The notes beneath the pieces were generated by a model. That model did not search any database. It saw nothing but the letters and a program-made list of their open reading frames with translations, and had not been told where the DNA came from. From Bacteroidota bacterium (GTDB lineage Bacteria > Bacteroidota > Bacteroidia > Bacteroidales > P3), in NCBI GenBank assembly GCA_017860255.1, contig JAFNAR010000002.1, positions 1 to 64,000 on the forward strand: 64,000 bases of DNA. Direction: 5' to 3'. Every line of letters begins with the position of its first letter. The stretch's first letter is position 1. This document shows, in pieces, positions 1 to 64,000 of the stretch. A program made the translations under genes and the position numbers.

Positions 1-1
1 C

Positions 2-40
2 TATACGAATTGCATCCGTAATCTTGCCTCTTTTCTCCAT
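2..40 (-). CDS. Possible 5' end of a gene running off the window
   Basis: On the minus strand an ATG at 40 opens a frame that stays open to the window edge (begins MEKRGKITDAIRI). Only 13 codons are visible, so no family can be named. It lies just downstream of a hairpin-forming stretch. It could equally be chance; it is listed only because the window cuts it. Confidence 0.25.
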   Translation of the reverse strand, partial: MEKRGKITDAIRI

Positions 41-47
41 TTTTGTT

Positions 48-71
48 ACACTTTTTTTGTATAAAAAGTGT
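48..71. other. Short perfect inverted repeat
   Basis: ACACTTTTT (48-56) and AAAAAGTGT (63-71) are exact inverted copies around a 6-base loop. The T-rich flanks on both sides would suit a weak terminator, but it also sits just upstream of the possible minus-strand start at 40 and could be an operator. The role is not decidable from sequence. Confidence 0.35.
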
Positions 72-104
72 CAACTTTTTTCAGTACAAGACATAAACCA
101 TAAG

Positions 105-181
105 TATAATGGCATTATACTGACATTATAATGCCATTATATTAGATCAACTCCTTATTTAATTATTTCTAATCCTTATTT
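105..181. repeat. 21-22 bp phased word array (array 1)
   Basis: ATGGCAT at 109-115 and its inverted form ATGCCAT at 131-137 are 22 bases apart. CCTTATT follows at 153 and 174, 21 bases apart. The words are short and the bases between them are not conserved. The spacing matches the other arrays in this window. No coding potential was seen in 41-377. Confidence 0.6.
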
Positions 182-311
182 AGTTAGTTTTAAACTTAAT
201 TTAATAAGAAAAAGACTTGATATATTTGGTTTTTTGAAAGACTATAAACTAAGAATTTTTAGTCTTGAAATAGATATTAAAAAATTTATCATAAAATAAT
301 TTCCAATTAAT

Positions 312-342
312 TTGCTTTTATTAATTACTTGTTATAAGTTTG
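312..342 (+). promoter_or_regulatory. Bacteroidota-type promoter
   Basis: TTG at 312-314 is followed after 20 bases by TAAGTTTG at 335-342, fitting the Bacteroidota -33/-7 pattern. It precedes a deleted relic gene (about 378-491) and then the intact T9SS cargo gene at 506. Transcription of the tandem genes may therefore start here through the relic. Confidence 0.5.
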
Positions 343-377
343 CCGAAAATTATAAGCCTTATGATTGCTTTTATTTA

Positions 378-491
378 TAATTACCTTTACCCTAACCCAA
401 CAAGCAAAGAAGTAAATATAAGTAAGGAGTTTATATAATTGGAGTAAATACTGAGAAAGGATATGTGAAAAAGAAATTTATTAAAAATTAA
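378..491 (+). pseudogene. Relic of a T9SS cargo gene (C-terminal domain with internal deletion)
   Basis: Reading from 385 gives LYPNPTSKEVNIS, the start of a type A T9SS sorting domain. A few bases on, in another frame, comes GVYIIGVNTEKGY followed by VKKKFIKN and a stop at 489-491, which is the end of the same domain. The roughly 30 residues that separate these blocks in the intact neighbours at 506 and 1447 are missing. The DNA closely matches the 3' ends of both neighbours. This is the remnant of another tandem copy reduced by deletion. Confidence 0.75.
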
Positions 492-505
492 AATAAATAC
501 CAGCA

Positions 506-1432
506 ATGAAAACAATAGTTTATAAATTAATTTTAGGATTATTCTTTACTCTATTCGCGTTTAACCTTAATGCACAAGACTATGAGTATATTCCATTAGT
601 TAAATCTGGTGTTCAAATTTGGACTGAGGAATATTATGATAGAGGAAGTCATTATCGTTTTAGAAGATTTGCCCTAACGGATGAAGATACTATAATTGAG
701 AATGAAACATATAAAAAGTTATATTTTTTTACGGAGGCGTCTTTCAATCCTTTAACAGCTGAGTGTATTGGAGGGTTAAGAGAAAATGCTCAAAAGCAAG
801 TGTTTTATAAAGGGGGTTATATTGAGGGTGGTAATGTGAACAGTGGCTTAATTTGTGATTTCTCTCTTTCTGTTGGAGATACATATCAAATTTATAATGA
901 TTTTAAATTTATAGTACATTCTATAGATACATTAGAGTTTTCGGGAGTGAAAAGAAGAGTATTTTCACTTAAAGCTGACTATGATAACTTACCTAATCCT
1001 CGTATTGTGTGTGCATGGACTGAAGGTATCGGAAATAAAGACGGTTTGCTATTTGATATAATAATTAATATATCTACCTCTGAAGCAGGAGGACACAATC
1101 GTTGCTATGAGCATAATGGTATATTACTTTATCATAACTATTTATCTGGAATTGAAGATTGCATAACTCCATTTTCAGGACTTGATTATATAAAACTTGA
1201 AGATAATTCAGCAACTCTTTATCCTAACCCAACAAACAAAGACGTAAACATAAGTTCTGAGAATATTATTAATAATATTGAAGTATTTAATTCTCTTGGT
1301 CAAAAGGTTTATCAAACTAATGTAAAACAAAAGGAAAAAACTCTTGATGTTAATTCTTTTTCAAATGGAGTTTATATAATTGGAGTAAATACTGAGAAAG
1401 GATATATTAGAAAGAAACTTATTAAAAATTAA
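506..1432 (+). CDS. T9SS type A sorting domain protein, tandem copy 1
   Basis: 308 aa. It begins with a signal peptide (about 1-23, ending FNLNAQ) and ends with a type A sorting domain: YPNP near 240, then a Lys-rich tail ending KKLIKN. Such proteins cross the inner membrane by Sec and the outer membrane by the type IX system, usually becoming surface-attached or released. The body shows no catalytic motif I recognise. Its first half is nearly identical to the next gene (shared DYEYIPLVKSGVQIWT), so the pair arose by duplication. The gap to copy 2 is only 14 bases. A deleted relic lies just upstream. Confidence 0.85.
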   Translation: MKTIVYKLILGLFFTLFAFNLNAQDYEYIPLVKSGVQIWTEEYYDRGSHYRFRRFALTDEDTIIENETYKKLYFFTEASFNPLTAECIGGLRENAQKQVFYKGGYIEGGNVNSGLICDFSLSVGDTYQIYNDFKFIVHSIDTLEFSGVKRRVFSLKADYDNLPNPRIVCAWTEGIGNKDGLLFDIIINISTSEAGGHNRCYEHNGILLYHNYLSGIEDCITPFSGLDYIKLEDNSATLYPNPTNKDVNISSENIINNIEVFNSLGQKVYQTNVKQKEKTLDVNSFSNGVYIIGVNTEKGYIRKKLIKN

Positions 1433-1446
1433 AATAAATAATAGCA

Positions 1447-2382
1447 ATGAAAACAATAGTTTCTAAATTAGTTTTAGGGATATTCTTTACCTTATTTGCG
1501 TTTAACCTTAATGCACAAGACTACGAGTATATTCCATTAGTTAAATCTGGAGTTCAGATTTGGACAAATGATTATTTTGTTTGTATGGATCATTATCTTT
1601 TCAGAAGATTTGCCTTAACAGAGGAAGATACTATAATTGAGAATGAAACATATAAAAAAGTCTATTTCTTTACAGACTCTGTTTTTAATCCTTTAACATC
1701 TAATTGTATTGGAGGTCTAAGAGAAAATGAACAAAGGCAAGTTTTCTATAAAGGGGAAGAATTAGATGAGTGTGTTAGCCAAGGCATGCTTTATGATTTT
1801 TCTCTTTCTGTCGGAGATACATTTGTTGTAGATTGGTCAAGAATATATAGAATAACTTCAATTGATACAATAAGTATTGACAATATCAAAAGAAGAGAGT
1901 TTTCAATTGCATTATTGTATCCAGAATCAGATACATCATTTTATGAGTTACATTTAAGGGACAAATGGATAGAAGGGATTGGAAGTATTAATGGGTTATT
2001 ATTTAATATATCGTATGCTGCTACTCTTTGTTTTAATGGAGGTGTGAATCGTTGTTATGAGTATAATAGAGAATTACAATATCATGATTATTCATATGGA
2101 ATCGAAGATTGTACAACTCCATATCTTGGACTTAATGAAATAAAACTTGAAGATAATTCAATAACTCTTTACCCTAACCCTGCAAGCAAAGAATTAAATA
2201 TAAGTTCTGAGAATATTATTAATTCTATTGAGGTATTTAATTCCCTTGGACAAAGTATATATCAAGAAAAAGCAAAATCAAAAGAAGAGACAATTGATAT
2301 TTCTTCTTTCTCAAAGGGAGTTTATATAATTGGAGTTAGTACTGATAAAGGATACATAAGGAAGAAATTGATTAAGGATTAA
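1447..2382 (+). CDS. T9SS type A sorting domain protein, tandem copy 2
   Basis: 311 aa paralogue of the preceding gene. It has the same signal peptide, the same N-terminal block and the same YPNP-type sorting domain ending KKLIKD. The middle (about residues 100-200) has diverged much more than the ends, which suggests that the central part is the variable functional region, or that the ends are kept alike by gene conversion. It is probably cotranscribed with copy 1 and with the barrel gene 11 bases downstream. The function is unknown; surface or secreted location is inferred from the sorting domain. Confidence 0.85.
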   Translation: MKTIVSKLVLGIFFTLFAFNLNAQDYEYIPLVKSGVQIWTNDYFVCMDHYLFRRFALTEEDTIIENETYKKVYFFTDSVFNPLTSNCIGGLRENEQRQVFYKGEELDECVSQGMLYDFSLSVGDTFVVDWSRIYRITSIDTISIDNIKRREFSIALLYPESDTSFYELHLRDKWIEGIGSINGLLFNISYAATLCFNGGVNRCYEYNRELQYHDYSYGIEDCTTPYLGLNEIKLEDNSITLYPNPASKELNISSENIINSIEVFNSLGQSIYQEKAKSKEETIDISSFSKGVYIIGVSTDKGYIRKKLIKD

Positions 2383-2393
2383 AAGAAATAACT

Positions 2394-3071
2394 ATGAAAA
2401 AAACAATCATTTTATTTGCACTTATACTATTAAGCATAGTTTCAATAGCACAAACCAAATACGGAGTTAGAGCAGGGATGACTCTATCAACTTATTATTC
2501 TGCTCAATCAGTTTATCAATTCAAACCAGGCATTCATATAGGAGCGGTTGCTGATATCCCAATTGGTTCTTCTAAATTTTCTTTCGTCCCTGGAGTGTAT
2601 TTTGCAGATAAAGGGACAAAAACTAAAGGTTATTTCCCTCCTAAAAATGTAGATTTTGTTTTACCTGTTGACCAATATTTTTTTGAGGGAGTACATTACA
2701 ACTATCAATTAGAATTTCCTTTGCTTTTCACTTACAAGATTACAATAAATGATAAACTAACTCTAAAACCACAGATAGGTGCTTTTTTATCATATACTAT
2801 TTTTGGAAGAACTAATGAGAAAAGAGATTATACAAGTAATATTTTAATAAACACTCCTCCAGAATTTCCAATTGATTATTATTTTTATGATGATTTTTAT
2901 TTAGGCTTTGGTGGAAATGTAGGTTTATCTACTTTCTATAACAAGTATTCCTTTACTCTTTCTTGTGATTTTGGCTATAATAATCACCCAAATAGTACTA
3001 CAGAAAGTTTTTATTCTGATTATAAATATCCTGATATTTGTTTGTACTTTTCTTTAGGATATAACTTTTAA
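2394..3071 (+). CDS. Small outer-membrane beta-barrel protein
   Basis: 225 aa. It has a signal peptide ending SIAQ (about residue 20), followed by alternating polar and aromatic strands (for example KYGVRAGMTLS) and a C-terminal aromatic residue (YFSLGYNF), the usual end of an outer-membrane barrel. It fits the OMP_b-brl_2/PorT-like barrel group that is abundant in Bacteroidota. It follows the two T9SS cargo genes in the same direction after 11 bases, so it may be their surface partner, which is inference. It should not be confused with the better candidate for true PorT at 33429. Confidence 0.75.
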   Translation: MKKTIILFALILLSIVSIAQTKYGVRAGMTLSTYYSAQSVYQFKPGIHIGAVADIPIGSSKFSFVPGVYFADKGTKTKGYFPPKNVDFVLPVDQYFFEGVHYNYQLEFPLLFTYKITINDKLTLKPQIGAFLSYTIFGRTNEKRDYTSNILINTPPEFPIDYYFYDDFYLGFGGNVGLSTFYNKYSFTLSCDFGYNNHPNSTTESFYSDYKYPDICLYFSLGYNF

Positions 3072-3072
3072 T

Positions 3073-3106
3073 TAGAAAGAAATTGATTAGGAATCAAAAG
3101 AAATAC
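3073..3106 (+). pseudogene. Echo of a T9SS gene 3' end
   Basis: Right after the barrel stop codon, the sequence AGAAAGAAATTGATTAGGA and the bases after it closely match the last codons and trailer of the T9SS gene ending at 2382 (AGGAAGAAATTGATTAAGGA). It is too short to code for anything. It looks like the scar of another deleted tandem copy, placed on the far side of the barrel gene. Confidence 0.55.
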
Positions 3107-3116
3107 TTTATGGTAT

Positions 3117-3155
3117 AAAAGCAAAGAGAGGGTTATTCTCTTTGCTTTTTTTGTT
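3117..3155 (+). terminator. Rho-independent terminator after the T9SS/barrel operon
   Basis: AAAAGCAAAGAG (3117-3128) pairs with CTCTTTGCTTTT (3138-3149) and is followed by a T-rich run. The A tract on the other side would let it work in both directions. It closes the 506-3071 unit and separates it from atpB. Confidence 0.8.
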
Positions 3156-3281
3156 TTTTTACAGCAAGGATTCTAAGGATTTAGGGGTTTGAGATAGATA
3201 TTACAACATTTAGAGAATTGGGTTTGGAAATTGGGTTTTAGAAATTTCCTTTTTTTATTCGAATTAATGAAAATAATTTTC

Positions 3282-3289
3282 TAAATTTG
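3282..3289 (+). promoter_or_regulatory. -7 element of the atpB promoter
   Basis: TAAATTTG fits the Bacteroidota -7 box; no good TTG is seen at the -33 position. It shows that the far upstream TTG at 3287 cannot be the translation start, because it lies inside the promoter. Confidence 0.45.
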
Positions 3290-3310
3290 CCCTTCGTTAG
3301 AGATAGAAAA

Positions 3311-4411
3311 ATGTTTATGAAAAGAATAATAATATTAATCACTTTACTTTTTAGCTTTAATTATAGCTCCTTTGCTTCAAGCAGTGAAAACAAACCTTTT
3401 AACCCAGGTGAAATGATTATTGAACATATTGTTGATAATCATTCTTGGCATATTTTAAAATATAAGGATAAAGATATTGCAATTCCTTTGCCTGTTATTT
3501 TAGTTAATGAAGGAAGACTTGATGTGTTTATGTCAAGTAAGTTTGAACATGGTCATGCTTCATATAATGGTTATCGTTTGGGAAATGTTGAAAAAGATGG
3601 AGAAAAGGCTAAGGGAAAGATTATTTGTGTTGATGAAAATGGTAAATGGAATGGAAAAACTCCATTGGATTTCTCAATAACCAAAAACGTGATGATGCTT
3701 ATTATTGTTGCCATAATTATGATTGTGGTTGTGTTTAGAGCTAAGAAGGTTGCATTCAAACAACAAGGCAAAGCTCCTAAGGGTGTTCAAAACTTAGTGG
3801 AAATTCTTATTTTATTTATTCGTGATGATATTGCTATTCCTTCCATTGGAAAGAAACGTTACAAGAAATTTATGCCATATCTTCTTACAGCCTTTTGTTT
3901 TATTTTCCTTTCTAACATAATGGGATTAATTCCTTTCTTCCCTGGTGGTGCTAACCTTACTGGTAATATTGCTGTAACTATGGTTTTAGCTTTGTTTACA
4001 TTCTTCATCACTCAGTTCACTGCCAACAAAAACTACTTCAAACATATTATAAATATGCCTGGTGTTCCTTGGTGGCTTAAGTTCCCTCTTCCAATTATGC
4101 CAGTTGTTGAAATACTAAGTATGTTTACAAAGCCTTTTGCTCTTATGATTCGTTTGTTTGCTAACATAACAGCAGGACATATAATTATTTTAGGCTTCCT
4201 TTCAATAATTTTTATCTTTGGTTCTAAAAGTGTGGCAATAGGTTATGGAGTTTCAATTGTTCCTTTCCTTTTTGCAATATTTATGACTCTTTTGGAAGTT
4301 CTTGTTGCATACATCCAAGCTTATGTTTTCACTCTACTTTCTGCAATTTATTTCGGAATGTCTCACGAAGAACATACAGAAGTTGAGCATGGAGAAATTG
4401 TAAATAAATAA
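3311..4411 (+). CDS. atpB: F1Fo ATP synthase subunit a
   Basis: Integral membrane subunit a, which forms the proton half-channels against the c-ring. About 366 aa from the ATG at 3311; an ATG at 3317 is equally possible. It begins with a signal-like segment and a periplasmic N-terminal extension of about 100 residues, usual in Bacteroidota, followed by 5-6 membrane helices. The essential arginine lies in ALMIRLFANITAGH (Arg about 281), and the last helix pair contains LLEVLVAYIQAYVF. Oddly, none of the partners that normally follow (atpE, F, H, A, G) are here: a terminator lies upstream and convergent ung starts 8 bases after the stop. Confidence 0.93.
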   Translation: MFMKRIIILITLLFSFNYSSFASSSENKPFNPGEMIIEHIVDNHSWHILKYKDKDIAIPLPVILVNEGRLDVFMSSKFEHGHASYNGYRLGNVEKDGEKAKGKIICVDENGKWNGKTPLDFSITKNVMMLIIVAIIMIVVVFRAKKVAFKQQGKAPKGVQNLVEILILFIRDDIAIPSIGKKRYKKFMPYLLTAFCFIFLSNIMGLIPFFPGGANLTGNIAVTMVLALFTFFITQFTANKNYFKHIINMPGVPWWLKFPLPIMPVVEILSMFTKPFALMIRLFANITAGHIIILGFLSIIFIFGSKSVAIGYGVSIVPFLFAIFMTLLEVLVAYIQAYVFTLLSAIYFGMSHEEHTEVEHGEIVNK

Positions 4412-4418
4412 TCTGTTT

Positions 4419-5084
4419 CTATTTCCAATCTATCGGCAACTGCCCTTGAGCAGTTAAATAATTATTTGCTTGAGAGAAATGATGATTACCAAAGAAACCT
4501 CTATGAGCTGAAAGAGGTGAAGGGTGAACAGATTTTAGCAATAAATGTTTTGTTGGATCAATAAACTCTCCTTTCTTTTGTGCATAAGAGCCCCAAAGCA
4601 AGAATACTAATCCTGATTTTCTATTTGCCAAATTAAATATTACACTATCGGTAAACTCTTCCCATCCTTTACCTTGATGAGAGCCTGCCTTATGAGCCTC
4701 AACAGTTAATGTTGCATTGAGTAAAAGGACACCTTGCGAAGCCCATCTTGACAAGTCACCCTGTGGAAGAGTTTCAATTCCTAAATCAAGATTAATTTCC
4801 TTAAATATATTCTTTAATGATGGTGGTGCTGGTGTTGGATCTAAAACAGAGAAACAAAGACCATGAGCTTGATTTGGTTCATGATAGGGGTCTTGACCAA
4901 GAATTACAACCTTTACTTTATCAAAAGGGCATAAATTAAAAGCATTGAAAATGTTTGAAGCCTTTGGATATATTGTTTTCCCCTTATATTCTTGACGGAC
5001 AAAAGAAGTAAGGTTAACAAAATAATCCTTTTCAAACTCTTCCTTTAAAACCTCTTTCCAAGTCTCTTCAATCTTTACTTCCAT
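4419..5084 (-). CDS. ung: Uracil-DNA glycosylase, family 1
   Basis: Removes uracil from DNA as the first step of base-excision repair. 221 aa, the usual length. The water-activating motif GQDPYHEP is at 63-70 (catalytic Asp about 65). The DNA-intercalation loop HPSPLSAHRGFFG starts near 187. The internal LLLNATLTV stretch is also typical. It is the last gene of a minus-strand run, 21 bases after the CarboxypepD_reg protein, and converges on atpB. Confidence 0.96.
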   Translation of the reverse strand: MEVKIEETWKEVLKEEFEKDYFVNLTSFVRQEYKGKTIYPKASNIFNAFNLCPFDKVKVVILGQDPYHEPNQAHGLCFSVLDPTPAPPSLKNIFKEINLDLGIETLPQGDLSRWASQGVLLLNATLTVEAHKAGSHQGKGWEEFTDSVIFNLANRKSGLVFLLWGSYAQKKGEFIDPTKHLLLKSVHPSPLSAHRGFFGNHHFSQANNYLTAQGQLPIDWK

Positions 5085-5105
5085 AGTATATTTATCTTTT
5101 GATTA

Positions 5106-6287
5106 TTAATCTAAAATTGCTTCAAAAATTTCTTTTCCTTTTAATTCCTGTATAGGTAAAATAGTTTTATTACTTTTAATTTTCTCAAACTTATCTGGTT
5201 TAATCTTCATTTGCTTTGTATTGTAAATAATAACCTCTTCATTTAAGTCGTCTTTCTTGATTGAATCCAAAAAACTATTATTTTCCTTTGCATTTTCTCT
5301 ATCATTATTAAATATAACCTTACTAAAACAATTAGAAAGAAAATATTTACCATCTAAAACTCTAAAATTAACAACAACAATATGTTCTTTTACCTCAAAC
5401 TTACCTTTCTTTTTATCAAAAAATACTCTTGGCTTTGATTTATCCAAAGCCGATTCAATTTTAGTGATAACCATATTTTCTGCATCAATAAAGAAACGTA
5501 TATTCTTAGGCAAATGAAGGGATAAGAATGCATTATCCAATTCCTTTTTCTGATGCAAAGTAACAATATATTCCTTTTCAATACTATCCTGCATAATAAT
5601 TTTCATTGAATAGCCAAAGTTCAAATCATTTTTTTGACCCTCCAATCCCTTAGCCATAACATTAGAATTAAGAATATAAACCATATAATAATATACAATA
5701 TCATCAATAGAAAAACTCATATAATTAGACTGATATTTTTCTTCATTACTAACGAATTGATTATTCATATAAATTGGTAAAAGTAGTTTCAATCCTAAAA
5801 TACTCCTTCTCTCATAAACATCATTATCCCAACGAAGATATACCAAACTATCGTTTATTTTCTTTTGCATCAAACTTTCCATATTCAAATAGAAAGTTTC
5901 TTTCTTAAGGAAATTCTCATCAACACTCCTTAATGCTTTAGTAAGAATTGCCTTTGGACCCATTCCTTCAACATTAACTTCTGGAAGAGTTGTTTTAAGA
6001 GGAATAAGCATTATTTTATTCTCCTTCTTATTTTTCTTTGTTTCCACAACTTGGAGTTTGTAGCCAAAAGCTCTGATTACAATTGTGTCATTCTCTTTTC
6101 TTAATTTCAAAGAAAACTTACCTTTATCGTCACTCATAACTCCATAAGTATTTCCTTCAAGCCAAATGGATGCAAATGGAATTGTTGTTTTGTCGTCCTT
6201 ATCTATAAGAACACCGCTATACATTATTTCTTGAGAGAAAGAAAATAAAGGTATAATTAGAATAATAGAAATGATTAATCTCTTCAT
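5106..6287 (-). CDS. CarboxypepD_reg-like domain envelope protein
   Basis: 393 aa. It has a signal peptide (about 1-19, ending FSFSQ), then a carboxypeptidase regulatory-like beta-sandwich (about 20-100, with SGVLIDKDDKTTIPFASIWL), as found at the N-terminus of Bacteroidota receptors. A region of about 290 residues follows with no motif I recognise; it lacks the length and strand pattern of a TonB receptor. Probably periplasmic or attached to the outer membrane. It lies 54 bases downstream of a receptor gene and 21 bases upstream of ung, so the three are likely cotranscribed. Confidence 0.7.
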   Translation of the reverse strand: MKRLIISIILIIPLFSFSQEIMYSGVLIDKDDKTTIPFASIWLEGNTYGVMSDDKGKFSLKLRKENDTIVIRAFGYKLQVVETKKNKKENKIMLIPLKTTLPEVNVEGMGPKAILTKALRSVDENFLKKETFYLNMESLMQKKINDSLVYLRWDNDVYERRSILGLKLLLPIYMNNQFVSNEEKYQSNYMSFSIDDIVYYYMVYILNSNVMAKGLEGQKNDLNFGYSMKIIMQDSIEKEYIVTLHQKKELDNAFLSLHLPKNIRFFIDAENMVITKIESALDKSKPRVFFDKKKGKFEVKEHIVVVNFRVLDGKYFLSNCFSKVIFNNDRENAKENNSFLDSIKKDDLNEEVIIYNTKQMKIKPDKFEKIKSNKTILPIQELKGKEIFEAILD

Positions 6288-6341
6288 ATTTTTCTGTTTT
6301 TGAGTTATATTAGTGTGTCTTTTGCTTAGTTAAAGTAGAAT

Positions 6342-8834
6342 TTATTTTCCTCCTCCTGGTGAACCACCTCCTACTCTATCATCAAAACTTTCTACACTTG
6401 GTTTTGATACTTGTTTGTTTTTATAGTATTTTCCAAAACGATAACGTAGAGAAAGGGCAACTTGTGGTCCTTGATAAGAATTCCAACTTTTGGATATTGT
6501 ATTACGATATACTGTTTCACTATACATTTTATTGATGTTTATAAAGTCATCAACACTTAAAGTTAAACCTAATTTTTCATCGAAGAAACTTTTGGAAACA
6601 TTAATAGATAGGTCTTGGTATGAACTATTTGTACTTAGCCCATACATTGAACTTGAACGGAAATAATAGTAGAATCCTAAACGCCATTTCTTTGGAAGTG
6701 TGAAGTCAGAACTTAAACTTGCATTATAACTCCAGCTCTCTCTATTTATGTCTAACTCATTGGGAGAAGATAAAATTTGTGAGTAATCTGCTCCTGCGGA
6801 TGCACTAAAACTCCACCACTTAAAGAACTCTTTATTGAAACTAATATTAAAGTCTATATTGTGAGAAGAACCAAAATTAACTGAAGAAGACATTAATGCC
6901 AATGGGTTATATCCAACAAAATTAGAGTCCAATGGTGTCCTAATCCAATTTATATCATCTTTTGTGTGGGAATATGAAATGCTGGTAAAGAGCATATATT
7001 TAAAAGAATGTGATAGGGATATGGAGTTTGAATATTGTGGATTTAGATAAGGGTTACCTGTTGAATAGGAGTATTCTGAACTCTTTTGCATAAAAGGATT
7101 TAAACTACCTGACCAAGGTCTTGATATTCTATAGGAGTAGGATAGGGTTAGTTGGTTGTCGTCTTTAAACTTATAATTAAGCCTTAAGTTGGGGAATATA
7201 TCAAAATAACTTCTTTTGTCTATGCTATCTAAAACATATTGATGCCCCTTAGTGTTGGTTTGTTCAAGACGTATTCCAACTCTTACATTTAGCTTTTTCT
7301 TAAATGTATTGGAGAATGAAGCATAGAGTGAGTTTATATTTTCAAAGTATTTAAAGCGGTTTGTTTCCATTGGAACATTAACGTAATTTCCAGTTAAGGT
7401 ATCTAATTGTTCACTTCTATAATCATTATCACTAAATGAGAAATAGGTTTTTATTCCTGTTTCAAGTTTCATTGTTTTGGTAAATGGCTTGTAGTAGTCG
7501 GCTCTAAAACTTAAATCATTATCGGGTGAAAGGTCTTTTCTTCTAAATCCTTCTTCTCTGTCGAGTATAGTGTTAAGGTCACCTATGTAGTATTTATTCC
7601 AGCTTTCGGAATTGCTTATATCGGAATTATGACTAAAGGAAAGGTCTAACATAAACTTGCTGTCTAAGGTGTCGAGCTTCTTAACATAATCCATTCCAAA
7701 ACCAATACTACGGCGTTTGGTTATTGATGATCTTCCTGCAAGGTATGATGAATCTACTTGATTGTAGTTGGGATAGGAAGATATTAAATATGGATTTTCA
7801 TTATTTATCTCTGGATTTCCTCCAAAGGAACCATAGAGATTAAAGCCTATGGTGCGGGTTGTATCAATCAGATAAGAGGCATTGAGATAAATATTATTGT
7901 TAAGCCATTGCCATTCATCTTCACTCTCTGTTTTGAATAGTACTGTGTCACCTACTCCTTTTGCAGTGTATCTTTCATCTCTTGATGTACCCCTTGACCC
8001 CCATTTCATTGGTGAGAATCCTAAGGATGTTGTCCATTTATCATCTACATAGCTTACGCTCATGGAACCATAATAATTAAGCATTGTTTGATAGGATGCT
8101 CTTCCCCAAACCGATCCATTAATTCCATAGTTTTGATTTTTCTTTATCTTAATGTTGATTATACCTGCTGTTCCTTCTGCATCATACCTTACACCAGGAT
8201 TTGATAAAACCTCAAAACGCTCCACTTGGTCGGGCGTCATACTCTTTAATAAGTCAACCACACTCTTATATTCCATTCGTAAATCTCTTCCATTATATTG
8301 GAACAAAACTCCCGATTTACCATTGAGAGTTAGGTTATCATCCTTATCTATAAAAACGCCTGGGACCCTCTTCAAAAGGTCAAATGCACTTGTTGCTGTG
8401 GCTGCTAACTGTTCATCAACATTCATAGTCAGCTTGTCATCATCAACAATTATTCTTTCTATTTTAGCTGTTATTTCCACTCCAGATAGTTCTCCAGATA
8501 GTTCCATAAACAAGTTCCCCAAGTTCAAAACCTTCTCTTTGTCAAATTCCAAAACACCTATCTCTTTTCTAAAAGGCTTGTATCCCACAAAACTAATCTT
8601 CAAAATCATATCCCTCTTCTTTACATTCTTAATCTCAAAATCTCCATTCGTATCGGCAATTATACCCTTATAAATTCCAAGCGTATCGGTTTTATAGTGA
8701 AGGGAAATTGAACTGTAAGGAAGCTTCTCCTTTGAAATTGCATCAAGGATTTTTCCTTTTATGGTATAGCGTTGAGCCATTGCAACACTTGAGAAAACAA
8801 GGATTGCAATAAATAAGAACAGAATTTTTTTCAT
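6342..8834 (-). CDS. TonB-dependent receptor-like outer-membrane protein (OMP_b-brl_3 type)
   Basis: 830 aa. In order: signal peptide (1-20), CarboxypepD_reg domain (about 22-110), plug-like domain (about 135-230, containing FDLLKRVPGVFIDKDDNLTL), then a large beta-barrel to the C-terminus. It ends in a glycine-rich tail (GGGSPGGGK). Members of this group sit in the outer membrane; most have unknown ligands. The gene 9177-11669 encodes a paralogue of the same design. It probably has its own promoter in the 342-base gap upstream, which also contains a phased word array. Confidence 0.85.
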   Translation of the reverse strand: MKKILFLFIAILVFSSVAMAQRYTIKGKILDAISKEKLPYSSISLHYKTDTLGIYKGIIADTNGDFEIKNVKKRDMILKISFVGYKPFRKEIGVLEFDKEKVLNLGNLFMELSGELSGVEITAKIERIIVDDDKLTMNVDEQLAATATSAFDLLKRVPGVFIDKDDNLTLNGKSGVLFQYNGRDLRMEYKSVVDLLKSMTPDQVERFEVLSNPGVRYDAEGTAGIINIKIKKNQNYGINGSVWGRASYQTMLNYYGSMSVSYVDDKWTTSLGFSPMKWGSRGTSRDERYTAKGVGDTVLFKTESEDEWQWLNNNIYLNASYLIDTTRTIGFNLYGSFGGNPEINNENPYLISSYPNYNQVDSSYLAGRSSITKRRSIGFGMDYVKKLDTLDSKFMLDLSFSHNSDISNSESWNKYYIGDLNTILDREEGFRRKDLSPDNDLSFRADYYKPFTKTMKLETGIKTYFSFSDNDYRSEQLDTLTGNYVNVPMETNRFKYFENINSLYASFSNTFKKKLNVRVGIRLEQTNTKGHQYVLDSIDKRSYFDIFPNLRLNYKFKDDNQLTLSYSYRISRPWSGSLNPFMQKSSEYSYSTGNPYLNPQYSNSISLSHSFKYMLFTSISYSHTKDDINWIRTPLDSNFVGYNPLALMSSSVNFGSSHNIDFNISFNKEFFKWWSFSASAGADYSQILSSPNELDINRESWSYNASLSSDFTLPKKWRLGFYYYFRSSSMYGLSTNSSYQDLSINVSKSFFDEKLGLTLSVDDFININKMYSETVYRNTISKSWNSYQGPQVALSLRYRFGKYYKNKQVSKPSVESFDDRVGGGSPGGGK

Positions 8835-9176
8835 ATTAATTCTTTAAAGATTTATGTATAACAAGCAATATTATTCAGTTTGAACACTACAAATTTATAT
8901 AATAATACGATAAATTTTAATATATATTGCAGGAAAATAAATCTTTCTGATCAACTTTTTAAAAGACTCATTTTTTTGATCGATTATTAGCAAAATGGAG
9001 TTGTAAAAACAATAATCTTAAATTAAGAAAAAACAAATCGCCTATATGTCAAAAGCATATTGCCCAATATCGCCGATTTACTTATAGCGAAACGGCGATT
9101 CACTTTTGGTAAATCGCCGTTTTGAAGTATATATATCTTGTATTAAGGTCTTTAAAGTTCCTTAAAGTCTTAAGCT
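8835..9176. other. Intergenic region between two receptor genes
   Basis: 342 bases without a gene. On the minus strand a TAAATTTG box near 8890-8897 could be the -7 element for the downstream receptor; no clear TTG partner is seen. The half nearer the second receptor holds the GC-word array at 9035-9119. Confidence 0.5.
9035..9119. repeat. 22 bp phased GC-word array (array 2)
   Basis: Related words AATCGCC (about 9036), TTGCC (about 9060), ATCGCCGATT (about 9069), AACGGCGATT (about 9091) and AATCGCCGTT (about 9113). The last three are 22 bases apart, and one is written with the inverted centre (CGGCG against CGCCG). The first pair is also 22 apart but out of phase with the rest. These words stand out in an AT-rich gap. 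Confidence 0.6.
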
Positions 9177-11669
9177 TTATAGACCAATTCCTCCTCCTTG
9201 TTGTTCTCTCTTTCCTGTGGCTCTTTGGTCAAAATCATCCTTTTGTTTTGACTTGTCAATATTGAGGTTTTGTCCTAAGTTAAATCTTAGTCCAAAGCTT
9301 AACATTGTATGTTGTGCCTTGTGCTTTAGCTCAAATTTGGCATTACCCATTTCCATTCCTCCTCCCTGCTCTCTGGCAGAGAAAAGGTTTTGAACTCCAA
9401 CACTTACTGTTAGCATTTCCTTGAAAAAGTTCTTGTTGAAATTAAGATTTACACCATAGAAACCATCGAATCTATACACTCCCCATACCCCTGGAGAAAC
9501 ATAAACTCCTGAGATTTCTGCCTTGTATTTCTTTGGAAGGCTGAAACTTTGAGCAGCGTATCCAACTAAGGAATATGCCTTTTGACTTATATTTAGGTCT
9601 GATTCTGGGCTGTTGTTATTAGTGTAGTTACCACTCAAATAAATAACACTTGTCCACCATTTTGTTAGAGGAATGGAAGTTGAAATACTTAAATTTAGGT
9701 TGTGTGAAGAAGAGATATTTTGAGGCATATAGTAAACAATTGGGCTGTTAGGAAGGGCAACTGGCATTTGTGAAACGACGTCTTTAGTGTAGGAATAGGT
9801 AAGTGAAGTGAATATCATATAAAGGAAAGTGTTTTGCAAAGAGAAGTTGTGAGTGTATTGAGGACGAAGCATTGGATTCCCTGTTTGGAAGGAATAGTCG
9901 TCTGTTTTTGTAAGGAATGGGTTTAGATTATCGTAGGTTGGACGTGAGATACGCATTGAATAGGTAAAGGTAGATTGGTATTTTGGTGAGAATTGATGAG
10001 AGAGTGATAAGTTAGGGAAAAGGTCGGTGTAGGATTGTTTAAATGAGCTATCGCCAATCTGTTGTTTTCCATTTAGGTTTGCATTTTCCATTCTTAAGCC
10101 CAAACGAAGTGAAGTTTTCTCACCAAAAGACTTATTGAGTGAGCCATATAAAGCGTTGATATTCTCATTGTAAATAAAGTGATTTGTTTTAGATAAATCG
10201 TTTATATTATTAAGCTTAGCCTCGAAATTATTATCCACTCTTGTTATACTTACCTTACCTCCAAGTTCCATTTTGAGGGTTTTGCTCAAAGGTTTCAAGT
10301 AGTCCATTCTAAAGACATAGGAGTTGTAGGAGCTTGAAGTTTGATTGTTTAAATCTTCGATTTTATATGCATTATTAGGAGAAATAGTTTGGAAAAAATA
10401 TCGAGTATTGGAAGCAGAAAGGCTGCTTTGGGAGTTGTGAATAAAGTCAAAATCGGTTGAGAACTTACCCCCAAGGGTATCTATTTTTCTTTGATAGTTG
10501 AGGTTGACAATGTAGTTATTCATATCCGAAGATGCACCTTCTGTATTCTTATATTTAAGAGAATCTGTTCTTATACCTCCAAAAAGAGTTGTGAACATAG
10601 TTTCGTTTAAATTTTCTCTAAATGGACTTTTACTTTTTGAATAAGTAAGGTTTAGAGCAATTGAATTGCGTTTATTGATTTGATATTCAGAACCTGCATT
10701 TATGGTATAATCATGAGAATTATATAAATTATCTCCCTTTTGATTAATGAAAATACTGTCATTTCCAAATCCTAATTCTCTACTTAGGGTTTGCTCCATT
10801 CTTTGTTTCCAGTTAGTTGTTGAGAAAGAAAGAGTGTTGGTAAACTTCTTTGAAACTTGGCTAAAATTCAAGTCTCCCATATATGAAAGCTCATTAGAGT
10901 AGTAGGCATTTGTTCCAACAGAAAGGCTTATACCATCGTTTTTGTCCTGCTTAAAAATTAGATTTACAATACCAGCAACCCCTTCAGCATCATACTTGGA
11001 AGAAGGATTTGCCATAATTTCAATCTTTTCTATCAGGGTTGCAGGAGTAGCTTTAAGAATTTGAACAAGACTTTTCCAAGGGAGTTTCATGTCCCTTCCT
11101 TGAAACTGAATCAAAACTCCACTCTTACCATTTAACTTAAGATTATCCTCATTATCTATTGCAATTCCTGGAGTTTTCTTAAGAAGTTCAAAAGCATTAG
11201 TTACACTTTGAGCAGTGGTTTGATCAATATTTACAGTCATTTTATCGGCATCTAACTTAACTCTGTCCTTCATCGCCACAATTTCAATTTCGCCAAGTCC
11301 TTCTCCTGAAATATTCATTTTCACTTCTCCCAAATCAAGTATCTTGCCTTTAAACATTGAACTATTGATTGGAATAACCATCTTTTTATATCCAATAAAA
11401 CTAAATATTAGATTGAAATTTTCTTTCTTAACATCATTCAAAACAAAAACTCCATTTGTATCAGAAGCTGTTCCTTTAATTTGCTTTAGGCTATCTTTTT
11501 GATTAAAAAGTACACAATTCACATACATTAATGCCTCCTTAGAACTTTCATCAACAATTTTTCCCTTAATACTAAAACCTTGTGCCATTGCACCAAAACT
11601 AAGGGTTAAAACCAAGCAAAAAGTAATTATTCTTTTTGTAAATCTACTTTTTGCAAGAGGTTTATTCAT
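9177..11669 (-). CDS. TonB-dependent receptor-like outer-membrane protein, last gene of the GntR/ABC operon
   Basis: About 830 aa from the ATG at 11669, which overlaps the stop of the upstream 65-aa gene by 8 bases (ATGAATAA). Two upstream ATGs in frame (11693, 11678) would overlap further. Order: signal peptide ending SFGAMAQG, CarboxypepD_reg (about 30-110), plug (about 135-235, with KSGVLIQFQGRDMKLP), barrel, and a Gln/Gly-rich tail ending GGGIGL. It is a paralogue of 6342-8834. Its position at the end of the ABC/GntR/GIN operon suggests it acts in the same envelope response; its ligand is unknown. Confidence 0.85.
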   Translation of the reverse strand: MNKPLAKSRFTKRIITFCLVLTLSFGAMAQGFSIKGKIVDESSKEALMYVNCVLFNQKDSLKQIKGTASDTNGVFVLNDVKKENFNLIFSFIGYKKMVIPINSSMFKGKILDLGEVKMNISGEGLGEIEIVAMKDRVKLDADKMTVNIDQTTAQSVTNAFELLKKTPGIAIDNEDNLKLNGKSGVLIQFQGRDMKLPWKSLVQILKATPATLIEKIEIMANPSSKYDAEGVAGIVNLIFKQDKNDGISLSVGTNAYYSNELSYMGDLNFSQVSKKFTNTLSFSTTNWKQRMEQTLSRELGFGNDSIFINQKGDNLYNSHDYTINAGSEYQINKRNSIALNLTYSKSKSPFRENLNETMFTTLFGGIRTDSLKYKNTEGASSDMNNYIVNLNYQRKIDTLGGKFSTDFDFIHNSQSSLSASNTRYFFQTISPNNAYKIEDLNNQTSSSYNSYVFRMDYLKPLSKTLKMELGGKVSITRVDNNFEAKLNNINDLSKTNHFIYNENINALYGSLNKSFGEKTSLRLGLRMENANLNGKQQIGDSSFKQSYTDLFPNLSLSHQFSPKYQSTFTYSMRISRPTYDNLNPFLTKTDDYSFQTGNPMLRPQYTHNFSLQNTFLYMIFTSLTYSYTKDVVSQMPVALPNSPIVYYMPQNISSSHNLNLSISTSIPLTKWWTSVIYLSGNYTNNNSPESDLNISQKAYSLVGYAAQSFSLPKKYKAEISGVYVSPGVWGVYRFDGFYGVNLNFNKNFFKEMLTVSVGVQNLFSAREQGGGMEMGNAKFELKHKAQHTMLSFGLRFNLGQNLNIDKSKQKDDFDQRATGKREQQGGGIGL

Positions 11670-11859
11670 TAACTTCATCTTCAGTGATTTCATATTTTTC
11701 TATTGTTATTGTTGAATTATTATTATTAATTGTTTTTGTTGGCGATTCTTGATAGAGCTTATGATTGGTTTGAACCCTATAAATGGCAAAGCCTAAAAGG
11801 GAAATCATCACAACTGCAATTCCAACAACAAATAACTTTGTGCTTAATCTTATTTTCAT
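11662..11859 (-). CDS. Small single-pass membrane protein
   Basis: 65 aa: a short basic N-terminus, one hydrophobic helix (about 8-28, LFVVGIAVVMISLLGFAIYR), then an acidic, Asn-rich tail. It is too small to assign. It lies 5 bases after the head-GIN gene, and its stop overlaps the receptor start, so translational coupling is likely. Being kept between these two genes argues that it is real rather than a chance frame. Confidence 0.65.
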   Translation of the reverse strand: MKIRLSTKLFVVGIAVVMISLLGFAIYRVQTNHKLYQESPTKTINNNNSTITIEKYEITEDEVNE

Positions 11860-11864
11860 TTTAC

Positions 11865-12626
11865 TTATTTTTTATTTTCGAATTTTGTAAATTTGGATAC
11901 ACCAGATACATCACTATTAATGTATTTAGGCTCTCCTTTATATCTCAATTCACTTACACCTGAGAGTTCAACATCTAAAGAATCCATAACAGTAATATCA
12001 ACATTACATGCACCTGATTCTTCAATTTTAATGTTATTTACAATAAGATCAAAAGCCTTAATATCGCTTGCTCCAGAAAGTTCAATATTGCAATTCTTTA
12101 CTTTTCCTGTTAATTCTGAATCAGAAGCACCAGAGGCTTCAAAATCTAAAACTTTACACTCAATATTTCCTTTTAAATCACAAGCTCCAGACAAAGACAC
12201 TTTAAACATATCTGTTTTCAAATTATTTATGGTCACATCACAAGCTCCAGAGGATTCAAGTTCTATGATAGAAGGAGTTGTTATTGTAACCAATACCTTA
12301 TAATCCTTCAAATCTTTTAATCCATTAATGTTAATGTCCTTATTGTGAATCTTTAATTCTCTATTCTTTACTTCAGTTACTATATAAGGTAAAATTGTAG
12401 AGTCAGCTTCAATTACAACTTCACTCTTGTCTCCTATATTAACAATAACATCTATAGCTCCACTTACTTCAACTTTATCAAAAGTAGAAACTTCTTGTTT
12501 TGCAACTTTTGTAACTCCAGATAAATCAATGTGATTTTTGTCATTAAATCCAGCACAAGAAGATGTTAGTACTGCAATTATATATGTTATTGCAATTCCT
12601 AAACCTATTTTTAAACTCGTTTTCAT
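11865..12626 (-). CDS. Head-GIN domain (DUF2807) lipoprotein
   Basis: About 253 aa from the ATG at 12626; the longer frame upstream would run into the GntR gene. Signal peptide with lipobox LTSSC, then a domain with regularly repeating strands (for example VSLSGACDLKG, FEASGASDSEL, IELSGASDI), the beta-helix pattern of the putative auto-transporter adhesin head-GIN family. Each rung carries an SGA/SGV turn. Probably lipid-anchored in the envelope. The family commonly neighbours GntR/ABC genes in Bacteroidota; its molecular role is not established. Confidence 0.85.
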   Translation of the reverse strand: MKTSLKIGLGIAITYIIAVLTSSCAGFNDKNHIDLSGVTKVAKQEVSTFDKVEVSGAIDVIVNIGDKSEVVIEADSTILPYIVTEVKNRELKIHNKDININGLKDLKDYKVLVTITTPSIIELESSGACDVTINNLKTDMFKVSLSGACDLKGNIECKVLDFEASGASDSELTGKVKNCNIELSGASDIKAFDLIVNNIKIEESGACNVDITVMDSLDVELSGVSELRYKGEPKYINSDVSGVSKFTKFENKK

Positions 12627-12633
12627 TTTATTT

Positions 12634-12999
12634 TTATTTTTTGGTTTTAAATTCTTCAAATTTACGAATGATTTCTTCAATATCAATATTTAAAGAAATC
12701 ATAGTTTTGAAAACAAAAGGCAAGGTATTTGTACAAAAATCTTCCTTTCTTACTTCTGTTATAATTTCTTTTGCCTTAGATGAGACAAAATATCCCATAC
12801 CTCTTTTATTAAAGATTATTTCTTTTTGTTGTAGCCAGTCAAATGCTCTCATGGCTGTATTTGGATTCACTTCATTGAGTGCAGCAAGCTCTCTAACTGA
12901 AGGTATTCTCCCCTGTGTCTCATATTTTCCTGAAAGGATACCATCACATATCCTATCAGCAAGCTTGAGATAAATTGGTGTTAAATCTTGTGTTATCAT
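12634..12999 (-). CDS. GntR-family repressor, YtrA type
   Basis: 121 aa. It has an N-terminal winged helix-turn-helix (about 10-75, with RIPSVRELAALNEVNPNTAM) and only a short C-terminal tail of about 45 residues. That is the YtrA subfamily layout and leaves no room for a large ligand-binding domain. Such regulators usually repress their own ABC-exporter operon and respond to cell-envelope stress or antibiotics. Here it sits inside the operon, between the permeases and the head-GIN gene. A 24-base inverted repeat over the transcription start at 15605-15628 is a candidate operator. Confidence 0.9.
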   Translation of the reverse strand: MITQDLTPIYLKLADRICDGILSGKYETQGRIPSVRELAALNEVNPNTAMRAFDWLQQKEIIFNKRGMGYFVSSKAKEIITEVRKEDFCTNTLPFVFKTMISLNIDIEEIIRKFEEFKTKK

Positions 13000-13002
13000 A
13001 AT

Positions 13003-13701
13003 CTAAACTTGTTCTTCTGTTATTCTTAAATAGGAAAGCCAAAGCAAGAAAGCAGAAACCAAAACACCAATAATTCTTTCAAATGGAAGAGAAATATCAG
13101 TAATTAGATTAATATTATAAACAAATTCGTTTAATGGCATCATTCTCTTTATGATGATAAGGAATATGAAGAATATCATTGAAAGAGCTGAAATAAGAAG
13201 TGAGACTTTAAGTCCTGCATTTTTCTTATAGAATATTGAGCCAAAGAAAAACAAAGTGAAAACAAAATGAGTTTCTAAAATTGATTCTCCCCATTCTTTA
13301 ACTATCTCAACATAAAACTCTGGCAAAAGAGTAAAGTCAAACCCAACTCCAATTCCTAAATATAGAATTCCAAAGACAAAACTACCAATTAACATAAATA
13401 AAGAAAGGACAATTGGATAGTATATAAAGGCTCTTACAAATACACTAAAATATCTTTCCAAGTTTGAAACAGGAAGCATTAGAATATTTGTTTTTGATGT
13501 TTTCTTATGGTATTCTTTAAATATTGCAAAACCAAGGAGTATTATTAAAAAAAACGCAAATGAAACAAAGTTCCCTCGATTATTAGGAAGGAAGATCCCT
13601 GAAATTATGCCCATAACACTTAGCATAAATATATCTGTCTTTAGATTTAATTTGAAGTCTCTTTTGCATAAACTCCAAAATCTTGATAAATTAAATTCCA
13701 T
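13003..13701 (-). CDS. ABC-2-type permease-like membrane protein
   Basis: 232 aa with about six hydrophobic segments. It starts MEFNLSRFWSLCKRDF, very like the start of the 245-aa membrane protein at 14001 (MEFNLKRFFELLKREV), so the two are paralogues. Together with the ATPase at 14750 they could form a heteromeric exporter. Its start overlaps the stop of the 93-aa gene by one base (TAATG), and GntR follows after 3 bases. The substrate is unknown. Confidence 0.7.
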   Translation of the reverse strand: MEFNLSRFWSLCKRDFKLNLKTDIFMLSVMGIISGIFLPNNRGNFVSFAFFLIILLGFAIFKEYHKKTSKTNILMLPVSNLERYFSVFVRAFIYYPIVLSLFMLIGSFVFGILYLGIGVGFDFTLLPEFYVEIVKEWGESILETHFVFTLFFFGSIFYKKNAGLKVSLLISALSMIFFIFLIIIKRMMPLNEFVYNINLITDISLPFERIIGVLVSAFLLWLSYLRITEEQV

Positions 13702-13982
13702 TATTTGTTTCTCCTTATTTTAATATTAATTGTATCATTTTCTATTTGAGTGCTATCAACTGCAAAACCTGCCTCAATAAGTTGTTTATCTGTAATGTCA
13801 ATATAATTGTCCCAGTACATAATTCCTAAAGTCCTTATTTGATGGAGTTTTAAATTTTCCCTATTCTCAACTACCTTTTCTTTATTATTAAAATAGTAAA
13901 CATTATCAGCTGCAACCAATCCAGCAAGCAGGGTAAAGCAAAATATTATTAATAATATAAGACTCTTTTTTATTTTTTTCAT
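13701..13982 (-). CDS. Small membrane-anchored or exported protein of unknown function
   Basis: 93 aa. A hydrophobic N-terminal segment (about 6-26, SLILLIIFCFTLLAGLVAADN) acts as a signal or anchor, followed by a charged domain of about 65 residues. No family recognised. It lies between the two permease-like genes, 18 bases after one and overlapping the next by one base, so it is probably an accessory part of the exporter. Confidence 0.65.
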   Translation of the reverse strand: MKKIKKSLILLIIFCFTLLAGLVAADNVYYFNNKEKVVENRENLKLHQIRTLGIMYWDNYIDITDKQLIEAGFAVDSTQIENDTINIKIRRNK

Positions 13983-14000
13983 TTTTCTATTTATTTAAAG

Positions 14001-14738
14001 TTAGATTTCTCTTTCATTTACCCTAATAAAACTTAGGTATTGAAATAAAAGAAAGATTATTGCACTAATTATAATTGCCCATGAGTAAAAACCTTCAGTT
14101 CCAAAATAAGGCATAAAATTATCTACTCTTGTCCCATTTATTGCAATTCCAATAATCCTATCTATATATCCCCAAAGATTTGTGAATATTAATATTGCAA
14201 ACAATACAAGAATGGGGATAAATCTATTTTTGAAGTTAGTGAAATAGTGCAATATTGCAATTATTGGCAAAGTATAAAGCAAGTTATAAAAGAGGAACTT
14301 AAACACAATGCCTAAAGATAATGCTTCAATTGTAGGATAATGTAAAGTTGTGCCTAAAGGATACTTTAGGATTAGGAAAAACCCAATAATACCTATAAAA
14401 CTTGCAATTGGAATTAGCAAATATACTCTAAAAAAGCTAACTAAATACTTTTCAAATGAAGAGCAAGGAACTAATATCTCATTCATAAGTGAAGATTTTT
14501 GTTTCATAGCTTCATACATAAAACTACTTAAAACAATTGCATACCAAAGAATATATTGATTATTGATTATGCCTCTATATGAAGAATCATTTGATAAAAG
14601 CATTGATTGATTATCAAAAGACGCTATGACAAAAGTCGCTGAAATTGCGAAAGCAACTAAAGCAAGAAGATATGATTTCTTGTTTAGAATCACTTCTCTT
14701 TTTAGAAGTTCAAAAAATCTTTTTAAATTAAATTCCAT
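14001..14738 (-). CDS. ABC-2-type permease-like membrane protein
   Basis: 245 aa with about six membrane segments, and the same N-terminal amphipathic start as the 232-aa paralogue at 13003. It follows the ATPase gene after 11 bases. The family resembles the integral membrane parts of antibiotic or lipid exporters controlled by YtrA-type GntR proteins. Assignment rests on topology and context, not on a sequence motif. Confidence 0.7.
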   Translation of the reverse strand: MEFNLKRFFELLKREVILNKKSYLLALVAFAISATFVIASFDNQSMLLSNDSSYRGIINNQYILWYAIVLSSFMYEAMKQKSSLMNEILVPCSSFEKYLVSFFRVYLLIPIASFIGIIGFFLILKYPLGTTLHYPTIEALSLGIVFKFLFYNLLYTLPIIAILHYFTNFKNRFIPILVLFAILIFTNLWGYIDRIIGIAINGTRVDNFMPYFGTEGFYSWAIIISAIIFLLFQYLSFIRVNEREI

Positions 14739-14749
14739 AACTTTATATC

Positions 14750-15598
14750 TTATTTATTAGAGTTTGGGAATAAATTCTTAATTCTTTCTTTGTTTTGAAA
14801 AACTGAGTTAAATAGAAGTTCAATATCAATATTTGACTCTAAGTTTTCTTTGTTTTCCTTAACAAAAACATTTCCACTAATTGATTCTTCAGAGTAAAGA
14901 ATATCTGATTGAGCATTTTCTTCTGTGGCAACTCCAAAATAAAGTTTTGATGTTATTTCTTGGTTAGATGCATTTAACAATATATTTCCTCCATCTAAAA
15001 TAATTATACTGTCAATCAAATTATGCAAATCTCTAACTTGGTGGGTTGAAATTATAATTGAAGTTTCTTCATTCATTGCCTTTAGAATAATTTTTCTGAA
15101 CTGACTCTTTGAAGGAATATCCAAACCATTTGTTGGTTCGTCCAAAATCATAAGTTTTGCATGTGTTGCCAATCCAAAAGCAATAATCACTTTTTTTCTT
15201 GTTCCAAAAGAAAGAGAAGTTAGTTTTTCTTTCTTGTTATATATCTCAAATTCGTTTAAAAAATCATCAAAATCATCCATTGAGAAATTAGGATAAAAAA
15301 CAGCATGTGTTTTAACATAATCTTCAATGCTCATTTTGTATACATCAAATTCTTCAGGTAAGAAAAACACATTAGACAAGAAACCAACTTGACGTTTTTG
15401 TGGATTAAAGCCCATAACTTCAATTTTTCCACTATCTGGGAACAATAATCCAGCAATAAGCGTCAAAAGTGTTGTTTTCCCTGTACCGTTTTTTCCCAAA
15501 AGACCATGAATATAGCCTTTTTGGATGTTTAGGTTTACATTATTTGTTACAAGTTTATTCCTCTTGTAAGAAAAGTTTAAATCATTTATTTTAATCAT
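14750..15598 (-). CDS. ABC transporter ATP-binding protein
   Basis: About 282 aa. The ATG at 15598 is chosen because the longer frame would extend over the operator and -7 box. Walker A GKNGTGKTT at 35-43, a degenerate signature LSFGT at 129-133, Walker B LMILDEPTN at 149-157, and the switch histidine in IISTHQ. The tail beyond residue 210 (about 70 residues) has no motif I know. It drives the exporter formed with the two membrane proteins downstream. First gene of an eight-gene minus-strand operon. Confidence 0.93.
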   Translation of the reverse strand: MIKINDLNFSYKRNKLVTNNVNLNIQKGYIHGLLGKNGTGKTTLLTLIAGLLFPDSGKIEVMGFNPQKRQVGFLSNVFFLPEEFDVYKMSIEDYVKTHAVFYPNFSMDDFDDFLNEFEIYNKKEKLTSLSFGTRKKVIIAFGLATHAKLMILDEPTNGLDIPSKSQFRKIILKAMNEETSIIISTHQVRDLHNLIDSIIILDGGNILLNASNQEITSKLYFGVATEENAQSDILYSEESISGNVFVKENKENLESNIDIELLFNSVFQNKERIKNLFPNSNK

Positions 15599-15604
15599 TG
15601 TTAT

Positions 15605-15628
15605 AGTGTGTTGGTTTATTAATACACT
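15605..15628. promoter_or_regulatory. Candidate GntR (YtrA-type) operator
   Basis: A 24-base imperfect palindrome with outer arms AGTGT and ACACT; 8 of 12 half-site positions match. It lies directly after the -7 box at 15630, so it covers the expected transcription start, and it is just upstream of the operon whose fifth gene is a GntR repressor. Binding is inference. Confidence 0.5.
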
Positions 15629-15629
15629 G

Positions 15630-15659
15630 CAAAAGTACAACACATAATAAATTTGTCAA
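15630..15659 (-). promoter_or_regulatory. Promoter of the ABC/GntR/GIN/receptor operon
   Basis: On the minus strand TTG (15659-15657, in the context TTGACA) is followed by exactly 19 bases and TACTTTTG (15637-15630). This is a full match to the Bacteroidota -33/-7 consensus TTG-N19-TAnnTTTG. Confidence 0.85.
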
Positions 15660-15782
15660 GTAATTTAACATTATTTAACTCTATTTCCCCCTAATTTAAG
15701 AATTAGAGTTTGTAATTATAGCATAGTTTTAGATGGAAAATGCGAAATAGTTTCTTAAAATTGATTTTCTAAAAAAACAAGG

Positions 15783-16010
15783 GATATAATTGAAAATATA
15801 TCCCTTATATTTTAAAATATATCAGACATATTTTCAATTATGATTGATCTTTTTTGAATTTTGATTGACTTTTTTTTGCTAAAATGTCTTTTTTCTAAAT
15901 CCTTACCTTAAGAAATTAAAGTAAGGTTTCAGTAAATTAAAACAAGGAGTTAGTAAATTAGAATAAGGTTTTATTTTACTGAAATAAGGAGTTAGAAAAA
16001 TGAAATAAAG
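15783..16010. repeat. 21 bp phased word array (array 3)
   Basis: The 15661-16109 gap is largely filled by words on a 21-base lattice. Word centres: GGGATAT about 15785, TCCCTTA about 15804, TCAGACA 15825, TGATTGA 15844 and 15865. The A/G-rich words GTAAGG, ACAAGG, ATAAGG, ATAAGG and ATAAAG then begin at 15921, 15942, 15963, 15984 and 16005, exactly 21 apart. Linking text such as AGTAAATTA also partly recurs. No ORF spans it. Confidence 0.75.
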
Positions 16011-16030
16011 AGATAATTCTGTGAAATTAA

Positions 16031-16065
16031 AAAGCCTTCGACATTAATTAAATAATGCGAAGGCT
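16031..16065 (-). terminator. Rho-independent terminator after the T9SS cargo gene
   Basis: AGCCTTCG (16033-16040) pairs with CGAAGGCT (16058-16065). The stem is extended by CATTA/TAATG with a one-base bulge. Read on the minus strand it is followed by a run of T. It ends transcription coming from 16110. Confidence 0.85.
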
Positions 16066-16109
16066 AATCAATTAAATATATTATTATTTAAAAAGGTATT
16101 CCTTGGGAA

Positions 16110-16841
16110 TTAGTGTTTAACAATTAGTTTTTTTGTTGCAATTGTTTTTCCATCACCAATTATTGAGTAGAAATAAACTCCATTTGGTAAATCATAAGTA
16201 TTGATTGTTTGTTTCCCTTTAGAAGAAGAACTTAATTGAACTGTCTTTAATTCTTCTCCAATCATATTTCTTAAAACTAAAGTTATTTGTCTATAGTTTG
16301 AAGGTAAAGAGTAGTTGATTGTTGCACTATTAGCAGCAGGATTTGGATATGCTTCTAAAGAAAGAACATTAGATTTAATAGGTTTTGGTAGAGCTGCATC
16401 TGGATTTCTATATTGAACAACAAATGATTGTATTGGTTGAAGATTTAATGTATCAACTAAATGAATTCTTGCTGTGCTTGTTGCATCGCTTGTATAGGTG
16501 TACATCAAATCAAAACTTGTATAGTCAACATTTGGAACAAGTGCAATAATGTTTTGAGGTATTGTATCAATTACACAATCACCATCAAAACACATAAATA
16601 ATGATGCTGTTGGATTTAAAGAAATGTCTTGTCTATAAACTCTAACATATATTGTGTCAGCAGTTATATTTTTAAAATGTATGAAATCTAATGAAACTTC
16701 TTCTCCTCCTGTTGATGCAACATCTATTTTAACAGTGTCTGTAAATACTGTTCCATTTTGAGAGAATTCAAAACTTTGTTGAGCTTTTAAACCTAAAGAT
16801 AGGCCTAATAGGATTGTTAATAGAAAGTATATTTTTTTCAT
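16110..16841 (-). CDS. T9SS type A sorting domain protein
   Basis: 243 aa. Signal peptide ending LKAQ (about residue 20), a beta-rich N-terminal domain of about 130 residues with one CFDGDC segment, then a type A sorting domain from about 170 (AYPNPAANSATINYSLP ... LPNGVYFYSI, tail TKKLIVKH). It is expected to be exported through the type IX machinery. It is the last gene of the TlpA/DUF6029/Omp28 cluster, after a 114-base gap, and has a possible TATATTTG box of its own at 16868-16875. The cysteine pair fits a redox link with the cluster's thioredoxin-like proteins, which is inference. Confidence 0.85.
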   Translation of the reverse strand: MKKIYFLLTILLGLSLGLKAQQSFEFSQNGTVFTDTVKIDVASTGGEEVSLDFIHFKNITADTIYVRVYRQDISLNPTASLFMCFDGDCVIDTIPQNIIALVPNVDYTSFDLMYTYTSDATSTARIHLVDTLNLQPIQSFVVQYRNPDAALPKPIKSNVLSLEAYPNPAANSATINYSLPSNYRQITLVLRNMIGEELKTVQLSSSSKGKQTINTYDLPNGVYFYSIIGDGKTIATKKLIVKH

Positions 16842-16867
16842 CTTCTTTTTATTTTTAAATTATGGTG

Positions 16868-16875
16868 CAAATATA
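16868..16875 (-). promoter_or_regulatory. -7 element before the T9SS cargo gene
   Basis: Minus-strand TATATTTG fits the -7 box; no TTG lies at the right distance. It may allow separate expression of the 16110-16841 gene. Confidence 0.4.
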
Positions 16876-16955
16876 CAATAATTTGTTTCTTTACACCTAC
16901 TATTTTGTATTAATTTTAAATTTAGACAATAAATAGACTAAAATCTTACAGCTAA

Positions 16956-17807
16956 TTAAAGATGAATTTCATTTACTTGAATGATCTCTTTAGTTTGTGC
17001 ATCTGTAACAAATACAACAACAGTACATTTAGAAATATCTTGAATATCTGGATCTACATCTATTAAATAATTAATAGCTATTTTTTCTCCTTTATTCACT
17101 TTATCTGTAGTTAAAGGGTAATCAATAAGACCATTCTTTCTTAATATATGATTAAACTCAAAATCATTTATCTTTGGAGTTGTACCATAATTAGGGTCAG
17201 TATTATATTGTACACCAATAATTCCACTTTCTAAAACTAACACTGATATTTGAGTTTTAGAAGGATAATCTTCTCTAAAAATATTCTCTGTACTGACTAA
17301 AATCTTATTATATTCCTCTTTATACTTTACTCCAAGATTAATATCCATAATGTGTTTTTGAGAATTAATAGTGTTTTGAATTTCACTATCCCAATTTGCA
17401 TCTCCAATTGTATAAGCTCCTCCTATCTTTCTTCTATTAATTACTCCTGTTGGTAAAGATGTACAACCAAATTCTGTAGCCCACCTTTCGCCATATTCAG
17501 TTTTAAAATTAAGAGAATCGATTGAGTTATTAGCAAAAGCAGTAGCATGAACAGCCATAACAACAAGTTTCTCTCCATATTTAGAAATCATTTCTGTTGC
17601 CTTTGCAGCTGCTCGTGGACAATTTACACATTTCCATCCAGTGTAATCTTCCAATAATACTTTTTGTTCAGAACTAATAGCTGTAATTGGAGTTGTTTCT
17701 GTTGTTATTCCTTTAAGATATATTAATTGTTGATCCTCTTCAATAGTATCACAACTAACCCATATTAAAGGAAGTATAATTGCAAATATATATATTATCT
17801 TTTTCAT
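16956..17807 (-). CDS. Omp28-related thioredoxin-fold lipoprotein
   Basis: 283 aa. Lipoprotein signal with Cys19 (PLIWVSC). A thioredoxin-like domain follows with the CxxC motif GWKCVNCPRA (Cys60 and Cys63) and TSLPTGVINRR as the cis-proline loop. The C-terminal third is beta-rich. Omp28 of Porphyromonas is a surface lipoprotein of this family; a thiol role is likely from the motif. It lies 52 bases after DUF6029 in the same direction. Confidence 0.85.
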   Translation of the reverse strand: MKKIIYIFAIILPLIWVSCDTIEEDQQLIYLKGITTETTPITAISSEQKVLLEDYTGWKCVNCPRAAAKATEMISKYGEKLVVMAVHATAFANNSIDSLNFKTEYGERWATEFGCTSLPTGVINRRKIGGAYTIGDANWDSEIQNTINSQKHIMDINLGVKYKEEYNKILVSTENIFREDYPSKTQISVLVLESGIIGVQYNTDPNYGTTPKINDFEFNHILRKNGLIDYPLTTDKVNKGEKIAINYLIDVDPDIQDISKCTVVVFVTDAQTKEIIQVNEIHL

Positions 17808-17859
17808 TTTCTTTATTATTTTTGAAATTCACCATTTATCAATAACCATTAACCATTAT

Positions 17860-19560
17860 TTAGAAGCTGCTTGTAATGGTTGCAAATAATCCATTTGAAG
17901 CTGGAACCATTCTGCAAACTCCTCCAATACAAATTATACCTTCTCTTTGTTTGCCATAACTTAATTGTACTCTTGTTGTTCCTTTTGTGTATCCAAGAGC
18001 AAAATTATAGTAGTGAACTTTCTCTCCATTAAGTTTGCCATAATTCCATTGGTCAGTTGCAGCAACAAAGAATTTTCCACCCAAATTATATTCAACTGTT
18101 CCTTGAATCCAATCTCCAGCAGCCCATTCTCCATAGTTTTGTTCTGTCAAAAGAAGTTGAACTTCATATCTTAGAGAGCTTCTTTTCTTAAGTTTTTGAG
18201 TTAAATCGGCAGCAAAAATATTTGCATAAATAAATTTTTCTCCTTGATGACCTATTGCAATTGGATTGAAGGTTTGATAAGAATACATAAGGTTTAGTTT
18301 GAAATCTGAACTAAGTTTTTTACCTAACTCTAAATTTAATTCCTCAAAATATATTTCATCTCCAGCCTTAAAGAAAGAAGATGAATATCCTTCAGTTCCT
18401 TCATAATTGCCAGCAGGGTTTAGTTGAACATATTCCTTATCAATAGAATTTGCTATTGAATAGTTTAACTTAAGATCAGTTCCATATTTTCCTCCCAAGA
18501 ATGTATTCTTTTTTAATTTATATATAATATCTGCTTGAATACCCATTTCTCCATTTACTTGAGTTGCGTATGGATACATTGCAAAAAGAGAGTACGCATG
18601 TTGACGAGTTAGAGCAGGAAGATAATTTACATTAAGCATATTTCCTGTTTCTCCTCTTCTTGACTTATAACTCATATTATCTATTCTCTTTGCAGAAACA
18701 TTAATTCCTAAACCCTTTGCTGCATAGCCCAATGATAAATAGGCTGCTTCTCCTTTATGGAATATGTATCCATTAACTGCATTTGGATCTTGTCCTTTTC
18801 TTGCATACTCAGCATTAAGATTAAAAGCCTTATAAGACATTTGCAATCTTGCAGCTGCAGAACCAATATTTTCAGGCATAGTTAGTTTATAATTGTCTCC
18901 TGTTGAAGGTTCAATAATAAATCTATCTTCTGCCTTATCAAAAACACTTACAAAACTTCCTCCTGCAATAATTTGCAATGGTGAAGCTTCAAACTTTTTG
19001 AAAAGAGAATTGATTGAAACCTCAGCATCAATTCCTCTAACCAAACCAAAATCATCACTTTCCCAAATCTTTTCCCAATAGTAGCGTTGCTTTCCAATTA
19101 CTCCTTTTAATGCAACTCCCTTAATTGGACGAGCAATAATTTTTAATCCATCCATTGCATTGTCCAATCCAAGGTTTCTTTCTTCATATGAGCGAAAAAT
19201 TAAACCATTTCCAAACTGTTCGTAAAAATTTCCTGCAGTAATCTCCAAATAATCTTTCTTATAGGAAGCAAATCTATAAGCAAGTCCTGCTCCTTTGTAT
19301 TTTGGGTCAAATCCAAGAATAGGATTTAGATAAGCTTCAAAACGAACTCCAGCAGAAAAATCTCCATTTGTGTAAAGGATATTTGTAAAGGCATTCATTA
19401 AAAGCTTTTCGCTTACTCTCTCTGCCCCAATTATTGAATCTTCTTTTGATGCTTGAACATCCATTTGAAAGTTTCCAGTTACCTTTCCTCCAAAAATATC
19501 TTGAGAGAAGCCATTGAAAGAACAAATAATTAGAAATATTGCTAATAATAATTTCTTCAT
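17860..19560 (-). CDS. DUF6029 family outer-membrane protein
   Basis: 566 aa. Signal peptide ending FNGFSQ, then a long run of alternating strands with many aromatic girdle residues, ending in a terminal Phe (FATITSSF), which indicates a large outer-membrane barrel. I recognise it as the Bacteroidota family DUF6029, usually found beside TlpA and Omp28 genes as here. It is preceded by tlpA with one base between stop and start. The function is not established; a partner of the redox proteins is a reasonable guess. Confidence 0.8.
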   Translation of the reverse strand: MKKLLLAIFLIICSFNGFSQDIFGGKVTGNFQMDVQASKEDSIIGAERVSEKLLMNAFTNILYTNGDFSAGVRFEAYLNPILGFDPKYKGAGLAYRFASYKKDYLEITAGNFYEQFGNGLIFRSYEERNLGLDNAMDGLKIIARPIKGVALKGVIGKQRYYWEKIWESDDFGLVRGIDAEVSINSLFKKFEASPLQIIAGGSFVSVFDKAEDRFIIEPSTGDNYKLTMPENIGSAAARLQMSYKAFNLNAEYARKGQDPNAVNGYIFHKGEAAYLSLGYAAKGLGINVSAKRIDNMSYKSRRGETGNMLNVNYLPALTRQHAYSLFAMYPYATQVNGEMGIQADIIYKLKKNTFLGGKYGTDLKLNYSIANSIDKEYVQLNPAGNYEGTEGYSSSFFKAGDEIYFEELNLELGKKLSSDFKLNLMYSYQTFNPIAIGHQGEKFIYANIFAADLTQKLKKRSSLRYEVQLLLTEQNYGEWAAGDWIQGTVEYNLGGKFFVAATDQWNYGKLNGEKVHYYNFALGYTKGTTRVQLSYGKQREGIICIGGVCRMVPASNGLFATITSSF

Positions 19561-19561
19561 A

Positions 19562-20083
19562 CTATTTTACTTCTTCTCCTTTAACAACTTTCTTATATAC
19601 TTCAATTAGGGTTTCTTCATCTCCAGGAGCATACCCAACATGTTGCCAAACAATTTCTCCTTTTTCATTTACAATAAAAGTGTGAGGAGGATTATTTACA
19701 CCTAAGGCACGTTTAAGCTCAGAGTTTTGATCTAAAACAACTTCATAACCCCAATCAGAACCACTAACAAGTGGTTTAACCTTTGGACAAGTACGAGCAT
19801 CATCAATTGATACTGCATAAATTTTTATTCCTGTTTCTTTTTGCCAATCACCATATAGTTCTGCCATTGCATTAAGTTCCATTAAGCAAGGTTTACACCA
19901 TGTTGCCCAAAAGCAAATAACAAATGGTTTCCCTTCATTTGAAAATTCAGAAGCTTTAATTGCTTTTCCTTCTAAAGTATTTATTGTTACAGTAGGTAGA
20001 GTAGATTTTTTGTTATTTGTTTGTGCGTTAATTGTTATGCCGCAGAACAATATTGCGACAAAGATTAAAATAAACTTTTTCAT
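19562..20083 (-). CDS. TlpA-like thiol-disulfide oxidoreductase
   Basis: 173 aa. Signal peptide ending TINAQ, then a thioredoxin fold with WCKPC at 62-66 (Cys63 and Cys66), FWATW before it and PPHTFIVNEKGEIV as the cis-proline segment. It works in the periplasm as a reductant or resolvase of disulfides. It is the first of four genes (TlpA, DUF6029, Omp28-like, T9SS cargo) that look like one envelope module. It lies 36 bases after the polyprenyl synthase gene, so it may share that gene's promoter. Confidence 0.92.
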   Translation of the reverse strand: MKKFILIFVAILFCGITINAQTNNKKSTLPTVTINTLEGKAIKASEFSNEGKPFVICFWATWCKPCLMELNAMAELYGDWQKETGIKIYAVSIDDARTCPKVKPLVSGSDWGYEVVLDQNSELKRALGVNNPPHTFIVNEKGEIVWQHVGYAPGDEETLIEVYKKVVKGEEVK

Positions 20084-20119
20084 GTTTTTACGTACTTAAA
20101 TTTTATATTAAATTAATTA

Positions 20120-21091
20120 TTAACTTTCTCGTTTTGCTAATATATTTAGCAAGTCAATTAAACTACTCTTACTATCTGAGTCTTTAAATCTGTTTAGTTG
20201 TATTTCGGCTAAATGACAAAACATCTTAACTTTTTCTTCTGATTTATCAATAAAGCCTTCGTCTCTTACTCTATTAATTAAATCAAGTATATCTTTTTCT
20301 TTTTTATTGTCTTGTTGAATAAATTGTAATATTTCTTCTCTTTCTTTTGGAGAAGATTCATTTAGCAGGAATATTAATGGAAGTGTTATTTTCTTTTCTT
20401 TTATATCGTTTCCAAAAGGTTTGCCTGTATTGTATTCAGGGAAGAAATCCAAAATATCATCTCTAATTTGAAAAGCCAATCCCATATAATAACCAAAAGA
20501 CTTTAAGTTTTGTATTTCTTCAGTAGAAGCTCCAGAACTCATTGCTCCAATTTCTGCAGCAACTTCCATCATAGCAGCAGTCTTATTACTTATTACCTTA
20601 AAATAACTTTCTTCACTATAATCCATTCTCTCTGACACATCTTTCTGCATCAATTCTCCTAAAGGCAATTTACTTGTTATTTTAGCAAAAATTGGTAGAA
20701 GTTTAAAATCACTTTCTGTTTCTATAATTTCAAGACATTTTCCATAAAGATAATCTCCATAAAGAACAGCAGTATTGTTTCCCCATTTGAAATTTATAGT
20801 ATCTTTTCCTCTTCTTTTTTCACTCTCATCAATAACATCATCATGAACTAAGGAAGCAGTGTGAAGTAGTTCCAAAATTAACGCACAACGTATTGTTTGA
20901 CTTGTAACTCCATTTGTTGCCTTTGCTGAAAGAAATGTAAGAATAGGGCGTATTTTTTTTCCTGATTGATGAAGAATATAATCAGATATATCATCTACAA
21001 AGAAACCTTCTACAGAAACGCTTTCAGTAAAACGTTTATCAAAAAGCTCCAAATAATCACGTATTGGGTGTGTTATGTTTTTTAAATCCAT
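20120..21091 (-). CDS. trans-Polyprenyl diphosphate synthase
   Basis: 323 aa. Condenses isopentenyl diphosphate onto allylic diphosphates, making the long-chain precursor of menaquinone. Both Asp-rich motifs are present: DDVID at 84-88 and DDILD at 211-215, with the KKIRP and GND segments of the family. The length fits octaprenyl-type (IspB-like) enzymes better than farnesyl synthases, but product length cannot be read from sequence alone. It has a near-perfect promoter just upstream. Confidence 0.92.
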   Translation of the reverse strand: MDLKNITHPIRDYLELFDKRFTESVSVEGFFVDDISDYILHQSGKKIRPILTFLSAKATNGVTSQTIRCALILELLHTASLVHDDVIDESEKRRGKDTINFKWGNNTAVLYGDYLYGKCLEIIETESDFKLLPIFAKITSKLPLGELMQKDVSERMDYSEESYFKVISNKTAAMMEVAAEIGAMSSGASTEEIQNLKSFGYYMGLAFQIRDDILDFFPEYNTGKPFGNDIKEKKITLPLIFLLNESSPKEREEILQFIQQDNKKEKDILDLINRVRDEGFIDKSEEKVKMFCHLAEIQLNRFKDSDSKSSLIDLLNILAKRES

Positions 21092-21111
21092 CTCTTCTAA
21101 AAATAAGATTA

Positions 21112-21141
21112 CAAAAGTACTATAAATTTTATATTTATCAA
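21112..21141 (-). promoter_or_regulatory. Promoter of the polyprenyl synthase gene
   Basis: Minus-strand TTG (21141-21139), exactly 19 bases, then TACTTTTG (21119-21112): a full match to the Bacteroidota consensus. It ends about 20 bases before the ATG at 21091. Confidence 0.85.
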
Positions 21142-21372
21142 TTTTTGCAACCCTTTTATGGGCTTTTTCATAATTTGTGATAATGTTTTATTTGGTCTTT
21201 TATTAATGATATTTTATTTTTCATTGCTTTAATTTTCTTATTTCCATTCTAATTTTCTTCATTTCACTAATTGATTATTTAACAAAACATCACAAACAAA
21301 ACTTTTAATTCAAATATAATTTCTTCCCATTTCTAATCGTTTTTATCGATATTTGCAAAAAATTATTCGAAC

Positions 21373-22143
21373 ATGTTATTTAATGAAATTGTATTTGGAC
21401 CAATACATAGCAGGAGATTAGGCAATTCTTTGGGGATTAATCTCTTGCCCACTCACAAAAAACTTTGCAATTTTGATTGCATCTATTGTGAATGTGGATG
21501 GAATGAAGACACAAAAGAAATTGTTGATTTGGTCCCTCAAAAAAAAGATATAGAAAAAGAACTTAAAGAAAAATTAATTCGCTTTAAGGAAAACGGAACA
21601 ATTATTGATTCAATAACTTTTTCTGGGAATGGAGAACCAACTCTACACCCTGAGTTTAGTGAAATTATTGATATGGTTGTTCATTACAGAAATCTTTATG
21701 CCCCAAAAGCTAAAATATCTGTACTTTCAAATGCTACAAATCTTTTAAAAGAAGATATTTTCAATGCATTACATAAAATTGATAATCCAATTTTAAAACT
21801 TGACTCTGCGACTCCTAAAATGTTTTATGCAATCAGTAAGGCAAATCCTAAGGTTATTAACTTAGAAAATGTAAAAGAAAAATTGATTCTTTTTGGCAAA
21901 GATGCAATAATGCAAACACTACTTCTTAGAGGTGAAAATGATGGAAAAATTATTGACAACACAACTCAAGAAGAGTTTTCTGCTTGGTTGGAAGTTGTTA
22001 AACAAGTTAAGCCTCGTATGGTTATGCTTTATGCTATCGACAGAGTTACTCCTGAAAGCAATTTGGAAAAACTAAGTATAGAAGAATTAGAAACTTTTGC
22101 TCAAAAAGTTAGAGCACTTGGAATTGAAACAAAAACCTATTAA
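21373..22143 (+). CDS. Radical SAM protein
   Basis: 256 aa. The cluster-binding motif is CNFDCIYC (Cys32, Cys36, Cys39), followed by another Cys at 41 as in a subgroup common in Bacteroidota. It begins FGPIHSRRLGNSLGINLLP, a recognisable family start. GNGEPTLHPEF is the SAM-contact region. The substrate is unknown. It is the first gene of a plus-strand run and is followed after 6 bases by the FeoB-type gene. Confidence 0.9.
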   Translation: MLFNEIVFGPIHSRRLGNSLGINLLPTHKKLCNFDCIYCECGWNEDTKEIVDLVPQKKDIEKELKEKLIRFKENGTIIDSITFSGNGEPTLHPEFSEIIDMVVHYRNLYAPKAKISVLSNATNLLKEDIFNALHKIDNPILKLDSATPKMFYAISKANPKVINLENVKEKLILFGKDAIMQTLLLRGENDGKIIDNTTQEEFSAWLEVVKQVKPRMVMLYAIDRVTPESNLEKLSIEELETFAQKVRALGIETKTY

Positions 22144-22149
22144 TGCTAT

Positions 22150-23292
22150 ATGGTATCTGTTTCTACAACAAAGAAAATAGACTCTATCCTTACACATAAG
22201 TTTTGGGGATACATATTTTTGGGGTTTGTAATTTGGCTAATGTTCTATTCTACTTTTTACATTGGAAAGTATCCAATGCAATGGATGCAATTAGGATTTG
22301 ACTGGCTAAGTCAATTGGTTCACACAAAACTTCCAGATGGTGTAATCTCCGATTTACTTTCCTATGGAATAATTCAAGGAGTTGGAGGAGTGGCTATATT
22401 CTTACCTAACATAATTATTTTGTTTTTCTTTATCTCTTTAATGGAAGCAACTAACTATATGTCGAGAGTGGCTTGGCTTATGGATAATCTTATGCACAAA
22501 ATTGGACTTCATGGGAAAAGTTTTGTTCCAATGATTATGGGATTTGGTTGCAATGTGCCAGCAATTATGGCGACACGTTCAATTGAAAATAAAAAAGACA
22601 GGCTAGTAACCATGCTTATAATTCCTTTTATGTCTTGCTCCGCAAGATTGCCTGTTTATATTCTTTTGATTGGGACTTTTTTCCCTAAATACCCTGTTCT
22701 TGTGCTTTGTATATTGTATCTTTTTGGAGTTTTACTTGCTATTATTTTTGCAATGGTTTTCAAGAAGACAATAATAAAAACTCTTAGTACTAATTATGTA
22801 ATGACTCTTCCTCAATATAAGGTTCCAACATGGAGAAACATTAAACCTATAATTTGGTTTAACACTAAGGATTATTTGAAAAAGATTGCAGGAATTGTTT
22901 TAATTGCATCTATTATTATTTGGTTCCTTTTCAACTTTCCTAATCCTCACGAAACTGGAAATAGCTTTATTTCCTATATTGGTAAATTTATTGAGCCAGT
23001 TTTAATTCCATTGGGATTTGACTGGAAAATGGGCATTGGCCTTTTGGCTGGTATTAGTGCAAAGGAGCTTATTGTTAGCACCATTAGTGTTTTGGCTCCT
23101 GAATTTACTATTGCTTCTGCTGCAAGTTTCTTAGCTTTTGTTTTAATATACTTCCCTTGCATTGCAGTTTTTACTGTTGTTTGGAGAGAAAGCGGAAAAC
23201 TTCGTTGGGCTATATTCCTTGCGCTTTACACAACTATTTTAGCTTGGATAATTGCATTTTTGGTATATAATATTGCTTTATGGATAGTTTAA
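22150..23292 (+). CDS. FeoB-type membrane core without the G domain (nucleoside recognition/Gate domain protein)
   Basis: 380 aa with about eight membrane segments. GFGCNVPAIMATR (131-143) and FMSCSARLPVY (160-170) are the hallmark Gate motifs of the FeoB permease, with the second Gate repeat near 290-340 (AGISAKELIVST). FeoB is normally 650-800 aa, because a GTPase domain and a short spacer precede the permease; neither is here. It could be half of a split Fe(II) transporter or a member of the wider nucleoside-recognition family. It overlaps the next gene by 13 bases. Confidence 0.75.
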   Translation: MVSVSTTKKIDSILTHKFWGYIFLGFVIWLMFYSTFYIGKYPMQWMQLGFDWLSQLVHTKLPDGVISDLLSYGIIQGVGGVAIFLPNIIILFFFISLMEATNYMSRVAWLMDNLMHKIGLHGKSFVPMIMGFGCNVPAIMATRSIENKKDRLVTMLIIPFMSCSARLPVYILLIGTFFPKYPVLVLCILYLFGVLLAIIFAMVFKKTIIKTLSTNYVMTLPQYKVPTWRNIKPIIWFNTKDYLKKIAGIVLIASIIIWFLFNFPNPHETGNSFISYIGKFIEPVLIPLGFDWKMGIGLLAGISAKELIVSTISVLAPEFTIASAASFLAFVLIYFPCIAVFTVVWRESGKLRWAIFLALYTTILAWIIAFLVYNIALWIV

Positions 23293-23822
23293 AAAACGAA
23301 AAGATAGAACTTAGAAAACTTATTAAAGAACTAAAGAAAGCATATTCTTTTGAGCAAAAGAAAGAAATGTCAAAACCTATTTGGGAAGAGATTGAAAAGA
23401 AGGATTGGTTTAAAAACTCTAATATTGTTCTTGCATATTGGTCAATGAAGGATGAATTATATACTCACGATTTCGTTATTAAATGGTATAAAGAAAAAAC
23501 AATTCTTCTTCCTTGTGTTGAAGAAGATATTTTAAAACTAAGACAGTTTGAAGGGATTGAATCGATGAAAGAAGGTGAATCATTTTCAATTTTGGAACCT
23601 ACTGGTACGGTTTTTGAAGATATTGGTTTAATTGATTTGATGATTATTCCAGCTGTTGCTTTTGACAAAAATAATAATCGCTTGGGAAGAGGAAAAGGAT
23701 TTTATGATAGACTTCTTGAAAATAATAACTCTTTAAAGGTTGGAGTTTGTTTCCCTTTTCAATTCTTAGATAAAATACCTGCTGAAGAGTTCGATATTAA
23801 AATGGATTATGTAATAAAATGA
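23280..23822 (+). CDS. 5-Formyltetrahydrofolate cyclo-ligase
   Basis: 180 aa. Converts 5-formyl-THF to 5,10-methenyl-THF with ATP, salvaging folate. It has the N-terminal basic stretch (LRKLIKELKKAYS) and the nucleotide loop LGRGKGFYDRLL near 140-151. The length is normal. It overlaps both neighbours (13 bases with the FeoB-type gene, 4 with lnt), so the three are translated from one message. Confidence 0.93.
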   Translation: MDSLKNEKIELRKLIKELKKAYSFEQKKEMSKPIWEEIEKKDWFKNSNIVLAYWSMKDELYTHDFVIKWYKEKTILLPCVEEDILKLRQFEGIESMKEGESFSILEPTGTVFEDIGLIDLMIIPAVAFDKNNNRLGRGKGFYDRLLENNNSLKVGVCFPFQFLDKIPAEEFDIKMDYVIK

Positions 23823-25459
23823 AGAAAAAACAACTTTTTTTAATTGCCTCACTAACTGGAATTCTTTTAGCTTTAGCATGGCCAACCTTTGGTTTTGCTC
23901 CAATTCTATTTATTGCTCTTGTACCTATTCTTTGGGTTGAAAATCATATTTCAAACAATAAAGAAAAATTCTCCAAATTCGCAGTATTTAAGTATAGTTT
24001 TATTGCATTTTTTATTTTCAATATTCTTACTACCTATTGGATTTCTTATGCAACATTCTTTGGGCTTTTTGCTCCTTTTCTTAATGCTTTTTTAGGAGGT
24101 TTGGTTTTCCAAATCTATCATAACATAAAGAAGATTCTTTTCAATAATAGTAAAGGTTTTTTTGTTCTTCCAATTCTATGGATTAGCATTGAGTTTTTGC
24201 ATCTTCATTGGGAATTAACATGGCCTTGGATGACATTTGGAAACGGATTTTCTACAATGCCTATAATGGTTCAGTGGTATGAATATACTGGAGTTTTTGG
24301 TGGCTCTCTTTGGGTTTGGATTACAAACTATTTTGCTTATCAAATAATTAAACAGATAGGAATTAACGACAAAGTTGGAAAGCTAAAACTTATTAGCAAA
24401 AAACTCTTTACCTCCAATCTTTTAAAGTTTGCTTTTATAATTATTATTCCTATTTCTCTTTCACTTATTATTTGGACAAGCTTTGAGGAAGAAAAAAATA
24501 CTCCTATTGATGTTGTTGTTTTGCAACCCAATTTGGAACCTTACGATGAAACAAAGATGCTTTCAAATAATGAAATTGTTAATCTACTAATTTCATTATC
24601 CGAACAGAAAGCAGACCAGAACACAAGTTTTATCCTTGCTCCAGAAGGTTGCTTGGAAGAAAGAATTTGGGAAGATCAAATGCAGGATAACTATAACCTT
24701 GCTAAACTAAGCAATTTCATTTCCAAATATCCTAAAACACAAATGATAGTAGGTTCATTTTCTCGTCGTTTGCAATCGGAAGAAGAAAAAACAGAAGCAT
24801 CAAGAAAAATAGAGTTTGCTCCTTTGCCATACTATTCAGTTTATAATAGCGCTATTCAAATTAAACAAGACAATAATTTTAATGTATATCACAAAACTAA
24901 ACTTGTACCAGGAGTTGAGAGACTTCCTTTTAAGAAATATATTGGTAAGATATTAGACTTTGCAATTAAGTTGGGTAATCTTCCAGTTGGAACACTTGCC
25001 GTTGATGATAACCACAATCTATTTGAGTCTGAAAGCTCAAAAGTTAAAGTAACAACTCCTATTTGCTATGAATCAATTTATGGAGAATTTGTTGCAAAAA
25101 GAGTTAGAGAAGGAGCTGGAATAATATTTATAATCACCAACGACTCTTGGTGGAGAGACACTCAAGGATATAAACAACACGCTTCTTACGCTTCCCTTAG
25201 AGCCATTGAAACAAGACGTCCAATTGCCAGAAGTGCTAATACAGGTACATCTTGTTTTATATCTCCAAAAGGAGAAGTAAGTCAAAAAACTAAATTCTGG
25301 GAACAAGATGTAATAAAAGCTTCGCTTGTACCCCAAACCAAACTAACATTCTATGTTAAATACGGTGACTACATTGCCCGCATTTGCCTATTCTCTTCAA
25401 TAATTATTATTCTAATAGGAATTGTTTATAAAATTAGACAAAGAAATGAAAAGAAGTAG
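23819..25459 (+). CDS. lnt: Apolipoprotein N-acyltransferase
   Basis: 546 aa. Adds the third acyl chain to the N-terminal cysteine of lipoproteins at the inner membrane. Six or more N-terminal membrane helices (to about 225) are followed by a nitrilase-fold domain. That domain carries the catalytic triad positions: Glu in LAPEGCLEE, Lys in KTKLVPGVERLPF, and Cys in TTPICYESIYGE. The C-terminal helix re-anchors it. Its presence fits the many lipoproteins in this window. It is the last gene of the 21373 run. Confidence 0.95.
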   Translation: MKKKQLFLIASLTGILLALAWPTFGFAPILFIALVPILWVENHISNNKEKFSKFAVFKYSFIAFFIFNILTTYWISYATFFGLFAPFLNAFLGGLVFQIYHNIKKILFNNSKGFFVLPILWISIEFLHLHWELTWPWMTFGNGFSTMPIMVQWYEYTGVFGGSLWVWITNYFAYQIIKQIGINDKVGKLKLISKKLFTSNLLKFAFIIIIPISLSLIIWTSFEEEKNTPIDVVVLQPNLEPYDETKMLSNNEIVNLLISLSEQKADQNTSFILAPEGCLEERIWEDQMQDNYNLAKLSNFISKYPKTQMIVGSFSRRLQSEEEKTEASRKIEFAPLPYYSVYNSAIQIKQDNNFNVYHKTKLVPGVERLPFKKYIGKILDFAIKLGNLPVGTLAVDDNHNLFESESSKVKVTTPICYESIYGEFVAKRVREGAGIIFIITNDSWWRDTQGYKQHASYASLRAIETRRPIARSANTGTSCFISPKGEVSQKTKFWEQDVIKASLVPQTKLTFYVKYGDYIARICLFSSIIIILIGIVYKIRQRNEKK

Positions 25460-25521
25460 ATGGTTTATTATTCTCTTCTTACATTCTTTTTAAATTAATT
25501 ATTAACCCTTATTCTAATCAA

Positions 25522-25590
25522 ACAAAGAGTAAGAAAATTAAATCCTTATTTTAGAAAATTAAAACGAAGATTCAGTAAAATAGAATAAGG
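25522..25590. repeat. 21 bp phased word array (array 4)
   Basis: ACAAAG at 25522, TCCTTA at 25543, ACGAAG at 25564 and ATAAGG at 25585 are each exactly 21 bases apart. The second is the inverted form. The stretch lies between lnt and the YfcC-type gene. Confidence 0.6.
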
Positions 25591-25597
25591 GAATAAT

Positions 25598-25625
25598 TTG
25601 AATTTGTTTTATTATTGTATTTTTG
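25598..25625 (+). promoter_or_regulatory. Probable promoter of the YfcC-type transporter gene
   Basis: TATTTTTG at 25618-25625 is a good -7 box. The nearest TTG (25598-25600) is 17 bases upstream, shorter than the usual 19. Confidence 0.45.
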
Positions 25626-25660
25626 CGCTTTGTTTTATGTAAATTTTAATTTGAGAAGAT

Positions 25661-27259
25661 ATGTTTAAGAAGGTTCCACACACTTATGTTATTATTTTTG
25701 GATTAATTATCCTTGCTGCCATTGCAACTTGGTTTGTTCCTGCTGGAGAATTTGTGAGACAAGCACAAGTTACTGAAAGTGGAAAAATTATTAATGGAGT
25801 TGTTAATGGTAGTTATCATAGGGTGGACCAAGCTCCTCAAACTTGGCAAGTAATGTCTGCTTTCTTTAAAGGTTTTCAAAAGGCTCCTGCTATTATTGCT
25901 TTTCTTCTTATTTTGGGTGGTGCATTTTGGATTTTGAATGAAACCAAGGCTATTGATATGGGAGTGCAGTCTTTTTTGAATTATAGCAACAGATTAGAAA
26001 GGTTTAGGTTTTTGCGATGGATTGGAGTGAATAATCTTATCATTATACTTATAATGGTTATGTTTTCTTCCTTTGGTGCTATATTTGGAATGAGCGAGGA
26101 AACGATTGCTTTTGTTATAATTTTTGTTCCTCTAGCTATAAGTATGGGTTATGATTCCATTGTTGGAGTTTGTATATGCTTTTTGGCTGCTGGATTGGGT
26201 TTTGCTGGTTGTGTTTTGAATCCTTTTACTTTGGGTATTGCTCAAGATATTGCAGGAATAAAGATGTTTAGTGGTATTGAGTATAGATTGGTGATGTGGT
26301 TTATTATAACTGGATTGGGTATTGCTTATGTTTTGTGGTATGCAAAAAAAGTTAAGAAAAATCCAAGCAAGTCTATAATGTTTGAAGAAGATAACTATTG
26401 GAGAGAAAACCACGACTCAGCTCAAAAGCTTGAAGCTTCAAAGGCTAACAAAGGCACTTGGCTTTCATATTTTATTTCTTCTGCAACAATTGTAGCTTAC
26501 TCTTTTTATGTTGGTTTAAATCCTCAATTGTTTAAGGGTGGTCTTTCAACTTATATTCTTCTTTTAGTTTTGGCCATTGTTTTTATTGTAAGTGGATATA
26601 AGATGTTGAAGAAATCTGTTCAAATGTTTTGTTTGTCAATTCTGATTTTCACAATTATATATCTTATAGTTGGAGTTATGATTTTTGAATGGGATTTTGT
26701 TCAAATTGCAGCTCTTTTCTTTACAATGGCTATTGTTACTGGAATGGCAATGGGTAAAGATGCTTCAGAAATTTCAAAACTTTTTATTGCTGGAGCCAAG
26801 GATATGTTGAGTGCTGCTTTAGTTGTGGGATTAGCAAGTGGGATTATAGTTATTTTGGAAGATGGAAAAATTATTGACACTTTCCTTAATTCAGTTGCAA
26901 CCTCAATTAATGGTTCTGGACCTGTTGGTGCATTAAGTCTTATGTATGGTTTTCAATCTTTATTAAATGCGATAATTACTTCTGGAACTGCAAAAGCTGC
27001 AATGCTTATGCCTATGTTTAGAGAGATAGCTCTTATGACTGATATTCCTCTTCAATCTGCTGTTACAGCTTTCCATATTGGAGATGGTTTTACCAATCTA
27101 ATTACTCCGACTTCAGGAGTTTTGATTGCTGTTTTAGGTTTGGCTAAAATTCCTTATGCAAAATGGGTTAAATGGTCTTGGAAGTTTATTTTGGCAATGG
27201 TTATTTTGGGTTGGATTCTTTTGTTGCCAACTGTGTTAATTCAATTGCCAGGATTTTAA
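25661..27259 (+). CDS. YfcC/DcuC-type membrane transporter
   Basis: 532 aa with about 12 hydrophobic segments. It starts FKKVPHTYVIIFGLIILAA and has TWFVPAGEFVRQ near 22-34, the typical opening of the YfcC family. An internal GDGFTNLITPTSG (about 470) matches the ion-transporter superfamily hairpin. Members are thought to move arginine/ornithine-like compounds or other short carboxylates; the substrate cannot be fixed here. Its 3' end overlaps the convergent DUF5686 gene by 4 bases. Confidence 0.85.
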   Translation: MFKKVPHTYVIIFGLIILAAIATWFVPAGEFVRQAQVTESGKIINGVVNGSYHRVDQAPQTWQVMSAFFKGFQKAPAIIAFLLILGGAFWILNETKAIDMGVQSFLNYSNRLERFRFLRWIGVNNLIIILIMVMFSSFGAIFGMSEETIAFVIIFVPLAISMGYDSIVGVCICFLAAGLGFAGCVLNPFTLGIAQDIAGIKMFSGIEYRLVMWFIITGLGIAYVLWYAKKVKKNPSKSIMFEEDNYWRENHDSAQKLEASKANKGTWLSYFISSATIVAYSFYVGLNPQLFKGGLSTYILLLVLAIVFIVSGYKMLKKSVQMFCLSILIFTIIYLIVGVMIFEWDFVQIAALFFTMAIVTGMAMGKDASEISKLFIAGAKDMLSAALVVGLASGIIVILEDGKIIDTFLNSVATSINGSGPVGALSLMYGFQSLLNAIITSGTAKAAMLMPMFREIALMTDIPLQSAVTAFHIGDGFTNLITPTSGVLIAVLGLAKIPYAKWVKWSWKFILAMVILGWILLLPTVLIQLPGF

Positions 27260-29727
27260 AAACGCATAACAAGATTTAGCCTAATCCCCCATTTCTTTTT
27301 CTCTACTAAGCCTTCAGTGTAGGTTATTCTTCTTATGTATTCCACTCCAATAAGGTTAAAGAGATTTTGAAAGCCTGCACCTACTTCAATATATGGTTTA
27401 TCGGTAAAGGTTTTCACAAACTCATTATCAATCATAAATCTGTTTTCATCTCTTAGTCCTCCATAGGTTGCTTTGAAATTTATTTCTTCTCTTAACCCCA
27501 ATTCTCTTATTAAAGGTATACGGTTAAATAAAATTCCATTCAAATTATATATCGCAAAGAGTTGAACATATTTGTCGGAGAAGAACTCCATTGTACTCAT
27601 TAGGTTGAAAGATGATTGATGATAAATTACACTATTATAGGTTGTGTTTGTGAACAAATAAGGTGAAAGCATCTTTCCCCAAATATAACCTCCCTCAGCC
27701 CAAAACATCATATATCCAAATGGATTAAGATTAAGCTTTCGATAGGCTTTTACTTTCAGAAGATGAGTGTTTTCAAATCCAAGCTCATAATTAATATTCA
27801 TTGAGGTGTAGTTGCCTGCAATCTGCACTCTTACCTGATTTCTTTGAATCCATTTACCATTAAAAACAATATTCAAATTAATACCAAGTCTATCGTAACG
27901 AAATCCAGTAATCTCTTTTCCATACAAATTGGCAAAGTTCCAATCACCATAAGCTCTAACTTCTTGAAGAGTTAGATAAGGATTAAAACTAATTCCCTTT
28001 CTTGTTTCATACATCCATTGAAGAGTTAGAGCTTTTTGAAATGCAAGTTTATAATCCACAATATCTGTTATGGATAGTGTTATTCTATCGTAGTTGCTAT
28101 TAAATATTGTTCTACCAGGGATGAACGTATTATTGGTGTATTTCACTCCAATAAAATGAGCAGGAAATCCATTAGGATTTTTGGTTAGAGAGTTGAAACT
28201 ATATTTTAAATCTACTTCATATTTGAATTTTTTATCCACAGTCCCATAGGCCAACATCCAATTCACATACCAGTTGCGACTAAGTTTATAGTTTGTTTTG
28301 CCACTAAAACGATATCTTTCGCCCTCAACCTTATTGAAAGAAAACAAATTATCAATTGGTCCAATTTCCAAAGGTCCCATAAGCAAATATCCTCCATAGA
28401 AAATTTCAGAAAGATATTTTGTTACCCTGAACCAAGTTATTGAATTAAGACTATCGGGCAATTGATAGGTCTTTATTTCTGTTTCTGTTAAAGGAGAAAG
28501 TCTGTTTTCTTGGGTAATCTCAAAATCTTTGAGGTCTTTTTCTTTCATAAGTTCATAAGGCTCAAAAATTGGTTGAGAATAGGTATTTATACTATAACCA
28601 TATGTCTTTAGGGAATAAAAATTCATCTTAGCATAAATGGCATCTTCAACAATATAAGTAAACTCTTGTTTCTTTCCATCAATTTCCAATGAGTCTGTTC
28701 TGTAAGTTTGAATAAAATCAATCTTATCAATAAAGTTAATATTCGATTTTTCAGGAATTGAGAGTTTTGCGCTTATTAGTTGGTATTTACTATCGTTTGT
28801 TATATATAAATAGCCCATAAAACCTATGTCATAGAGGTTTCTTGGAATGAATGAAAGCTGAATGCATTCCTTGTCATTAACCATTAGGGTGTCTTCAATA
28901 AAGAATTTATAGAAGGTTGGAGCCAAACGATTGATTGGACTCATTATTTGATGTCCTAAAACATCAACATAGGTTTGATAAAGATTTATTTTTTGAAATA
29001 TACTTGAGCGCATCTGCTTTGCATCATCTTCAGTAACTTGGTCTGTTAAATTAACATGTTTTACTGCTATTCTTTGCTCATCAAGTTTACCTCCATCCTT
29101 ACAAAAGATTTTTGTTATCTCCTCAAAGAAATATAATGGCAAATAGTTCTTGCTGCCATAATAGGTTTGGTCTAAGGATTGCATAAGATTAACAACAGGA
29201 CGAAGACGTATTTTATTTAAAAGAGTATCGTTGGTTGGGTCAAGTGCAATTAATGATTTGTTGTGAGAGGAATATTGCAAAGGACAATGGTTTAAAATAG
29301 AATTCTTATCCCTGTTTTCAACAACTTTTTCAATTAAATCAACTGCTGGATTGTTCTTATTGGTGTATTTTTCCCTTTTTGCAGTAATTACCACTTCCTT
29401 AATTTGAGATGCATGTGGCTCAAGAGGTATTTTAATGCTTTTCTTTACTGAACGTATGAAAAGAAGTTTTGGTTTATAAGAAATATGTGAAATTTTAATG
29501 GTATCAATCTCTTGAGGAATTTCAATTTCAAAACGTCCATTATCATCACTTGTAACTCCTTGAGCAAAGCCATCAATTGAATAGCTTACTGTAGCTCGAA
29601 AAATTCCATCCTTGTTTTCTGCATCCACAACCTGCCCTTTTATTGTTTTGGTTTGGGCAAAACAGAACACATTAATCAAAAGAAAAAAAAAGAAAAACGT
29701 TATTTTGAGGAATTTAAAGGTTCTCAT
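27256..29727 (-). CDS. DUF5686 outer-membrane protein with CarboxypepD_reg domain
   Basis: About 823 aa from the ATG at 29727 (ATG at 29733 possible). The frame can be extended to a TTG at 29745, but that overlaps the -7 box. Signal peptide ending VFCFAQ, CarboxypepD_reg domain (about 25-105), a middle domain with IAVKHVNLTDQ and other family blocks, and a C-terminal barrel ending LNLVMRF. DUF5686 proteins are widespread in Bacteroidota; their role is unknown. It stands alone on its strand, with a divergent upstream gap holding array 5. Confidence 0.85.
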   Translation of the reverse strand: MRTFKFLKITFFFFFLLINVFCFAQTKTIKGQVVDAENKDGIFRATVSYSIDGFAQGVTSDDNGRFEIEIPQEIDTIKISHISYKPKLLFIRSVKKSIKIPLEPHASQIKEVVITAKREKYTNKNNPAVDLIEKVVENRDKNSILNHCPLQYSSHNKSLIALDPTNDTLLNKIRLRPVVNLMQSLDQTYYGSKNYLPLYFFEEITKIFCKDGGKLDEQRIAVKHVNLTDQVTEDDAKQMRSSIFQKINLYQTYVDVLGHQIMSPINRLAPTFYKFFIEDTLMVNDKECIQLSFIPRNLYDIGFMGYLYITNDSKYQLISAKLSIPEKSNINFIDKIDFIQTYRTDSLEIDGKKQEFTYIVEDAIYAKMNFYSLKTYGYSINTYSQPIFEPYELMKEKDLKDFEITQENRLSPLTETEIKTYQLPDSLNSITWFRVTKYLSEIFYGGYLLMGPLEIGPIDNLFSFNKVEGERYRFSGKTNYKLSRNWYVNWMLAYGTVDKKFKYEVDLKYSFNSLTKNPNGFPAHFIGVKYTNNTFIPGRTIFNSNYDRITLSITDIVDYKLAFQKALTLQWMYETRKGISFNPYLTLQEVRAYGDWNFANLYGKEITGFRYDRLGINLNIVFNGKWIQRNQVRVQIAGNYTSMNINYELGFENTHLLKVKAYRKLNLNPFGYMMFWAEGGYIWGKMLSPYLFTNTTYNSVIYHQSSFNLMSTMEFFSDKYVQLFAIYNLNGILFNRIPLIRELGLREEINFKATYGGLRDENRFMIDNEFVKTFTDKPYIEVGAGFQNLFNLIGVEYIRRITYTEGLVEKKKWGIRLNLVMRF

Positions 29728-29742
29728 ATACATAATTATTAG

Positions 29743-29750
29743 CAAAATTA
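29743..29750 (-). promoter_or_regulatory. -7 element of the DUF5686 gene
   Basis: Minus-strand TAATTTTG 16 bases before the chosen ATG; no clear -33 TTG. It helps to exclude the upstream TTG start. Confidence 0.45.
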
Positions 29751-29884
29751 GTTAATTTGTTGTTTCAAAATTTATTTATTCAATATTATTTTTCTTCTAA
29801 CATCAAATTTCATTCCAAACTCTAAAGCATAAAAATTTCTTTTCTCTTTCTATTCAAAAAACAATTAAGACTTACAATAATTTA

Positions 29885-30081
29885 ATAAGGATAAAATATT
29901 ACAAAACAAAGAGATAATTAATTTTTATAAGGAATAAATTTGGTAAGGTCGTACCTTAGCATCACTATGGTCGTACCTTATTTAATTAAGGTCGTACGTT
30001 AATACTATTATGGTCGTACCTTATCAAATTTTTTCCTTATTTAATTACGTTTAAACAAGGAAAAAAGAAATGAAAATAAGG
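29885..30081. repeat. 21-22 bp phased array with GGTCGTACC core (array 5)
   Basis: The 464-base divergent gap between the DUF5686 gene and the asparaginase gene carries ten phased words. The left flank has ATAAGG 29885, ACAAAG 29906 and ATAAGG 29927. The core has GGTCGTACC or GGTCGTACG at 29947, 29969, 29990 and 30012. The right flank has TCCTTAT 30034, ACAAGG 30055 and ATAAGG 30076. Successive spacings are 20-22. The core word is a near-palindrome (GGT, then CGT or ACG, then ACC) always followed by TTA. The rest of the gap shows no gene. Confidence 0.8.
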
Positions 30082-30209
30082 TTTAATGAAAATTTTAAAG
30101 CATTATTTTGGATAAACAAAGGCATTTAATCTCTTTTTATTTTGCTCAAATCTCTTTTTTACAACATTATTTGTAATTTTGTAGATTATTCGTGAAAAAG
30201 ACGTTTTAG

Positions 30210-31220
30210 ATGAAGAGAATTTTAGTTATTTATACCGGAGGTACAATTGGTATGGTTAAAGATAAAAAAACAGGAGCTTTACTACCTTTTGATATGTCCA
30301 AAATATATGAGGCTTTGCCTGTTTTGAGAGAGTTTAACTGCAAATTGGACTCATTTAGATTTGATCCAATTATTGATTCTTCAAATATGAAACCCGACTA
30401 TTGGATTGGACTTGCAAGTGTTATTGAAACAAACTATGATAAATATGATAGTTTTATTGTTTTGCACGGAACAGACACAATGAGCTACACTGCTTCTGCT
30501 TTAAGTTTTATGCTGGAAAACCTTGCAAAACCAGTTATTCTTACTGGTTCACAATTACCTTTGGGTATGATTAGAACAGATGGAAGAGAAAACATAATTG
30601 GAGCTGTTGAAATTGCATCAAATGAAAATCTTTCTATTCCTGAGGTTTGTATATTCTTTGAAGACAGATTATATAGAGGAAATCGCACAACCAAAATCAA
30701 TGCAGAATATTTTGAAGCATTCTATTCAGGAAACTTCCCTTCTCTTGCAAAAGTGGGAATTAATATAACTTATAAGCCACATCTATTTCTTCAAAAGCCA
30801 ACCCAAGCTTTTAAAGCTTACAAGAAACTTGATGATAATGTAATTCTAATAAAACTATTCCCTGGAATTAAGGAGAGTTATTTTAGAACAATTCTTTCAA
30901 TGGAAGGATTAAAAGGAGTTGTTTTGGAAACCTATGGTTCAGGCAATGCTCCAACAGAAGAATGGTTTATTGAAGCTTTAACAGAAGCAATTGAAAAAGG
31001 AATAATCATTTACAACGTAACTCAATGTAAGGCTGGCTCTGTTGCAATGGGACATTACGAAACATCGGCTCATTTGGCTGAAATTGGAATTATAAGTGGG
31101 CACGACATAACAACTGAATCGGCAATTGCAAAGCTAATGTTCCTGCTTGGAAACTTCACTGACAAGAGCCAAATTATTGAAATGCTAAATTCTCCTTTAA
31201 GAGGAGAACTTTCAATTTAA
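30210..31220 (+). CDS. ansA: Type I L-asparaginase
   Basis: Hydrolyses asparagine to aspartate and ammonia. 336 aa. Both catalytic threonine blocks are visible: YTGGTIGM near 9-16 and LHGTDTMSYTASAL near 87-100. No signal peptide, so it is the cytoplasmic type. A TAATTTTG box lies about 33 bases upstream. The heptose kinase gene follows after 10 bases. Confidence 0.94.
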   Translation: MKRILVIYTGGTIGMVKDKKTGALLPFDMSKIYEALPVLREFNCKLDSFRFDPIIDSSNMKPDYWIGLASVIETNYDKYDSFIVLHGTDTMSYTASALSFMLENLAKPVILTGSQLPLGMIRTDGRENIIGAVEIASNENLSIPEVCIFFEDRLYRGNRTTKINAEYFEAFYSGNFPSLAKVGINITYKPHLFLQKPTQAFKAYKKLDDNVILIKLFPGIKESYFRTILSMEGLKGVVLETYGSGNAPTEEWFIEALTEAIEKGIIIYNVTQCKAGSVAMGHYETSAHLAEIGIISGHDITTESAIAKLMFLLGNFTDKSQIIEMLNSPLRGELSI

Positions 31221-31230
31221 ATTTTTGATT

Positions 31231-32226
31231 ATGGACTACAAGAAAATATTTAACAGATTTGATGGGTTAAACATCTTGATTATTGGAGATGTTATGATTG
31301 ATTCATACATGTGGGGAAAGGTTGATAGAATTTCTCCTGAAGCTCCTGTTCCAGTTGCAACAATTGTTAAAACAGAAGACCGTTTGGGAGGAGCTGCCAA
31401 TGTTGCCTTAAATATTAAAGCTATGGGAGCTAACCCAATTCTTTGTTCTGTTGTGGGACACGACCCAAAAGCTAAGAGCATTCTTTCTTTAATGAAAAAA
31501 CTAAACATCACTAAAGATGGAATTTTGCTTTCAAAAGAGAGAGAAACAACAGTTAAAACAAGAATATTGGGTAATAAGGTTCAAATGCTAAGAGTTGACC
31601 AAGAAATTACAACTCCTTTAAGTGAAAAAGATGAGAAAGATTTTATTGACTCAATATCCAATATTATTAATTCATCAAAGATTGATTCAATAATATTTCA
31701 AGACTATGACAAGGGAGTAATTACTCCTAAAGTTATTTCGGAAGTTGTGAAGCTTGCAAACAGAAAAGGAATACCAACTACTGTTGACCCAAAGAAAAAG
31801 AATTTTCTTGAATATAAAAATGTTACCCTTTTCAAACCAAATCTTAAGGAATTAAAGGAAGGGTTGAAAATTGAGTTTGACCTTCCATCTATGGATAATT
31901 TGATTGATGCTTCAAATCTTTTGCATCAAAGAATAAAATCTCAAATGATATTCATAACTCTAAGCGAAAATGGAGTATTTATTGCTGACTACAACTTAAA
32001 ACAAGACAATATGGTAATAATTCCTGCACACCATAGGTCAATTTCCGATGTTTCAGGAGCAGGAGATACTGTTATAAGTGTTGCTTCTCTTTGTTTGGCT
32101 TTAGATTTACCATTTAGAACAGTTGCAGAAATTTCTAATCTTGCAGGAGGTTTGGTTTGTGAACAAGTTGGTGTTGTGCCAATCAACAAACAATTGCTTT
32201 TAAGCGAAGTGTGCAATAAACTTTAG
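31231..32226 (+). CDS. D-glycero-beta-D-manno-heptose 7-phosphate kinase
   Basis: About 331 aa from the ATG at 31231. PfkB/ribokinase fold: GDVMIDSYMWGKVDRISPEAP near the start is typical of the RfaE1/HldE kinase domain, RLGGAANVALN follows, and the C-terminal GAGDTVIS motif holds the catalytic Asp. It makes heptose 1,7-bisphosphate for the LPS core. The cytidylyltransferase half of HldE is absent, as in split systems. Confidence 0.9.
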   Translation: MDYKKIFNRFDGLNILIIGDVMIDSYMWGKVDRISPEAPVPVATIVKTEDRLGGAANVALNIKAMGANPILCSVVGHDPKAKSILSLMKKLNITKDGILLSKERETTVKTRILGNKVQMLRVDQEITTPLSEKDEKDFIDSISNIINSSKIDSIIFQDYDKGVITPKVISEVVKLANRKGIPTTVDPKKKNFLEYKNVTLFKPNLKELKEGLKIEFDLPSMDNLIDASNLLHQRIKSQMIFITLSENGVFIADYNLKQDNMVIIPAHHRSISDVSGAGDTVISVASLCLALDLPFRTVAEISNLAGGLVCEQVGVVPINKQLLLSEVCNKL

Positions 32227-32258
32227 GAAATAATCGTAATTATAAATAAAAAAAGAGT

Positions 32259-33416
32259 ATGAATAATTTTATGTTTTATAATCCAACCCAAATAGTTTTT
32301 GGGTTGGATACGATTAAGAAATTAGATAAATTAGTTCCTCAAGATAGTAGAGTTTTAATTACCTATGGAGGAGGAAGCATAAAGAGAAATGGAGTTTATG
32401 ACCAGGTTATTCAAGCCTTAGGAAATAGAAAAGTGTTTGAATTTGGAGCAATTGAACCTAATCCTCATTACGAAACATGTTTGAAATGTGTTGATTACAT
32501 TAAAGAAAATAATATTGATTTTGTTCTTGCTGTTGGAGGAGGTAGTGTTATTGATGCAACTAAGTTTATTGTTGCTGCAACCTTTTATGAAGGAAAAGAC
32601 AAATGGGAAATTCTTCTTACAGGAGGTAATAAAATAACCAAAGCAATGCCTTTTGGAACTGTTTTAACCTTACCTGCAACTGCATCAGAAATGAATAATG
32701 GAGCAGTTATCACAAAGAAAGAAACATTGGAGAAATTGGCTTTCCATAGTGAACATTGTTTCCCTAAGTTTTCAATCTTAGACCCTCAAGTAACTTACAC
32801 TTTGCCTGAAAGACAAATTGCAAACGGAATAGCTGATACCTTTGTTCATGTTATGGAACAATATTTAACCTATCCAGTAAGAAATCAAATTTCCGATCGC
32901 TTTGCTGAAAGTATAATCTTAACTCTTATTGAAGAAGCACCAAAAGTTTTTACAGCCCCAATGGACTATGAGGTTAGAGCAAACTTAATGTGGGCTGCAA
33001 CAATGGGATTAAATGGATGGATTGCTTGTGGTGCTGTTCAAGATTGGGCAACTCACATGATTGGTCACGAGCTTACTGCCTTCCACGATATTGATCATGG
33101 TACAACTCTTTCAATTGTACTTCCTGGAGTTATGAAGGTTATGAAAGATGAAAAGGGAGAAAAGATTATTCAGTTTGGAGAAAGAGTATTTGGAATTAAG
33201 GAAGGGAACAAAGATGAAAGAATTGAAAAAACAATTAAAGCAACTGAAGAATTTTTTGAATCAATTCGCATACCAACTCGTTTAAGTCATGTTGGGTTAA
33301 ATGAAACTTGCATTGAACCAATTGTTCAAAGAATGAAAGAAAGAAATTGGTCATTAGGTGAAAATGGTACAATTAATTACGAAAAAGTTCGTTTGATTCT
33401 TTCAGACAGATTATAG
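32259..33416 (+). CDS. Iron-containing alcohol dehydrogenase
   Basis: 385 aa. Group III NAD(P)-dependent alcohol dehydrogenase of the BdhA/YqhD type. NPTQIVFG opens the family, GGGSVIDATKF is the nucleotide loop near 90-100, and the metal-binding histidines are in MIGHELTAFHDIDHG. It would reduce aldehydes to alcohols in fermentation; the exact substrate cannot be told. It follows the heptose kinase after 32 bases. Confidence 0.92.
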   Translation: MNNFMFYNPTQIVFGLDTIKKLDKLVPQDSRVLITYGGGSIKRNGVYDQVIQALGNRKVFEFGAIEPNPHYETCLKCVDYIKENNIDFVLAVGGGSVIDATKFIVAATFYEGKDKWEILLTGGNKITKAMPFGTVLTLPATASEMNNGAVITKKETLEKLAFHSEHCFPKFSILDPQVTYTLPERQIANGIADTFVHVMEQYLTYPVRNQISDRFAESIILTLIEEAPKVFTAPMDYEVRANLMWAATMGLNGWIACGAVQDWATHMIGHELTAFHDIDHGTTLSIVLPGVMKVMKDEKGEKIIQFGERVFGIKEGNKDERIEKTIKATEEFFESIRIPTRLSHVGLNETCIEPIVQRMKERNWSLGENGTINYEKVRLILSDRL

Positions 33417-33428
33417 AATAAAACAGTA

Positions 33429-34136
33429 ATGAGAAAACCTATTATACTATTAATTTTATCGCTTTTCCTTGCTTTAAGTATTACGGCTCAACGAAGACCA
33501 CAAAACTTACCTCACTACGATGAAAAAATAGTTCATTTTGGTTTTCTCTTAGGCTATAATCAATTTTCTGCACTTTTAAAAGTTAAGGATCCTCTTCCTG
33601 AACCTGATAAGGTTGTGGGGATGAATATTGATTCTCAACATGGATTTCAAGTTGGAGTTATTGGGGACTTAAAGATTTTTGAATACTTACGCCTTAGGCT
33701 AACTCCAACTATTTCTTTTGGTGAAAGGAAGTTTAATTTTAATGTTATTGATGATAAGGGAATTTACAAAACTGAATCAACTAATATTGAAGCCATTTAT
33801 TTGGAAACTCCATTAGAATTTAAAATTCAATCAAAACGCTGGAGAGACTTTCGCCCATATGTAATTGCAGGAGGCAAACATGCCTACGATTTAGCTTCAC
33901 TAAAAAAGAAAAAAATTGCAGAAGAAGATTTGCTACTTAGAGTAGAAAACACCGATTGGATGTACACTCTTGGAGCTGGTTTTGATTTCTATTTGCAATA
34001 CTTTAAGTTTGGAATTGAACTTAAATCTTCTTTTAGTTTCAACAATATGCATATTCCAGAACCTCAAAAGCCATTCTCCAATATAATTGATAAATACAAA
34101 ACAAGAATATTCTACATTACACTAACATTTGAATAG
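33429..34136 (+). CDS. porT: PorT, type IX secretion/gliding barrel protein
   Basis: 235 aa. Signal peptide ending ITAQ, then RRPQNLPHYDEKIVHFGFLL, the opening I know from PorT of Porphyromonas and its relatives. An eight-stranded barrel pattern follows, ending in aromatic strands (IFYITLTFE). PorT is an outer-membrane part needed for type IX secretion, in keeping with the three cargo genes and two relics here. It overlaps the FAD gene's upstream frame only if a far start is used. Confidence 0.8.
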   Translation: MRKPIILLILSLFLALSITAQRRPQNLPHYDEKIVHFGFLLGYNQFSALLKVKDPLPEPDKVVGMNIDSQHGFQVGVIGDLKIFEYLRLRLTPTISFGERKFNFNVIDDKGIYKTESTNIEAIYLETPLEFKIQSKRWRDFRPYVIAGGKHAYDLASLKKKKIAEEDLLLRVENTDWMYTLGAGFDFYLQYFKFGIELKSSFSFNNMHIPEPQKPFSNIIDKYKTRIFYITLTFE

Positions 34137-34185
34137 TATTTCGAATAACTTCCCTTATTTTCCCCTTAAAAACAACATAAAAAAG

Positions 34186-35787
34186 ATGATAAAAGAAATA
34201 GAAATTAACCTATTGCCTGAAGATTTGGTGAGTGAAGAGGTTATAAAGAGAGCAATTGCAAAGAAAACAGGTATAAAGTTAATTGATATTCTTAGCTGTG
34301 AAGTTATTAGAAGGAGTATTGATGCAAGAAAGAAACCAATATCATATAGGCTAAAGCTTAGTCTTAATCTTCAAGATAAGAAAGAAAAGATGGAAACCTC
34401 TGATGAACAATCTTTTCAATTACCAGAAAATGAAATAAGTCTTAATAAGAGAGAATATAAAGATGTTCACAACTCTAAACCAGTAATTGTTATTGGTGCT
34501 GGTCCTGCTGGATTGTTTGCAAGTTTAAAACTTATTGAAAAAGGATTAAAGCCAATAATTATTGAAAGAGGAAAACCAGTAAGCGAGAGAAAAAAGGATG
34601 TTGCACAAATTGTTCGTCAAAGAGAAGTAAATTCAGAATCAAATTGGTGTTTTGGTGAAGGAGGTGCAGGAACTTTTTCTGATGGTAAGCTTTACACTCG
34701 TTCCAATAAAAGAGGAAACATTGATGAAGTTTTGGATATTTTCATTGAGCATGGAGCAGACAAAGATATTAAAATTGAAGCTCATGCACATATAGGAACA
34801 GACAAGCTTTCTTCAATTATTAAAAATATTCGCAAAACCATTGAAGAATTTGGTGGAGAATATCATTTCAACACAAAGGTTGTTGATTTCATTCTTAAAG
34901 ACAATATTATTAAGGGTGTTATTACTCAAAATGGAGATAGAATTGAGGCAGATAATGTAATTCTTGCAACAGGACATAGTGCAAGAGATATTTATTATTT
35001 GTTTGATGAAAAGAAATGGGCTCTTGAAGCAAAGCCATTTGCAATGGGAGTTAGAATTGAGCATCCTCAAGAACTGATTAATCAAATTCAATATCACTCC
35101 TCCAACTATTCAAAATTACTTCCTCCTGCATCCTACACTTTGGCATATAATAATAATGGAAGAGGAGTTTTCTCTTTCTGTATGTGTCCAGGTGGAATGA
35201 TAATACCAGCATCTACAAATAATGGAGAATTGGTTGTTAATGGAATGTCCAATTCTTTAAGAAGTTCTCCATTTGCCAATTCAGGAATTGTTGTAAGTGT
35301 TAATGAAGAGGATGCAAAAGATTTTGGTAAATTTGGAGCATTATCGCTTTTGAAACTTCAAGAAGACTTGGAAAGGAAAATGTTTGTGGCTGCAGACAAT
35401 AGCATTTCAGCACCATCACAACGTTTAACAGATTTTCTTAAAAACACTCCTTCCTCAGCCCTTAGTCCAACATCCTATTTATGTGGAGTTGTGCCAACAA
35501 ATCTAAATAAGGTTTTGCCTAAATTTATTACCTCATCACTCCAAAATGCTTTAAACGATTTTGGACGAAAGATGAAAGGCTTTCTTACCCAAGAAGCTAA
35601 TCTAATTGGTTTAGAATCTCGCACCTCATCTCCTGTAAGAATTCCAAGAGATAAGGAAACCCTCCAACATATTCAAATCTCTGGTCTTTATCCTTGCGGA
35701 GAAGGAGCAGGATTATCAGGAGGGATAACCTCAAGTGCAATTGATGGAATAAATGTTGCTAATAAAATTGCAGAATTAAATAAATAA
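34186..35787 (+). CDS. FAD-dependent dehydrogenase (NAD(P)/FAD oxidoreductase)
   Basis: About 533 aa from the ATG at 34186; the longer frame from 34129 would overlap porT. A small N-terminal domain with IKRAIAKKTGIK (about 20-90) precedes the FAD-binding VIVIGAGPAGLFASL near 100. EGGAGTFSDGKLYTRS and the C-terminal GEGAGLSGGITSSAIDG are conserved in this family of uncharacterised dehydrogenases. The substrate is unknown. Confidence 0.88.
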   Translation: MIKEIEINLLPEDLVSEEVIKRAIAKKTGIKLIDILSCEVIRRSIDARKKPISYRLKLSLNLQDKKEKMETSDEQSFQLPENEISLNKREYKDVHNSKPVIVIGAGPAGLFASLKLIEKGLKPIIIERGKPVSERKKDVAQIVRQREVNSESNWCFGEGGAGTFSDGKLYTRSNKRGNIDEVLDIFIEHGADKDIKIEAHAHIGTDKLSSIIKNIRKTIEEFGGEYHFNTKVVDFILKDNIIKGVITQNGDRIEADNVILATGHSARDIYYLFDEKKWALEAKPFAMGVRIEHPQELINQIQYHSSNYSKLLPPASYTLAYNNNGRGVFSFCMCPGGMIIPASTNNGELVVNGMSNSLRSSPFANSGIVVSVNEEDAKDFGKFGALSLLKLQEDLERKMFVAADNSISAPSQRLTDFLKNTPSSALSPTSYLCGVVPTNLNKVLPKFITSSLQNALNDFGRKMKGFLTQEANLIGLESRTSSPVRIPRDKETLQHIQISGLYPCGEGAGLSGGITSSAIDGINVANKIAELNK

Positions 35788-35800
35788 AAAATCAAATTAA

Positions 35801-35831
35801 TTGTATCCAATTAAAAAATATTATATATTTG
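35801..35831 (+). promoter_or_regulatory. Promoter with no convincing gene behind it
   Basis: TTG at 35801-35803, 20 bases, then TATATTTG at 35824-35831, close to consensus. Transcription would begin near 35838 and enter a 560-base stretch in which only a weak 69-codon frame is seen. Confidence 0.55.
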
Positions 35832-35855
35832 CAAGCATAAATTTGGTAAAAATTC

Positions 35856-36065
35856 ATGTTTATAAAACATTACAACAAAGTTTCGCAAAAATTACATTTT
35901 GAACAAAACATTGCTTCAATATGTAATTTTGTTTCTTTGTTTGTAAATTTCACCCTCTTCCAACTAACATTTATTAACTCCATATTTCATTTTATCATAT
36001 CTTTCAAGCCCACAAAAAGAAGACTTGCGGAGATTTTTATTTTCTCTTTTCTCTACATTCTATAG
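35856..36065 (+). CDS. Doubtful small hydrophobic ORF
   Basis: 69 codons beginning at an ATG about 18 bases after the expected transcription start of the promoter at 35801. The product would be rich in Phe and Ile (for example FVNFTLFQLTFINSIFHFI), with one or two possible membrane segments. Such composition also arises by chance in AT-rich DNA. An inverted repeat lies inside it (AAAATTACAT 35888-35897 with ATGTAATTTT 35921-35930), which would equally suit a structured RNA leader. Confidence 0.25.
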   Translation: MFIKHYNKVSQKLHFEQNIASICNFVSLFVNFTLFQLTFINSIFHFIISFKPTKRRLAEIFIFSFLYIL

Positions 36066-36179
36066 ATTTTGATGCAATTTCTGCATCAGGGTTATTGTGC
36101 TATTTATAATATTGATTATAATATACATATACAAATAAAACGTTCTTTGAAAACTGCAAAAGCAAATCTACAAAATTAC

Positions 36180-36274
36180 ACGCCGTGTTTCGATATTTTA
36201 CACGCCGTGTTTCGATGTGTTTGACGGCGTATTTCGATGCGTGAGACGCCGTGTTTTGATGCGTTTGATGGCGT
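36180..36274. repeat. 22 bp phased GC-word array (array 6)
   Basis: Five units start at 36180, 36202, 36224, 36246 and 36268, each exactly 22 bases apart. They read ACGCCGTGTTTCGAT, ACGCCGTGTTTCGAT, ACGGCGTATTTCGAT, ACGCCGTGTTTTGAT and ATGGCGTG. The head word ACGCCGT/ACGGCGT is an odd palindrome whose centre base flips. The array lies in the 612-base gap upstream of the HU-like gene; the remainder of the gap (36066-36179, 36275-36399) holds a short hairpin near 36069-36091 and nothing else recognised. Confidence 0.8.
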
Positions 36275-36399
36275 GTAAATTTTACTGATTCTCTTTAAGA
36301 AATTTAATGGTTGATTATGAGTGAGATATAATTAAATTAAAAAGGGTTAAAAAAACTCTTTAATAAATATTTTTTTTGTTTAACTTAATACCAATATTT

Positions 36400-36834
36400 A
36401 TGGCATTAGAAATTGTAGGGGTCGAACGAAAAGTTACTGTTGGACCTCAGCCAGGAATAAAATTCATGGCTAAATTAAAAAAAGGAAGAAAGGTTCCTAT
36501 GACCCAGATTTACAAAGATGTTACTGATTTGTCTTCTCTTTCAAGAGGGGATATTAAAAACACTGTTGACAATCTGTGGTTGGTTATAGGTAAGTACTTG
36601 GCTGACGGAAGAGATGTTGATTTAGGTGAGTTCGGAGAATTTAAGATTAGTATTAGTGCAAAGGCGGTGGATACTCTTGAAGAGGTTACGGCTGAAACCA
36701 TCAGAAGACCAAAGGTTATATACCGTATGGGCAAAGAATTGAGGAACTTGTTGGAGGATACACAAAAAGTTTTAGGCTCTTTGGACATGAAAGGTTATAA
36801 GTCAAGAAAATCAAGTGGACAGCAAAATCCTTAA
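36400..36834 (+). CDS. HU-like DNA-binding protein (Bacteroidota histone-like family)
   Basis: About 144 aa from the ATG at 36400. It contains the bacterial DNA-binding (HU/IHF) fold with LSRGDIKNTVDNLWLVIGKY and GEFGEFKISI, plus N- and C-terminal extensions, as in the HU-related family of Bacteroidota (TIGR01201 type). It would bind and bend DNA. A strong terminator follows immediately. It is worth noting that the phased array 6 lies just upstream. Confidence 0.88.
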   Translation: MALEIVGVERKVTVGPQPGIKFMAKLKKGRKVPMTQIYKDVTDLSSLSRGDIKNTVDNLWLVIGKYLADGRDVDLGEFGEFKISISAKAVDTLEEVTAETIRRPKVIYRMGKELRNLLEDTQKVLGSLDMKGYKSRKSSGQQNP

Positions 36835-36842
36835 AAAACACT

Positions 36843-36888
36843 TTGCCTGTGGGGTTAATGTTCTTAATCTTGCAGGCAACTTTTTTTT
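36843..36888 (+). terminator. Rho-independent terminator after the HU-like gene
   Basis: TTGCCTG (36843-36849) pairs with CAGGCAA (36873-36879), followed by a C and eight T. Confidence 0.85.
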
Positions 36889-36937
36889 AATTCGAACGTG
36901 AGTTAAACGAATTTTAAATATTTAAAAAGTAAAAAAG

Positions 36938-37684
36938 ATGGCAACAAGAAGATTTTCTTTAGTTAATGCTAAAACAATATTGATAAGTATTGGTTGCAAT
37001 GCAAGGGAATGCATAACCATAAAATATTTGAAAAACGATAAGATTAGGATAATTTTCTTAGGAATACTAATAACCAATGTTTTCTTATATAGTTGTTCTA
37101 CAACGAAGCCAATGACAAAAAGAATAGATAATCAAGCTTCTACTGTTGGTAAAATAAGTAATTTCCAGTATTATGTGTCAAGAAACATAGTACTTACAAA
37201 GACCGAAGACCCTGAAATTATAGGGAAAGTAGCAGTTTCAGGAAAAATGAAATTTACTTCTACCAAAGAAATTATTCAAATAACCAGCAGTACAATGGGA
37301 GAATTACTCAAAACGGACACGGATAAAAAAGGCAACACAATATATTTTGTAGCCTTTGAAACCGATAATGATAACTGTTTGCGTTTTGTGCAAAAAAAAG
37401 CAGGGAATGATGAAAGAATTTACCTTTTGTATGATGATGATGCAAATAATGCAATAAACTATGGAAATGTTATATATTTAGTTGAATGGAAAGGTATAGA
37501 AGGATTAAAATATAGCAAAATACGGGCAAAAGTTGATAATTTTTTCGGAAAATTGAAAGGCTTTTTTAAAGGTGTAACTTCTGATGATAAAGATAATCCT
37601 TATTTATTGGTAAAAATGAAAACAAAATTACAGGAAAAAGAAAATTACAGAAAAGCATCTGGTCGAAAAGTGAAAGTTAAATGA
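36938..37684 (+). CDS. Lipoprotein of unknown function with uncertain start
   Basis: 248 aa from the first ATG. A good lipoprotein signal (IIFLGILITNVFLYSC) lies at about residues 38-53, not at the N-terminus. A TTG at 37028 would give a normal signal peptide starting KNDKIR, so the true product may be about 218 aa. The remainder (ISNFQYYVSRNIVLT, ITSSTMGELLKT, DNDNCLRFVQ) resembles a Bacteroidota lipoprotein family I cannot name. The 30 extra residues with three cysteines do not look like any export signal. Confidence 0.65.
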   Translation: MATRRFSLVNAKTILISIGCNARECITIKYLKNDKIRIIFLGILITNVFLYSCSTTKPMTKRIDNQASTVGKISNFQYYVSRNIVLTKTEDPEIIGKVAVSGKMKFTSTKEIIQITSSTMGELLKTDTDKKGNTIYFVAFETDNDNCLRFVQKKAGNDERIYLLYDDDANNAINYGNVIYLVEWKGIEGLKYSKIRAKVDNFFGKLKGFFKGVTSDDKDNPYLLVKMKTKLQEKENYRKASGRKVKVK

Positions 37685-37821
37685 TAGGTGGTGATGTAAA
37701 AAAAGTAAAATATGGATTTAATGCAGGGTTGGGATATTCTTGGTCATTCCTTACTTTTGCTAATTATGATGTTGACCAATTTGATTTAGCCTTTGATTTG
37801 GGTTTTATAGTTAAATTTTAA
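37681..37821 (+). pseudogene. C-terminal fragment of an outer-membrane barrel
   Basis: 46 codons starting at an ATG that overlaps the previous stop (ATGA). The translation reads MIGGDVKKVKYGFNAGLGYS, then two amphipathic strands, ending FDLGFIVKF with the terminal Phe of an outer-membrane barrel. It has no signal peptide and is far too short to be a barrel, so it looks like the tail of a gene whose 5' part was lost. A functional small peptide cannot be excluded. Confidence 0.5.
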
Positions 37822-37825
37822 GTTT

Positions 37826-38317
37826 ATGAAAAAGCAAAAAAATATTATTCTGATAATTGTTATTATTGTCCTTATTATTACTTCTTTTTTTCTTGGATTG
37901 AATTTCAAAAAAATTGAAAAGACAGTTAAACATAAACATCCTCTAATTGATATGCCAATAAAAGATACTAATCTACCTCAATTAGCATCTTTCTTTGCTG
38001 ATTCAACTTATGTTGTTTGTATCTTGTCATATAATTGTAGTTCATGCTGGGATTATATCGGTAATTTAAATCAATATGAAAGTTCTGAGAACATTGATAA
38101 AGTTATTGCTTTTGCAGTTGGAGATAATAAAAAAAATGATTTAATTAAATATTTTAATCCAAAGTATGAAATTAAAAATTGCAAATATGAGGATATATCT
38201 AAATTGACAAAGGTATCTCCAACTATACTTTATATTAAAAATGATACAATAAAATATGTAATTATGGGAGCAATCCCATCTTTATACAATTTAGAAAAAA
38301 ATTATTTTAATAACTAA
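37826..38317 (+). CDS. Membrane-anchored thioredoxin-like protein
   Basis: 163 aa. One N-terminal membrane segment (about 6-26), then a domain with CSSC in a thioredoxin-like setting (YVVCILSYNCSSCWDYIGNL) and a possible cis-proline at VSPTILYI. The domain would face the periplasm. The family is not one I can name. The next gene, 11 bases on, encodes a cysteine-rich lipoprotein, which would be an obvious client; that link is inference. Confidence 0.7.
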   Translation: MKKQKNIILIIVIIVLIITSFFLGLNFKKIEKTVKHKHPLIDMPIKDTNLPQLASFFADSTYVVCILSYNCSSCWDYIGNLNQYESSENIDKVIAFAVGDNKKNDLIKYFNPKYEIKNCKYEDISKLTKVSPTILYIKNDTIKYVIMGAIPSLYNLEKNYFNN

Positions 38318-38328
38318 ACATTTAATCT

Positions 38329-38547
38329 ATGAAGAAAAAACCTTTATTTTTTGTACTTGCATTAATTATTACAAGTGCTTTAATAACATCTTGCGATGAT
38401 TCAGGATGTGAAGACCAAGGCATGTTAGAATGTGACAATGGAAAATGTTGTGATTATGATGTGCCATGGAATGATGGTCATGGAACTTGTTACTCTTCTT
38501 TATCATATTGTAGAGAAACAGGTTGGGCTTGTTCTAAATGTTGGTAA
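38329..38547 (+). CDS. Small cysteine-rich lipoprotein
   Basis: 72 aa. Signal peptide with lipobox (LITSC, Cys22), so the mature form is only about 51 residues. It carries eight further cysteines (27, 35, 40, 41, 54, 61, 68, 71) with a CC pair and a CSKC end, enough for four disulfides or a metal site. No family recognised. It is acidic and Gly/Asp-rich. It sits right after a thioredoxin-like gene, suggesting assisted folding in the envelope. Confidence 0.7.
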   Translation: MKKKPLFFVLALIITSALITSCDDSGCEDQGMLECDNGKCCDYDVPWNDGHGTCYSSLSYCRETGWACSKCW

Positions 38548-38682
38548 AGTTAACATGAGTCGATATAATAAAGGAATTATAAATCATATAACAGGGAAAA
38601 ATTACGTATATTAAGACCGTTGTGAATACCCTGACTCTATTTTTAGATTGATTTATAATCCCTTTATTATTTCAAACTGTTT

Positions 38683-40365
38683 CTAATCAGCAATTAGTTT
38701 TTTGTATCTTGGTCTTTTAGGGGTTACATCGCCTATACGTTTCTTACGGTTTTCTTCATATTCTGAATAAGAACCTTCAAAGAAATACACTTCTGAATCG
38801 CCTTCAAAGGCAAGAATATGAGTTGCAATTCTATCTAAGAACCATCTATCGTGGGAAATAACTACTGCACAACCAGCAAAGTTTTCTAAACCTTCTTCAA
38901 GTGCTCGAAGGGTGTTAATGTCAATATCGTTGGTTGGCTCATCTAATAGCAAAACATTAGCTTCTGATTTAAGTGTTAGAGCTAAATGCAAACGATTTCT
39001 TTCTCCTCCAGAAAGTATTCCTGTTTTCTTGCTTTGGTCTGTACCTGAGAAATTGAAACGAGAAACATAGGCTCTTGAGTTGATTAATCTTCCTCCCATT
39101 TGAATTTGTTCATTGCCTTCTGAAACAACTTCCCAAACTGTTTTTTCTGGATCAATTTCGCTGTGTTGCTGGTCAACATAACCTACCTTAACTGATTCTC
39201 CAACATCAAAAGTTCCATTATCTGGTTTCTGGAAACCCATAATCATTCTAAATAGTGTTGTTTTACCTGCTCCATTTGGTCCAATAACTCCAACAATACC
39301 TGCTGGTGGGAGAGAAAATGTTAGGTTCTCAAAAAGAAGTCTGTCTCCAAAAGCTTTGCTAACTCCATTGGCTTCAATAACCTTTGTTCCCAAACGAGGA
39401 CCATTTGGAATAAAGATTTCCAAACGTTCTTCTTTTTCTTTAGTATCTTGTGAAAGCATTTGTTCATAAGCACTCAAACGAGCCTTTCCTTTGGCTTGAC
39501 GAGCCTTAGGACTCATTCTAACCCATTCCAACTCTCTTTCAAGAGTTTTCTTTCTCTTGCTTTCGGTTTTTTGTTCCATCTCCATTCGCTTAGTTTTTTG
39601 TTCAAGCCATGAAGAATAGTTACCTTCCCATGGTATTCCTTCTCCTCTATCAAGTTCCAAAATCCATCCTGCAACATTATCTAAGAAATATCTGTCGTGG
39701 GTAACTGCAATAACTGTTCCTTTGTATTGATGTAGGTGTTGTTCCAACCAGTCAATTGATTCGGCATCAAGATGATTGGTTGGTTCATCTAAAAGAAGTA
39801 TGTCTGGTTCCTGAAGTAAAAGTCTGCAAAGTGCAACTCTTCTTCTTTCTCCTCCTGAAAGTGTTTTTACAATTGCATCTTCTTCCGGACAGCGAAGTGC
39901 ATCCATAGCTCTTTCAAGTTTGTTGTCAAGGTTCCAGGCATCGTGCTGTTCCATAAGTTCCATCACTTCTCCCTGACGTTCCATTAACTTGGTCATCTCA
40001 TCATCACTCATTGGTTCTGAGAATTTCAAATTAATTTCATCGTATTCCTTTATTATGTCTGCAACTTCCTTAACGCCTTCCATAACAACTTCCTTAACAG
40101 TTTTGTTATCGTCCAGCTTAGGCTCCTGTTCCAAATATCCAACACTGTAACCAGGTGAAAAATGCACTTCTCCCTGATGAGAAGGGTCTAAGCCAGCTAT
40201 TATTTTCAAGAGGGTTGATTTTCCTGAACCATTTAAACCAATTATACCAATCTTTGCTCCATAATAAAATGATAGATAAATATCCTTTAAAACTTGCTTG
40301 CTTGGTGGATAGGTTTTGCCCACTCCTACCATTGAGAATATTATCTTCTTGTCGTCTAATGCCAT
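38683..40365 (-). CDS. ettA: ABC-F ATPase, energy-dependent translational throttle protein
   Basis: 560 aa, full length. Two ATP-binding cassettes: Walker A GLNGSGKST (about 43) with signature LSGGERRR, and GPNGAGKTT with LSGGERNR in the second half. The Arg/Lys-rich linker (MEMEQKTESKRKKTLEREL) between them is typical. It has no membrane part. EttA binds the ribosomal E site and gates elongation according to ATP level. It lies 11 bases after recJ in the same direction. Confidence 0.94.
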   Translation of the reverse strand: MALDDKKIIFSMVGVGKTYPPSKQVLKDIYLSFYYGAKIGIIGLNGSGKSTLLKIIAGLDPSHQGEVHFSPGYSVGYLEQEPKLDDNKTVKEVVMEGVKEVADIIKEYDEINLKFSEPMSDDEMTKLMERQGEVMELMEQHDAWNLDNKLERAMDALRCPEEDAIVKTLSGGERRRVALCRLLLQEPDILLLDEPTNHLDAESIDWLEQHLHQYKGTVIAVTHDRYFLDNVAGWILELDRGEGIPWEGNYSSWLEQKTKRMEMEQKTESKRKKTLERELEWVRMSPKARQAKGKARLSAYEQMLSQDTKEKEERLEIFIPNGPRLGTKVIEANGVSKAFGDRLLFENLTFSLPPAGIVGVIGPNGAGKTTLFRMIMGFQKPDNGTFDVGESVKVGYVDQQHSEIDPEKTVWEVVSEGNEQIQMGGRLINSRAYVSRFNFSGTDQSKKTGILSGGERNRLHLALTLKSEANVLLLDEPTNDIDINTLRALEEGLENFAGCAVVISHDRWFLDRIATHILAFEGDSEVYFFEGSYSEYEENRKKRIGDVTPKRPRYKKLIAD

Positions 40366-40376
40366 AAAAAAATTTA

Positions 40377-42161
40377 TTATTTATTTAGTTTAATATCTTT
40401 AATGTTTAATTGAATTGATGTTCTTCCATTCCATTGATTTTCGTCAATTTGATAGGCTATGTCAAAGATTTCACCATTACGTATTTTATCGTAGTAATCG
40501 CCAAGTCCAAAACCTATGCATGCAAAAGGAAGATGACGAATGTCTAAATGAATTGCTGAGAAATTCAAATGCTTTTGTCCAACTGGACGCACTTGACCTG
40601 TATCAACAACTCTTTTTGAAAGAAATATTGGAGTGTTATTATCCTGTCCAAAGGGTGCAAATTGCTTAATAATCCTATATAGCTTAGGAGTAATATCACT
40701 TAGATTGATTTCTTGGTCTATTTCAATTTCTGGAACATATTGCTCTTCTGTCATATCCTGCTCCACTTTTTCTTTAAAAAGACGAATAAACTCATTAAGA
40801 TTTTCTTCCTTAATGGAAAGCCCTGCTGCAAATTTATGTCCTCCAAAATGTTCCAATAGATGAGAGCAAGACTCAATTACGTTGTAAATGTCAAAATCCT
40901 TAACAGAACGAGCAGAGCCAGTTATTAATCCATTGCTCTTTGTAAAAACAATGGTTGGCTTATAGTATTTTTCAATAAGTCGTGAGGCAACAATTCCAAT
41001 AACTCCCTTGCTCCAATCTTTTTGGAAAACAACATTAGCCTTACTGCTTAAAAGATCAGAAGAGTTTTCAAGAATAGTAATGGCTTGTTGAGTAGCTTCA
41101 ACATCTAATTTTCTTCGTTCATCATTGGTTTCATTAATCTTTTGAGCTACAACTTGAGCATCTTCCAACTTATCACAAATTAAAAGCTCAACTGAATTCC
41201 TTCCAGATTCAATTCTTCCTGCTGCATTAATTCTCGGACCAATCAAAAACACCAAATCAATAATGGTTAGCTCACGATTAAAATAAAGCTTTCTATCCTC
41301 TTCATTACAAACTCTAACTACATTGCTAAACTTGAGAATAGCTTCAATACCAGGACGAGGTTGTCTATTGATGATTTTTAAACCATAATAAGCCAAAATT
41401 CTATTTTCTCCTGTAATTGGAACAACATCAGCAGCAATGGAAATTGCGACAAGATCCAAATAAGGAAGAAGTTTGTCGAAAGGTTGATTCCTTCTAATAT
41501 TAATTGCTTGAATTAGTTTAAATCCAACACCACAACCAGAAAGCTCCTTATAGGGATAATTAGAATCCTTAAGCTTTGGGTTTAAGATTGCACAAGCCTT
41601 AGGCAATTCATCGGCTGGAAGGTGATGGTCGCAAATAATAAAATCAATTTCTTTCTCACTTGCATAAGCAATTTGTTGAGTAGCTTTAATTCCACAATCT
41701 AATGCAATTACCAACTTATAACCATTCTCATAAGCCCAATCAATAGACTGATATGAAATACCATAACCCTCAATATATCTGTCGGGGATATAGAAATCCA
41801 CCTCAGAATAAAACTGTTTTAAATAGGAATATACTAAAGCAACGGCAGAAGTGCCATCAACATCATAATCTCCATAAATTAGAATCTTCTCACTTGCCTT
41901 CATGGCAAACATGATTCTATCTAAAGCATCCTCCATATCCTTAAGAAGGAATGGATCATGCAAATCCTTTAAATTAGGTCTAAAAAACTTCTTAGCTTCC
42001 TCATAACTATTTATCCCTCTTTGCACAAGAAGATTTGCAATAATATCATAAGCCCTATAATCTTCCTCTCTCAAACATGTAGAATCTACTCTCAAATCAC
42101 GTGCAAGCTGCTCAACCAAAGTCCTATCCCCATTTCTCTTTACCACCCAACGTTTATCCAT
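40377..42161 (-). CDS. recJ: Single-stranded-DNA-specific exonuclease RecJ
   Basis: About 594 aa from the ATG at 42161 (MDKRW). DHH-family 5'-3' exonuclease for recombination and mismatch repair. YGDYDVDGTSA and CDHHLPADELPKA are the metal-binding motifs; GPRINAAGRI and GGHKFAAGLSI mark the DHHA1 domain; the C-terminal OB domain follows. A consensus promoter lies upstream at 42193-42222, and ettA is probably cotranscribed. Confidence 0.95.
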   Translation of the reverse strand: MDKRWVVKRNGDRTLVEQLARDLRVDSTCLREEDYRAYDIIANLLVQRGINSYEEAKKFFRPNLKDLHDPFLLKDMEDALDRIMFAMKASEKILIYGDYDVDGTSAVALVYSYLKQFYSEVDFYIPDRYIEGYGISYQSIDWAYENGYKLVIALDCGIKATQQIAYASEKEIDFIICDHHLPADELPKACAILNPKLKDSNYPYKELSGCGVGFKLIQAINIRRNQPFDKLLPYLDLVAISIAADVVPITGENRILAYYGLKIINRQPRPGIEAILKFSNVVRVCNEEDRKLYFNRELTIIDLVFLIGPRINAAGRIESGRNSVELLICDKLEDAQVVAQKINETNDERRKLDVEATQQAITILENSSDLLSSKANVVFQKDWSKGVIGIVASRLIEKYYKPTIVFTKSNGLITGSARSVKDFDIYNVIESCSHLLEHFGGHKFAAGLSIKEENLNEFIRLFKEKVEQDMTEEQYVPEIEIDQEINLSDITPKLYRIIKQFAPFGQDNNTPIFLSKRVVDTGQVRPVGQKHLNFSAIHLDIRHLPFACIGFGLGDYYDKIRNGEIFDIAYQIDENQWNGRTSIQLNIKDIKLNK

Positions 42162-42192
42162 AATAACCAATATTTTCAAAACAAATAATTTA

Positions 42193-42222
42193 CAAAGATA
42201 TAAAAATATATTTACTCCCCAA
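42193..42222 (-). promoter_or_regulatory. Promoter of recJ-ettA
   Basis: Minus-strand TTG (42222-42220), exactly 19 bases, then TATCTTTG (42200-42193), a full consensus match 31 bases before the recJ ATG. Confidence 0.85.
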
Positions 42223-42275
42223 AAAAGAAGTTGGTTGAGCTGTTAAGTTATATTAGATGTATTTTCAGAAAAACA

Positions 42276-42364
42276 TCAATCATAATCAAAAATAAGTCAA
42301 TCATATTTGAAAATAAATCAATCAAAAATAAAAATATATCAGACATATTTTTAATTATGATTGA
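42276..42364. repeat. 21 bp phased word array (array 7)
   Basis: TCAATCA starts at 42276, 42297 and 42318, and TCAGACA at 42339, exactly 21 apart. The inverted TGATTGA follows at 42358. This lies between the recJ promoter and pdxJ and shares the words of arrays 3 and 10. The rest of 42223-42529 has no gene; a TATCTTTG box near 42499-42506 may be the pdxJ -7 element. Confidence 0.7.
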
Positions 42365-42529
42365 GTTTTTATTTGCCTTCACTCATTTTATCATAATTTC
42401 ATTCTCTTTGTGGAATTAATTAATTTGAGATAAGTATTTATTTAAGAATTTTGGAGGTTAAAATTTTCAGAAAATGCAATTGTTTTGTTTTCATGCTTAT
42501 CTTTGCAAAATGATTTTAAAGCATTTATT

Positions 42530-43240
42530 ATGACAAAGCTTAGTGTAAATATAAATAAGGTGGCAACTATAAGAAATGCAAGGGGTGGAAATAATCCTGA
42601 TTTGATTAAGGTTGCTATGGATTGTGAGCGTTTTGGGGCTGAGGGCATTACTGTTCATCCTCGTCCTGATGAAAGACATATTCGTTATTCAGATGTTAGG
42701 AACTTAAAACCCATTTTAACTACAGAATTTAATATTGAGGGTAATCCAAATGATGATTTTATTCGTTTGGTTGAAGAAATTAAACCTGCTCAAGTTACTC
42801 TTGTTCCCGATGCTCATAATGTTTTAACTTCTAATGCTGGTTGGAATACTATAAAACATAAAGAATTTCTAACTTCAGTTGTTGAAAGACTAAAACCTAT
42901 TTCAAGAGTTTCTATTTTTGTTGATCCAGAAGAAGAAATGGTTGCTGGAGCTAAGGCTTGTGGAGCTGACCGTGTGGAACTTTACACTGAAAATTATGCA
43001 AAAAATTATTTTATTGACAGAGATAAGGCCATTGAGCCATTTATTAAAGCTGCCAATGAAGCTAAACATCAAAACTTAGGACTTAATGCTGGTCACGATT
43101 TGGATTTGGATAATTTGGAGTTCTTCCATAAAAATATTTCTAATCTATTGGAGGTTTCAATTGGCCATGCTTTAATTTGCGATGCTTTGTACTATGGATT
43201 GCAAAATACAATTCAAATGTATAAACGTTGTTTGCAATAA
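42530..43240 (+). CDS. pdxJ: Pyridoxine 5'-phosphate synthase
   Basis: About 236 aa from the ATG at 42530, the usual length; the longer frame would include the promoter. Closes the pyridoxine ring from 1-deoxyxylulose 5-phosphate and amino-acetone phosphate. Recognised by [22 protein letters not shown]-like opening, [21 protein letters not shown] and [14 protein letters not shown] barrel. The U32 gene follows after 22 bases. Confidence 0.96.
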
Positions 43241-43262
43241 ATTTACTTCTAATTAAATTATA

Positions 43263-45143
43263 ATGGAGCATATTGAACTTCTTTCTCCTGCAAAGAATTT
43301 GGAAACAGGCAAGGCAGCCATTGATTGTGGTGCTGATGCAGTTTATATTGGTGCCGATAATTTTGGCGCAAGAGTTCAAGCAGGAAACAGCTTGGAGGAT
43401 ATTGCTTCTTTGGTTTCTTATGCTCATTTGTTTAATGCAAAGGTTTATGTTACCATAAATACTATTCTTTTTGATAATGAATTAAAAGCTGCTGAGGATT
43501 TAATTCAAAAACTTTACGCAATTAAGGTTGATGCAATAATTATTCAAGATTATGGCATTTTGGAGATGAATCTTCCTCCAATAAATATTCATTCAAGTAC
43601 TCAAATGCATAATATTTCTAAGGAGAGGATTAAGTTTTTGAAGGATGTTGGATTTAGTAGAGTTGTTTTGGCAAGAGAACTTTCAATTGAAGAGATAAAA
43701 GAAATTCATTCTTATGTTCCAGATATTGAATTGGAGTTTTTTGTTCATGGTGCTTTGTGTAATGGTCTTAGTGGTCAGTGTTATTTAAGTTATGAACTAA
43801 CCAAACGTTCAGGCAATAGAGGAGAATGCTCTCAACCTTGCAGAAGTAGATACGATTTAGTTAATTCTCAAGGTAAGGTTTTGGTTAATGATAAGCATAT
43901 TCTTTCCACAAAAGATTTTAATGCTTCTTTATATATTCCAGAAATGATTGAGGCTGGAGTTAGGAGTTTTAAGATTGAGGGTAGATTGAAGGATTTGGAA
44001 TATGTTAAGAATGTAACTGCACATTATTCAAAGGAAATAGATAAATTTATTAGTTCTCAAAACAATAAAGAAAAATATTGCAGAAGCTCCATTGGTAAAA
44101 CTGAAATTGGGTTTGAGCCTGATGTTGAAAGGAGTTTTAATCGTGGATTTACAAGTTTTAATCTTAACGGGAAGAAAGATATTATTGGAAATTTAGATTC
44201 AGCAAAGTCAATTGGAAAATATATTGGTAAGGTTAGCGATATAAATCGTTCTGGAAGAGGGAAATTCTATTTTCAAGTTGATACAAAAGAAAGATTTTCA
44301 AATGGAGATGGACTTTGCTTTATTAATATGGAAGGAAATATTGAAGGTTTTTTAGTTAATGGAGTTGAGGAAAATCCTTCTCAAGGTTTGGTTATGATTT
44401 ATCCAAACAAGAAACCTGACATTAAACTTCTAACAAAGATTTATCGCAATTTAGATACTCAGTTTTCAAAACAGGTTCTTTCTGATAAATCCAAAAGAAG
44501 GATTGCAATAGATATTATTCTTAATGAAACTCCTCAAGGGTTTTCCTTACAATCCATTGATGAGCAAGGACTAAAAGTTCAGGAAGATATTTTTACAGAA
44601 AAGCAAATTGCTTTAAAAACTCAAGACTATCAAAATAATCTTTTGAAGCAGATTGATAAACTTGGAGATAGTATCTTCTATTTACGAAGATTTGAAAATA
44701 ACTGTTCCAATAATTTTTTCTTTGCCTCTTCCCTTCTCAATCAACATAGAAGAAACCTTATTGAAAAACTTTATGAATTGAGACAAAAAGCATATAAGCC
44801 AATTCAAAAGGAGTTTGAAAAAACCACAATTCCATATCCTCAAAAAGCATTGGGCTATAGGGCAAATGTTATTAATGAAAAAGCAAAGGAATTCTATACT
44901 CGACATAAGGTTGAAGATATTGAATATGGCTTAGAAAAAGAAGGCTCAAGAAATATTAAACCAAAAGAAATGGTATTAATGCGAACAAAAAATTGTATTC
45001 GCTATACCTTGGGACAATGCTTTATTAGGGATAAACAAACTCCAGATTTTGATCAAGAACTCTTTTTAAAAGACAATAAAAGAACCTATAAACTACATTT
45101 TGACTGCAAGAATTGTTTTATGGACATTCTTCCTTTGGAATAG
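43263..45143 (+). CDS. U32 family protein, RlhA-like
   Basis: 626 aa. The U32 signature ELEFFVHGALCNGLSGQCYLS (first 20 residues of it suffice) with GECSQPCR is clear. The C-terminal half contains further cysteines (NCIRYTLGQC, CKNCFMDILP), as in long U32 proteins. Length and layout resemble RlhA (YdcP), which hydroxylates a 23S rRNA cytidine, rather than the short secreted peptidase types. Older annotations say collagenase; that is not supported here, since there is no signal peptide. Confidence 0.82.
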   Translation: MEHIELLSPAKNLETGKAAIDCGADAVYIGADNFGARVQAGNSLEDIASLVSYAHLFNAKVYVTINTILFDNELKAAEDLIQKLYAIKVDAIIIQDYGILEMNLPPINIHSSTQMHNISKERIKFLKDVGFSRVVLARELSIEEIKEIHSYVPDIELEFFVHGALCNGLSGQCYLSYELTKRSGNRGECSQPCRSRYDLVNSQGKVLVNDKHILSTKDFNASLYIPEMIEAGVRSFKIEGRLKDLEYVKNVTAHYSKEIDKFISSQNNKEKYCRSSIGKTEIGFEPDVERSFNRGFTSFNLNGKKDIIGNLDSAKSIGKYIGKVSDINRSGRGKFYFQVDTKERFSNGDGLCFINMEGNIEGFLVNGVEENPSQGLVMIYPNKKPDIKLLTKIYRNLDTQFSKQVLSDKSKRRIAIDIILNETPQGFSLQSIDEQGLKVQEDIFTEKQIALKTQDYQNNLLKQIDKLGDSIFYLRRFENNCSNNFFFASSLLNQHRRNLIEKLYELRQKAYKPIQKEFEKTTIPYPQKALGYRANVINEKAKEFYTRHKVEDIEYGLEKEGSRNIKPKEMVLMRTKNCIRYTLGQCFIRDKQTPDFDQELFLKDNKRTYKLHFDCKNCFMDILPLE

Positions 45144-45185
45144 GATATCTTAATTTTCTGGAAAAATTTATCCTAAAGACTTTAT

Positions 45186-45216
45186 TTGCCCATATTAAAT
45201 ATAATTCCTAATTTTG
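45186..45216 (+). promoter_or_regulatory. Promoter of the fumarate reductase operon
   Basis: TTG (45186-45188), 20 bases, TAATTTTG (45209-45216). Near-consensus, about 50 bases before the frdC ATG. Confidence 0.75.
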
Positions 45217-45267
45217 CAGTTCTTTTTATTTATAAGCAAATTTTTTATTTACTAAAAGTATAAATCT

Positions 45268-46134
45268 ATGAAACTAATACAATTTGCCTCCATCACCAAA
45301 AAGATAGCACTTGCCTCTTTCGGCTTGTTTTTGCTATTATTCTTACCTGTGCACTTAGGTATAAACCTATGTCTTTTAAGAGAGGATGGTGGAGAATGGT
45401 ACAGAAATGCAAGTCATTTCATGGGTACAAACTACATTGTGAAGGTATTCGAAATAGTACTTATAGCTTGTGTGCTTTTGCACATAGTTGTAGCTATTTT
45501 GCTCACAATTGAAAACTTTATGGCTCGCCCTGTTCGCTACAAAGTTAAAACTAAAACTAAAACTCCTTTTATGTCTCGCTATATGATTTGGACAGGAGGA
45601 ATCGTAGCTTGTTTTTTAGTTTTGCACTTTATCAATTTCTATTTCGTTAAATTGGATATTGTTGAAGGCAAGTATTCTGCAAACATAGAAAAGGTCGATA
45701 AAGTATTTCAAGAAAAAGCAATGAAGCTCCAAAGTGGAGAGCTTAACGAAAAAGACCAAGCTGCTTTAATGGCACAATACCAAGCAATAAGTCAAATCAC
45801 TCCAGAGAAAATGGACAATAGCAAAAAGAATATGGTTAATTTGACTAAGGAAGAAGTTGAAACTTATTGTGGAAAAGATTTCAAGTATGCTGAACCTGAT
45901 TTCTACACAATGAGTCAAGAGTTGTTTGCTAAAAATTCTTACTCATTTATCTATATTTTAGTTTTTCTTGTGTTAGGATTCCATCTATATCATGCAATTA
46001 ATTCTTTAGCTCAAACCTTTGGTTTAAGTCATAAGAAATACTCTCCAGTTATTGAATGGGTTTCTGTAATTTATGCTGTTGTGGTTCCTATTGGATTTGC
46101 AATCATTCCTCTTTGGATTATGTTTGTAAAATAG
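45268..46134 (+). CDS. Fumarate reductase/succinate dehydrogenase cytochrome b subunit
   Basis: 288 aa. Five membrane segments with histidines suited to two b hemes (for example PVHLG near 28, LLHIVV near 71, VLHFINFY near 119, GFHLYHAI near 237). It anchors the enzyme and exchanges electrons with menaquinone. A stretch of about 75 polar residues (135-211) between the third and fourth helices is longer than I expect; most Bacteroidota homologues are about 230 aa. First gene of a three-gene operon. Confidence 0.92.
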   Translation: MKLIQFASITKKIALASFGLFLLLFLPVHLGINLCLLREDGGEWYRNASHFMGTNYIVKVFEIVLIACVLLHIVVAILLTIENFMARPVRYKVKTKTKTPFMSRYMIWTGGIVACFLVLHFINFYFVKLDIVEGKYSANIEKVDKVFQEKAMKLQSGELNEKDQAALMAQYQAISQITPEKMDNSKKNMVNLTKEEVETYCGKDFKYAEPDFYTMSQELFAKNSYSFIYILVFLVLGFHLYHAINSLAQTFGLSHKKYSPVIEWVSVIYAVVVPIGFAIIPLWIMFVK

Positions 46135-46181
46135 CATAAGAAGATATAAAGTTGTTTATTAATAATATAAATTAAAAAGAT

Positions 46182-48122
46182 ATGAATACACTTAATTCCA
46201 AAATACCAGAAGGTCAGTTGTCGGAAAAGTGGACAAAATATAAAGCAAGTCAAAAATTAGTTAATCCTGCAAACAAAAGAAAAATTGATGTTATTGTTGT
46301 AGGTACTGGTTTGGCTGGCTCATCTGCAGCTGCTTCATTGGGAGCTTTGGGCTTTAATGTTAAAATATTCTGCATTTCCGATTCTCCTCGTAGAGCTCAC
46401 TCAATTGCTGCTCAAGGAGGAATAAATGCAGCAAAGAACTATCAAAATGATGGAGATAGCGTTGACCGTTTGTTCTACGATACAATTAAAGGAGGAGACT
46501 ATAGAGCAAGAGAAGCAAATGTTTATCGTTTAGCAGAGGTTTCAAATAGTATAATTGACCAATGCGTTGCTCAAGGAGTTCCTTTTGCAAGAGATTATGC
46601 TGGAATGTTGGATAATCGTTCTTTTGGAGGAGCTCAAGTTAGTAGAACTTTCTATGCAAAAGGACAAACAGGACAACAACTTCTTCTTGGTGCCTATTCT
46701 GCACTTTCAAAAGAAATTAAGGCAGGCACTGTTAAGATGTATGAAAGAAGAGAGATGATGGACTTGGTAGTTGTTGATGGTAGAGCAAGAGGAATTATTA
46801 CAAGAAATCTTCAAACTGGTGAAATTGAACGTTGGGCAGGACATGCAGTTGTTATTGCAACTGGAGGATATGGTAATGTATATTATCTTTCAACAAATGC
46901 AATGAATTGTAATGCTTCAGCAGCTGTTCAATGTTATCATAAAGGAGCTTTCTTTGCAAATCCTTGCTATGTTCAAATTCACCCAACATGTATTCCAGTT
47001 AAGGGAGAATATCAATCAAAGCTTACACTTATGTCTGAATCATTGAGAAATGATGGAAGAATTTGGGTTCCTAAGAAAAAAGAAGATGCACAGGCAATTA
47101 GAGAAGGAAAGCTAAAACCTACTGAAATTGCTGAAGAAGATAGAGATTATTATTTGGAAAGACGTTATCCTGCATTTGGAAATCTTGTTCCAAGAGATAT
47201 TGCATCTCGTGCAGCAAAAGAACGTTGTGATGCTGGATATGGAGTTGGGGCAACTGGTTTTGCAGTTTACTTGGATTTCAAATCAGCAATTGAACGTTTG
47301 GGAAAAGATAAGGTTGAAGAACGTTATGGTAACCTGTTCCAAATGTATGAAGAAATTGTAGCTGTTAATCCTTACGAAAACCCAATGATGATTTATCCAG
47401 CTGTTCACTACACAATGGGAGGTCTTTGGGTTGACTACGAACTTCAAACAACAATACCTGGACTGTTTGCAGCAGGTGAAGCCAATTTCTCAGATCACGG
47501 AGCTAACCGTTTAGGAGCTTCTGCTTTAATGCAAGGATTGGCAGATGGTTATTTTGTCCTTCCATACACAATGCAAAATTATCTTTCAGACCAAATATAT
47601 GTTTCAAAAATCTCAACAGAAACTGAAGAATTTGCAAATGCAGAAAAATCAGTTAGAGAAAAGCTTGAAAAGATAATGGCTATTAAGGGAGAAAAAACAG
47701 TTGACTCATTGCAAAGAGAACTTGGACACATTATGTGGGAATATGTTGGAATGGGGAGAAACAGAGAAAATCTTCAAAAAGCTATTCCAATGCTTGAAAA
47801 TTTGAAAAAAGAATTTTGGTCAAATGTTAGAGTTACTGGCGACTTAACTTCTTTAAATCCTGAACTTGAAAAAGCTGCCCGTTTGGCTGACCACATTGAA
47901 CTTGCTCAAATTATGGCTAAAGATGCTCTTCAAAGAGAAGAAAGCTGTGGTGGACACTTTAGAGAAGAATATGTTACCGAAGAAGGAGAAGCTAAGAGAA
48001 ATGATCAAGACTTTATGTTTGTTGGCGTTTGGGAATACAAAGGTAAGGACCAAGAGCCAGTTATGCATAAGGAAGATTTAAAATACGAATTTATTAACGT
48101 TCAACAAAGAAATTACAAGTAA
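46182..48122 (+). CDS. Fumarate reductase/succinate dehydrogenase flavoprotein subunit
   Basis: 646 aa. Reduces fumarate to succinate (or the reverse) with covalent [21 protein letters not shown] near 35 binds the dinucleotide. [16 protein letters not shown] carries the flavinylated His region, and [15 protein letters not shown] and [21 protein letters not shown] are catalytic and FAD contacts. It lies 47 bases after the cytochrome b gene and one base before the iron-sulfur gene. Confidence 0.95.
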
Positions 48123-48123
48123 G

Positions 48124-48885
48124 ATGGATTTTACATTAAAAATATGGCGTCAAGAAAACAGAAAAGCTAAAGGACGTTTTGAAACATATAAAATAAGTAA
48201 CATTTCTCCAGATTGTTCTTTCTTGGAGATGTTAGATATATTAAATGAAAGCCTTGTTAATAAACTATCACACCCAGTTTGTTTTGACAATGACTGCAGG
48301 GAAGGTATTTGTGGTATGTGTGGTATGTATATTAATGGACATCCTCATGGACCTGATAAAGGAGTTACTACTTGTCAGTTGTACATGCGTAAGTTCACAG
48401 ATGGAGAAACAATAACAATTGAACCTTGGAGAGCAAGACCTTTCCCTATTATTAGAGATTTGATTGTTGATAGAACTGCTCTTGATAAAATTATTCAAGA
48501 AGGAGGTTATGTTTCTGCAACAACTGGAGGAGTACCTGATGGTAATGCAATTCTAATTTCAAAACATAAGGCTGATGAAGCAATGGATTCTGCTTCCTGC
48601 ATTGGTTGTGGAGCTTGTGTTGCTGCTTGTAAGAATGCTTCTGCGATGCTTTTTGTTTCTGCAAAAGTATCTCAATTGGCATTATTACCTCAAGGAAAGC
48701 CTGAAGCTGCAATTAGAGTTCAAAATATGGTTGCAAAGATGGATGATTTGGGATTTGGTAACTGCACAAACACTTATGCTTGTGAAGCTGAATGTCCAAA
48801 ACAAATTAAAAGATCAAATATTGCAAGAATGAACAGAGAATTTATTTGTGCAAAAGTTGCTTCAGAAGAATCAACAAAAAGATAA
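48124..48885 (+). CDS. Fumarate reductase/succinate dehydrogenase iron-sulfur subunit
   Basis: 253 aa. The [2Fe-2S] ligands lie in [16 protein letters not shown] with a fourth Cys in VTTCQ. The C-terminal ferredoxin domain has [11 protein letters not shown] and CEAECPKQI for the other two clusters. It passes electrons between the flavin and the membrane subunit. It ends the operon ahead of a very long terminator hairpin. Confidence 0.95.
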
Positions 48886-48910
48886 AACAAATAAATAGAT
48901 AGAATTTAAA

Positions 48911-48986
48911 CCTCCTTTGTAGAGAATTTTAAAATAAGGAGGAAATTAAACTCCCTTATTTTCTCTACAAAGGAGGATTATTTTTT
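48911..48986 (+). terminator. Long terminator hairpin after the fumarate reductase operon
   Basis: CCTCCTTTGTAGAGAA (48911-48926) pairs perfectly with TTCTCTACAAAGGAGG (48961-48976). Inside it AATAAGGAG pairs with CTCCCTTATT save one bulge, giving a stem of about 25 pairs. A run of six T follows at 48981. The stem is unusually long for a simple terminator. Confidence 0.8.
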
Positions 48987-49017
48987 AATCAACAGAAAAA
49001 AAATTTCAAAAAAACAT

Positions 49018-49048
49018 TTGGAAAAAAAGATTTTATTTCATTACTTTG
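49018..49048 (+). promoter_or_regulatory. Probable promoter of the nrf operon
   Basis: TTG (49018-49020), 21 bases, TACTTTG (49042-49048), one base short of the usual -7 box; 26 bases before the nrfH ATG. No FNR-like or other operator was recognised. Confidence 0.45.
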
Positions 49049-49074
49049 CCGAAATATTTAATTGAGACAAGGTT

Positions 49075-49653
49075 ATGAAGAAATTTTTAAGCTTTTTCCC
49101 TGCCTGGTTAATAATTCCGCTTTTCGTCATTGGAGGGCTTATTGCAGGTCTTTCTTCCTACGCTGTCTATATGTCGAGGTTTCATTCCTATCTTTCCGAT
49201 GATCCCGAAACTTGTATCAACTGTCATATAATGGCTCCTTATTACGATACATGGTCTCACAGTTCTCACAGATATTATGCCAATTGTAATGATTGTCACG
49301 TTCCTCATAATAATATTGCAAACAAATACTTCTTTAAGGCAAAGGATGGATTATATCATTCTGCTGTTTTTACTTTCCATGCAGAGCCACAAGTTATACG
49401 TCCAAGAGATGCAAGTTATAATGTAATTATGGATAATTGCATTCGTTGTCACGAGCATTTAAATACAGCCATTGTAAAAAATGGAATGTATAGTTTTGAT
49501 GACACTAAAAAAGGAATGGCTAAGGCTTGCTGGGATTGCCATACCAATGTCCCTCACACAAAATTTAGTAATATATCTTCCTCTCCCAACTCTCTTGCTC
49601 CACTTCCAAAATCTCCTGTTCCTGATTGGCTAAAGAATAAAACAAAAAAATAA
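49075..49653 (+). CDS. nrfH: Cytochrome c nitrite reductase small subunit NrfH
   Basis: 192 aa. N-terminal anchor helix (about 10-33), then four heme-binding motifs: CINCH 47-51, CNDCH 71-75, CIRCH 122-126, CWDCH 152-156. It takes electrons from menaquinol and feeds NrfA. The family normally has four hemes, as here. nrfA begins 4 bases after the stop. Confidence 0.95.
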   Translation: MKKFLSFFPAWLIIPLFVIGGLIAGLSSYAVYMSRFHSYLSDDPETCINCHIMAPYYDTWSHSSHRYYANCNDCHVPHNNIANKYFFKAKDGLYHSAVFTFHAEPQVIRPRDASYNVIMDNCIRCHEHLNTAIVKNGMYSFDDTKKGMAKACWDCHTNVPHTKFSNISSSPNSLAPLPKSPVPDWLKNKTKK

Positions 49654-49657
49654 TATT

Positions 49658-51154
49658 ATGATTATGAAGAAAATATCAGAAGCAATAAAGAAAAGACCTA
49701 TTATAGGTTGGGCTATATTTGTTACTGTAATGGTAATCGTATTTCTTTTAGGATTATTGGCAGCTTCAATAACTGAACGCCGAGCTGAAATTGCTACCCT
49801 ATATAGCAATAAGAAAGTTGAGATTAAAGGTATTAACCCTCATTCTTCTGAGTGGGGAATTAACTATCCAAGAGAATATAACACTTGGCTAAAAACCAAG
49901 AATATGGATTTTCAAAGCAAGTATAATGGCAACATAAAACAAGATGTTTTAGAAAATAGACCTCAAATGGTTGTCCTTTGGGCTGGCTATGCTTTTTCAA
50001 AAGACTACACTGCACCAAGAGGACATAATTATGCCATTGAAGATATTCATCACACTCTTCGTACTGGAGCTCCACAAACTGATACTGACGGACCTCAACC
50101 AGCAACTTGTTGGACTTGTAAAAGCCCCGATGTTCCAAGAGTTATGAATGAAATTGGTATTGAAAAGTTTTATAATAAAAAATGGGGAGCATTGGGGAAA
50201 GAAATTGTTAATCCAATTGGTTGTGCAGATTGTCACGATCCAAAAACAATGGCTTTAACCATAACTCGTCCAGCTCTCATTGAAGCTTTTGCACGTCAAG
50301 GCAAAGATATTAAACAGGCAACTCCTCAAGAAATGAGAACTCTTGCCTGTGCTCAATGTCATGTTGAGTATTATTTTACAAAAGAAGGAAACTATTTAAC
50401 CTTCCCTTGGGATAAGGGTATGAGTGTTGAAGCAATTGAAGAGTATTACGACAATAAAAAATTCACCGACTGGACTCACGCTCTTAGCAAAGCACCTATG
50501 TTAAAGGCTCAACACCCCGACTATGAACTTTTTTCTGTTGGTCCACACGCTAAAAGAGGTTTATCCTGTGCCGATTGTCATATGCCTTATGTTTCTGAAG
50601 GAGGAATTAAATACTCAAACCATCAAGTTATGAGTCCTCTAAATAATATCTCTTCCACTTGCCAAACATGCCACAGAGATAGTGAAGAAAAGCTAAGGAA
50701 TTATGTTTATGAGTATCAAGACAAAGCAAAGGAGATTAGAGATAGATTGGAAAAGGAACTTGCAAAGGCTCATATTATGGCTAAAATAGCTTGGGATAAG
50801 GGTGCAAGCGAAAAAGAGATGGCTGGTGTTTTGAAACTTCTTCGTCAGGCTCAATGGCGTTGGGATTATGTTGTGGCTTCTCATGGTTCAACTTTCCATG
50901 CTCCTGTTGAGGCTCAAAGAATTTTGGCTCACAGTTTAGACAAAACAATGCAGGCTCAACTTCAAGTTCAAAAAGTATTGTTTAATCATGGAGTTAAGGA
51001 TGTAACCCTTCCAGATATTACAACAAAAGCTAAAGCTCAAAAATATATTGGACTTGATATGGCAAAAGAAAACTCAAATAAAGAAAATTGGATAAAGAAT
51101 ACTTTACCTAAGTGGTTGGAAGATGCTAAGAAAACTGGTAAACTCTCAAAATAA
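49658..51154 (+). CDS. nrfA: Ammonia-forming cytochrome c nitrite reductase
   Basis: 498 aa (the second ATG at 49664 is also possible). Six-electron reduction of nitrite to ammonium in the periplasm. The catalytic heme site has the special CWTCK motif (151-155), and four ordinary motifs follow: CADCH 189-193, CAQCH 231-235, CADCH 304-308, CQTCH 335-339. An N-terminal helix (about 15-37) serves as signal or anchor. All five hemes are accounted for. Confidence 0.96.
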   Translation: MIMKKISEAIKKRPIIGWAIFVTVMVIVFLLGLLAASITERRAEIATLYSNKKVEIKGINPHSSEWGINYPREYNTWLKTKNMDFQSKYNGNIKQDVLENRPQMVVLWAGYAFSKDYTAPRGHNYAIEDIHHTLRTGAPQTDTDGPQPATCWTCKSPDVPRVMNEIGIEKFYNKKWGALGKEIVNPIGCADCHDPKTMALTITRPALIEAFARQGKDIKQATPQEMRTLACAQCHVEYYFTKEGNYLTFPWDKGMSVEAIEEYYDNKKFTDWTHALSKAPMLKAQHPDYELFSVGPHAKRGLSCADCHMPYVSEGGIKYSNHQVMSPLNNISSTCQTCHRDSEEKLRNYVYEYQDKAKEIRDRLEKELAKAHIMAKIAWDKGASEKEMAGVLKLLRQAQWRWDYVVASHGSTFHAPVEAQRILAHSLDKTMQAQLQVQKVLFNHGVKDVTLPDITTKAKAQKYIGLDMAKENSNKENWIKNTLPKWLEDAKKTGKLSK

Positions 51155-51194
51155 TAACTACTCTTAAAGAATAAAACCAACCAATAAAATCATA

Positions 51195-52430
51195 ATGAAG
51201 AATAAAAAAAGGATTTGGGAAATACCTTGGGGATATAAGGAAAGTATAGCAATTGTTTTGGGGATAGTTCTTGTAGGATTCCTACTACAAGCAACTATTG
51301 GCAAGTTTGATTTCTATCTTTTAAGCTACCCTTTTAATCTCTACTTTGAAATCTTGTCATTTGCCTTTATTGTTTTATCTGTTTACCTCAAAAGAAAAGC
51401 TTTCTTTATTTGGTTTACCTCTCTTTCTTTTTCAGTTTCAATTATTGGAGCAATAACTTTCCTTTCAATAATCATGGGACTAACCAAACAAGTCCCAATT
51501 GTTGATAGAAGTAATATCTTTACTCTTTTAGGGTTTAATCAAATGACCTCCTCTTGGGAATTTATTCTTATTTATTTTTTTCTTTTGCTTTCACTTGGTT
51601 GCACCATTGCAAAAAGAAAACCTCGCTTAACAAAACAATACTTTGCTTTTTTATTAAATCATCTTGGTCTTTGGATGATTCTTTTCTTTGCAGGATTAGG
51701 ATATCCAAATTTGAATCGTTATGTGATGTATGTTGAAATTGGAGAAACTCAATGGAGGGTTTACGACAAAGATTCAAAAGTTGTGGAACTTCCCATTGCA
51801 ATACAGTTAAACAATTTTACCATTGAAGAATATATACCTAAGCTTACAGTAATTGATAAAAAAACTGGAGAAGTTTTGCCTAAGGATAAGCCTATATATT
51901 TTCAAATAGATACAAATTCTAAAGAAGAGTTTTCTTTTAATGGTTATAAGATAAAGCTAAAGGAATATATTCATAACGCAGTTCGCAGTAGTGATACTTC
52001 CTACAAGGAAGTGCCAATGAAGGCTTCTTGTCCTGCTGCTTTTGTTGAGATAAGGAATAATAATAAAGTACAATCTCATTGGATTTCTGCTGGCAACAAA
52101 ATGCAAAGTCCAATGTTTATGGATATTGACTCCAATTTGGCTTTGGTTATGACTCCTTAAGAGCCTAAGAGTTTTATTTCTAATATTGAGGTTTACACTA
52201 AAGAGGGTGGATACTATAAAGAAGAAAACCTAAGAGTTAATCATCCTTTAAGGGCTGGCTCTTGGAGAATTTATCAATATGGTTATGATAATAACATGGG
52301 CAAAATGTCTTCCTATTCAAGCTTTGAACTGGTGTATGACCCTTGGTTAAATATGATGTATTTGGGGATTGGACTTTTGGCTTTAGGTTCTCTTTTATTA
52401 ATAATATTCGGTAAAAACTATAAGAAATGA
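51195..52430 (+). pseudogene. ResB-like cytochrome c biogenesis gene with an in-frame stop
   Basis: The frame starts MKNKKRIWEIPWGYKESIAI, has about four membrane helices to residue 170, then a periplasmic domain, and meets TAA at 52158-52160 after 321 codons (ALVMTP, stop). The same frame continues without another stop for 89 codons (EPKSFISNIEVYTKE ... LNMMYLGIGLLALGSLLLII) to TGA at 52428-52430, which overlaps the ccsA start in the normal way. The lost part is exactly the conserved ResB C-terminal helix. So a full gene of 411 codons is broken by one nonsense codon, unless it is read through or a sequencing error. Confidence 0.85.
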
Positions 52431-53206
52431 GTTGGGATAGTTTTATTTGGTTTGCATTTCCTTCAATCTTACTTTGGGTTCTTGCATCTTTGCTTGTTTA
52501 CAAAACAAAGTATAGATTGGTTTCTAATATTCTTTTCTTAACGGGAATATCCATATTTCTACTTTTCATTATTCTTTTTTGGCATTCAGTTAATCGGCCT
52601 CCTTTTAGAACAATGGGAAAAACTCGCCTTTGGTATTCTTTTTTCATAACCTCAATTGGATTTATCACCTATAGAATTTGGAAATATAAATGGCTTCTCT
52701 CCTACACTGCTTTGGTTGGCTCTGTTTTCATCATCATTAATCTTCTTAAACCAGAAATACATTCAACTAATCTTATGCCTGCTCTTCAAAGCTATTGGTT
52801 TATTCCTCATGTTACATCCTATATTATTTCATATTCAATGTTTGGAGCATCAACCATTGCAGCCATCATTCTTCTTAACAAACTAAGAAAAGACAAAGAG
52901 GACAGAGAATTGGAAAAACTAATTGACAATTTAGTTTATGTTGGATTTGGCTTTTTGGCTTTGGGAATGCTTATGGGTTGCATGTGGGCAAAAGCAGCTT
53001 GGGGGAACTATTGGTCTTGGGATCCTAAAGAAACTTGGGCTTTTTTAACCATAACAACTTATTTAGCATATATACACACAAGAATACAAAAAATAAATAT
53101 TAGAATTTCCCTTTGGATATTAATAATTGCACTTATACTTCTTTGCATAACATGGCTTGGAGTTAGCTATTTACCTTCATCTCAAGGAAGTGTACATGTT
53201 TATTAA
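52427..53206 (+). CDS. ccsA: Cytochrome c biogenesis protein CcsA
   Basis: 259 aa with about eight membrane segments. The heme-handling tryptophan-rich motif WGNYWSWDPKETWA is at 192-205, with histidines at HVTSYIISY and elsewhere. With ResB/CcsB it forms the system II heme-lyase that attaches heme to CxxCH motifs, here for NrfH and NrfA. The start overlaps the resB stop (ATGA). If resB is truly dead, the second half of this machine is missing at this locus. Confidence 0.93.
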   Translation: MSWDSFIWFAFPSILLWVLASLLVYKTKYRLVSNILFLTGISIFLLFIILFWHSVNRPPFRTMGKTRLWYSFFITSIGFITYRIWKYKWLLSYTALVGSVFIIINLLKPEIHSTNLMPALQSYWFIPHVTSYIISYSMFGASTIAAIILLNKLRKDKEDRELEKLIDNLVYVGFGFLALGMLMGCMWAKAAWGNYWSWDPKETWAFLTITTYLAYIHTRIQKINIRISLWILIIALILLCITWLGVSYLPSSQGSVHVY

Positions 53207-53284
53207 TTGTGTTTTGATATAAAAAATAATAAAAACCAAACCTCTTGCGTAATTAATTCATAAAACCACTATTAAGAAAAAGTT

Positions 53285-53566
53285 ATGGAAGATAAAATAG
53301 AGTTAATAGATAATAAGGAAAAGAATAGGTTTGAATTATTTGTAAACGAAAAAGAGGCTGGGGAGATTGATTATCAAATAAAAGATTCAAAACTAATTAT
53401 TAATCATACAGGAGTTAATAAAGAATATGAGGGGAAAGGCTTGGCAAAATTGCTTGTGGAGTATGCTGTAAACTATGCAAGGGAAAACAATTTTAAAATT
53501 ACGCCTATATGCCCTTATGTGAAGATTGTTATTGAGAGAAATAAAGAATATCACGATTTACTATGA
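53285..53566 (+). CDS. YjdJ-like GNAT-family acetyltransferase
   Basis: 93 aa, the short GNAT type. It has the acetyl-CoA loop in EGKGLAKLLVEYAV near 52-65 (usual form R/QGxGxA) and ends with CPYVKIVIERNKEY, the typical close of the YjdJ group. The substrate is unknown. It overlaps the next gene by 4 bases; the same pair (yjdJ-yjdI) occurs in E. coli. Confidence 0.85.
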   Translation: MEDKIELIDNKEKNRFELFVNEKEAGEIDYQIKDSKLIINHTGVNKEYEGKGLAKLLVEYAVNYARENNFKITPICPYVKIVIERNKEYHDLL

Positions 53567-53808
53567 GTGTTAGAAGCAAAATTAAAGATAGAGATATAGT
53601 TAGGCATTATACTAATGGAGAAGTAACAATTGTTTGGCAACCAAATAAATGTTGTGCCTCTGGAATATGCGTTAAAAATAATCCTGAAGTTTTCAAACCT
53701 ACCAAAAGACCTTGGATTCAACCCGAGTACTCAACTACAGAAAAAATTATTGAAACAGTTAAGCTTTGTCCTTCTCAAGCATTGACTTACTATATGAATA
53801 ATGAATAA
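53563..53808 (+). CDS. YjdI-like mono-cluster ferredoxin (Fer4_19)
   Basis: 81 aa. Divergent [4Fe-4S] protein with ligands in KCCASGICVKNNPEVF and CPSQAL, and YTNGEVTIVW at the start, the YjdI family pattern. The function is unknown. Its last 34 bases form the beginning of a long direct repeat whose second, decayed copy lies at 59287 beyond the efflux genes. Confidence 0.85.
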   Translation: MSVRSKIKDRDIVRHYTNGEVTIVWQPNKCCASGICVKNNPEVFKPTKRPWIQPEYSTTEKIIETVKLCPSQALTYYMNNE

Positions 53809-54165
53809 CCTTCAATAGTATTTCATAGTAGCTTTTAGTAATTTCTCTCCAATAATTTATACATAATTTCACCCCAATTCCTATTTAAAAATATTCTTAT
53901 CTGATATAAGTGTATCAAATCCTTATTATAATTGAAAAAGATAAGGATTAAATTTGTTAACGTACGACCTTAATATTGCTAAGGTACGACCTTAATTAAA
54001 TAAGGTAGGACCATACTGTTGGTAACGTACGACCTTACTCAAGTAACATGCCACCTTACTGATAGTATGGTGCCACATTACTGAATTTTTCCCTTATTTA
54101 AATAAATTATTTCTTGATTTCAGTAAATTTATTCTTGATAAAAATTTATGGAAAGAGGGTTTAAA
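53775..54165. repeat. Long direct repeat, left copy (DR1)
   Basis: Starts inside the 3' end of the YjdI-like gene and runs through the whole gap to the MFS gene stop. It aligns with 59287-59660; long blocks are nearly identical, for example the 53813-53960 stretch around ATACATAATTTCACC. The first 39 bases match at 34 positions. It includes array 8. The copies differ by gain or loss of 21-22 base units. Confidence 0.85.
53920..54139. repeat. 21-22 bp phased array with GTACGACC/GTGCCACC cores (array 8)
   Basis: Core words start at 53962, 53984, 54005, 54027, 54048 and 54070 (GTACGACC, GTACGACC, GTAGGACC, GTACGACC, ATGCCACC, GTGCCACA), spaced 22, 21, 22, 21, 22. CCTTAT 54092, CTTGAT 54113 and CTTGAT 54134 continue the lattice. 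Upstream, AATCCTTAT and ATAAGGATT form a perfect inverted pair. It lies between convergent genes and contains no ORF. Confidence 0.85.
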
Positions 54166-54177
54166 TCAACTTATTAA

Positions 54178-55776
54178 TTAATCGTCAATATTCTTATGCA
54201 GTTTTGTCATTTTAATTTCATGTTTAGCTGCACGTCTTATTGTATAGAATTTGGGATGTAAGGCTTTTGGGCGCAAAGTACTTTCCTTCAAAAATAAAAC
54301 CATTAAAAATATAAGTCCAAATATTAATAGCAAACCATAAATTTCTTTCATGCTAACCATCATTGCCTGAAATTGTAATTTGCCAAAAAGTTCCGTTGAT
54401 GGAATTTTATTTACAATTGGATTTATGTTATCAAGATTTGCACCAAGAAGCATTATATTTTTCTTTAGTGTTAGTTTAAATATTTGATTAAGAACTGCAT
54501 TACCAATAAGTGAGCCTAAGCATGCACTAACAAATGCTTGAATGGTGAGGGTTTGAGGGAAATGTTGAAAGGGAATAACTGTTAAAGCTGTAATAAATGT
54601 TATTGCAATAATGATATAACCAACACCACGTAGAAATATTGGAATTAATAAAATCTCTTTTGATAAATTGAAATCAATAATATTGTACATAACAAAGAGA
54701 TAAGATATAATAAACATTATTCCTATAAGTGTCATTGTTTTAAAGGTGGCTTTTCCTAATGCAAAAAATTTATAAGAAATTGCTGTACCAAAAAATATCC
54801 CTAATATCATTGCCCAATTAAGTGAAATTGCATTAAGAGAATCATAGCCAAGAATGATTTCTGTATATATATGCTCAAAATAATGTGAAGGGCTTAGTAA
54901 AATAGATATAATTATATATAATCCAAAGGTAAGCCAAACATTACGGTATGTCCATGTTTTTAATGCAATAAATGGATGACGAATAAATGAAGCTCTCCAA
55001 AGATTAAGTATTAGTGAAAGGATTCCAAAAACTGTTCCAATAATAATATAAATTGATTGATACCAATCATAATAGTCTCCATAGTTAAGTACAAAAATTA
55101 TACAAAGTATTGTTATTGCCCATAAAATCATCCCAATCCAGTCAATCCCAAAAAGGGGTAGTTTTTTCATAGAACGGTAATGTCGGAATATAATAAAAGT
55201 AATAAATATCAAACATATTAGAAGGAGAATGACAATCCATTGCATATATTCCCACTTGCTTAAATATGCTACATAAACGGTTGATATCCCTGAAAACTGT
55301 AAACATGAATTTACTAAAAGATAAATATAACAAAACCATACAGACATATCACGTTTAGGTGTTACCCAAAGTTGAATTGTGGTATTGCATGCAAAAGTCC
55401 CCCACATTCTAAAAAAACCTGCAAAAAAACATGTAATCACCAATATTGGTAAACTATTAGTATGAATGCAGATAAGATTAGAAATTATTAAACCAACAGC
55501 AGTTATTATTAAACTGTTTTTTAAAGGGAAGCGAAATTTAAGACGAAACATAACAGTAAAAGTAAGAGCAAGCCCCACTAATGAAGCATAGCCAGCCATC
55601 ATAATATCCTCTTGCATTAATGATAATGTGCCTTTCATTTCACTTACAGATGCTAAATATATGCCCCCTGAAAGCTGATATACTAATACAAAAGCTATGA
55701 TAATCCATGGTTTCACTTTCTCTGGAATGAAATTTCGGATATCTGGTATTGTAAAAGGTCTAGAATTTTGAGTCAT
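54178..55776 (-). CDS. MFS efflux transporter (DHA2/EmrB-like)
   Basis: 532 aa with about 14 hydrophobic segments, the DHA2 layout. It lies one base after an HlyD-type adaptor and downstream of a TolC-type gene, so it should be the inner-membrane pump of a tripartite drug or toxin exporter. The usual DHA2 motifs are weak, so the family call rests on topology and context. It is the last gene of a three-gene operon, between the two long direct repeats. Confidence 0.82.
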   Translation of the reverse strand: MTQNSRPFTIPDIRNFIPEKVKPWIIIAFVLVYQLSGGIYLASVSEMKGTLSLMQEDIMMAGYASLVGLALTFTVMFRLKFRFPLKNSLIITAVGLIISNLICIHTNSLPILVITCFFAGFFRMWGTFACNTTIQLWVTPKRDMSVWFCYIYLLVNSCLQFSGISTVYVAYLSKWEYMQWIVILLLICLIFITFIIFRHYRSMKKLPLFGIDWIGMILWAITILCIIFVLNYGDYYDWYQSIYIIIGTVFGILSLILNLWRASFIRHPFIALKTWTYRNVWLTFGLYIIISILLSPSHYFEHIYTEIILGYDSLNAISLNWAMILGIFFGTAISYKFFALGKATFKTMTLIGIMFIISYLFVMYNIIDFNLSKEILLIPIFLRGVGYIIIAITFITALTVIPFQHFPQTLTIQAFVSACLGSLIGNAVLNQIFKLTLKKNIMLLGANLDNINPIVNKIPSTELFGKLQFQAMMVSMKEIYGLLLIFGLIFLMVLFLKESTLRPKALHPKFYTIRRAAKHEIKMTKLHKNIDD

Positions 55777-55777
55777 A

Positions 55778-56815
55778 CTAATATTTTACCTCACATTCTA
55801 CATTCATACCTGAGCGCAAACGTGCTAAATCTTCAGCTTTATTATTTGCAGAAAATTCAATCCTAACGGGAATTCTTTGTTCCACTTTTACAAAATTTCC
55901 AGCAGAATTATCTTGAGGAAATAAAGAGAAACTTGAGCCTGTTGCTTTTGAAATTGATTTAACTATTCCTTTGAATTTTATGTTAGGTATTGCATCAACT
56001 TTAATTTCTACATTCTGACCTTCTTTAATATTTGTGGTTTGTGTTTCTTTATAGTTTGCTATTACCCATTTTTCATTTTCATTTACTAAATCAAGAATAG
56101 CTTGCCCCGACTGCAAAAGTTGTCCTTCTTCAATAACTTTACGTCCTGTAACACCATCGCAAGGTGCAATTATTACTGTATAAGAAAGATTTAAACGTGC
56201 CAAATCAACTGCTGCCTTAGCTAATCTTATTTGAGCATTGTTTTGATCTAAACGCAATGTTTGTTCATCTTTCACTAAAGAAGTGGTTTTGCGTTGTCCT
56301 AAAGTTTGTTCGTAACGTGCTTTTGCTGCTTCATAATTGGTTTTTACTCCATCAAATTGTTGTTTTGTAACAGCTTGTTGTGCTAATAAGTTTTTGTATC
56401 GCTTATACTCTTTTTCTGCATTTTCCATGCGAACACTACTTTCTTGAATTTCTGATTCAGATACTCCAATATTACTTTGAGTAGTCAAGATAGTAGTACC
56501 CATAGCTTTTTTACCAGCAGTAGCATTTTGGTAATCTGCTTCAGCTTGTGCTAAACGAAAACAATATTCTGCATCTTCAATTACTAATAAAGTATCACCT
56601 TTTTTCACATGTTGGTATTCCTTAAAATAAATCTTTTTAATATATCCTTGGACACGAGAATTTATGGGCACAATCTGCTGCTTTACTTGTGCATTATCAG
56701 TAAATTCTACATTACCCAAATGTACAAATCTTGAGCTTACCCAAATAATTCCACCTAAAAGTAAAACACCTATTACAATATTGTATGTCAATTTCATTTT
56801 TTTTGTTCTTTTCAT
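55778..56815 (-). CDS. HlyD/EmrA-type membrane-fusion protein
   Basis: 345 aa (a second ATG at 56797 is possible). One N-terminal membrane helix (about 8-27), a lipoyl-like domain split around a long coiled coil (about 85-205, rich in Glu, Gln and Ala), then a beta-barrel domain with APCDGVTGRKVIEEGQLLQ. It bridges the MFS pump and the TolC channel across the periplasm. It is 55 bases after the TolC gene. Confidence 0.9.
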   Translation of the reverse strand: MKRTKKMKLTYNIVIGVLLLGGIIWVSSRFVHLGNVEFTDNAQVKQQIVPINSRVQGYIKKIYFKEYQHVKKGDTLLVIEDAEYCFRLAQAEADYQNATAGKKAMGTTILTTQSNIGVSESEIQESSVRMENAEKEYKRYKNLLAQQAVTKQQFDGVKTNYEAAKARYEQTLGQRKTTSLVKDEQTLRLDQNNAQIRLAKAAVDLARLNLSYTVIIAPCDGVTGRKVIEEGQLLQSGQAILDLVNENEKWVIANYKETQTTNIKEGQNVEIKVDAIPNIKFKGIVKSISKATGSSFSLFPQDNSAGNFVKVEQRIPVRIEFSANNKAEDLARLRSGMNVECEVKY

Positions 56816-56870
56816 TTTTATATTTTTCTTAGTTTAATAATATGTATATTTTGTTTCTTAATTGAGTTAT

Positions 56871-58184
56871 TTATAGCTTTCCTATTTCTCTAAGTAGTTT
56901 AAAATAGTTGTAAATGATGTTTAAGTTAGCATTCACAACTTGTAATTCTGCATTTAACTTTATATTACTAGCATCAAGCATTTCTGTGATTAATACTAAA
57001 TCATTAAGATATCTGTTGTTTACAATTGTATAGTTTTCTTTTGCAAGTTGAAAAGTAGTTTCATAAGTATGAAGTTTTTCAATTGACTCTAAATAATTTG
57101 TTTGTGCAGCAAATAAAGCAATTTGAGTATTCTCTAATTCCAAAGTTTTAGCATAGTCTGCCACATTTTTATTTGTTTTTGCTAAACTGACATCTTTGCT
57201 TGATTTGTAAAGTGAAGCTAAATTATATTTTAGTCCTATGCCAAGATACCAGTAATTAAAGTTTTTATTGATTGGTGGTACTTCAATAGTTATTGGTCCA
57301 TTAAAATTGTTAGCACCAATAATTGCAATTGAGGGATAATAATTTGCTTTTGCTAATTCTATTTGCTTTTCTGCTATTGTAGTTCTTAATGCAGACATAT
57401 ACAAATCAGGACGATTTTGCTGAGCAATATTCATAAGCTCTTCTTGTGAATATGGAAATAGTTTGAGATTTTGAATTGTTGTATCTACAATGATATTAGT
57501 TTCTTTTGGCAAACCAAGGGTTATGACCAAATGTTGATTAATAATATTGATATTATTTTCAATCTCAATAAGATCAAGTCTTAGATTTTGCAGCATTAGT
57601 TTATAACGGTTAAGGTCATTCAGTAAAGCCATCCCTTCATTTTGTTTGGCATTAATCTGTTTAATCATAAGTTCGGTTTGCTCAATATTTTTTAAGAAAA
57701 CTTGTCGTTGATTTTGTAGTTTGTATAAATCTAAATAGTACCCTGCTACAAGAAAACGCATATCTGATAAGTTCTTTTTATAGGCAAGATTAGCAACCTG
57801 TGATTCTAATTCTGCCTTAGCAATAGAGTTGGAAACAGCACCGCCTGAAAAAACTAGGTAAGAAGCTTCTACTGAAAAATTATTTCCAAAATGTGGAATT
57901 GGAGCATTTTGCGAATTAGAGAAATTACGGTCTAATATAGTACCATCTCCCAAATACAAAGCAGAAAGATTAATGTCAATTGAAGGTAATAGATTATTCT
58001 TTACTATTGATACAGCTTGCTCTGCTTTTTCTGCATTTTTTTCAGAAATTTTCAACAGTGTACAATTCCTTTCCACTAATGCGAAAACGGAATCTATTGA
58101 AATTATTCTACCCTCTTTCATTTGGGCAAAGATAGTGCTTGACAATAATGCTATCATTATTGTCAGATAGACTTTTAGATTCAT
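56871..58184 (-). CDS. TolC-type outer-membrane efflux channel
   Basis: 437 aa. Signal peptide ending TIFAQ, then two repeats of long amphipathic helices and short strands, as in the outer-membrane efflux protein family (for example AEKAEQAVSIVKNNLLPSID and IAEKQIELAKANYYPSIAI at matching repeat positions). It forms the exit duct for the MFS/HlyD pair. First gene of the efflux operon, divergent from the AraC gene. Confidence 0.92.
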   Translation of the reverse strand: MNLKVYLTIMIALLSSTIFAQMKEGRIISIDSVFALVERNCTLLKISEKNAEKAEQAVSIVKNNLLPSIDINLSALYLGDGTILDRNFSNSQNAPIPHFGNNFSVEASYLVFSGGAVSNSIAKAELESQVANLAYKKNLSDMRFLVAGYYLDLYKLQNQRQVFLKNIEQTELMIKQINAKQNEGMALLNDLNRYKLMLQNLRLDLIEIENNINIINQHLVITLGLPKETNIIVDTTIQNLKLFPYSQEELMNIAQQNRPDLYMSALRTTIAEKQIELAKANYYPSIAIIGANNFNGPITIEVPPINKNFNYWYLGIGLKYNLASLYKSSKDVSLAKTNKNVADYAKTLELENTQIALFAAQTNYLESIEKLHTYETTFQLAKENYTIVNNRYLNDLVLITEMLDASNIKLNAELQVVNANLNIIYNYFKLLREIGKL

Positions 58185-58210
58185 TTATTTTGATTTTTTA
58201 AATTGGAGTG

Positions 58211-58240
58211 CAAAATTACTCCTATTATATCGAATAACGA
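58211..58240 (-). promoter_or_regulatory. Probable promoter of the efflux operon
   Basis: Minus-strand TCG at the -33 position (58240-58238), 19 bases, then TAATTTTG (58218-58211). One mismatch to TTG, which would suit a regulator-dependent promoter. The facing strand has TAATTTTG at 58307-58314, 20 bases before the AraC ATG. Confidence 0.55.
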
Positions 58241-58333
58241 CTTTCCATTTTGCATGAATATTTGTCAATATTTCCAATATATCTTATTTCAAATTCTTAT
58301 ATTTTGTAATTTTGTTGTCAAAAATGGAAATAT

Positions 58334-59221
58334 ATGATATCTCAAAATAATACTATTTCTCTTTATGAATTATCAGAAGAAGATATTGATTTATCGCTCA
58401 ATAGAAATTCATTACCAATTGAAGGACCATTAATAAAAATAGGTCGATGTATAGTTTGTTACTGCTTGAAAGGCTGGGCTGATATGGAAGTTAATTTAAT
58501 AAAACATCATTTTGTTGAATCGGAAATTATGATATTTTTTCCAACACAAATTGTAGAACAGAATAAAGTGAGTAATGATTTTTCAGTAATGTATTTTTCA
58601 ATTTCTCCAAATGTATTACAAGAGGTTATTTTCCGTTTCCCTCCTGATTTTCTTTCATTTCTACATCAACATTTCTTCTATAAAGTTAGTTCTGATTCGC
58701 TTTTAGAAGAGAAGGTGCGTTTCGCCGTTATGCAACAAAAGATTTTGGATATTGAGAACTGTTGTCGTAGAGAAATTTTGTTGAATCTCTTGCGTATATA
58801 TTTTTTGGAACTCTATGACAAAATACATAGAGATGAATTAAGTAATTCTACATCCAAACATAATAGAAAAACTGAGATTTTCAACAATTTCGTGGAATTG
58901 GTAATGATTAATTATAAAACAAGACGAGATGTTAATTTCTATGCTGAAACTTTATGTATCTCCCCAAAATATCTTTCAATGATAACAACGGAAATTTGTG
59001 GATATGGCGCAAAACAATGGATTGACGATTACGTGATTTTGGAATTGAAAATTCTCTTAAAATCAACACAGCAAAGTCTTCAAAAAATAGCTGATGAAAT
59101 GAATTTTGCTGATACAGCATTTTTGTGTAAATATTTTAAATTAAGAACAGGACAATCTCCAAATGAATATAGAAAAAACTTTATTAATATAGATAAAAAG
59201 AATAGTAAAAACTTATCCTGA
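58334..59221 (+). CDS. AraC-family transcriptional regulator
   Basis: 295 aa. An N-terminal cupin-like sensing domain (about 25-160) and a C-terminal pair of helix-turn-helix motifs (about 185-285, with LCISPKYLSMI and IADEMNFADTAFLCKYFK ... TGQSPNEYRK). It is divergent from the efflux operon across a 149-base gap and is probably its activator. It lies within the block bounded by the long direct repeats. Confidence 0.92.
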   Translation: MISQNNTISLYELSEEDIDLSLNRNSLPIEGPLIKIGRCIVCYCLKGWADMEVNLIKHHFVESEIMIFFPTQIVEQNKVSNDFSVMYFSISPNVLQEVIFRFPPDFLSFLHQHFFYKVSSDSLLEEKVRFAVMQQKILDIENCCRREILLNLLRIYFLELYDKIHRDELSNSTSKHNRKTEIFNNFVELVMINYKTRRDVNFYAETLCISPKYLSMITTEICGYGAKQWIDDYVILELKILLKSTQQSLQKIADEMNFADTAFLCKYFKLRTGQSPNEYRKNFINIDKKNSKNLS

Positions 59222-59286
59222 AAAATACACTTTGAATTCCTCTTTGCGTAAATCATTTTTTAATTTATACATAATGTCAGTCCATT
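59222..59286. other. Gap between the AraC gene and DR2
   Basis: About 65 bases with nothing recognised. The 59222-59776 gap as a whole holds this stretch, DR2 (59287-59660), a short unassigned stretch and the tRNA terminator. Confidence 0.5.
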
Positions 59287-59660
59287 TCAAGCCTTGATCT
59301 ACTATATAAATAATGAATAACATTCAATAGTATTTCATAGTAGCTTTTAGTAATTTCTCTCCCATAATTTATACATAATTTCACCCTAATTCCTATATAA
59401 AAATACTTTTATCTTATATAAGTGTATCAAATCCTTATTATAATTGAAAAAGATAAGGATTAAATTTGCTAACGTACGACCTTACTTGAGTAACATGCCA
59501 CCTTACCGATAGTATGGTGCCACCTTACTTATAGTATCGTGCCACCTTACTGAATTTTTCCCTTATTAAAATAAATTATTACTTGATTTCAGTAAATTTA
59601 TTCTTGATTCTAATAATTTCTTTCTTGATATAAATTTGAAAGAATAAGGTTTGAATATAC
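59287..59660. repeat. Long direct repeat, right copy (DR2)
   Basis: Copy of DR1. It starts with a decayed version of the last 34 bases of the YjdI-like gene, without the rest of that gene, showing that DR1 is the original context. The phased words start at 59474, 59495, 59517, 59539, 59561, 59582, 59603 and 59624, spaced 21-22. Relative to DR1, a 65-base block (three units) is absent, one GTGCCACC unit is doubled, and one extra CTTGAT unit of 21 bases is present. Confidence 0.85.
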
Positions 59661-59733
59661 TTTTGCCTTTATTTTGGAAATCTTTTTTTGAGTTTAGAAG
59701 GATGGATTTAGGATATAAGAGGGAATAAAAAAA

Positions 59734-59770
59734 AGCGATTAATATGTTTTAAATATTAATCACTTTTTTT
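59734..59770 (-). terminator. Bidirectional terminator beside the tRNA
   Basis: GATTAATAT (59737-59745) and ATATTAATC (59753-59761) pair perfectly around a 7-base loop. A tract of A on one side and T on the other allow use on both strands. On the minus strand it ends the tRNA transcript. Confidence 0.8.
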
Positions 59771-59776
59771 GTTTTG

Positions 59777-59850
59777 TAGCGGGGACGAGAGTTGAACTCG
59801 TGACCTCCGGGTTATGAATCCGACGCTCTAACCAACTGAGCTACCCCGCC
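59777..59850 (-). tRNA. tRNA with CAU anticodon (probably elongator tRNA-Met)
   Basis: 74 bases, with no CCA encoded. Acceptor arm GGCGGGG with CCCCGCT (first pair G-U), D arm GCTC/GAGC, anticodon loop TTCATAA, T arm ACGAG/CTCGT with loop TTCAACT. It lacks the initiator's three G-C pairs in the anticodon stem. The last anticodon-stem pair is A31-C39 and the first is a T-G wobble. A CAU anticodon could also be the lysidine-modified Ile tRNA; the identity elements do not settle it by eye. Confidence 0.88.
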
Positions 59851-59935
59851 AAATGAGGGTGCAAATTTACAAAAAAATCAATTACAAACAAATTAATGTG
59901 ACTTTAATTGACTTTTTATTAGTTTTTGCTTGCTT

Positions 59936-62761
59936 TTACTGCATCTCTTTTTTGAGATATTCTCCAGTTATGGAATTGGGATTTTTGATTATTTCCTCTG
60001 GTGTTCCTTCTGCAACAATTTCTCCTCCAGCCTTTCCTCCATCTTTACCAAGGTCTATAATATAGTCGGCAACCTTAATAACATCAAGATTATGTTCAAT
60101 TACAATCATTGAATTTCCTCTCTGAACTAATTTATCCAAAACTTCCAATAATATTCTTATATCCTCAAAATGCAGTCCTGTTGTTGGCTCATCTAATATA
60201 TAAAGAGTGTTACCTGTTTCCAATTTACCCAATTCGGCTGCAAGTTTAATTCTTTGAGATTCTCCTCCCGAAAGAGTTGTGGAAGGTTGTCCAAGTGTTA
60301 TGTATCCAAGTCCAACATCTTTAACTACTGATAGCTGACGTTTAATTTTTGGATGATTTTCAAAGAATATTGCTGCTTCTTCAAAACTCATATTCAAAAC
60401 ATCGCTAATGGATTTTCCCTTATATCTGACCTCAAGAGTTTCTCTATTATATCTTTTGCCATTACAGTCTTGACAAGTTACGTAAACATCGGGCAAGAAA
60501 GACATTTCAATTTGCTTTACTCCTGCTCCTTGACAGGTTTCGCATCTTCCTCCTTTAACGTTGAAAGAAAATCTTCCTGCCTGATAGTTTCTAATTTTTG
60601 CTGTTGGTAATGAAGCAAAAACCTTTCTTATTTCATCAAACACTCCAATAAAGGTTGCTGGATTTGAACGTGGAGTTCTTCCTATTGGGTATTGGTCAAT
60701 TTCAATTACCTTGTCTATATTATCTATCCCTTTAATTTTCTTGTAAGGCAAAGGATTTTTGTCAGAACGATAGAAATGTTTGCTAAGTATTGGGTGTAGT
60801 GTATTATTGATTAGTGAGGATTTACCACTTCCTGAAACTCCTGTAACGCATATAAACATTCCAAGAGGTATCTTAACATCAATATTCTTTAGGTTATTTC
60901 CAGTGCATCCTATTATTTCAATTGATTTTCCATTTCCTTTTCTTCTTTCTTTTGGAATTTCAATTTTTCTTATTCCTTTAATATAGTCGCCTGTTATGGA
61001 ACTTACATCAGATTGAACTAATTCTTGAGGTGTTCCATTAAATATTATTTTACCTCCATTAACTCCTGCACCTGGACCAATGTCACATATCCAATCGCTT
61101 TCGGTAATCATTTCCTTGTCGTGTTCAACCACAATTACACTATTACCTAAATCTCTTAGCTTTTTAAGGGCTTGAATAAGTTTTACATTATCCTTTTGGT
61201 GTAGTCCTATGCTTGGCTCATCCAAAATATATAATACATTAACAAGTTCTGAACCTATTTGAGTGGCTAAACGTATTCTTTGTGATTCTCCTCCTGAAAG
61301 TGTTCTTGTTTGACGGTTAAGGCTCAAATAACCTAAGCCAACATCTAAAAGGAACTTTATTTTAGTGTTTATCTCTCTAAGAATTTCCCTTGCAATTTCC
61401 TGTTTCCTCTTTGGCATCTTATCCAAAATGGTTTCACTCCAAATTGCCAAGTCTTTAATATCCATTTGAGCAAGCTCGGCAATGTTTTTGTCATCAATCT
61501 TAAATTGAAGTGATTCTGGTCTTAAGCGTTTACCCTTACAGTGAGGACATTGAACATTGTTCATAAAACTACTTGCCCATTTTTGAATTGAAGCAGGCAT
61601 GTTCTCTCCACATTGAGAGTTAATGAAGTTAACAACACCTTGAAATCTATCCTTGCTCAATGACCTTATTCCAAGATTGGAGTCATAGGTTTCAAGTTCC
61701 ATATCTGAACCATAGAGAAGAATTTGCATTGCTTCTTCGCTTATATCCTTAATTGGAGTGTCAAGAGTGAAATCCATTTTCTTCGCCAATGCTTCCAATT
61801 GTTTGGTAAACCATGAGCTTTTATTTGGAATTCCAAGAGGCACCAAACCTCCTTCATTTAGAGATTTAGAATCATCGGGTATTAGTTTCTGAATATTAAC
61901 TTGAGTGGTTTCTCCCAATCCATTGCAATGAGGGCAAGCTCCATAAGGAGAATTGAAAGAGAAAGTGTTGGGCTGTGGTTCTGGATAAGATATTCCTGTG
62001 GTTGGACACATTAGTTGACGACTCAAATAGCGAATTTGATTTTCATCATCAATTATCATCATTGTGCCATTACCATGTTTAAAGGCAACCTCAACAGATT
62101 TCTTAAGCCTTGAAGTGTTTTCTGGATTGATTTTCAGTTTATCAATAACAATTTCAATATCATGTATCTTATATCTGTCCAACTGCAATCCTGTTGAAAT
62201 ATTTAATATCTCTCCATCAACTCTTACCTTCAAAAATCCTTTCTTTGCAGTGGAAACAAATAATTCTCTATAATGTCCTTTTCTTGCCTTAACAACTGGA
62301 GCAAGTATTAAAACTGATTTGTCTAAATAGTTCGTCTCAATTATTTCAATTATTTGTTTCTCGGAATACTTAACCATTTTTTCTCCAGTATTTATGGAAT
62401 AAGCATCGGAAGCTCTTGCATAGAGAAGACGGATAAGGTCATAAATTTCAGTTGTTGTACCAACTGTTGAACGAGGGTTTTTATTTGTTGTTTTTTGTTC
62501 AATGGAGATTACTGGAGAAAGTCCAGTTATTTTCTCAACATCTGGTCGAGCCATTGAACCTAAATAGTAGCGAATGTATGCTGAAAAGGTTTCTAAGTAT
62601 CTTCTTTGTCCTTCTGCGTAGATGGTGTCAAAGGCCAATGAGGACTTTCCACTCCCACTCAAACCTGTTATGGTTATAAGAGAATTTCTTGGCATTGCAA
62701 GAGAAATGTTTTGCAAGTTATGAGCCTTAGCACCAAATATTTCGAGTTTGTCTTCTTTCAT
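59936..62761 (-). CDS. uvrA: Excinuclease ABC subunit A
   Basis: 941 aa, full length. The damage-sensing ATPase of nucleotide excision repair. Two ABC modules: GLSGSGKSS near 33-41 and GVSGSGKSS in the second half, each with LSGGESQRI. The zinc-binding motifs are present (CPHCNGLG, CPHCKGK, and CETCQGAG paired with CQDCNG). The tRNA gene follows on the same strand after 85 bases. Confidence 0.97.
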   Translation of the reverse strand: MKEDKLEIFGAKAHNLQNISLAMPRNSLITITGLSGSGKSSLAFDTIYAEGQRRYLETFSAYIRYYLGSMARPDVEKITGLSPVISIEQKTTNKNPRSTVGTTTEIYDLIRLLYARASDAYSINTGEKMVKYSEKQIIEIIETNYLDKSVLILAPVVKARKGHYRELFVSTAKKGFLKVRVDGEILNISTGLQLDRYKIHDIEIVIDKLKINPENTSRLKKSVEVAFKHGNGTMMIIDDENQIRYLSRQLMCPTTGISYPEPQPNTFSFNSPYGACPHCNGLGETTQVNIQKLIPDDSKSLNEGGLVPLGIPNKSSWFTKQLEALAKKMDFTLDTPIKDISEEAMQILLYGSDMELETYDSNLGIRSLSKDRFQGVVNFINSQCGENMPASIQKWASSFMNNVQCPHCKGKRLRPESLQFKIDDKNIAELAQMDIKDLAIWSETILDKMPKRKQEIAREILREINTKIKFLLDVGLGYLSLNRQTRTLSGGESQRIRLATQIGSELVNVLYILDEPSIGLHQKDNVKLIQALKKLRDLGNSVIVVEHDKEMITESDWICDIGPGAGVNGGKIIFNGTPQELVQSDVSSITGDYIKGIRKIEIPKERRKGNGKSIEIIGCTGNNLKNIDVKIPLGMFICVTGVSGSGKSSLINNTLHPILSKHFYRSDKNPLPYKKIKGIDNIDKVIEIDQYPIGRTPRSNPATFIGVFDEIRKVFASLPTAKIRNYQAGRFSFNVKGGRCETCQGAGVKQIEMSFLPDVYVTCQDCNGKRYNRETLEVRYKGKSISDVLNMSFEEAAIFFENHPKIKRQLSVVKDVGLGYITLGQPSTTLSGGESQRIKLAAELGKLETGNTLYILDEPTTGLHFEDIRILLEVLDKLVQRGNSMIVIEHNLDVIKVADYIIDLGKDGGKAGGEIVAEGTPEEIIKNPNSITGEYLKKEMQ

Positions 62762-62858
62762 TTTTTGTGGTTAAAATAATTTGCAATAATACTACTTTTT
62801 TGCGAGCTAATTATTGATTCCTCGTCTTAAATATTCTTTCAATAACCTGTTGATTAAT

Positions 62859-62887
62859 TTGTAATCTAATATTTTTTATTATCTTTG
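62859..62887 (+). promoter_or_regulatory. Promoter of the coiled-coil lipoprotein gene
   Basis: TTG (62859-62861), 18 bases, TATCTTTG (62880-62887); about 55 bases before the ATG. Near-consensus. Confidence 0.65.
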
Positions 62888-62943
62888 TAGCATTAAAATG
62901 CTAATATAATATTAATTCTTATAAACATTAAACCCTTTTTTGT

Positions 62944-63810
62944 ATGAAGAAAAGTTTGTTAATCATCGGTTTAATCGTTTCTGCAATGATGTTTAGTTGC
63001 CAAAACGATAAAGAACAACTTGCAAGGGAAAAACAAATACAAGATTCCTTTGCTCAAATAATGTCTGTTAAAGATGGTGATTTGGAAAATCTATTTATGG
63101 AACTTAACCAAATTGACTCCTCTCTAACTGAAGTTACAAGCAAATATACCAATGTGTCAAAAGTTGCCAATACTTCTGGCGAAATGTCTCAAGACACTAA
63201 GGTAAGTATTAAAGAAAAGATTGAAACAATAAATAATCTTTTGGCTGAAAACAAGAGAAAAATTGCAAATATTAACTCCAAGATGCAAAAGAACAACAAG
63301 GAGAATGAACAATTGAAAATATTTGTAAAAAATCTGGAATCAAGAATTAAGGAACAGGAAGAACAAATTCAGGCTTTAACTGCTGAATTGGCAAAGAAAA
63401 ACATTCAAATTGATAACTTAAATAAAAACGTTGCTGATTTGAATGAAAAAGCAAAACAAAGAGATGCTCAAATAATGAAGATTGAAGATGAAAAGAACAC
63501 TGCATACTTTGTTATTGGAACAAAGAAAGAGTTAATGAGCAAAAAGATTATTGACCGTAAGGGTGGTTTTATCGGAATTGGTAAATCATCTGTTTTATCT
63601 TCAAATGCTGACTATACTAACTTCACTAAGATAGACATCCGTAACACTCAAGAAATTGCACTAACAGGCAAAAGAGTTGAAATAGTTACTTCTCATCCTG
63701 CTTCTTCTTATTCTTTGGAAGGCGATATTAAAGCACCAACATCAATTCGTATTACCAACCCAGAACAATTCTGGAAAGGAAATCGTTGCCTAATTATAAA
63801 AGTTGACTAA
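62944..63810 (+). CDS. Coiled-coil lipoprotein of unknown function
   Basis: 288 aa. Lipobox at SAMMFSC (Cys19). Residues about 75-190 are a long coiled coil rich in Lys, Glu, Asn and Gln (for example LNKNVADLNEKAKQRDAQIM). A compact C-terminal domain of about 100 residues follows (YFVIGTKKELMSKKIIDRKG ... SYSLEGDIKAPTSIRI). I recognise this layout from uncharacterised Bacteroidota lipoproteins but know no function. A monocistronic unit with its own promoter and terminator. Confidence 0.78.
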   Translation: MKKSLLIIGLIVSAMMFSCQNDKEQLAREKQIQDSFAQIMSVKDGDLENLFMELNQIDSSLTEVTSKYTNVSKVANTSGEMSQDTKVSIKEKIETINNLLAENKRKIANINSKMQKNNKENEQLKIFVKNLESRIKEQEEQIQALTAELAKKNIQIDNLNKNVADLNEKAKQRDAQIMKIEDEKNTAYFVIGTKKELMSKKIIDRKGGFIGIGKSSVLSSNADYTNFTKIDIRNTQEIALTGKRVEIVTSHPASSYSLEGDIKAPTSIRITNPEQFWKGNRCLIIKVD

Positions 63811-63831
63811 GATACTTTAAATTACATAAAG

Positions 63832-63868
63832 AAAAACGAGGGTTAATTAATTTTAATCCTCGTTTTTT
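63832..63868 (+). terminator. Rho-independent terminator after the lipoprotein gene
   Basis: AAAACGAGG pairs with CCTCGTTTT, extended by TTAA/TTAA, followed by T. Strong and symmetrical. Confidence 0.85.
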
Positions 63869-63902
63869 TATATCCCTTTTTTAATTAATACTAAAATTTA
63901 AA

Positions 63903-64000
63903 GGGACTTATTTGAAAATATGATTGACTTATTCAAAAATATATCAGATATATTTTAAAATATGATTGATATATTTTTAATTATATCGGGACTTTTTTCT
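63903..64000. repeat. Phased word array at the window end (array 10)
   Basis: GGGACTT 63903, TGATTGA 63921, TCAGATA 63944, TGATTGA 63963 and TCGGGAC 63986, with spacing of 18-23 (mean about 21). The words are those of arrays 3 and 7. It continues to the window edge. Confidence 0.55.

Follow-up and report, generated by a model that had tools for sequence, protein, structure and literature searches.

A lattice of short words between DUF5686 and ansA as one copy of a putative dispersed non-coding element in Bacteroidales

What kind of element places short words at steps of 20–22 bases between two divergent genes, with variable bases in between? The question is raised by the gap between the DUF5686 and ansA genes in the window, i.e., the whole 64,000-nt stretch of DNA analyzed here, which opens contig 48 of a Bacteroidales genome of 2.58 Mb (G000) whose closest named relatives by AnsA are the MAGs Bacteroidales bacterium UBA5515, UBA4866 and UBA4893. 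An earlier note on this DNA described ten words on a 20–22 base lattice in this gap, and direct reading bears this out, with successive steps of 21, 21, 20, 22, 21, 22, 22, 21 and 21. The left outer words read ATAAGG (29885), ACAAAG (29906) and ATAAGG (29927), and the right ones TCCTTAT (30034), ACAAGG (30055) and ATAAGG (30076). Between them the near-palindromic word that the note had placed at 29947, 29969, 29990 and 30012 was read as GGTCGTACC at three of these positions and as GGTCGTACG, differing in the final base, at 29990. TTA follows all four GGTCGTAC words after one intervening base, which in the third copy, described as variant, is G instead of C. The full core word is a 15-mer, TAAGGTCGTACCTTA or TATGGTCGTACCTTA, with TAAGGTCGTACGTTA as the third copy and fillers of 7, 6 and 7 nt. 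The element is mirrored in part only: the first right outer word is inverted, and the second and third are oriented like the left ones. Its parts are as follows.

29885–30081, no strand assigned: the reported lattice of three outer words, four palindromic core words and three outer words (direct reading; steps 20–22)
29944–29958, no strand assigned: core word 1, TAAGGTCGTACCTTA, followed by filler 29959–29965
29966–29980, no strand assigned: core word 2, TATGGTCGTACCTTA, followed by filler 29981–29986
29987–30001, no strand assigned: core word 3, TAAGGTCGTACGTTA, followed by filler 30002–30008
30009–30023, no strand assigned: core word 4, TATGGTCGTACCTTA

The lattice is not local to this gap. 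When 6-mer recurrence is counted over the 7,345 nt of intergenic DNA in the window, lags 21 and 22 reach 93 and 70, whereas dinucleotide shuffles give 8 and 9 (z 22.8 and 16.2), and there are echoes at lags 42–44 and 65, so that the periodic excess, for which the earlier note had asked to see shuffled controls, is real; removal of the reported gap still leaves 84 and 59 (z 20.7 and 13.5). The word GGTCGTACC, with at most one mismatch, occurs nine times in the window against 1.2 expected and a maximum of 4 among 100 dinucleotide shuffles. Four of the nine belong to the reported lattice, and the other five lie in two further arrays at 53.9 and 59.4 kb, which are listed here with the remaining arrays of the window.

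94–208, no strand assigned: array of TATAATGGCATTATA words at 22-bp pitch, with CCTTATTTA outer words
9071–9119, no strand assigned: short array of AACGGCGATT / AATCGCCGTT words
15779–15881, no strand assigned: AT-rich array of ATATTT / AAATAT words at 21-bp pitch
15910–16015, no strand assigned: AAATTAAAATAAGG array with 7-nt fillers at 21-bp pitch; close species differ by whole 21-nt units
36167–36278, no strand assigned: ACACGCCGTGT array at 22-bp pitch
42260–42345, no strand assigned: AT-rich array, with different words at the same place in genomes G006 and G010
53945–54145, no strand assigned: mixed array in a convergent gap, GGTCGTACC-type and then GGTGGCACC-type words
59487–59635, no strand assigned: GGTGGCACC-type array in a convergent gap, with one GGTCGTACG word just upstream in coordinates (59473–59481)
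63898–63985, no strand assigned: AT-rich palindromic array of ATATATCAGATATAT type at 21-bp pitch

A minus-strand tRNA at 59777–59850, the sole match in the window to the curated RNA covariance models of Rfam at the gathering threshold, shares its gap with the array at 59487–59635.

Arrays are also present elsewhere in the genome, whereas the earlier note had named their absence as a refutation: a 408-kb sample of G000 contains 49 arrays in 44 of 173 gaps, and lags of 15–19 and 24–39 yield little. Among all stretches analyzed, one (L130) consists only of N. In a sample of the genus, the lattices cover 8.59% of intergenic bases vs 0.060% of coding bases. Gap classes, which are based on ORFs of at least 90 aa and not on curated genes, differ in how often they hold an array. 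Among genus-sample gaps of at least 80 nt, a count that includes orthologous gaps of several species, arrays were scored in 31/57 convergent, 48/176 co-directional, 17/88 divergent and 19/49 contig-edge gaps (convergent vs divergent, p 2.4e-5), and in the own genome alone in 13/25, 23/88, 4/37 and 14/31, respectively (convergent vs divergent, p 0.001). With convergent gaps favored over divergent ones to this extent, the suggested role as an insulator between divergent genes is unlikely to be general.

The word differs from array to array; in many it is a 15-bp palindrome around a single unpaired center base, to which a filler of 6–7 nt is added. A single nucleoid-protein motif was rejected because of this diversity of words. 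Self-complementarity of the arrays amounts to 993 windows vs 29 ± 14 (maximum 80) in column-permuted tandem controls; taken singly, 22 of the 49 arrays are self-complementary at p<0.02 and the remaining 27 are not. Among palindromes listed for having 6/7 pairs and a like neighbor at 21, 22 or 42–44, 85 are odd-centered (four of them from one contig counted twice) and 9 even-centered. When no pitch is preset, like odd palindromes lie 22 (34 cases), 44 (23), 66 (14) or 21 (6) bases apart, all other spacings occurring at most 5 times. The palindromes fall into classes by a constant inner 7-mer, e.g., ATGGCAT, ACTAAGT, AGCGGCT, GTCGTAC and GTGGCAC. Within N4-ATGGCAT-N4 the arms take the forms TATA/TATA, ATTC/GAAT, GATC/GATC, CGAA/TTCG, AAAG/CTTT, CCTT/AAGG and GCTC/GAGC, and from the outermost position inward the Watson-Crick fraction is 0.41, 0.73, 0.90 and 0.75 over 63 distinct words and several pair types; the arms of this class change yet mostly stay complementary.

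The pitch of the ATGGCAT class is 22 in 126/126 steps with 21 also allowed, a figure partly given by the search for the other genera, because their loci were retrieved with a fixed 22-bp pattern, whereas L039, L048, L049 and L052 of the own genome were found otherwise. The idea that every word sits on the same helical face is weakened in its strict form: since the ATGGCAT pitch is rigid at 22 and the arms of sister-genus elements at 23, phase drifts along the array at 10.5 bp per turn, and the rigid quantity is unit length, not helical face. The fillers do behave as the note had supposed in calling fixed spacing with variable filler unlike a simple tandem repeat. In own-genome ATGGCAT arrays filler identity is 0.35 (chance 0.26) and that of the outer arms of the word 0.81, and a simple tandem repeat was rejected since the words are kept more than the fillers; in sister-genus arrays the values are 0.51 and 0.89. 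The number of core units is four in 13/16 sister-genus arrays and five in 11/19 own arrays. The criteria for a CRISPR array (24–48 bp repeats, regular longer spacers) do not describe these 15-bp words and 7-nt fillers.

Beyond the core, the elements follow a mirrored plan, which is clearest in the sister genus (G011, G022, G032, G074): about four inward-pointing words at 23 bp, four palindromes at 22 bp, and then the mirror image. Ahead of the core the outer words lie at −90, −67, −44 and −21, and after it their reverse complements lie at +6, +29, +52 and +75; the positions shift by about 22 when one of the core words is degenerate. Such words, which were derived from the elements examined, several of these being copies (11 distinct of 15), flank both sides in 16/18 elements and are wrongly oriented in none; all eight of them, at four mismatches, were found in L272 only. 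For 21 own-genus ATGGCAT arrays, the correlation of flank profiles is 0.74 at offset 0, 0.36 at −1, 0.41 at +1 and at most 0.09 beyond; it could also stem from copies in both orientations, and some of the flanks used still contained insertion-sequence ends. Because two-orientation copies could produce this signal, each element was tested by itself. In the 16 sister-genus elements the 63 nt on the left agree with the mirrored 63 nt on the right at 0.63 in register vs 0.25 ± 0.03 at other offsets, and two elements without those outer words reach 0.65 (L198) and 0.62 (L269); three of the 16 score 0.29–0.37, and in these the core search gave only three exact words and the outer-word comb is displaced by 22 nt on the side concerned (phase 28). 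The same test on ten own-genus elements gave 0.44 in register vs 0.32 ± 0.02 out of register, split into five elements at 0.51–0.59 and five at 0.25–0.35, three of the latter five having an insertion-sequence end on one side. Judging from these scores, the mirror of the own genus is weaker but present. A gapped comparison of left and right flanks over 52 arrays of all classes found no excess of similarity within arrays (8.88 within vs 8.83 between arrays, permutation p 0.40; controls 8.44 shuffled and 8.85 unmirrored).

Comparison of close species shows that the arrays change by whole units and swap words. In the DUF5686/ansA gap itself, five TATGGTCGTACCATA-type units stand in G002 (AnsA identity 99%) and four units, all with GGTGGCA, in G010 (AnsA identity 94%), between conserved flanks; no such array was found in this gap in G007 and G008. 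Upstream of ansA in G006 (L006), a run of N in the assembly falls exactly in the array, with inverted array ends on either side. At 15.6–16.1 kb the close species differ in 21-nt steps, at 42.2 kb G000 and G002 have different words from G006 and G010, and at 25.5 kb lattice words are seen in G000, G006 and G010 and none in G002 and G007. Among placeable orthologs of array gaps, 7/9 in G002 and 4/7 in G010 were likewise scored as arrays, frequently with other words; one of the misses in G010 is the ansA gap, whose score stays below the threshold.

This turnover is what a neutral minisatellite would show, in which slippage and template switching at palindromes copy 21–22-nt units in place without any function: units are gained and lost in 21-nt steps, the words of a whole array are exchanged at one place, and arrays are alike internally and different between places. 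Such a process predicts broad unit lengths or equal divergence of words and fillers, and the opposite was measured, with words kept beside near-random own-genome fillers (0.81 vs 0.35, chance 0.26) and a single narrow period despite unrelated words. The uniform unit number (four in those 13/16 sister-genus arrays) and the mirrored plan in fixed register speak against it as well, and we consider a minisatellite very improbable.

Mobile DNA is repeatedly found next to the arrays. The window starts with an end of an IS3-family element (1–94), and 13 contig ends of the own genome share the same 63–98 nt, which is the end of an IS3-family element in G010 (L275; OrfB 233 bits to NF033516). The junction lies within 50 nt of a lattice palindrome in 10 of the 13, eight of these being 25–28 nt from the last full one, as a raw count of proximity. 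IS3-family ends in or beside palindrome arrays were seen at the G000 contig ends L048, L228, L232, L236, L238, L239, L262 and L264, and a second IS-like end (TGACCCGTCCTGAATAAGG) was seen in or beside ATTCATGGCATGAAT arrays at L208, L230, L237 and L052. IS1397, likewise of the IS3 family, targets the BIMEs of Escherichia coli.

The arrays may also be mobile for their own sake, as MITE-like transposons whose oriented outer words and core would be the putative sites of a transposase supplied in trans. Near-identical copies stand at two places per genome in mutually inverted orientation (L265/L266 of G074, L244/L245 of G011), similarity links 63/147 gaps, the words at 25.5 kb are present in some species and absent from others, unit number is uniform per genus, and BrickBuilt of Porphyromonas gingivalis is described as a MITE with 23-nt repeats (PMC4596501). 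A clean empty site with a target duplication was nevertheless not found in the compared close species, and the orthologous gaps that so often still score arrays with changed words fit such insertions poorly. No autonomous partner was recognized in a transposase survey confined to Y1 enzymes, which are absent from 11 of the 14 lattice genomes. Taken together, a MITE seems to us unlikely.

The reading that we prefer, at a probability of about 0.5, is that the lattice is a copy of a dispersed non-coding element, an array of putative protein sites on duplex DNA that is mirrored about its middle. Its core would be formed by some four or five 15-bp palindromes at a pitch of 21–22 bp, each of a size suited to a protein dimer, with further words at 21–23 bp on either side pointing toward the core. 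Proteins would occupy neighboring sites side by side, their footprint thereby setting the unit length, and the complex, as in REP/BIME sequences, might help to disperse the element, mark the ends of genes, or do both. Cooperative protein binding, as proposed in the earlier note, accordingly stands as what is still probably the best reading, but a single sequence-specific protein fails to explain the many words per genome; these would require either a large set of proteins or a single one that recognizes shape or the core alone.

An alternative to protein sites on duplex DNA is folding within one strand. In this scenario, transcribed RNA or single-stranded DNA would form long stems or, like REPINs, tandem stem-loops, and would serve as a bidirectional 3′ end, an mRNA stabilizer or a transposition intermediate. 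Own-genome elements do fold at a mean z of −3.8 (n=52; 29 below −3) against −1.3 for array-free gaps (n=89; 12 below −3), z is −9.1 for L041 and −4.7 for the element of the window, and each of seven elements of the sister genus folds into one hairpin of very high stability (−154 to −215 kcal/mol). The mirrored layout, the preference for convergent gaps and the compensatory arms point the same way, and a hairpin whose loop is conserved would also be expected to have compensatory arms around a constant inner core. RNA action is hinted at by the GCAAATG word, which has its G.U form on the sense strand in 3/3 co-directional loci, the remaining five of its eight loci being two convergent, one divergent and two at an edge. 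Against this, mismatches in sense orientation across 49 co-directional array gaps comprise 16 G.T and 18 A.C. Arm units agree equally at the same and at different levels (0.769 vs 0.759, p 0.27; 0.654 vs 0.678, p 0.95), in a test made within 11 elements with copies dropped (7/10 and 4/5 kept), the comparison between elements being distorted by inverted copies. Because G.T equals A.C and the arms lack level-by-level co-variation, duplex DNA read by proteins is favored over a hairpin; within-strand pairing does not look like a kept property in these sequences. Nor does a hairpin need a rigid 21–23 pitch, and the Rfam match in the window is limited to the tRNA. We hold a hairpin element to be rather improbable.

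How far does this kind of element extend? ATGSCAT repeated at 22 bp occurs in 14/61 genomes of the family, from 4/12 genera. The own genome has 124 such pairs and G002 has 180; the pattern in reverse, used as a control, has no occurrence in those 14 genomes and one to four in four others. The ATGGCAT core is common to four genera. Patterns built on GGTSGYACC (22 bp) and GACTWAGTC (21 bp) each occur in 3/61 genomes, namely G000, G002 and G010, and the reversed GACTWAGTC pattern gave one hit, in G002. Among 149 genomes drawn from the order, a three-word ATGGCAT pattern was found in one, the own genome. Beyond the family, among 17 stretches from G037–G060, each up to 20 kb long, arrays reaching the threshold were found in G046 only, as two short ones. 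Peaks at lag 21 in G033 and at several other loci were discounted as 7-nt tandem words; L182 of G033 carries long arrays of TTGAACT-type 7-nt words, which are another kind of repeat and likewise give a lag-21 peak. Two patterns searched in 2.9 million viral contigs gave three and four hits, none of them such an element by eye and five of the seven lying in ORFs or plain tandem-like sequence, and plasmids queried with one element gave no match. A MAG called Prevotellaceae bacterium contains 22-nt arrays (L079:1-351; AACATGAGGGCATGTTATTATA), and GC-rich Bacteroidales contigs contain palindromic 21–22-nt arrays at L098:9617-9787 (AAACTAAGTCTTAGTTT) and L110:6394-6558 (CCCACAGCTGTGGG). Given the arrays in L098 and L110, the plan may extend past the genera sampled.

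Extragenic palindromic repeats have long been known, their function is not agreed, and the best-known ones bring their own transposase. The arrays described here are an abundant kind without that transposase, whose geometric plan is kept across genera despite changing letters, which allows the conserved property (pitch, dyad and mirror order) to be told apart from the letters themselves. Tests with designed arrays in a laboratory strain could thereby address what these repeats do, and the arrays also have a bearing on the breaks that assemblies of these genomes show at these sites. They may be an unrecognized kind of protein-binding or mobile DNA element. A bolder proposal, which we advance only tentatively and with the odds against it, is that they represent a new class of non-coding element which passes on its architecture and not its sequence. 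Its scaffold, mirror-symmetric and of 4-4-4 form in one genus, would consist of oriented as well as palindromic sites at a pitch of 21–23 bp and would occupy a substantial fraction of the gene ends in a single Bacteroidales family; core and arm words would be replaced between genera and even from locus to locus within one genome, presumably tracking a set of co-evolving binding proteins.

The earlier note knew of no described element of this form, and our literature search, covering open papers only, likewise gave none with a mirrored plan of palindromes at 21–23 bp. Several known systems share part of it. Foldback transposons of eukaryotes have inverted arms built from short tandem units; the arrays here differ in having a palindromic core and in showing no level-by-level co-variation of arm units. 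In plasmids, iterons of about 22 bp set several sites at about two helical turns; the present arrays differ from these in being palindromic and dispersed over chromosomal contigs. Membership in the REP/RAYT system was rejected: the Y1 (RAYT) transposase PF01797 was found neither in G000 nor in 11 of the 14 ATGGCAT-lattice genomes by a search that detects the E. coli one, and it is present in the lattice genomes G004, G007 and G008. REP-type elements are extragenic palindromes that occur in arrays and inverted pairs, many per genome and mostly in convergent or co-directional gaps, with frequent G.T pairing in their stems (PMC3733652); their inverted doublets show compensatory changes (PMC3116915) and the palindromes are hot spots of IS insertion (PMC1525189). 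The arrays here resemble them as high-copy extragenic palindromes that favor convergent over divergent gaps and are adjoined by IS ends, and they differ in their 15-bp units, strict 21–23 bp pitch, many unrelated words per genome and mirrored plan, as well as in G.T being equal to A.C.

BrickBuilt of P. gingivalis, which belongs to the same order, consists of intergenic 23-nt tandem units with predicted long stem-loops, and it has one consensus, 19 copies of 1 to 22.8 units, and a leader and tail with IS-like terminal repeats (PMC4596501). Compared by eye, the printed consensus does not match the present arrays, whose core units are 21–22 and whose arms are 21 or 23 with other words; they also differ in having many words and typically 4–5 core units, and in that the ends of the element could not be fixed. 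With regard to terminal inverted repeats of an IS and insertion polymorphism, the arrays have mirrored flanks and one case of presence/absence, and neither an element end nor a target duplication could be fixed. By our own reading, the printed consensus in tandem contains TCTCRTRTGAGA, which is possibly palindromic. BrickBuilt is the nearest described tandem form.
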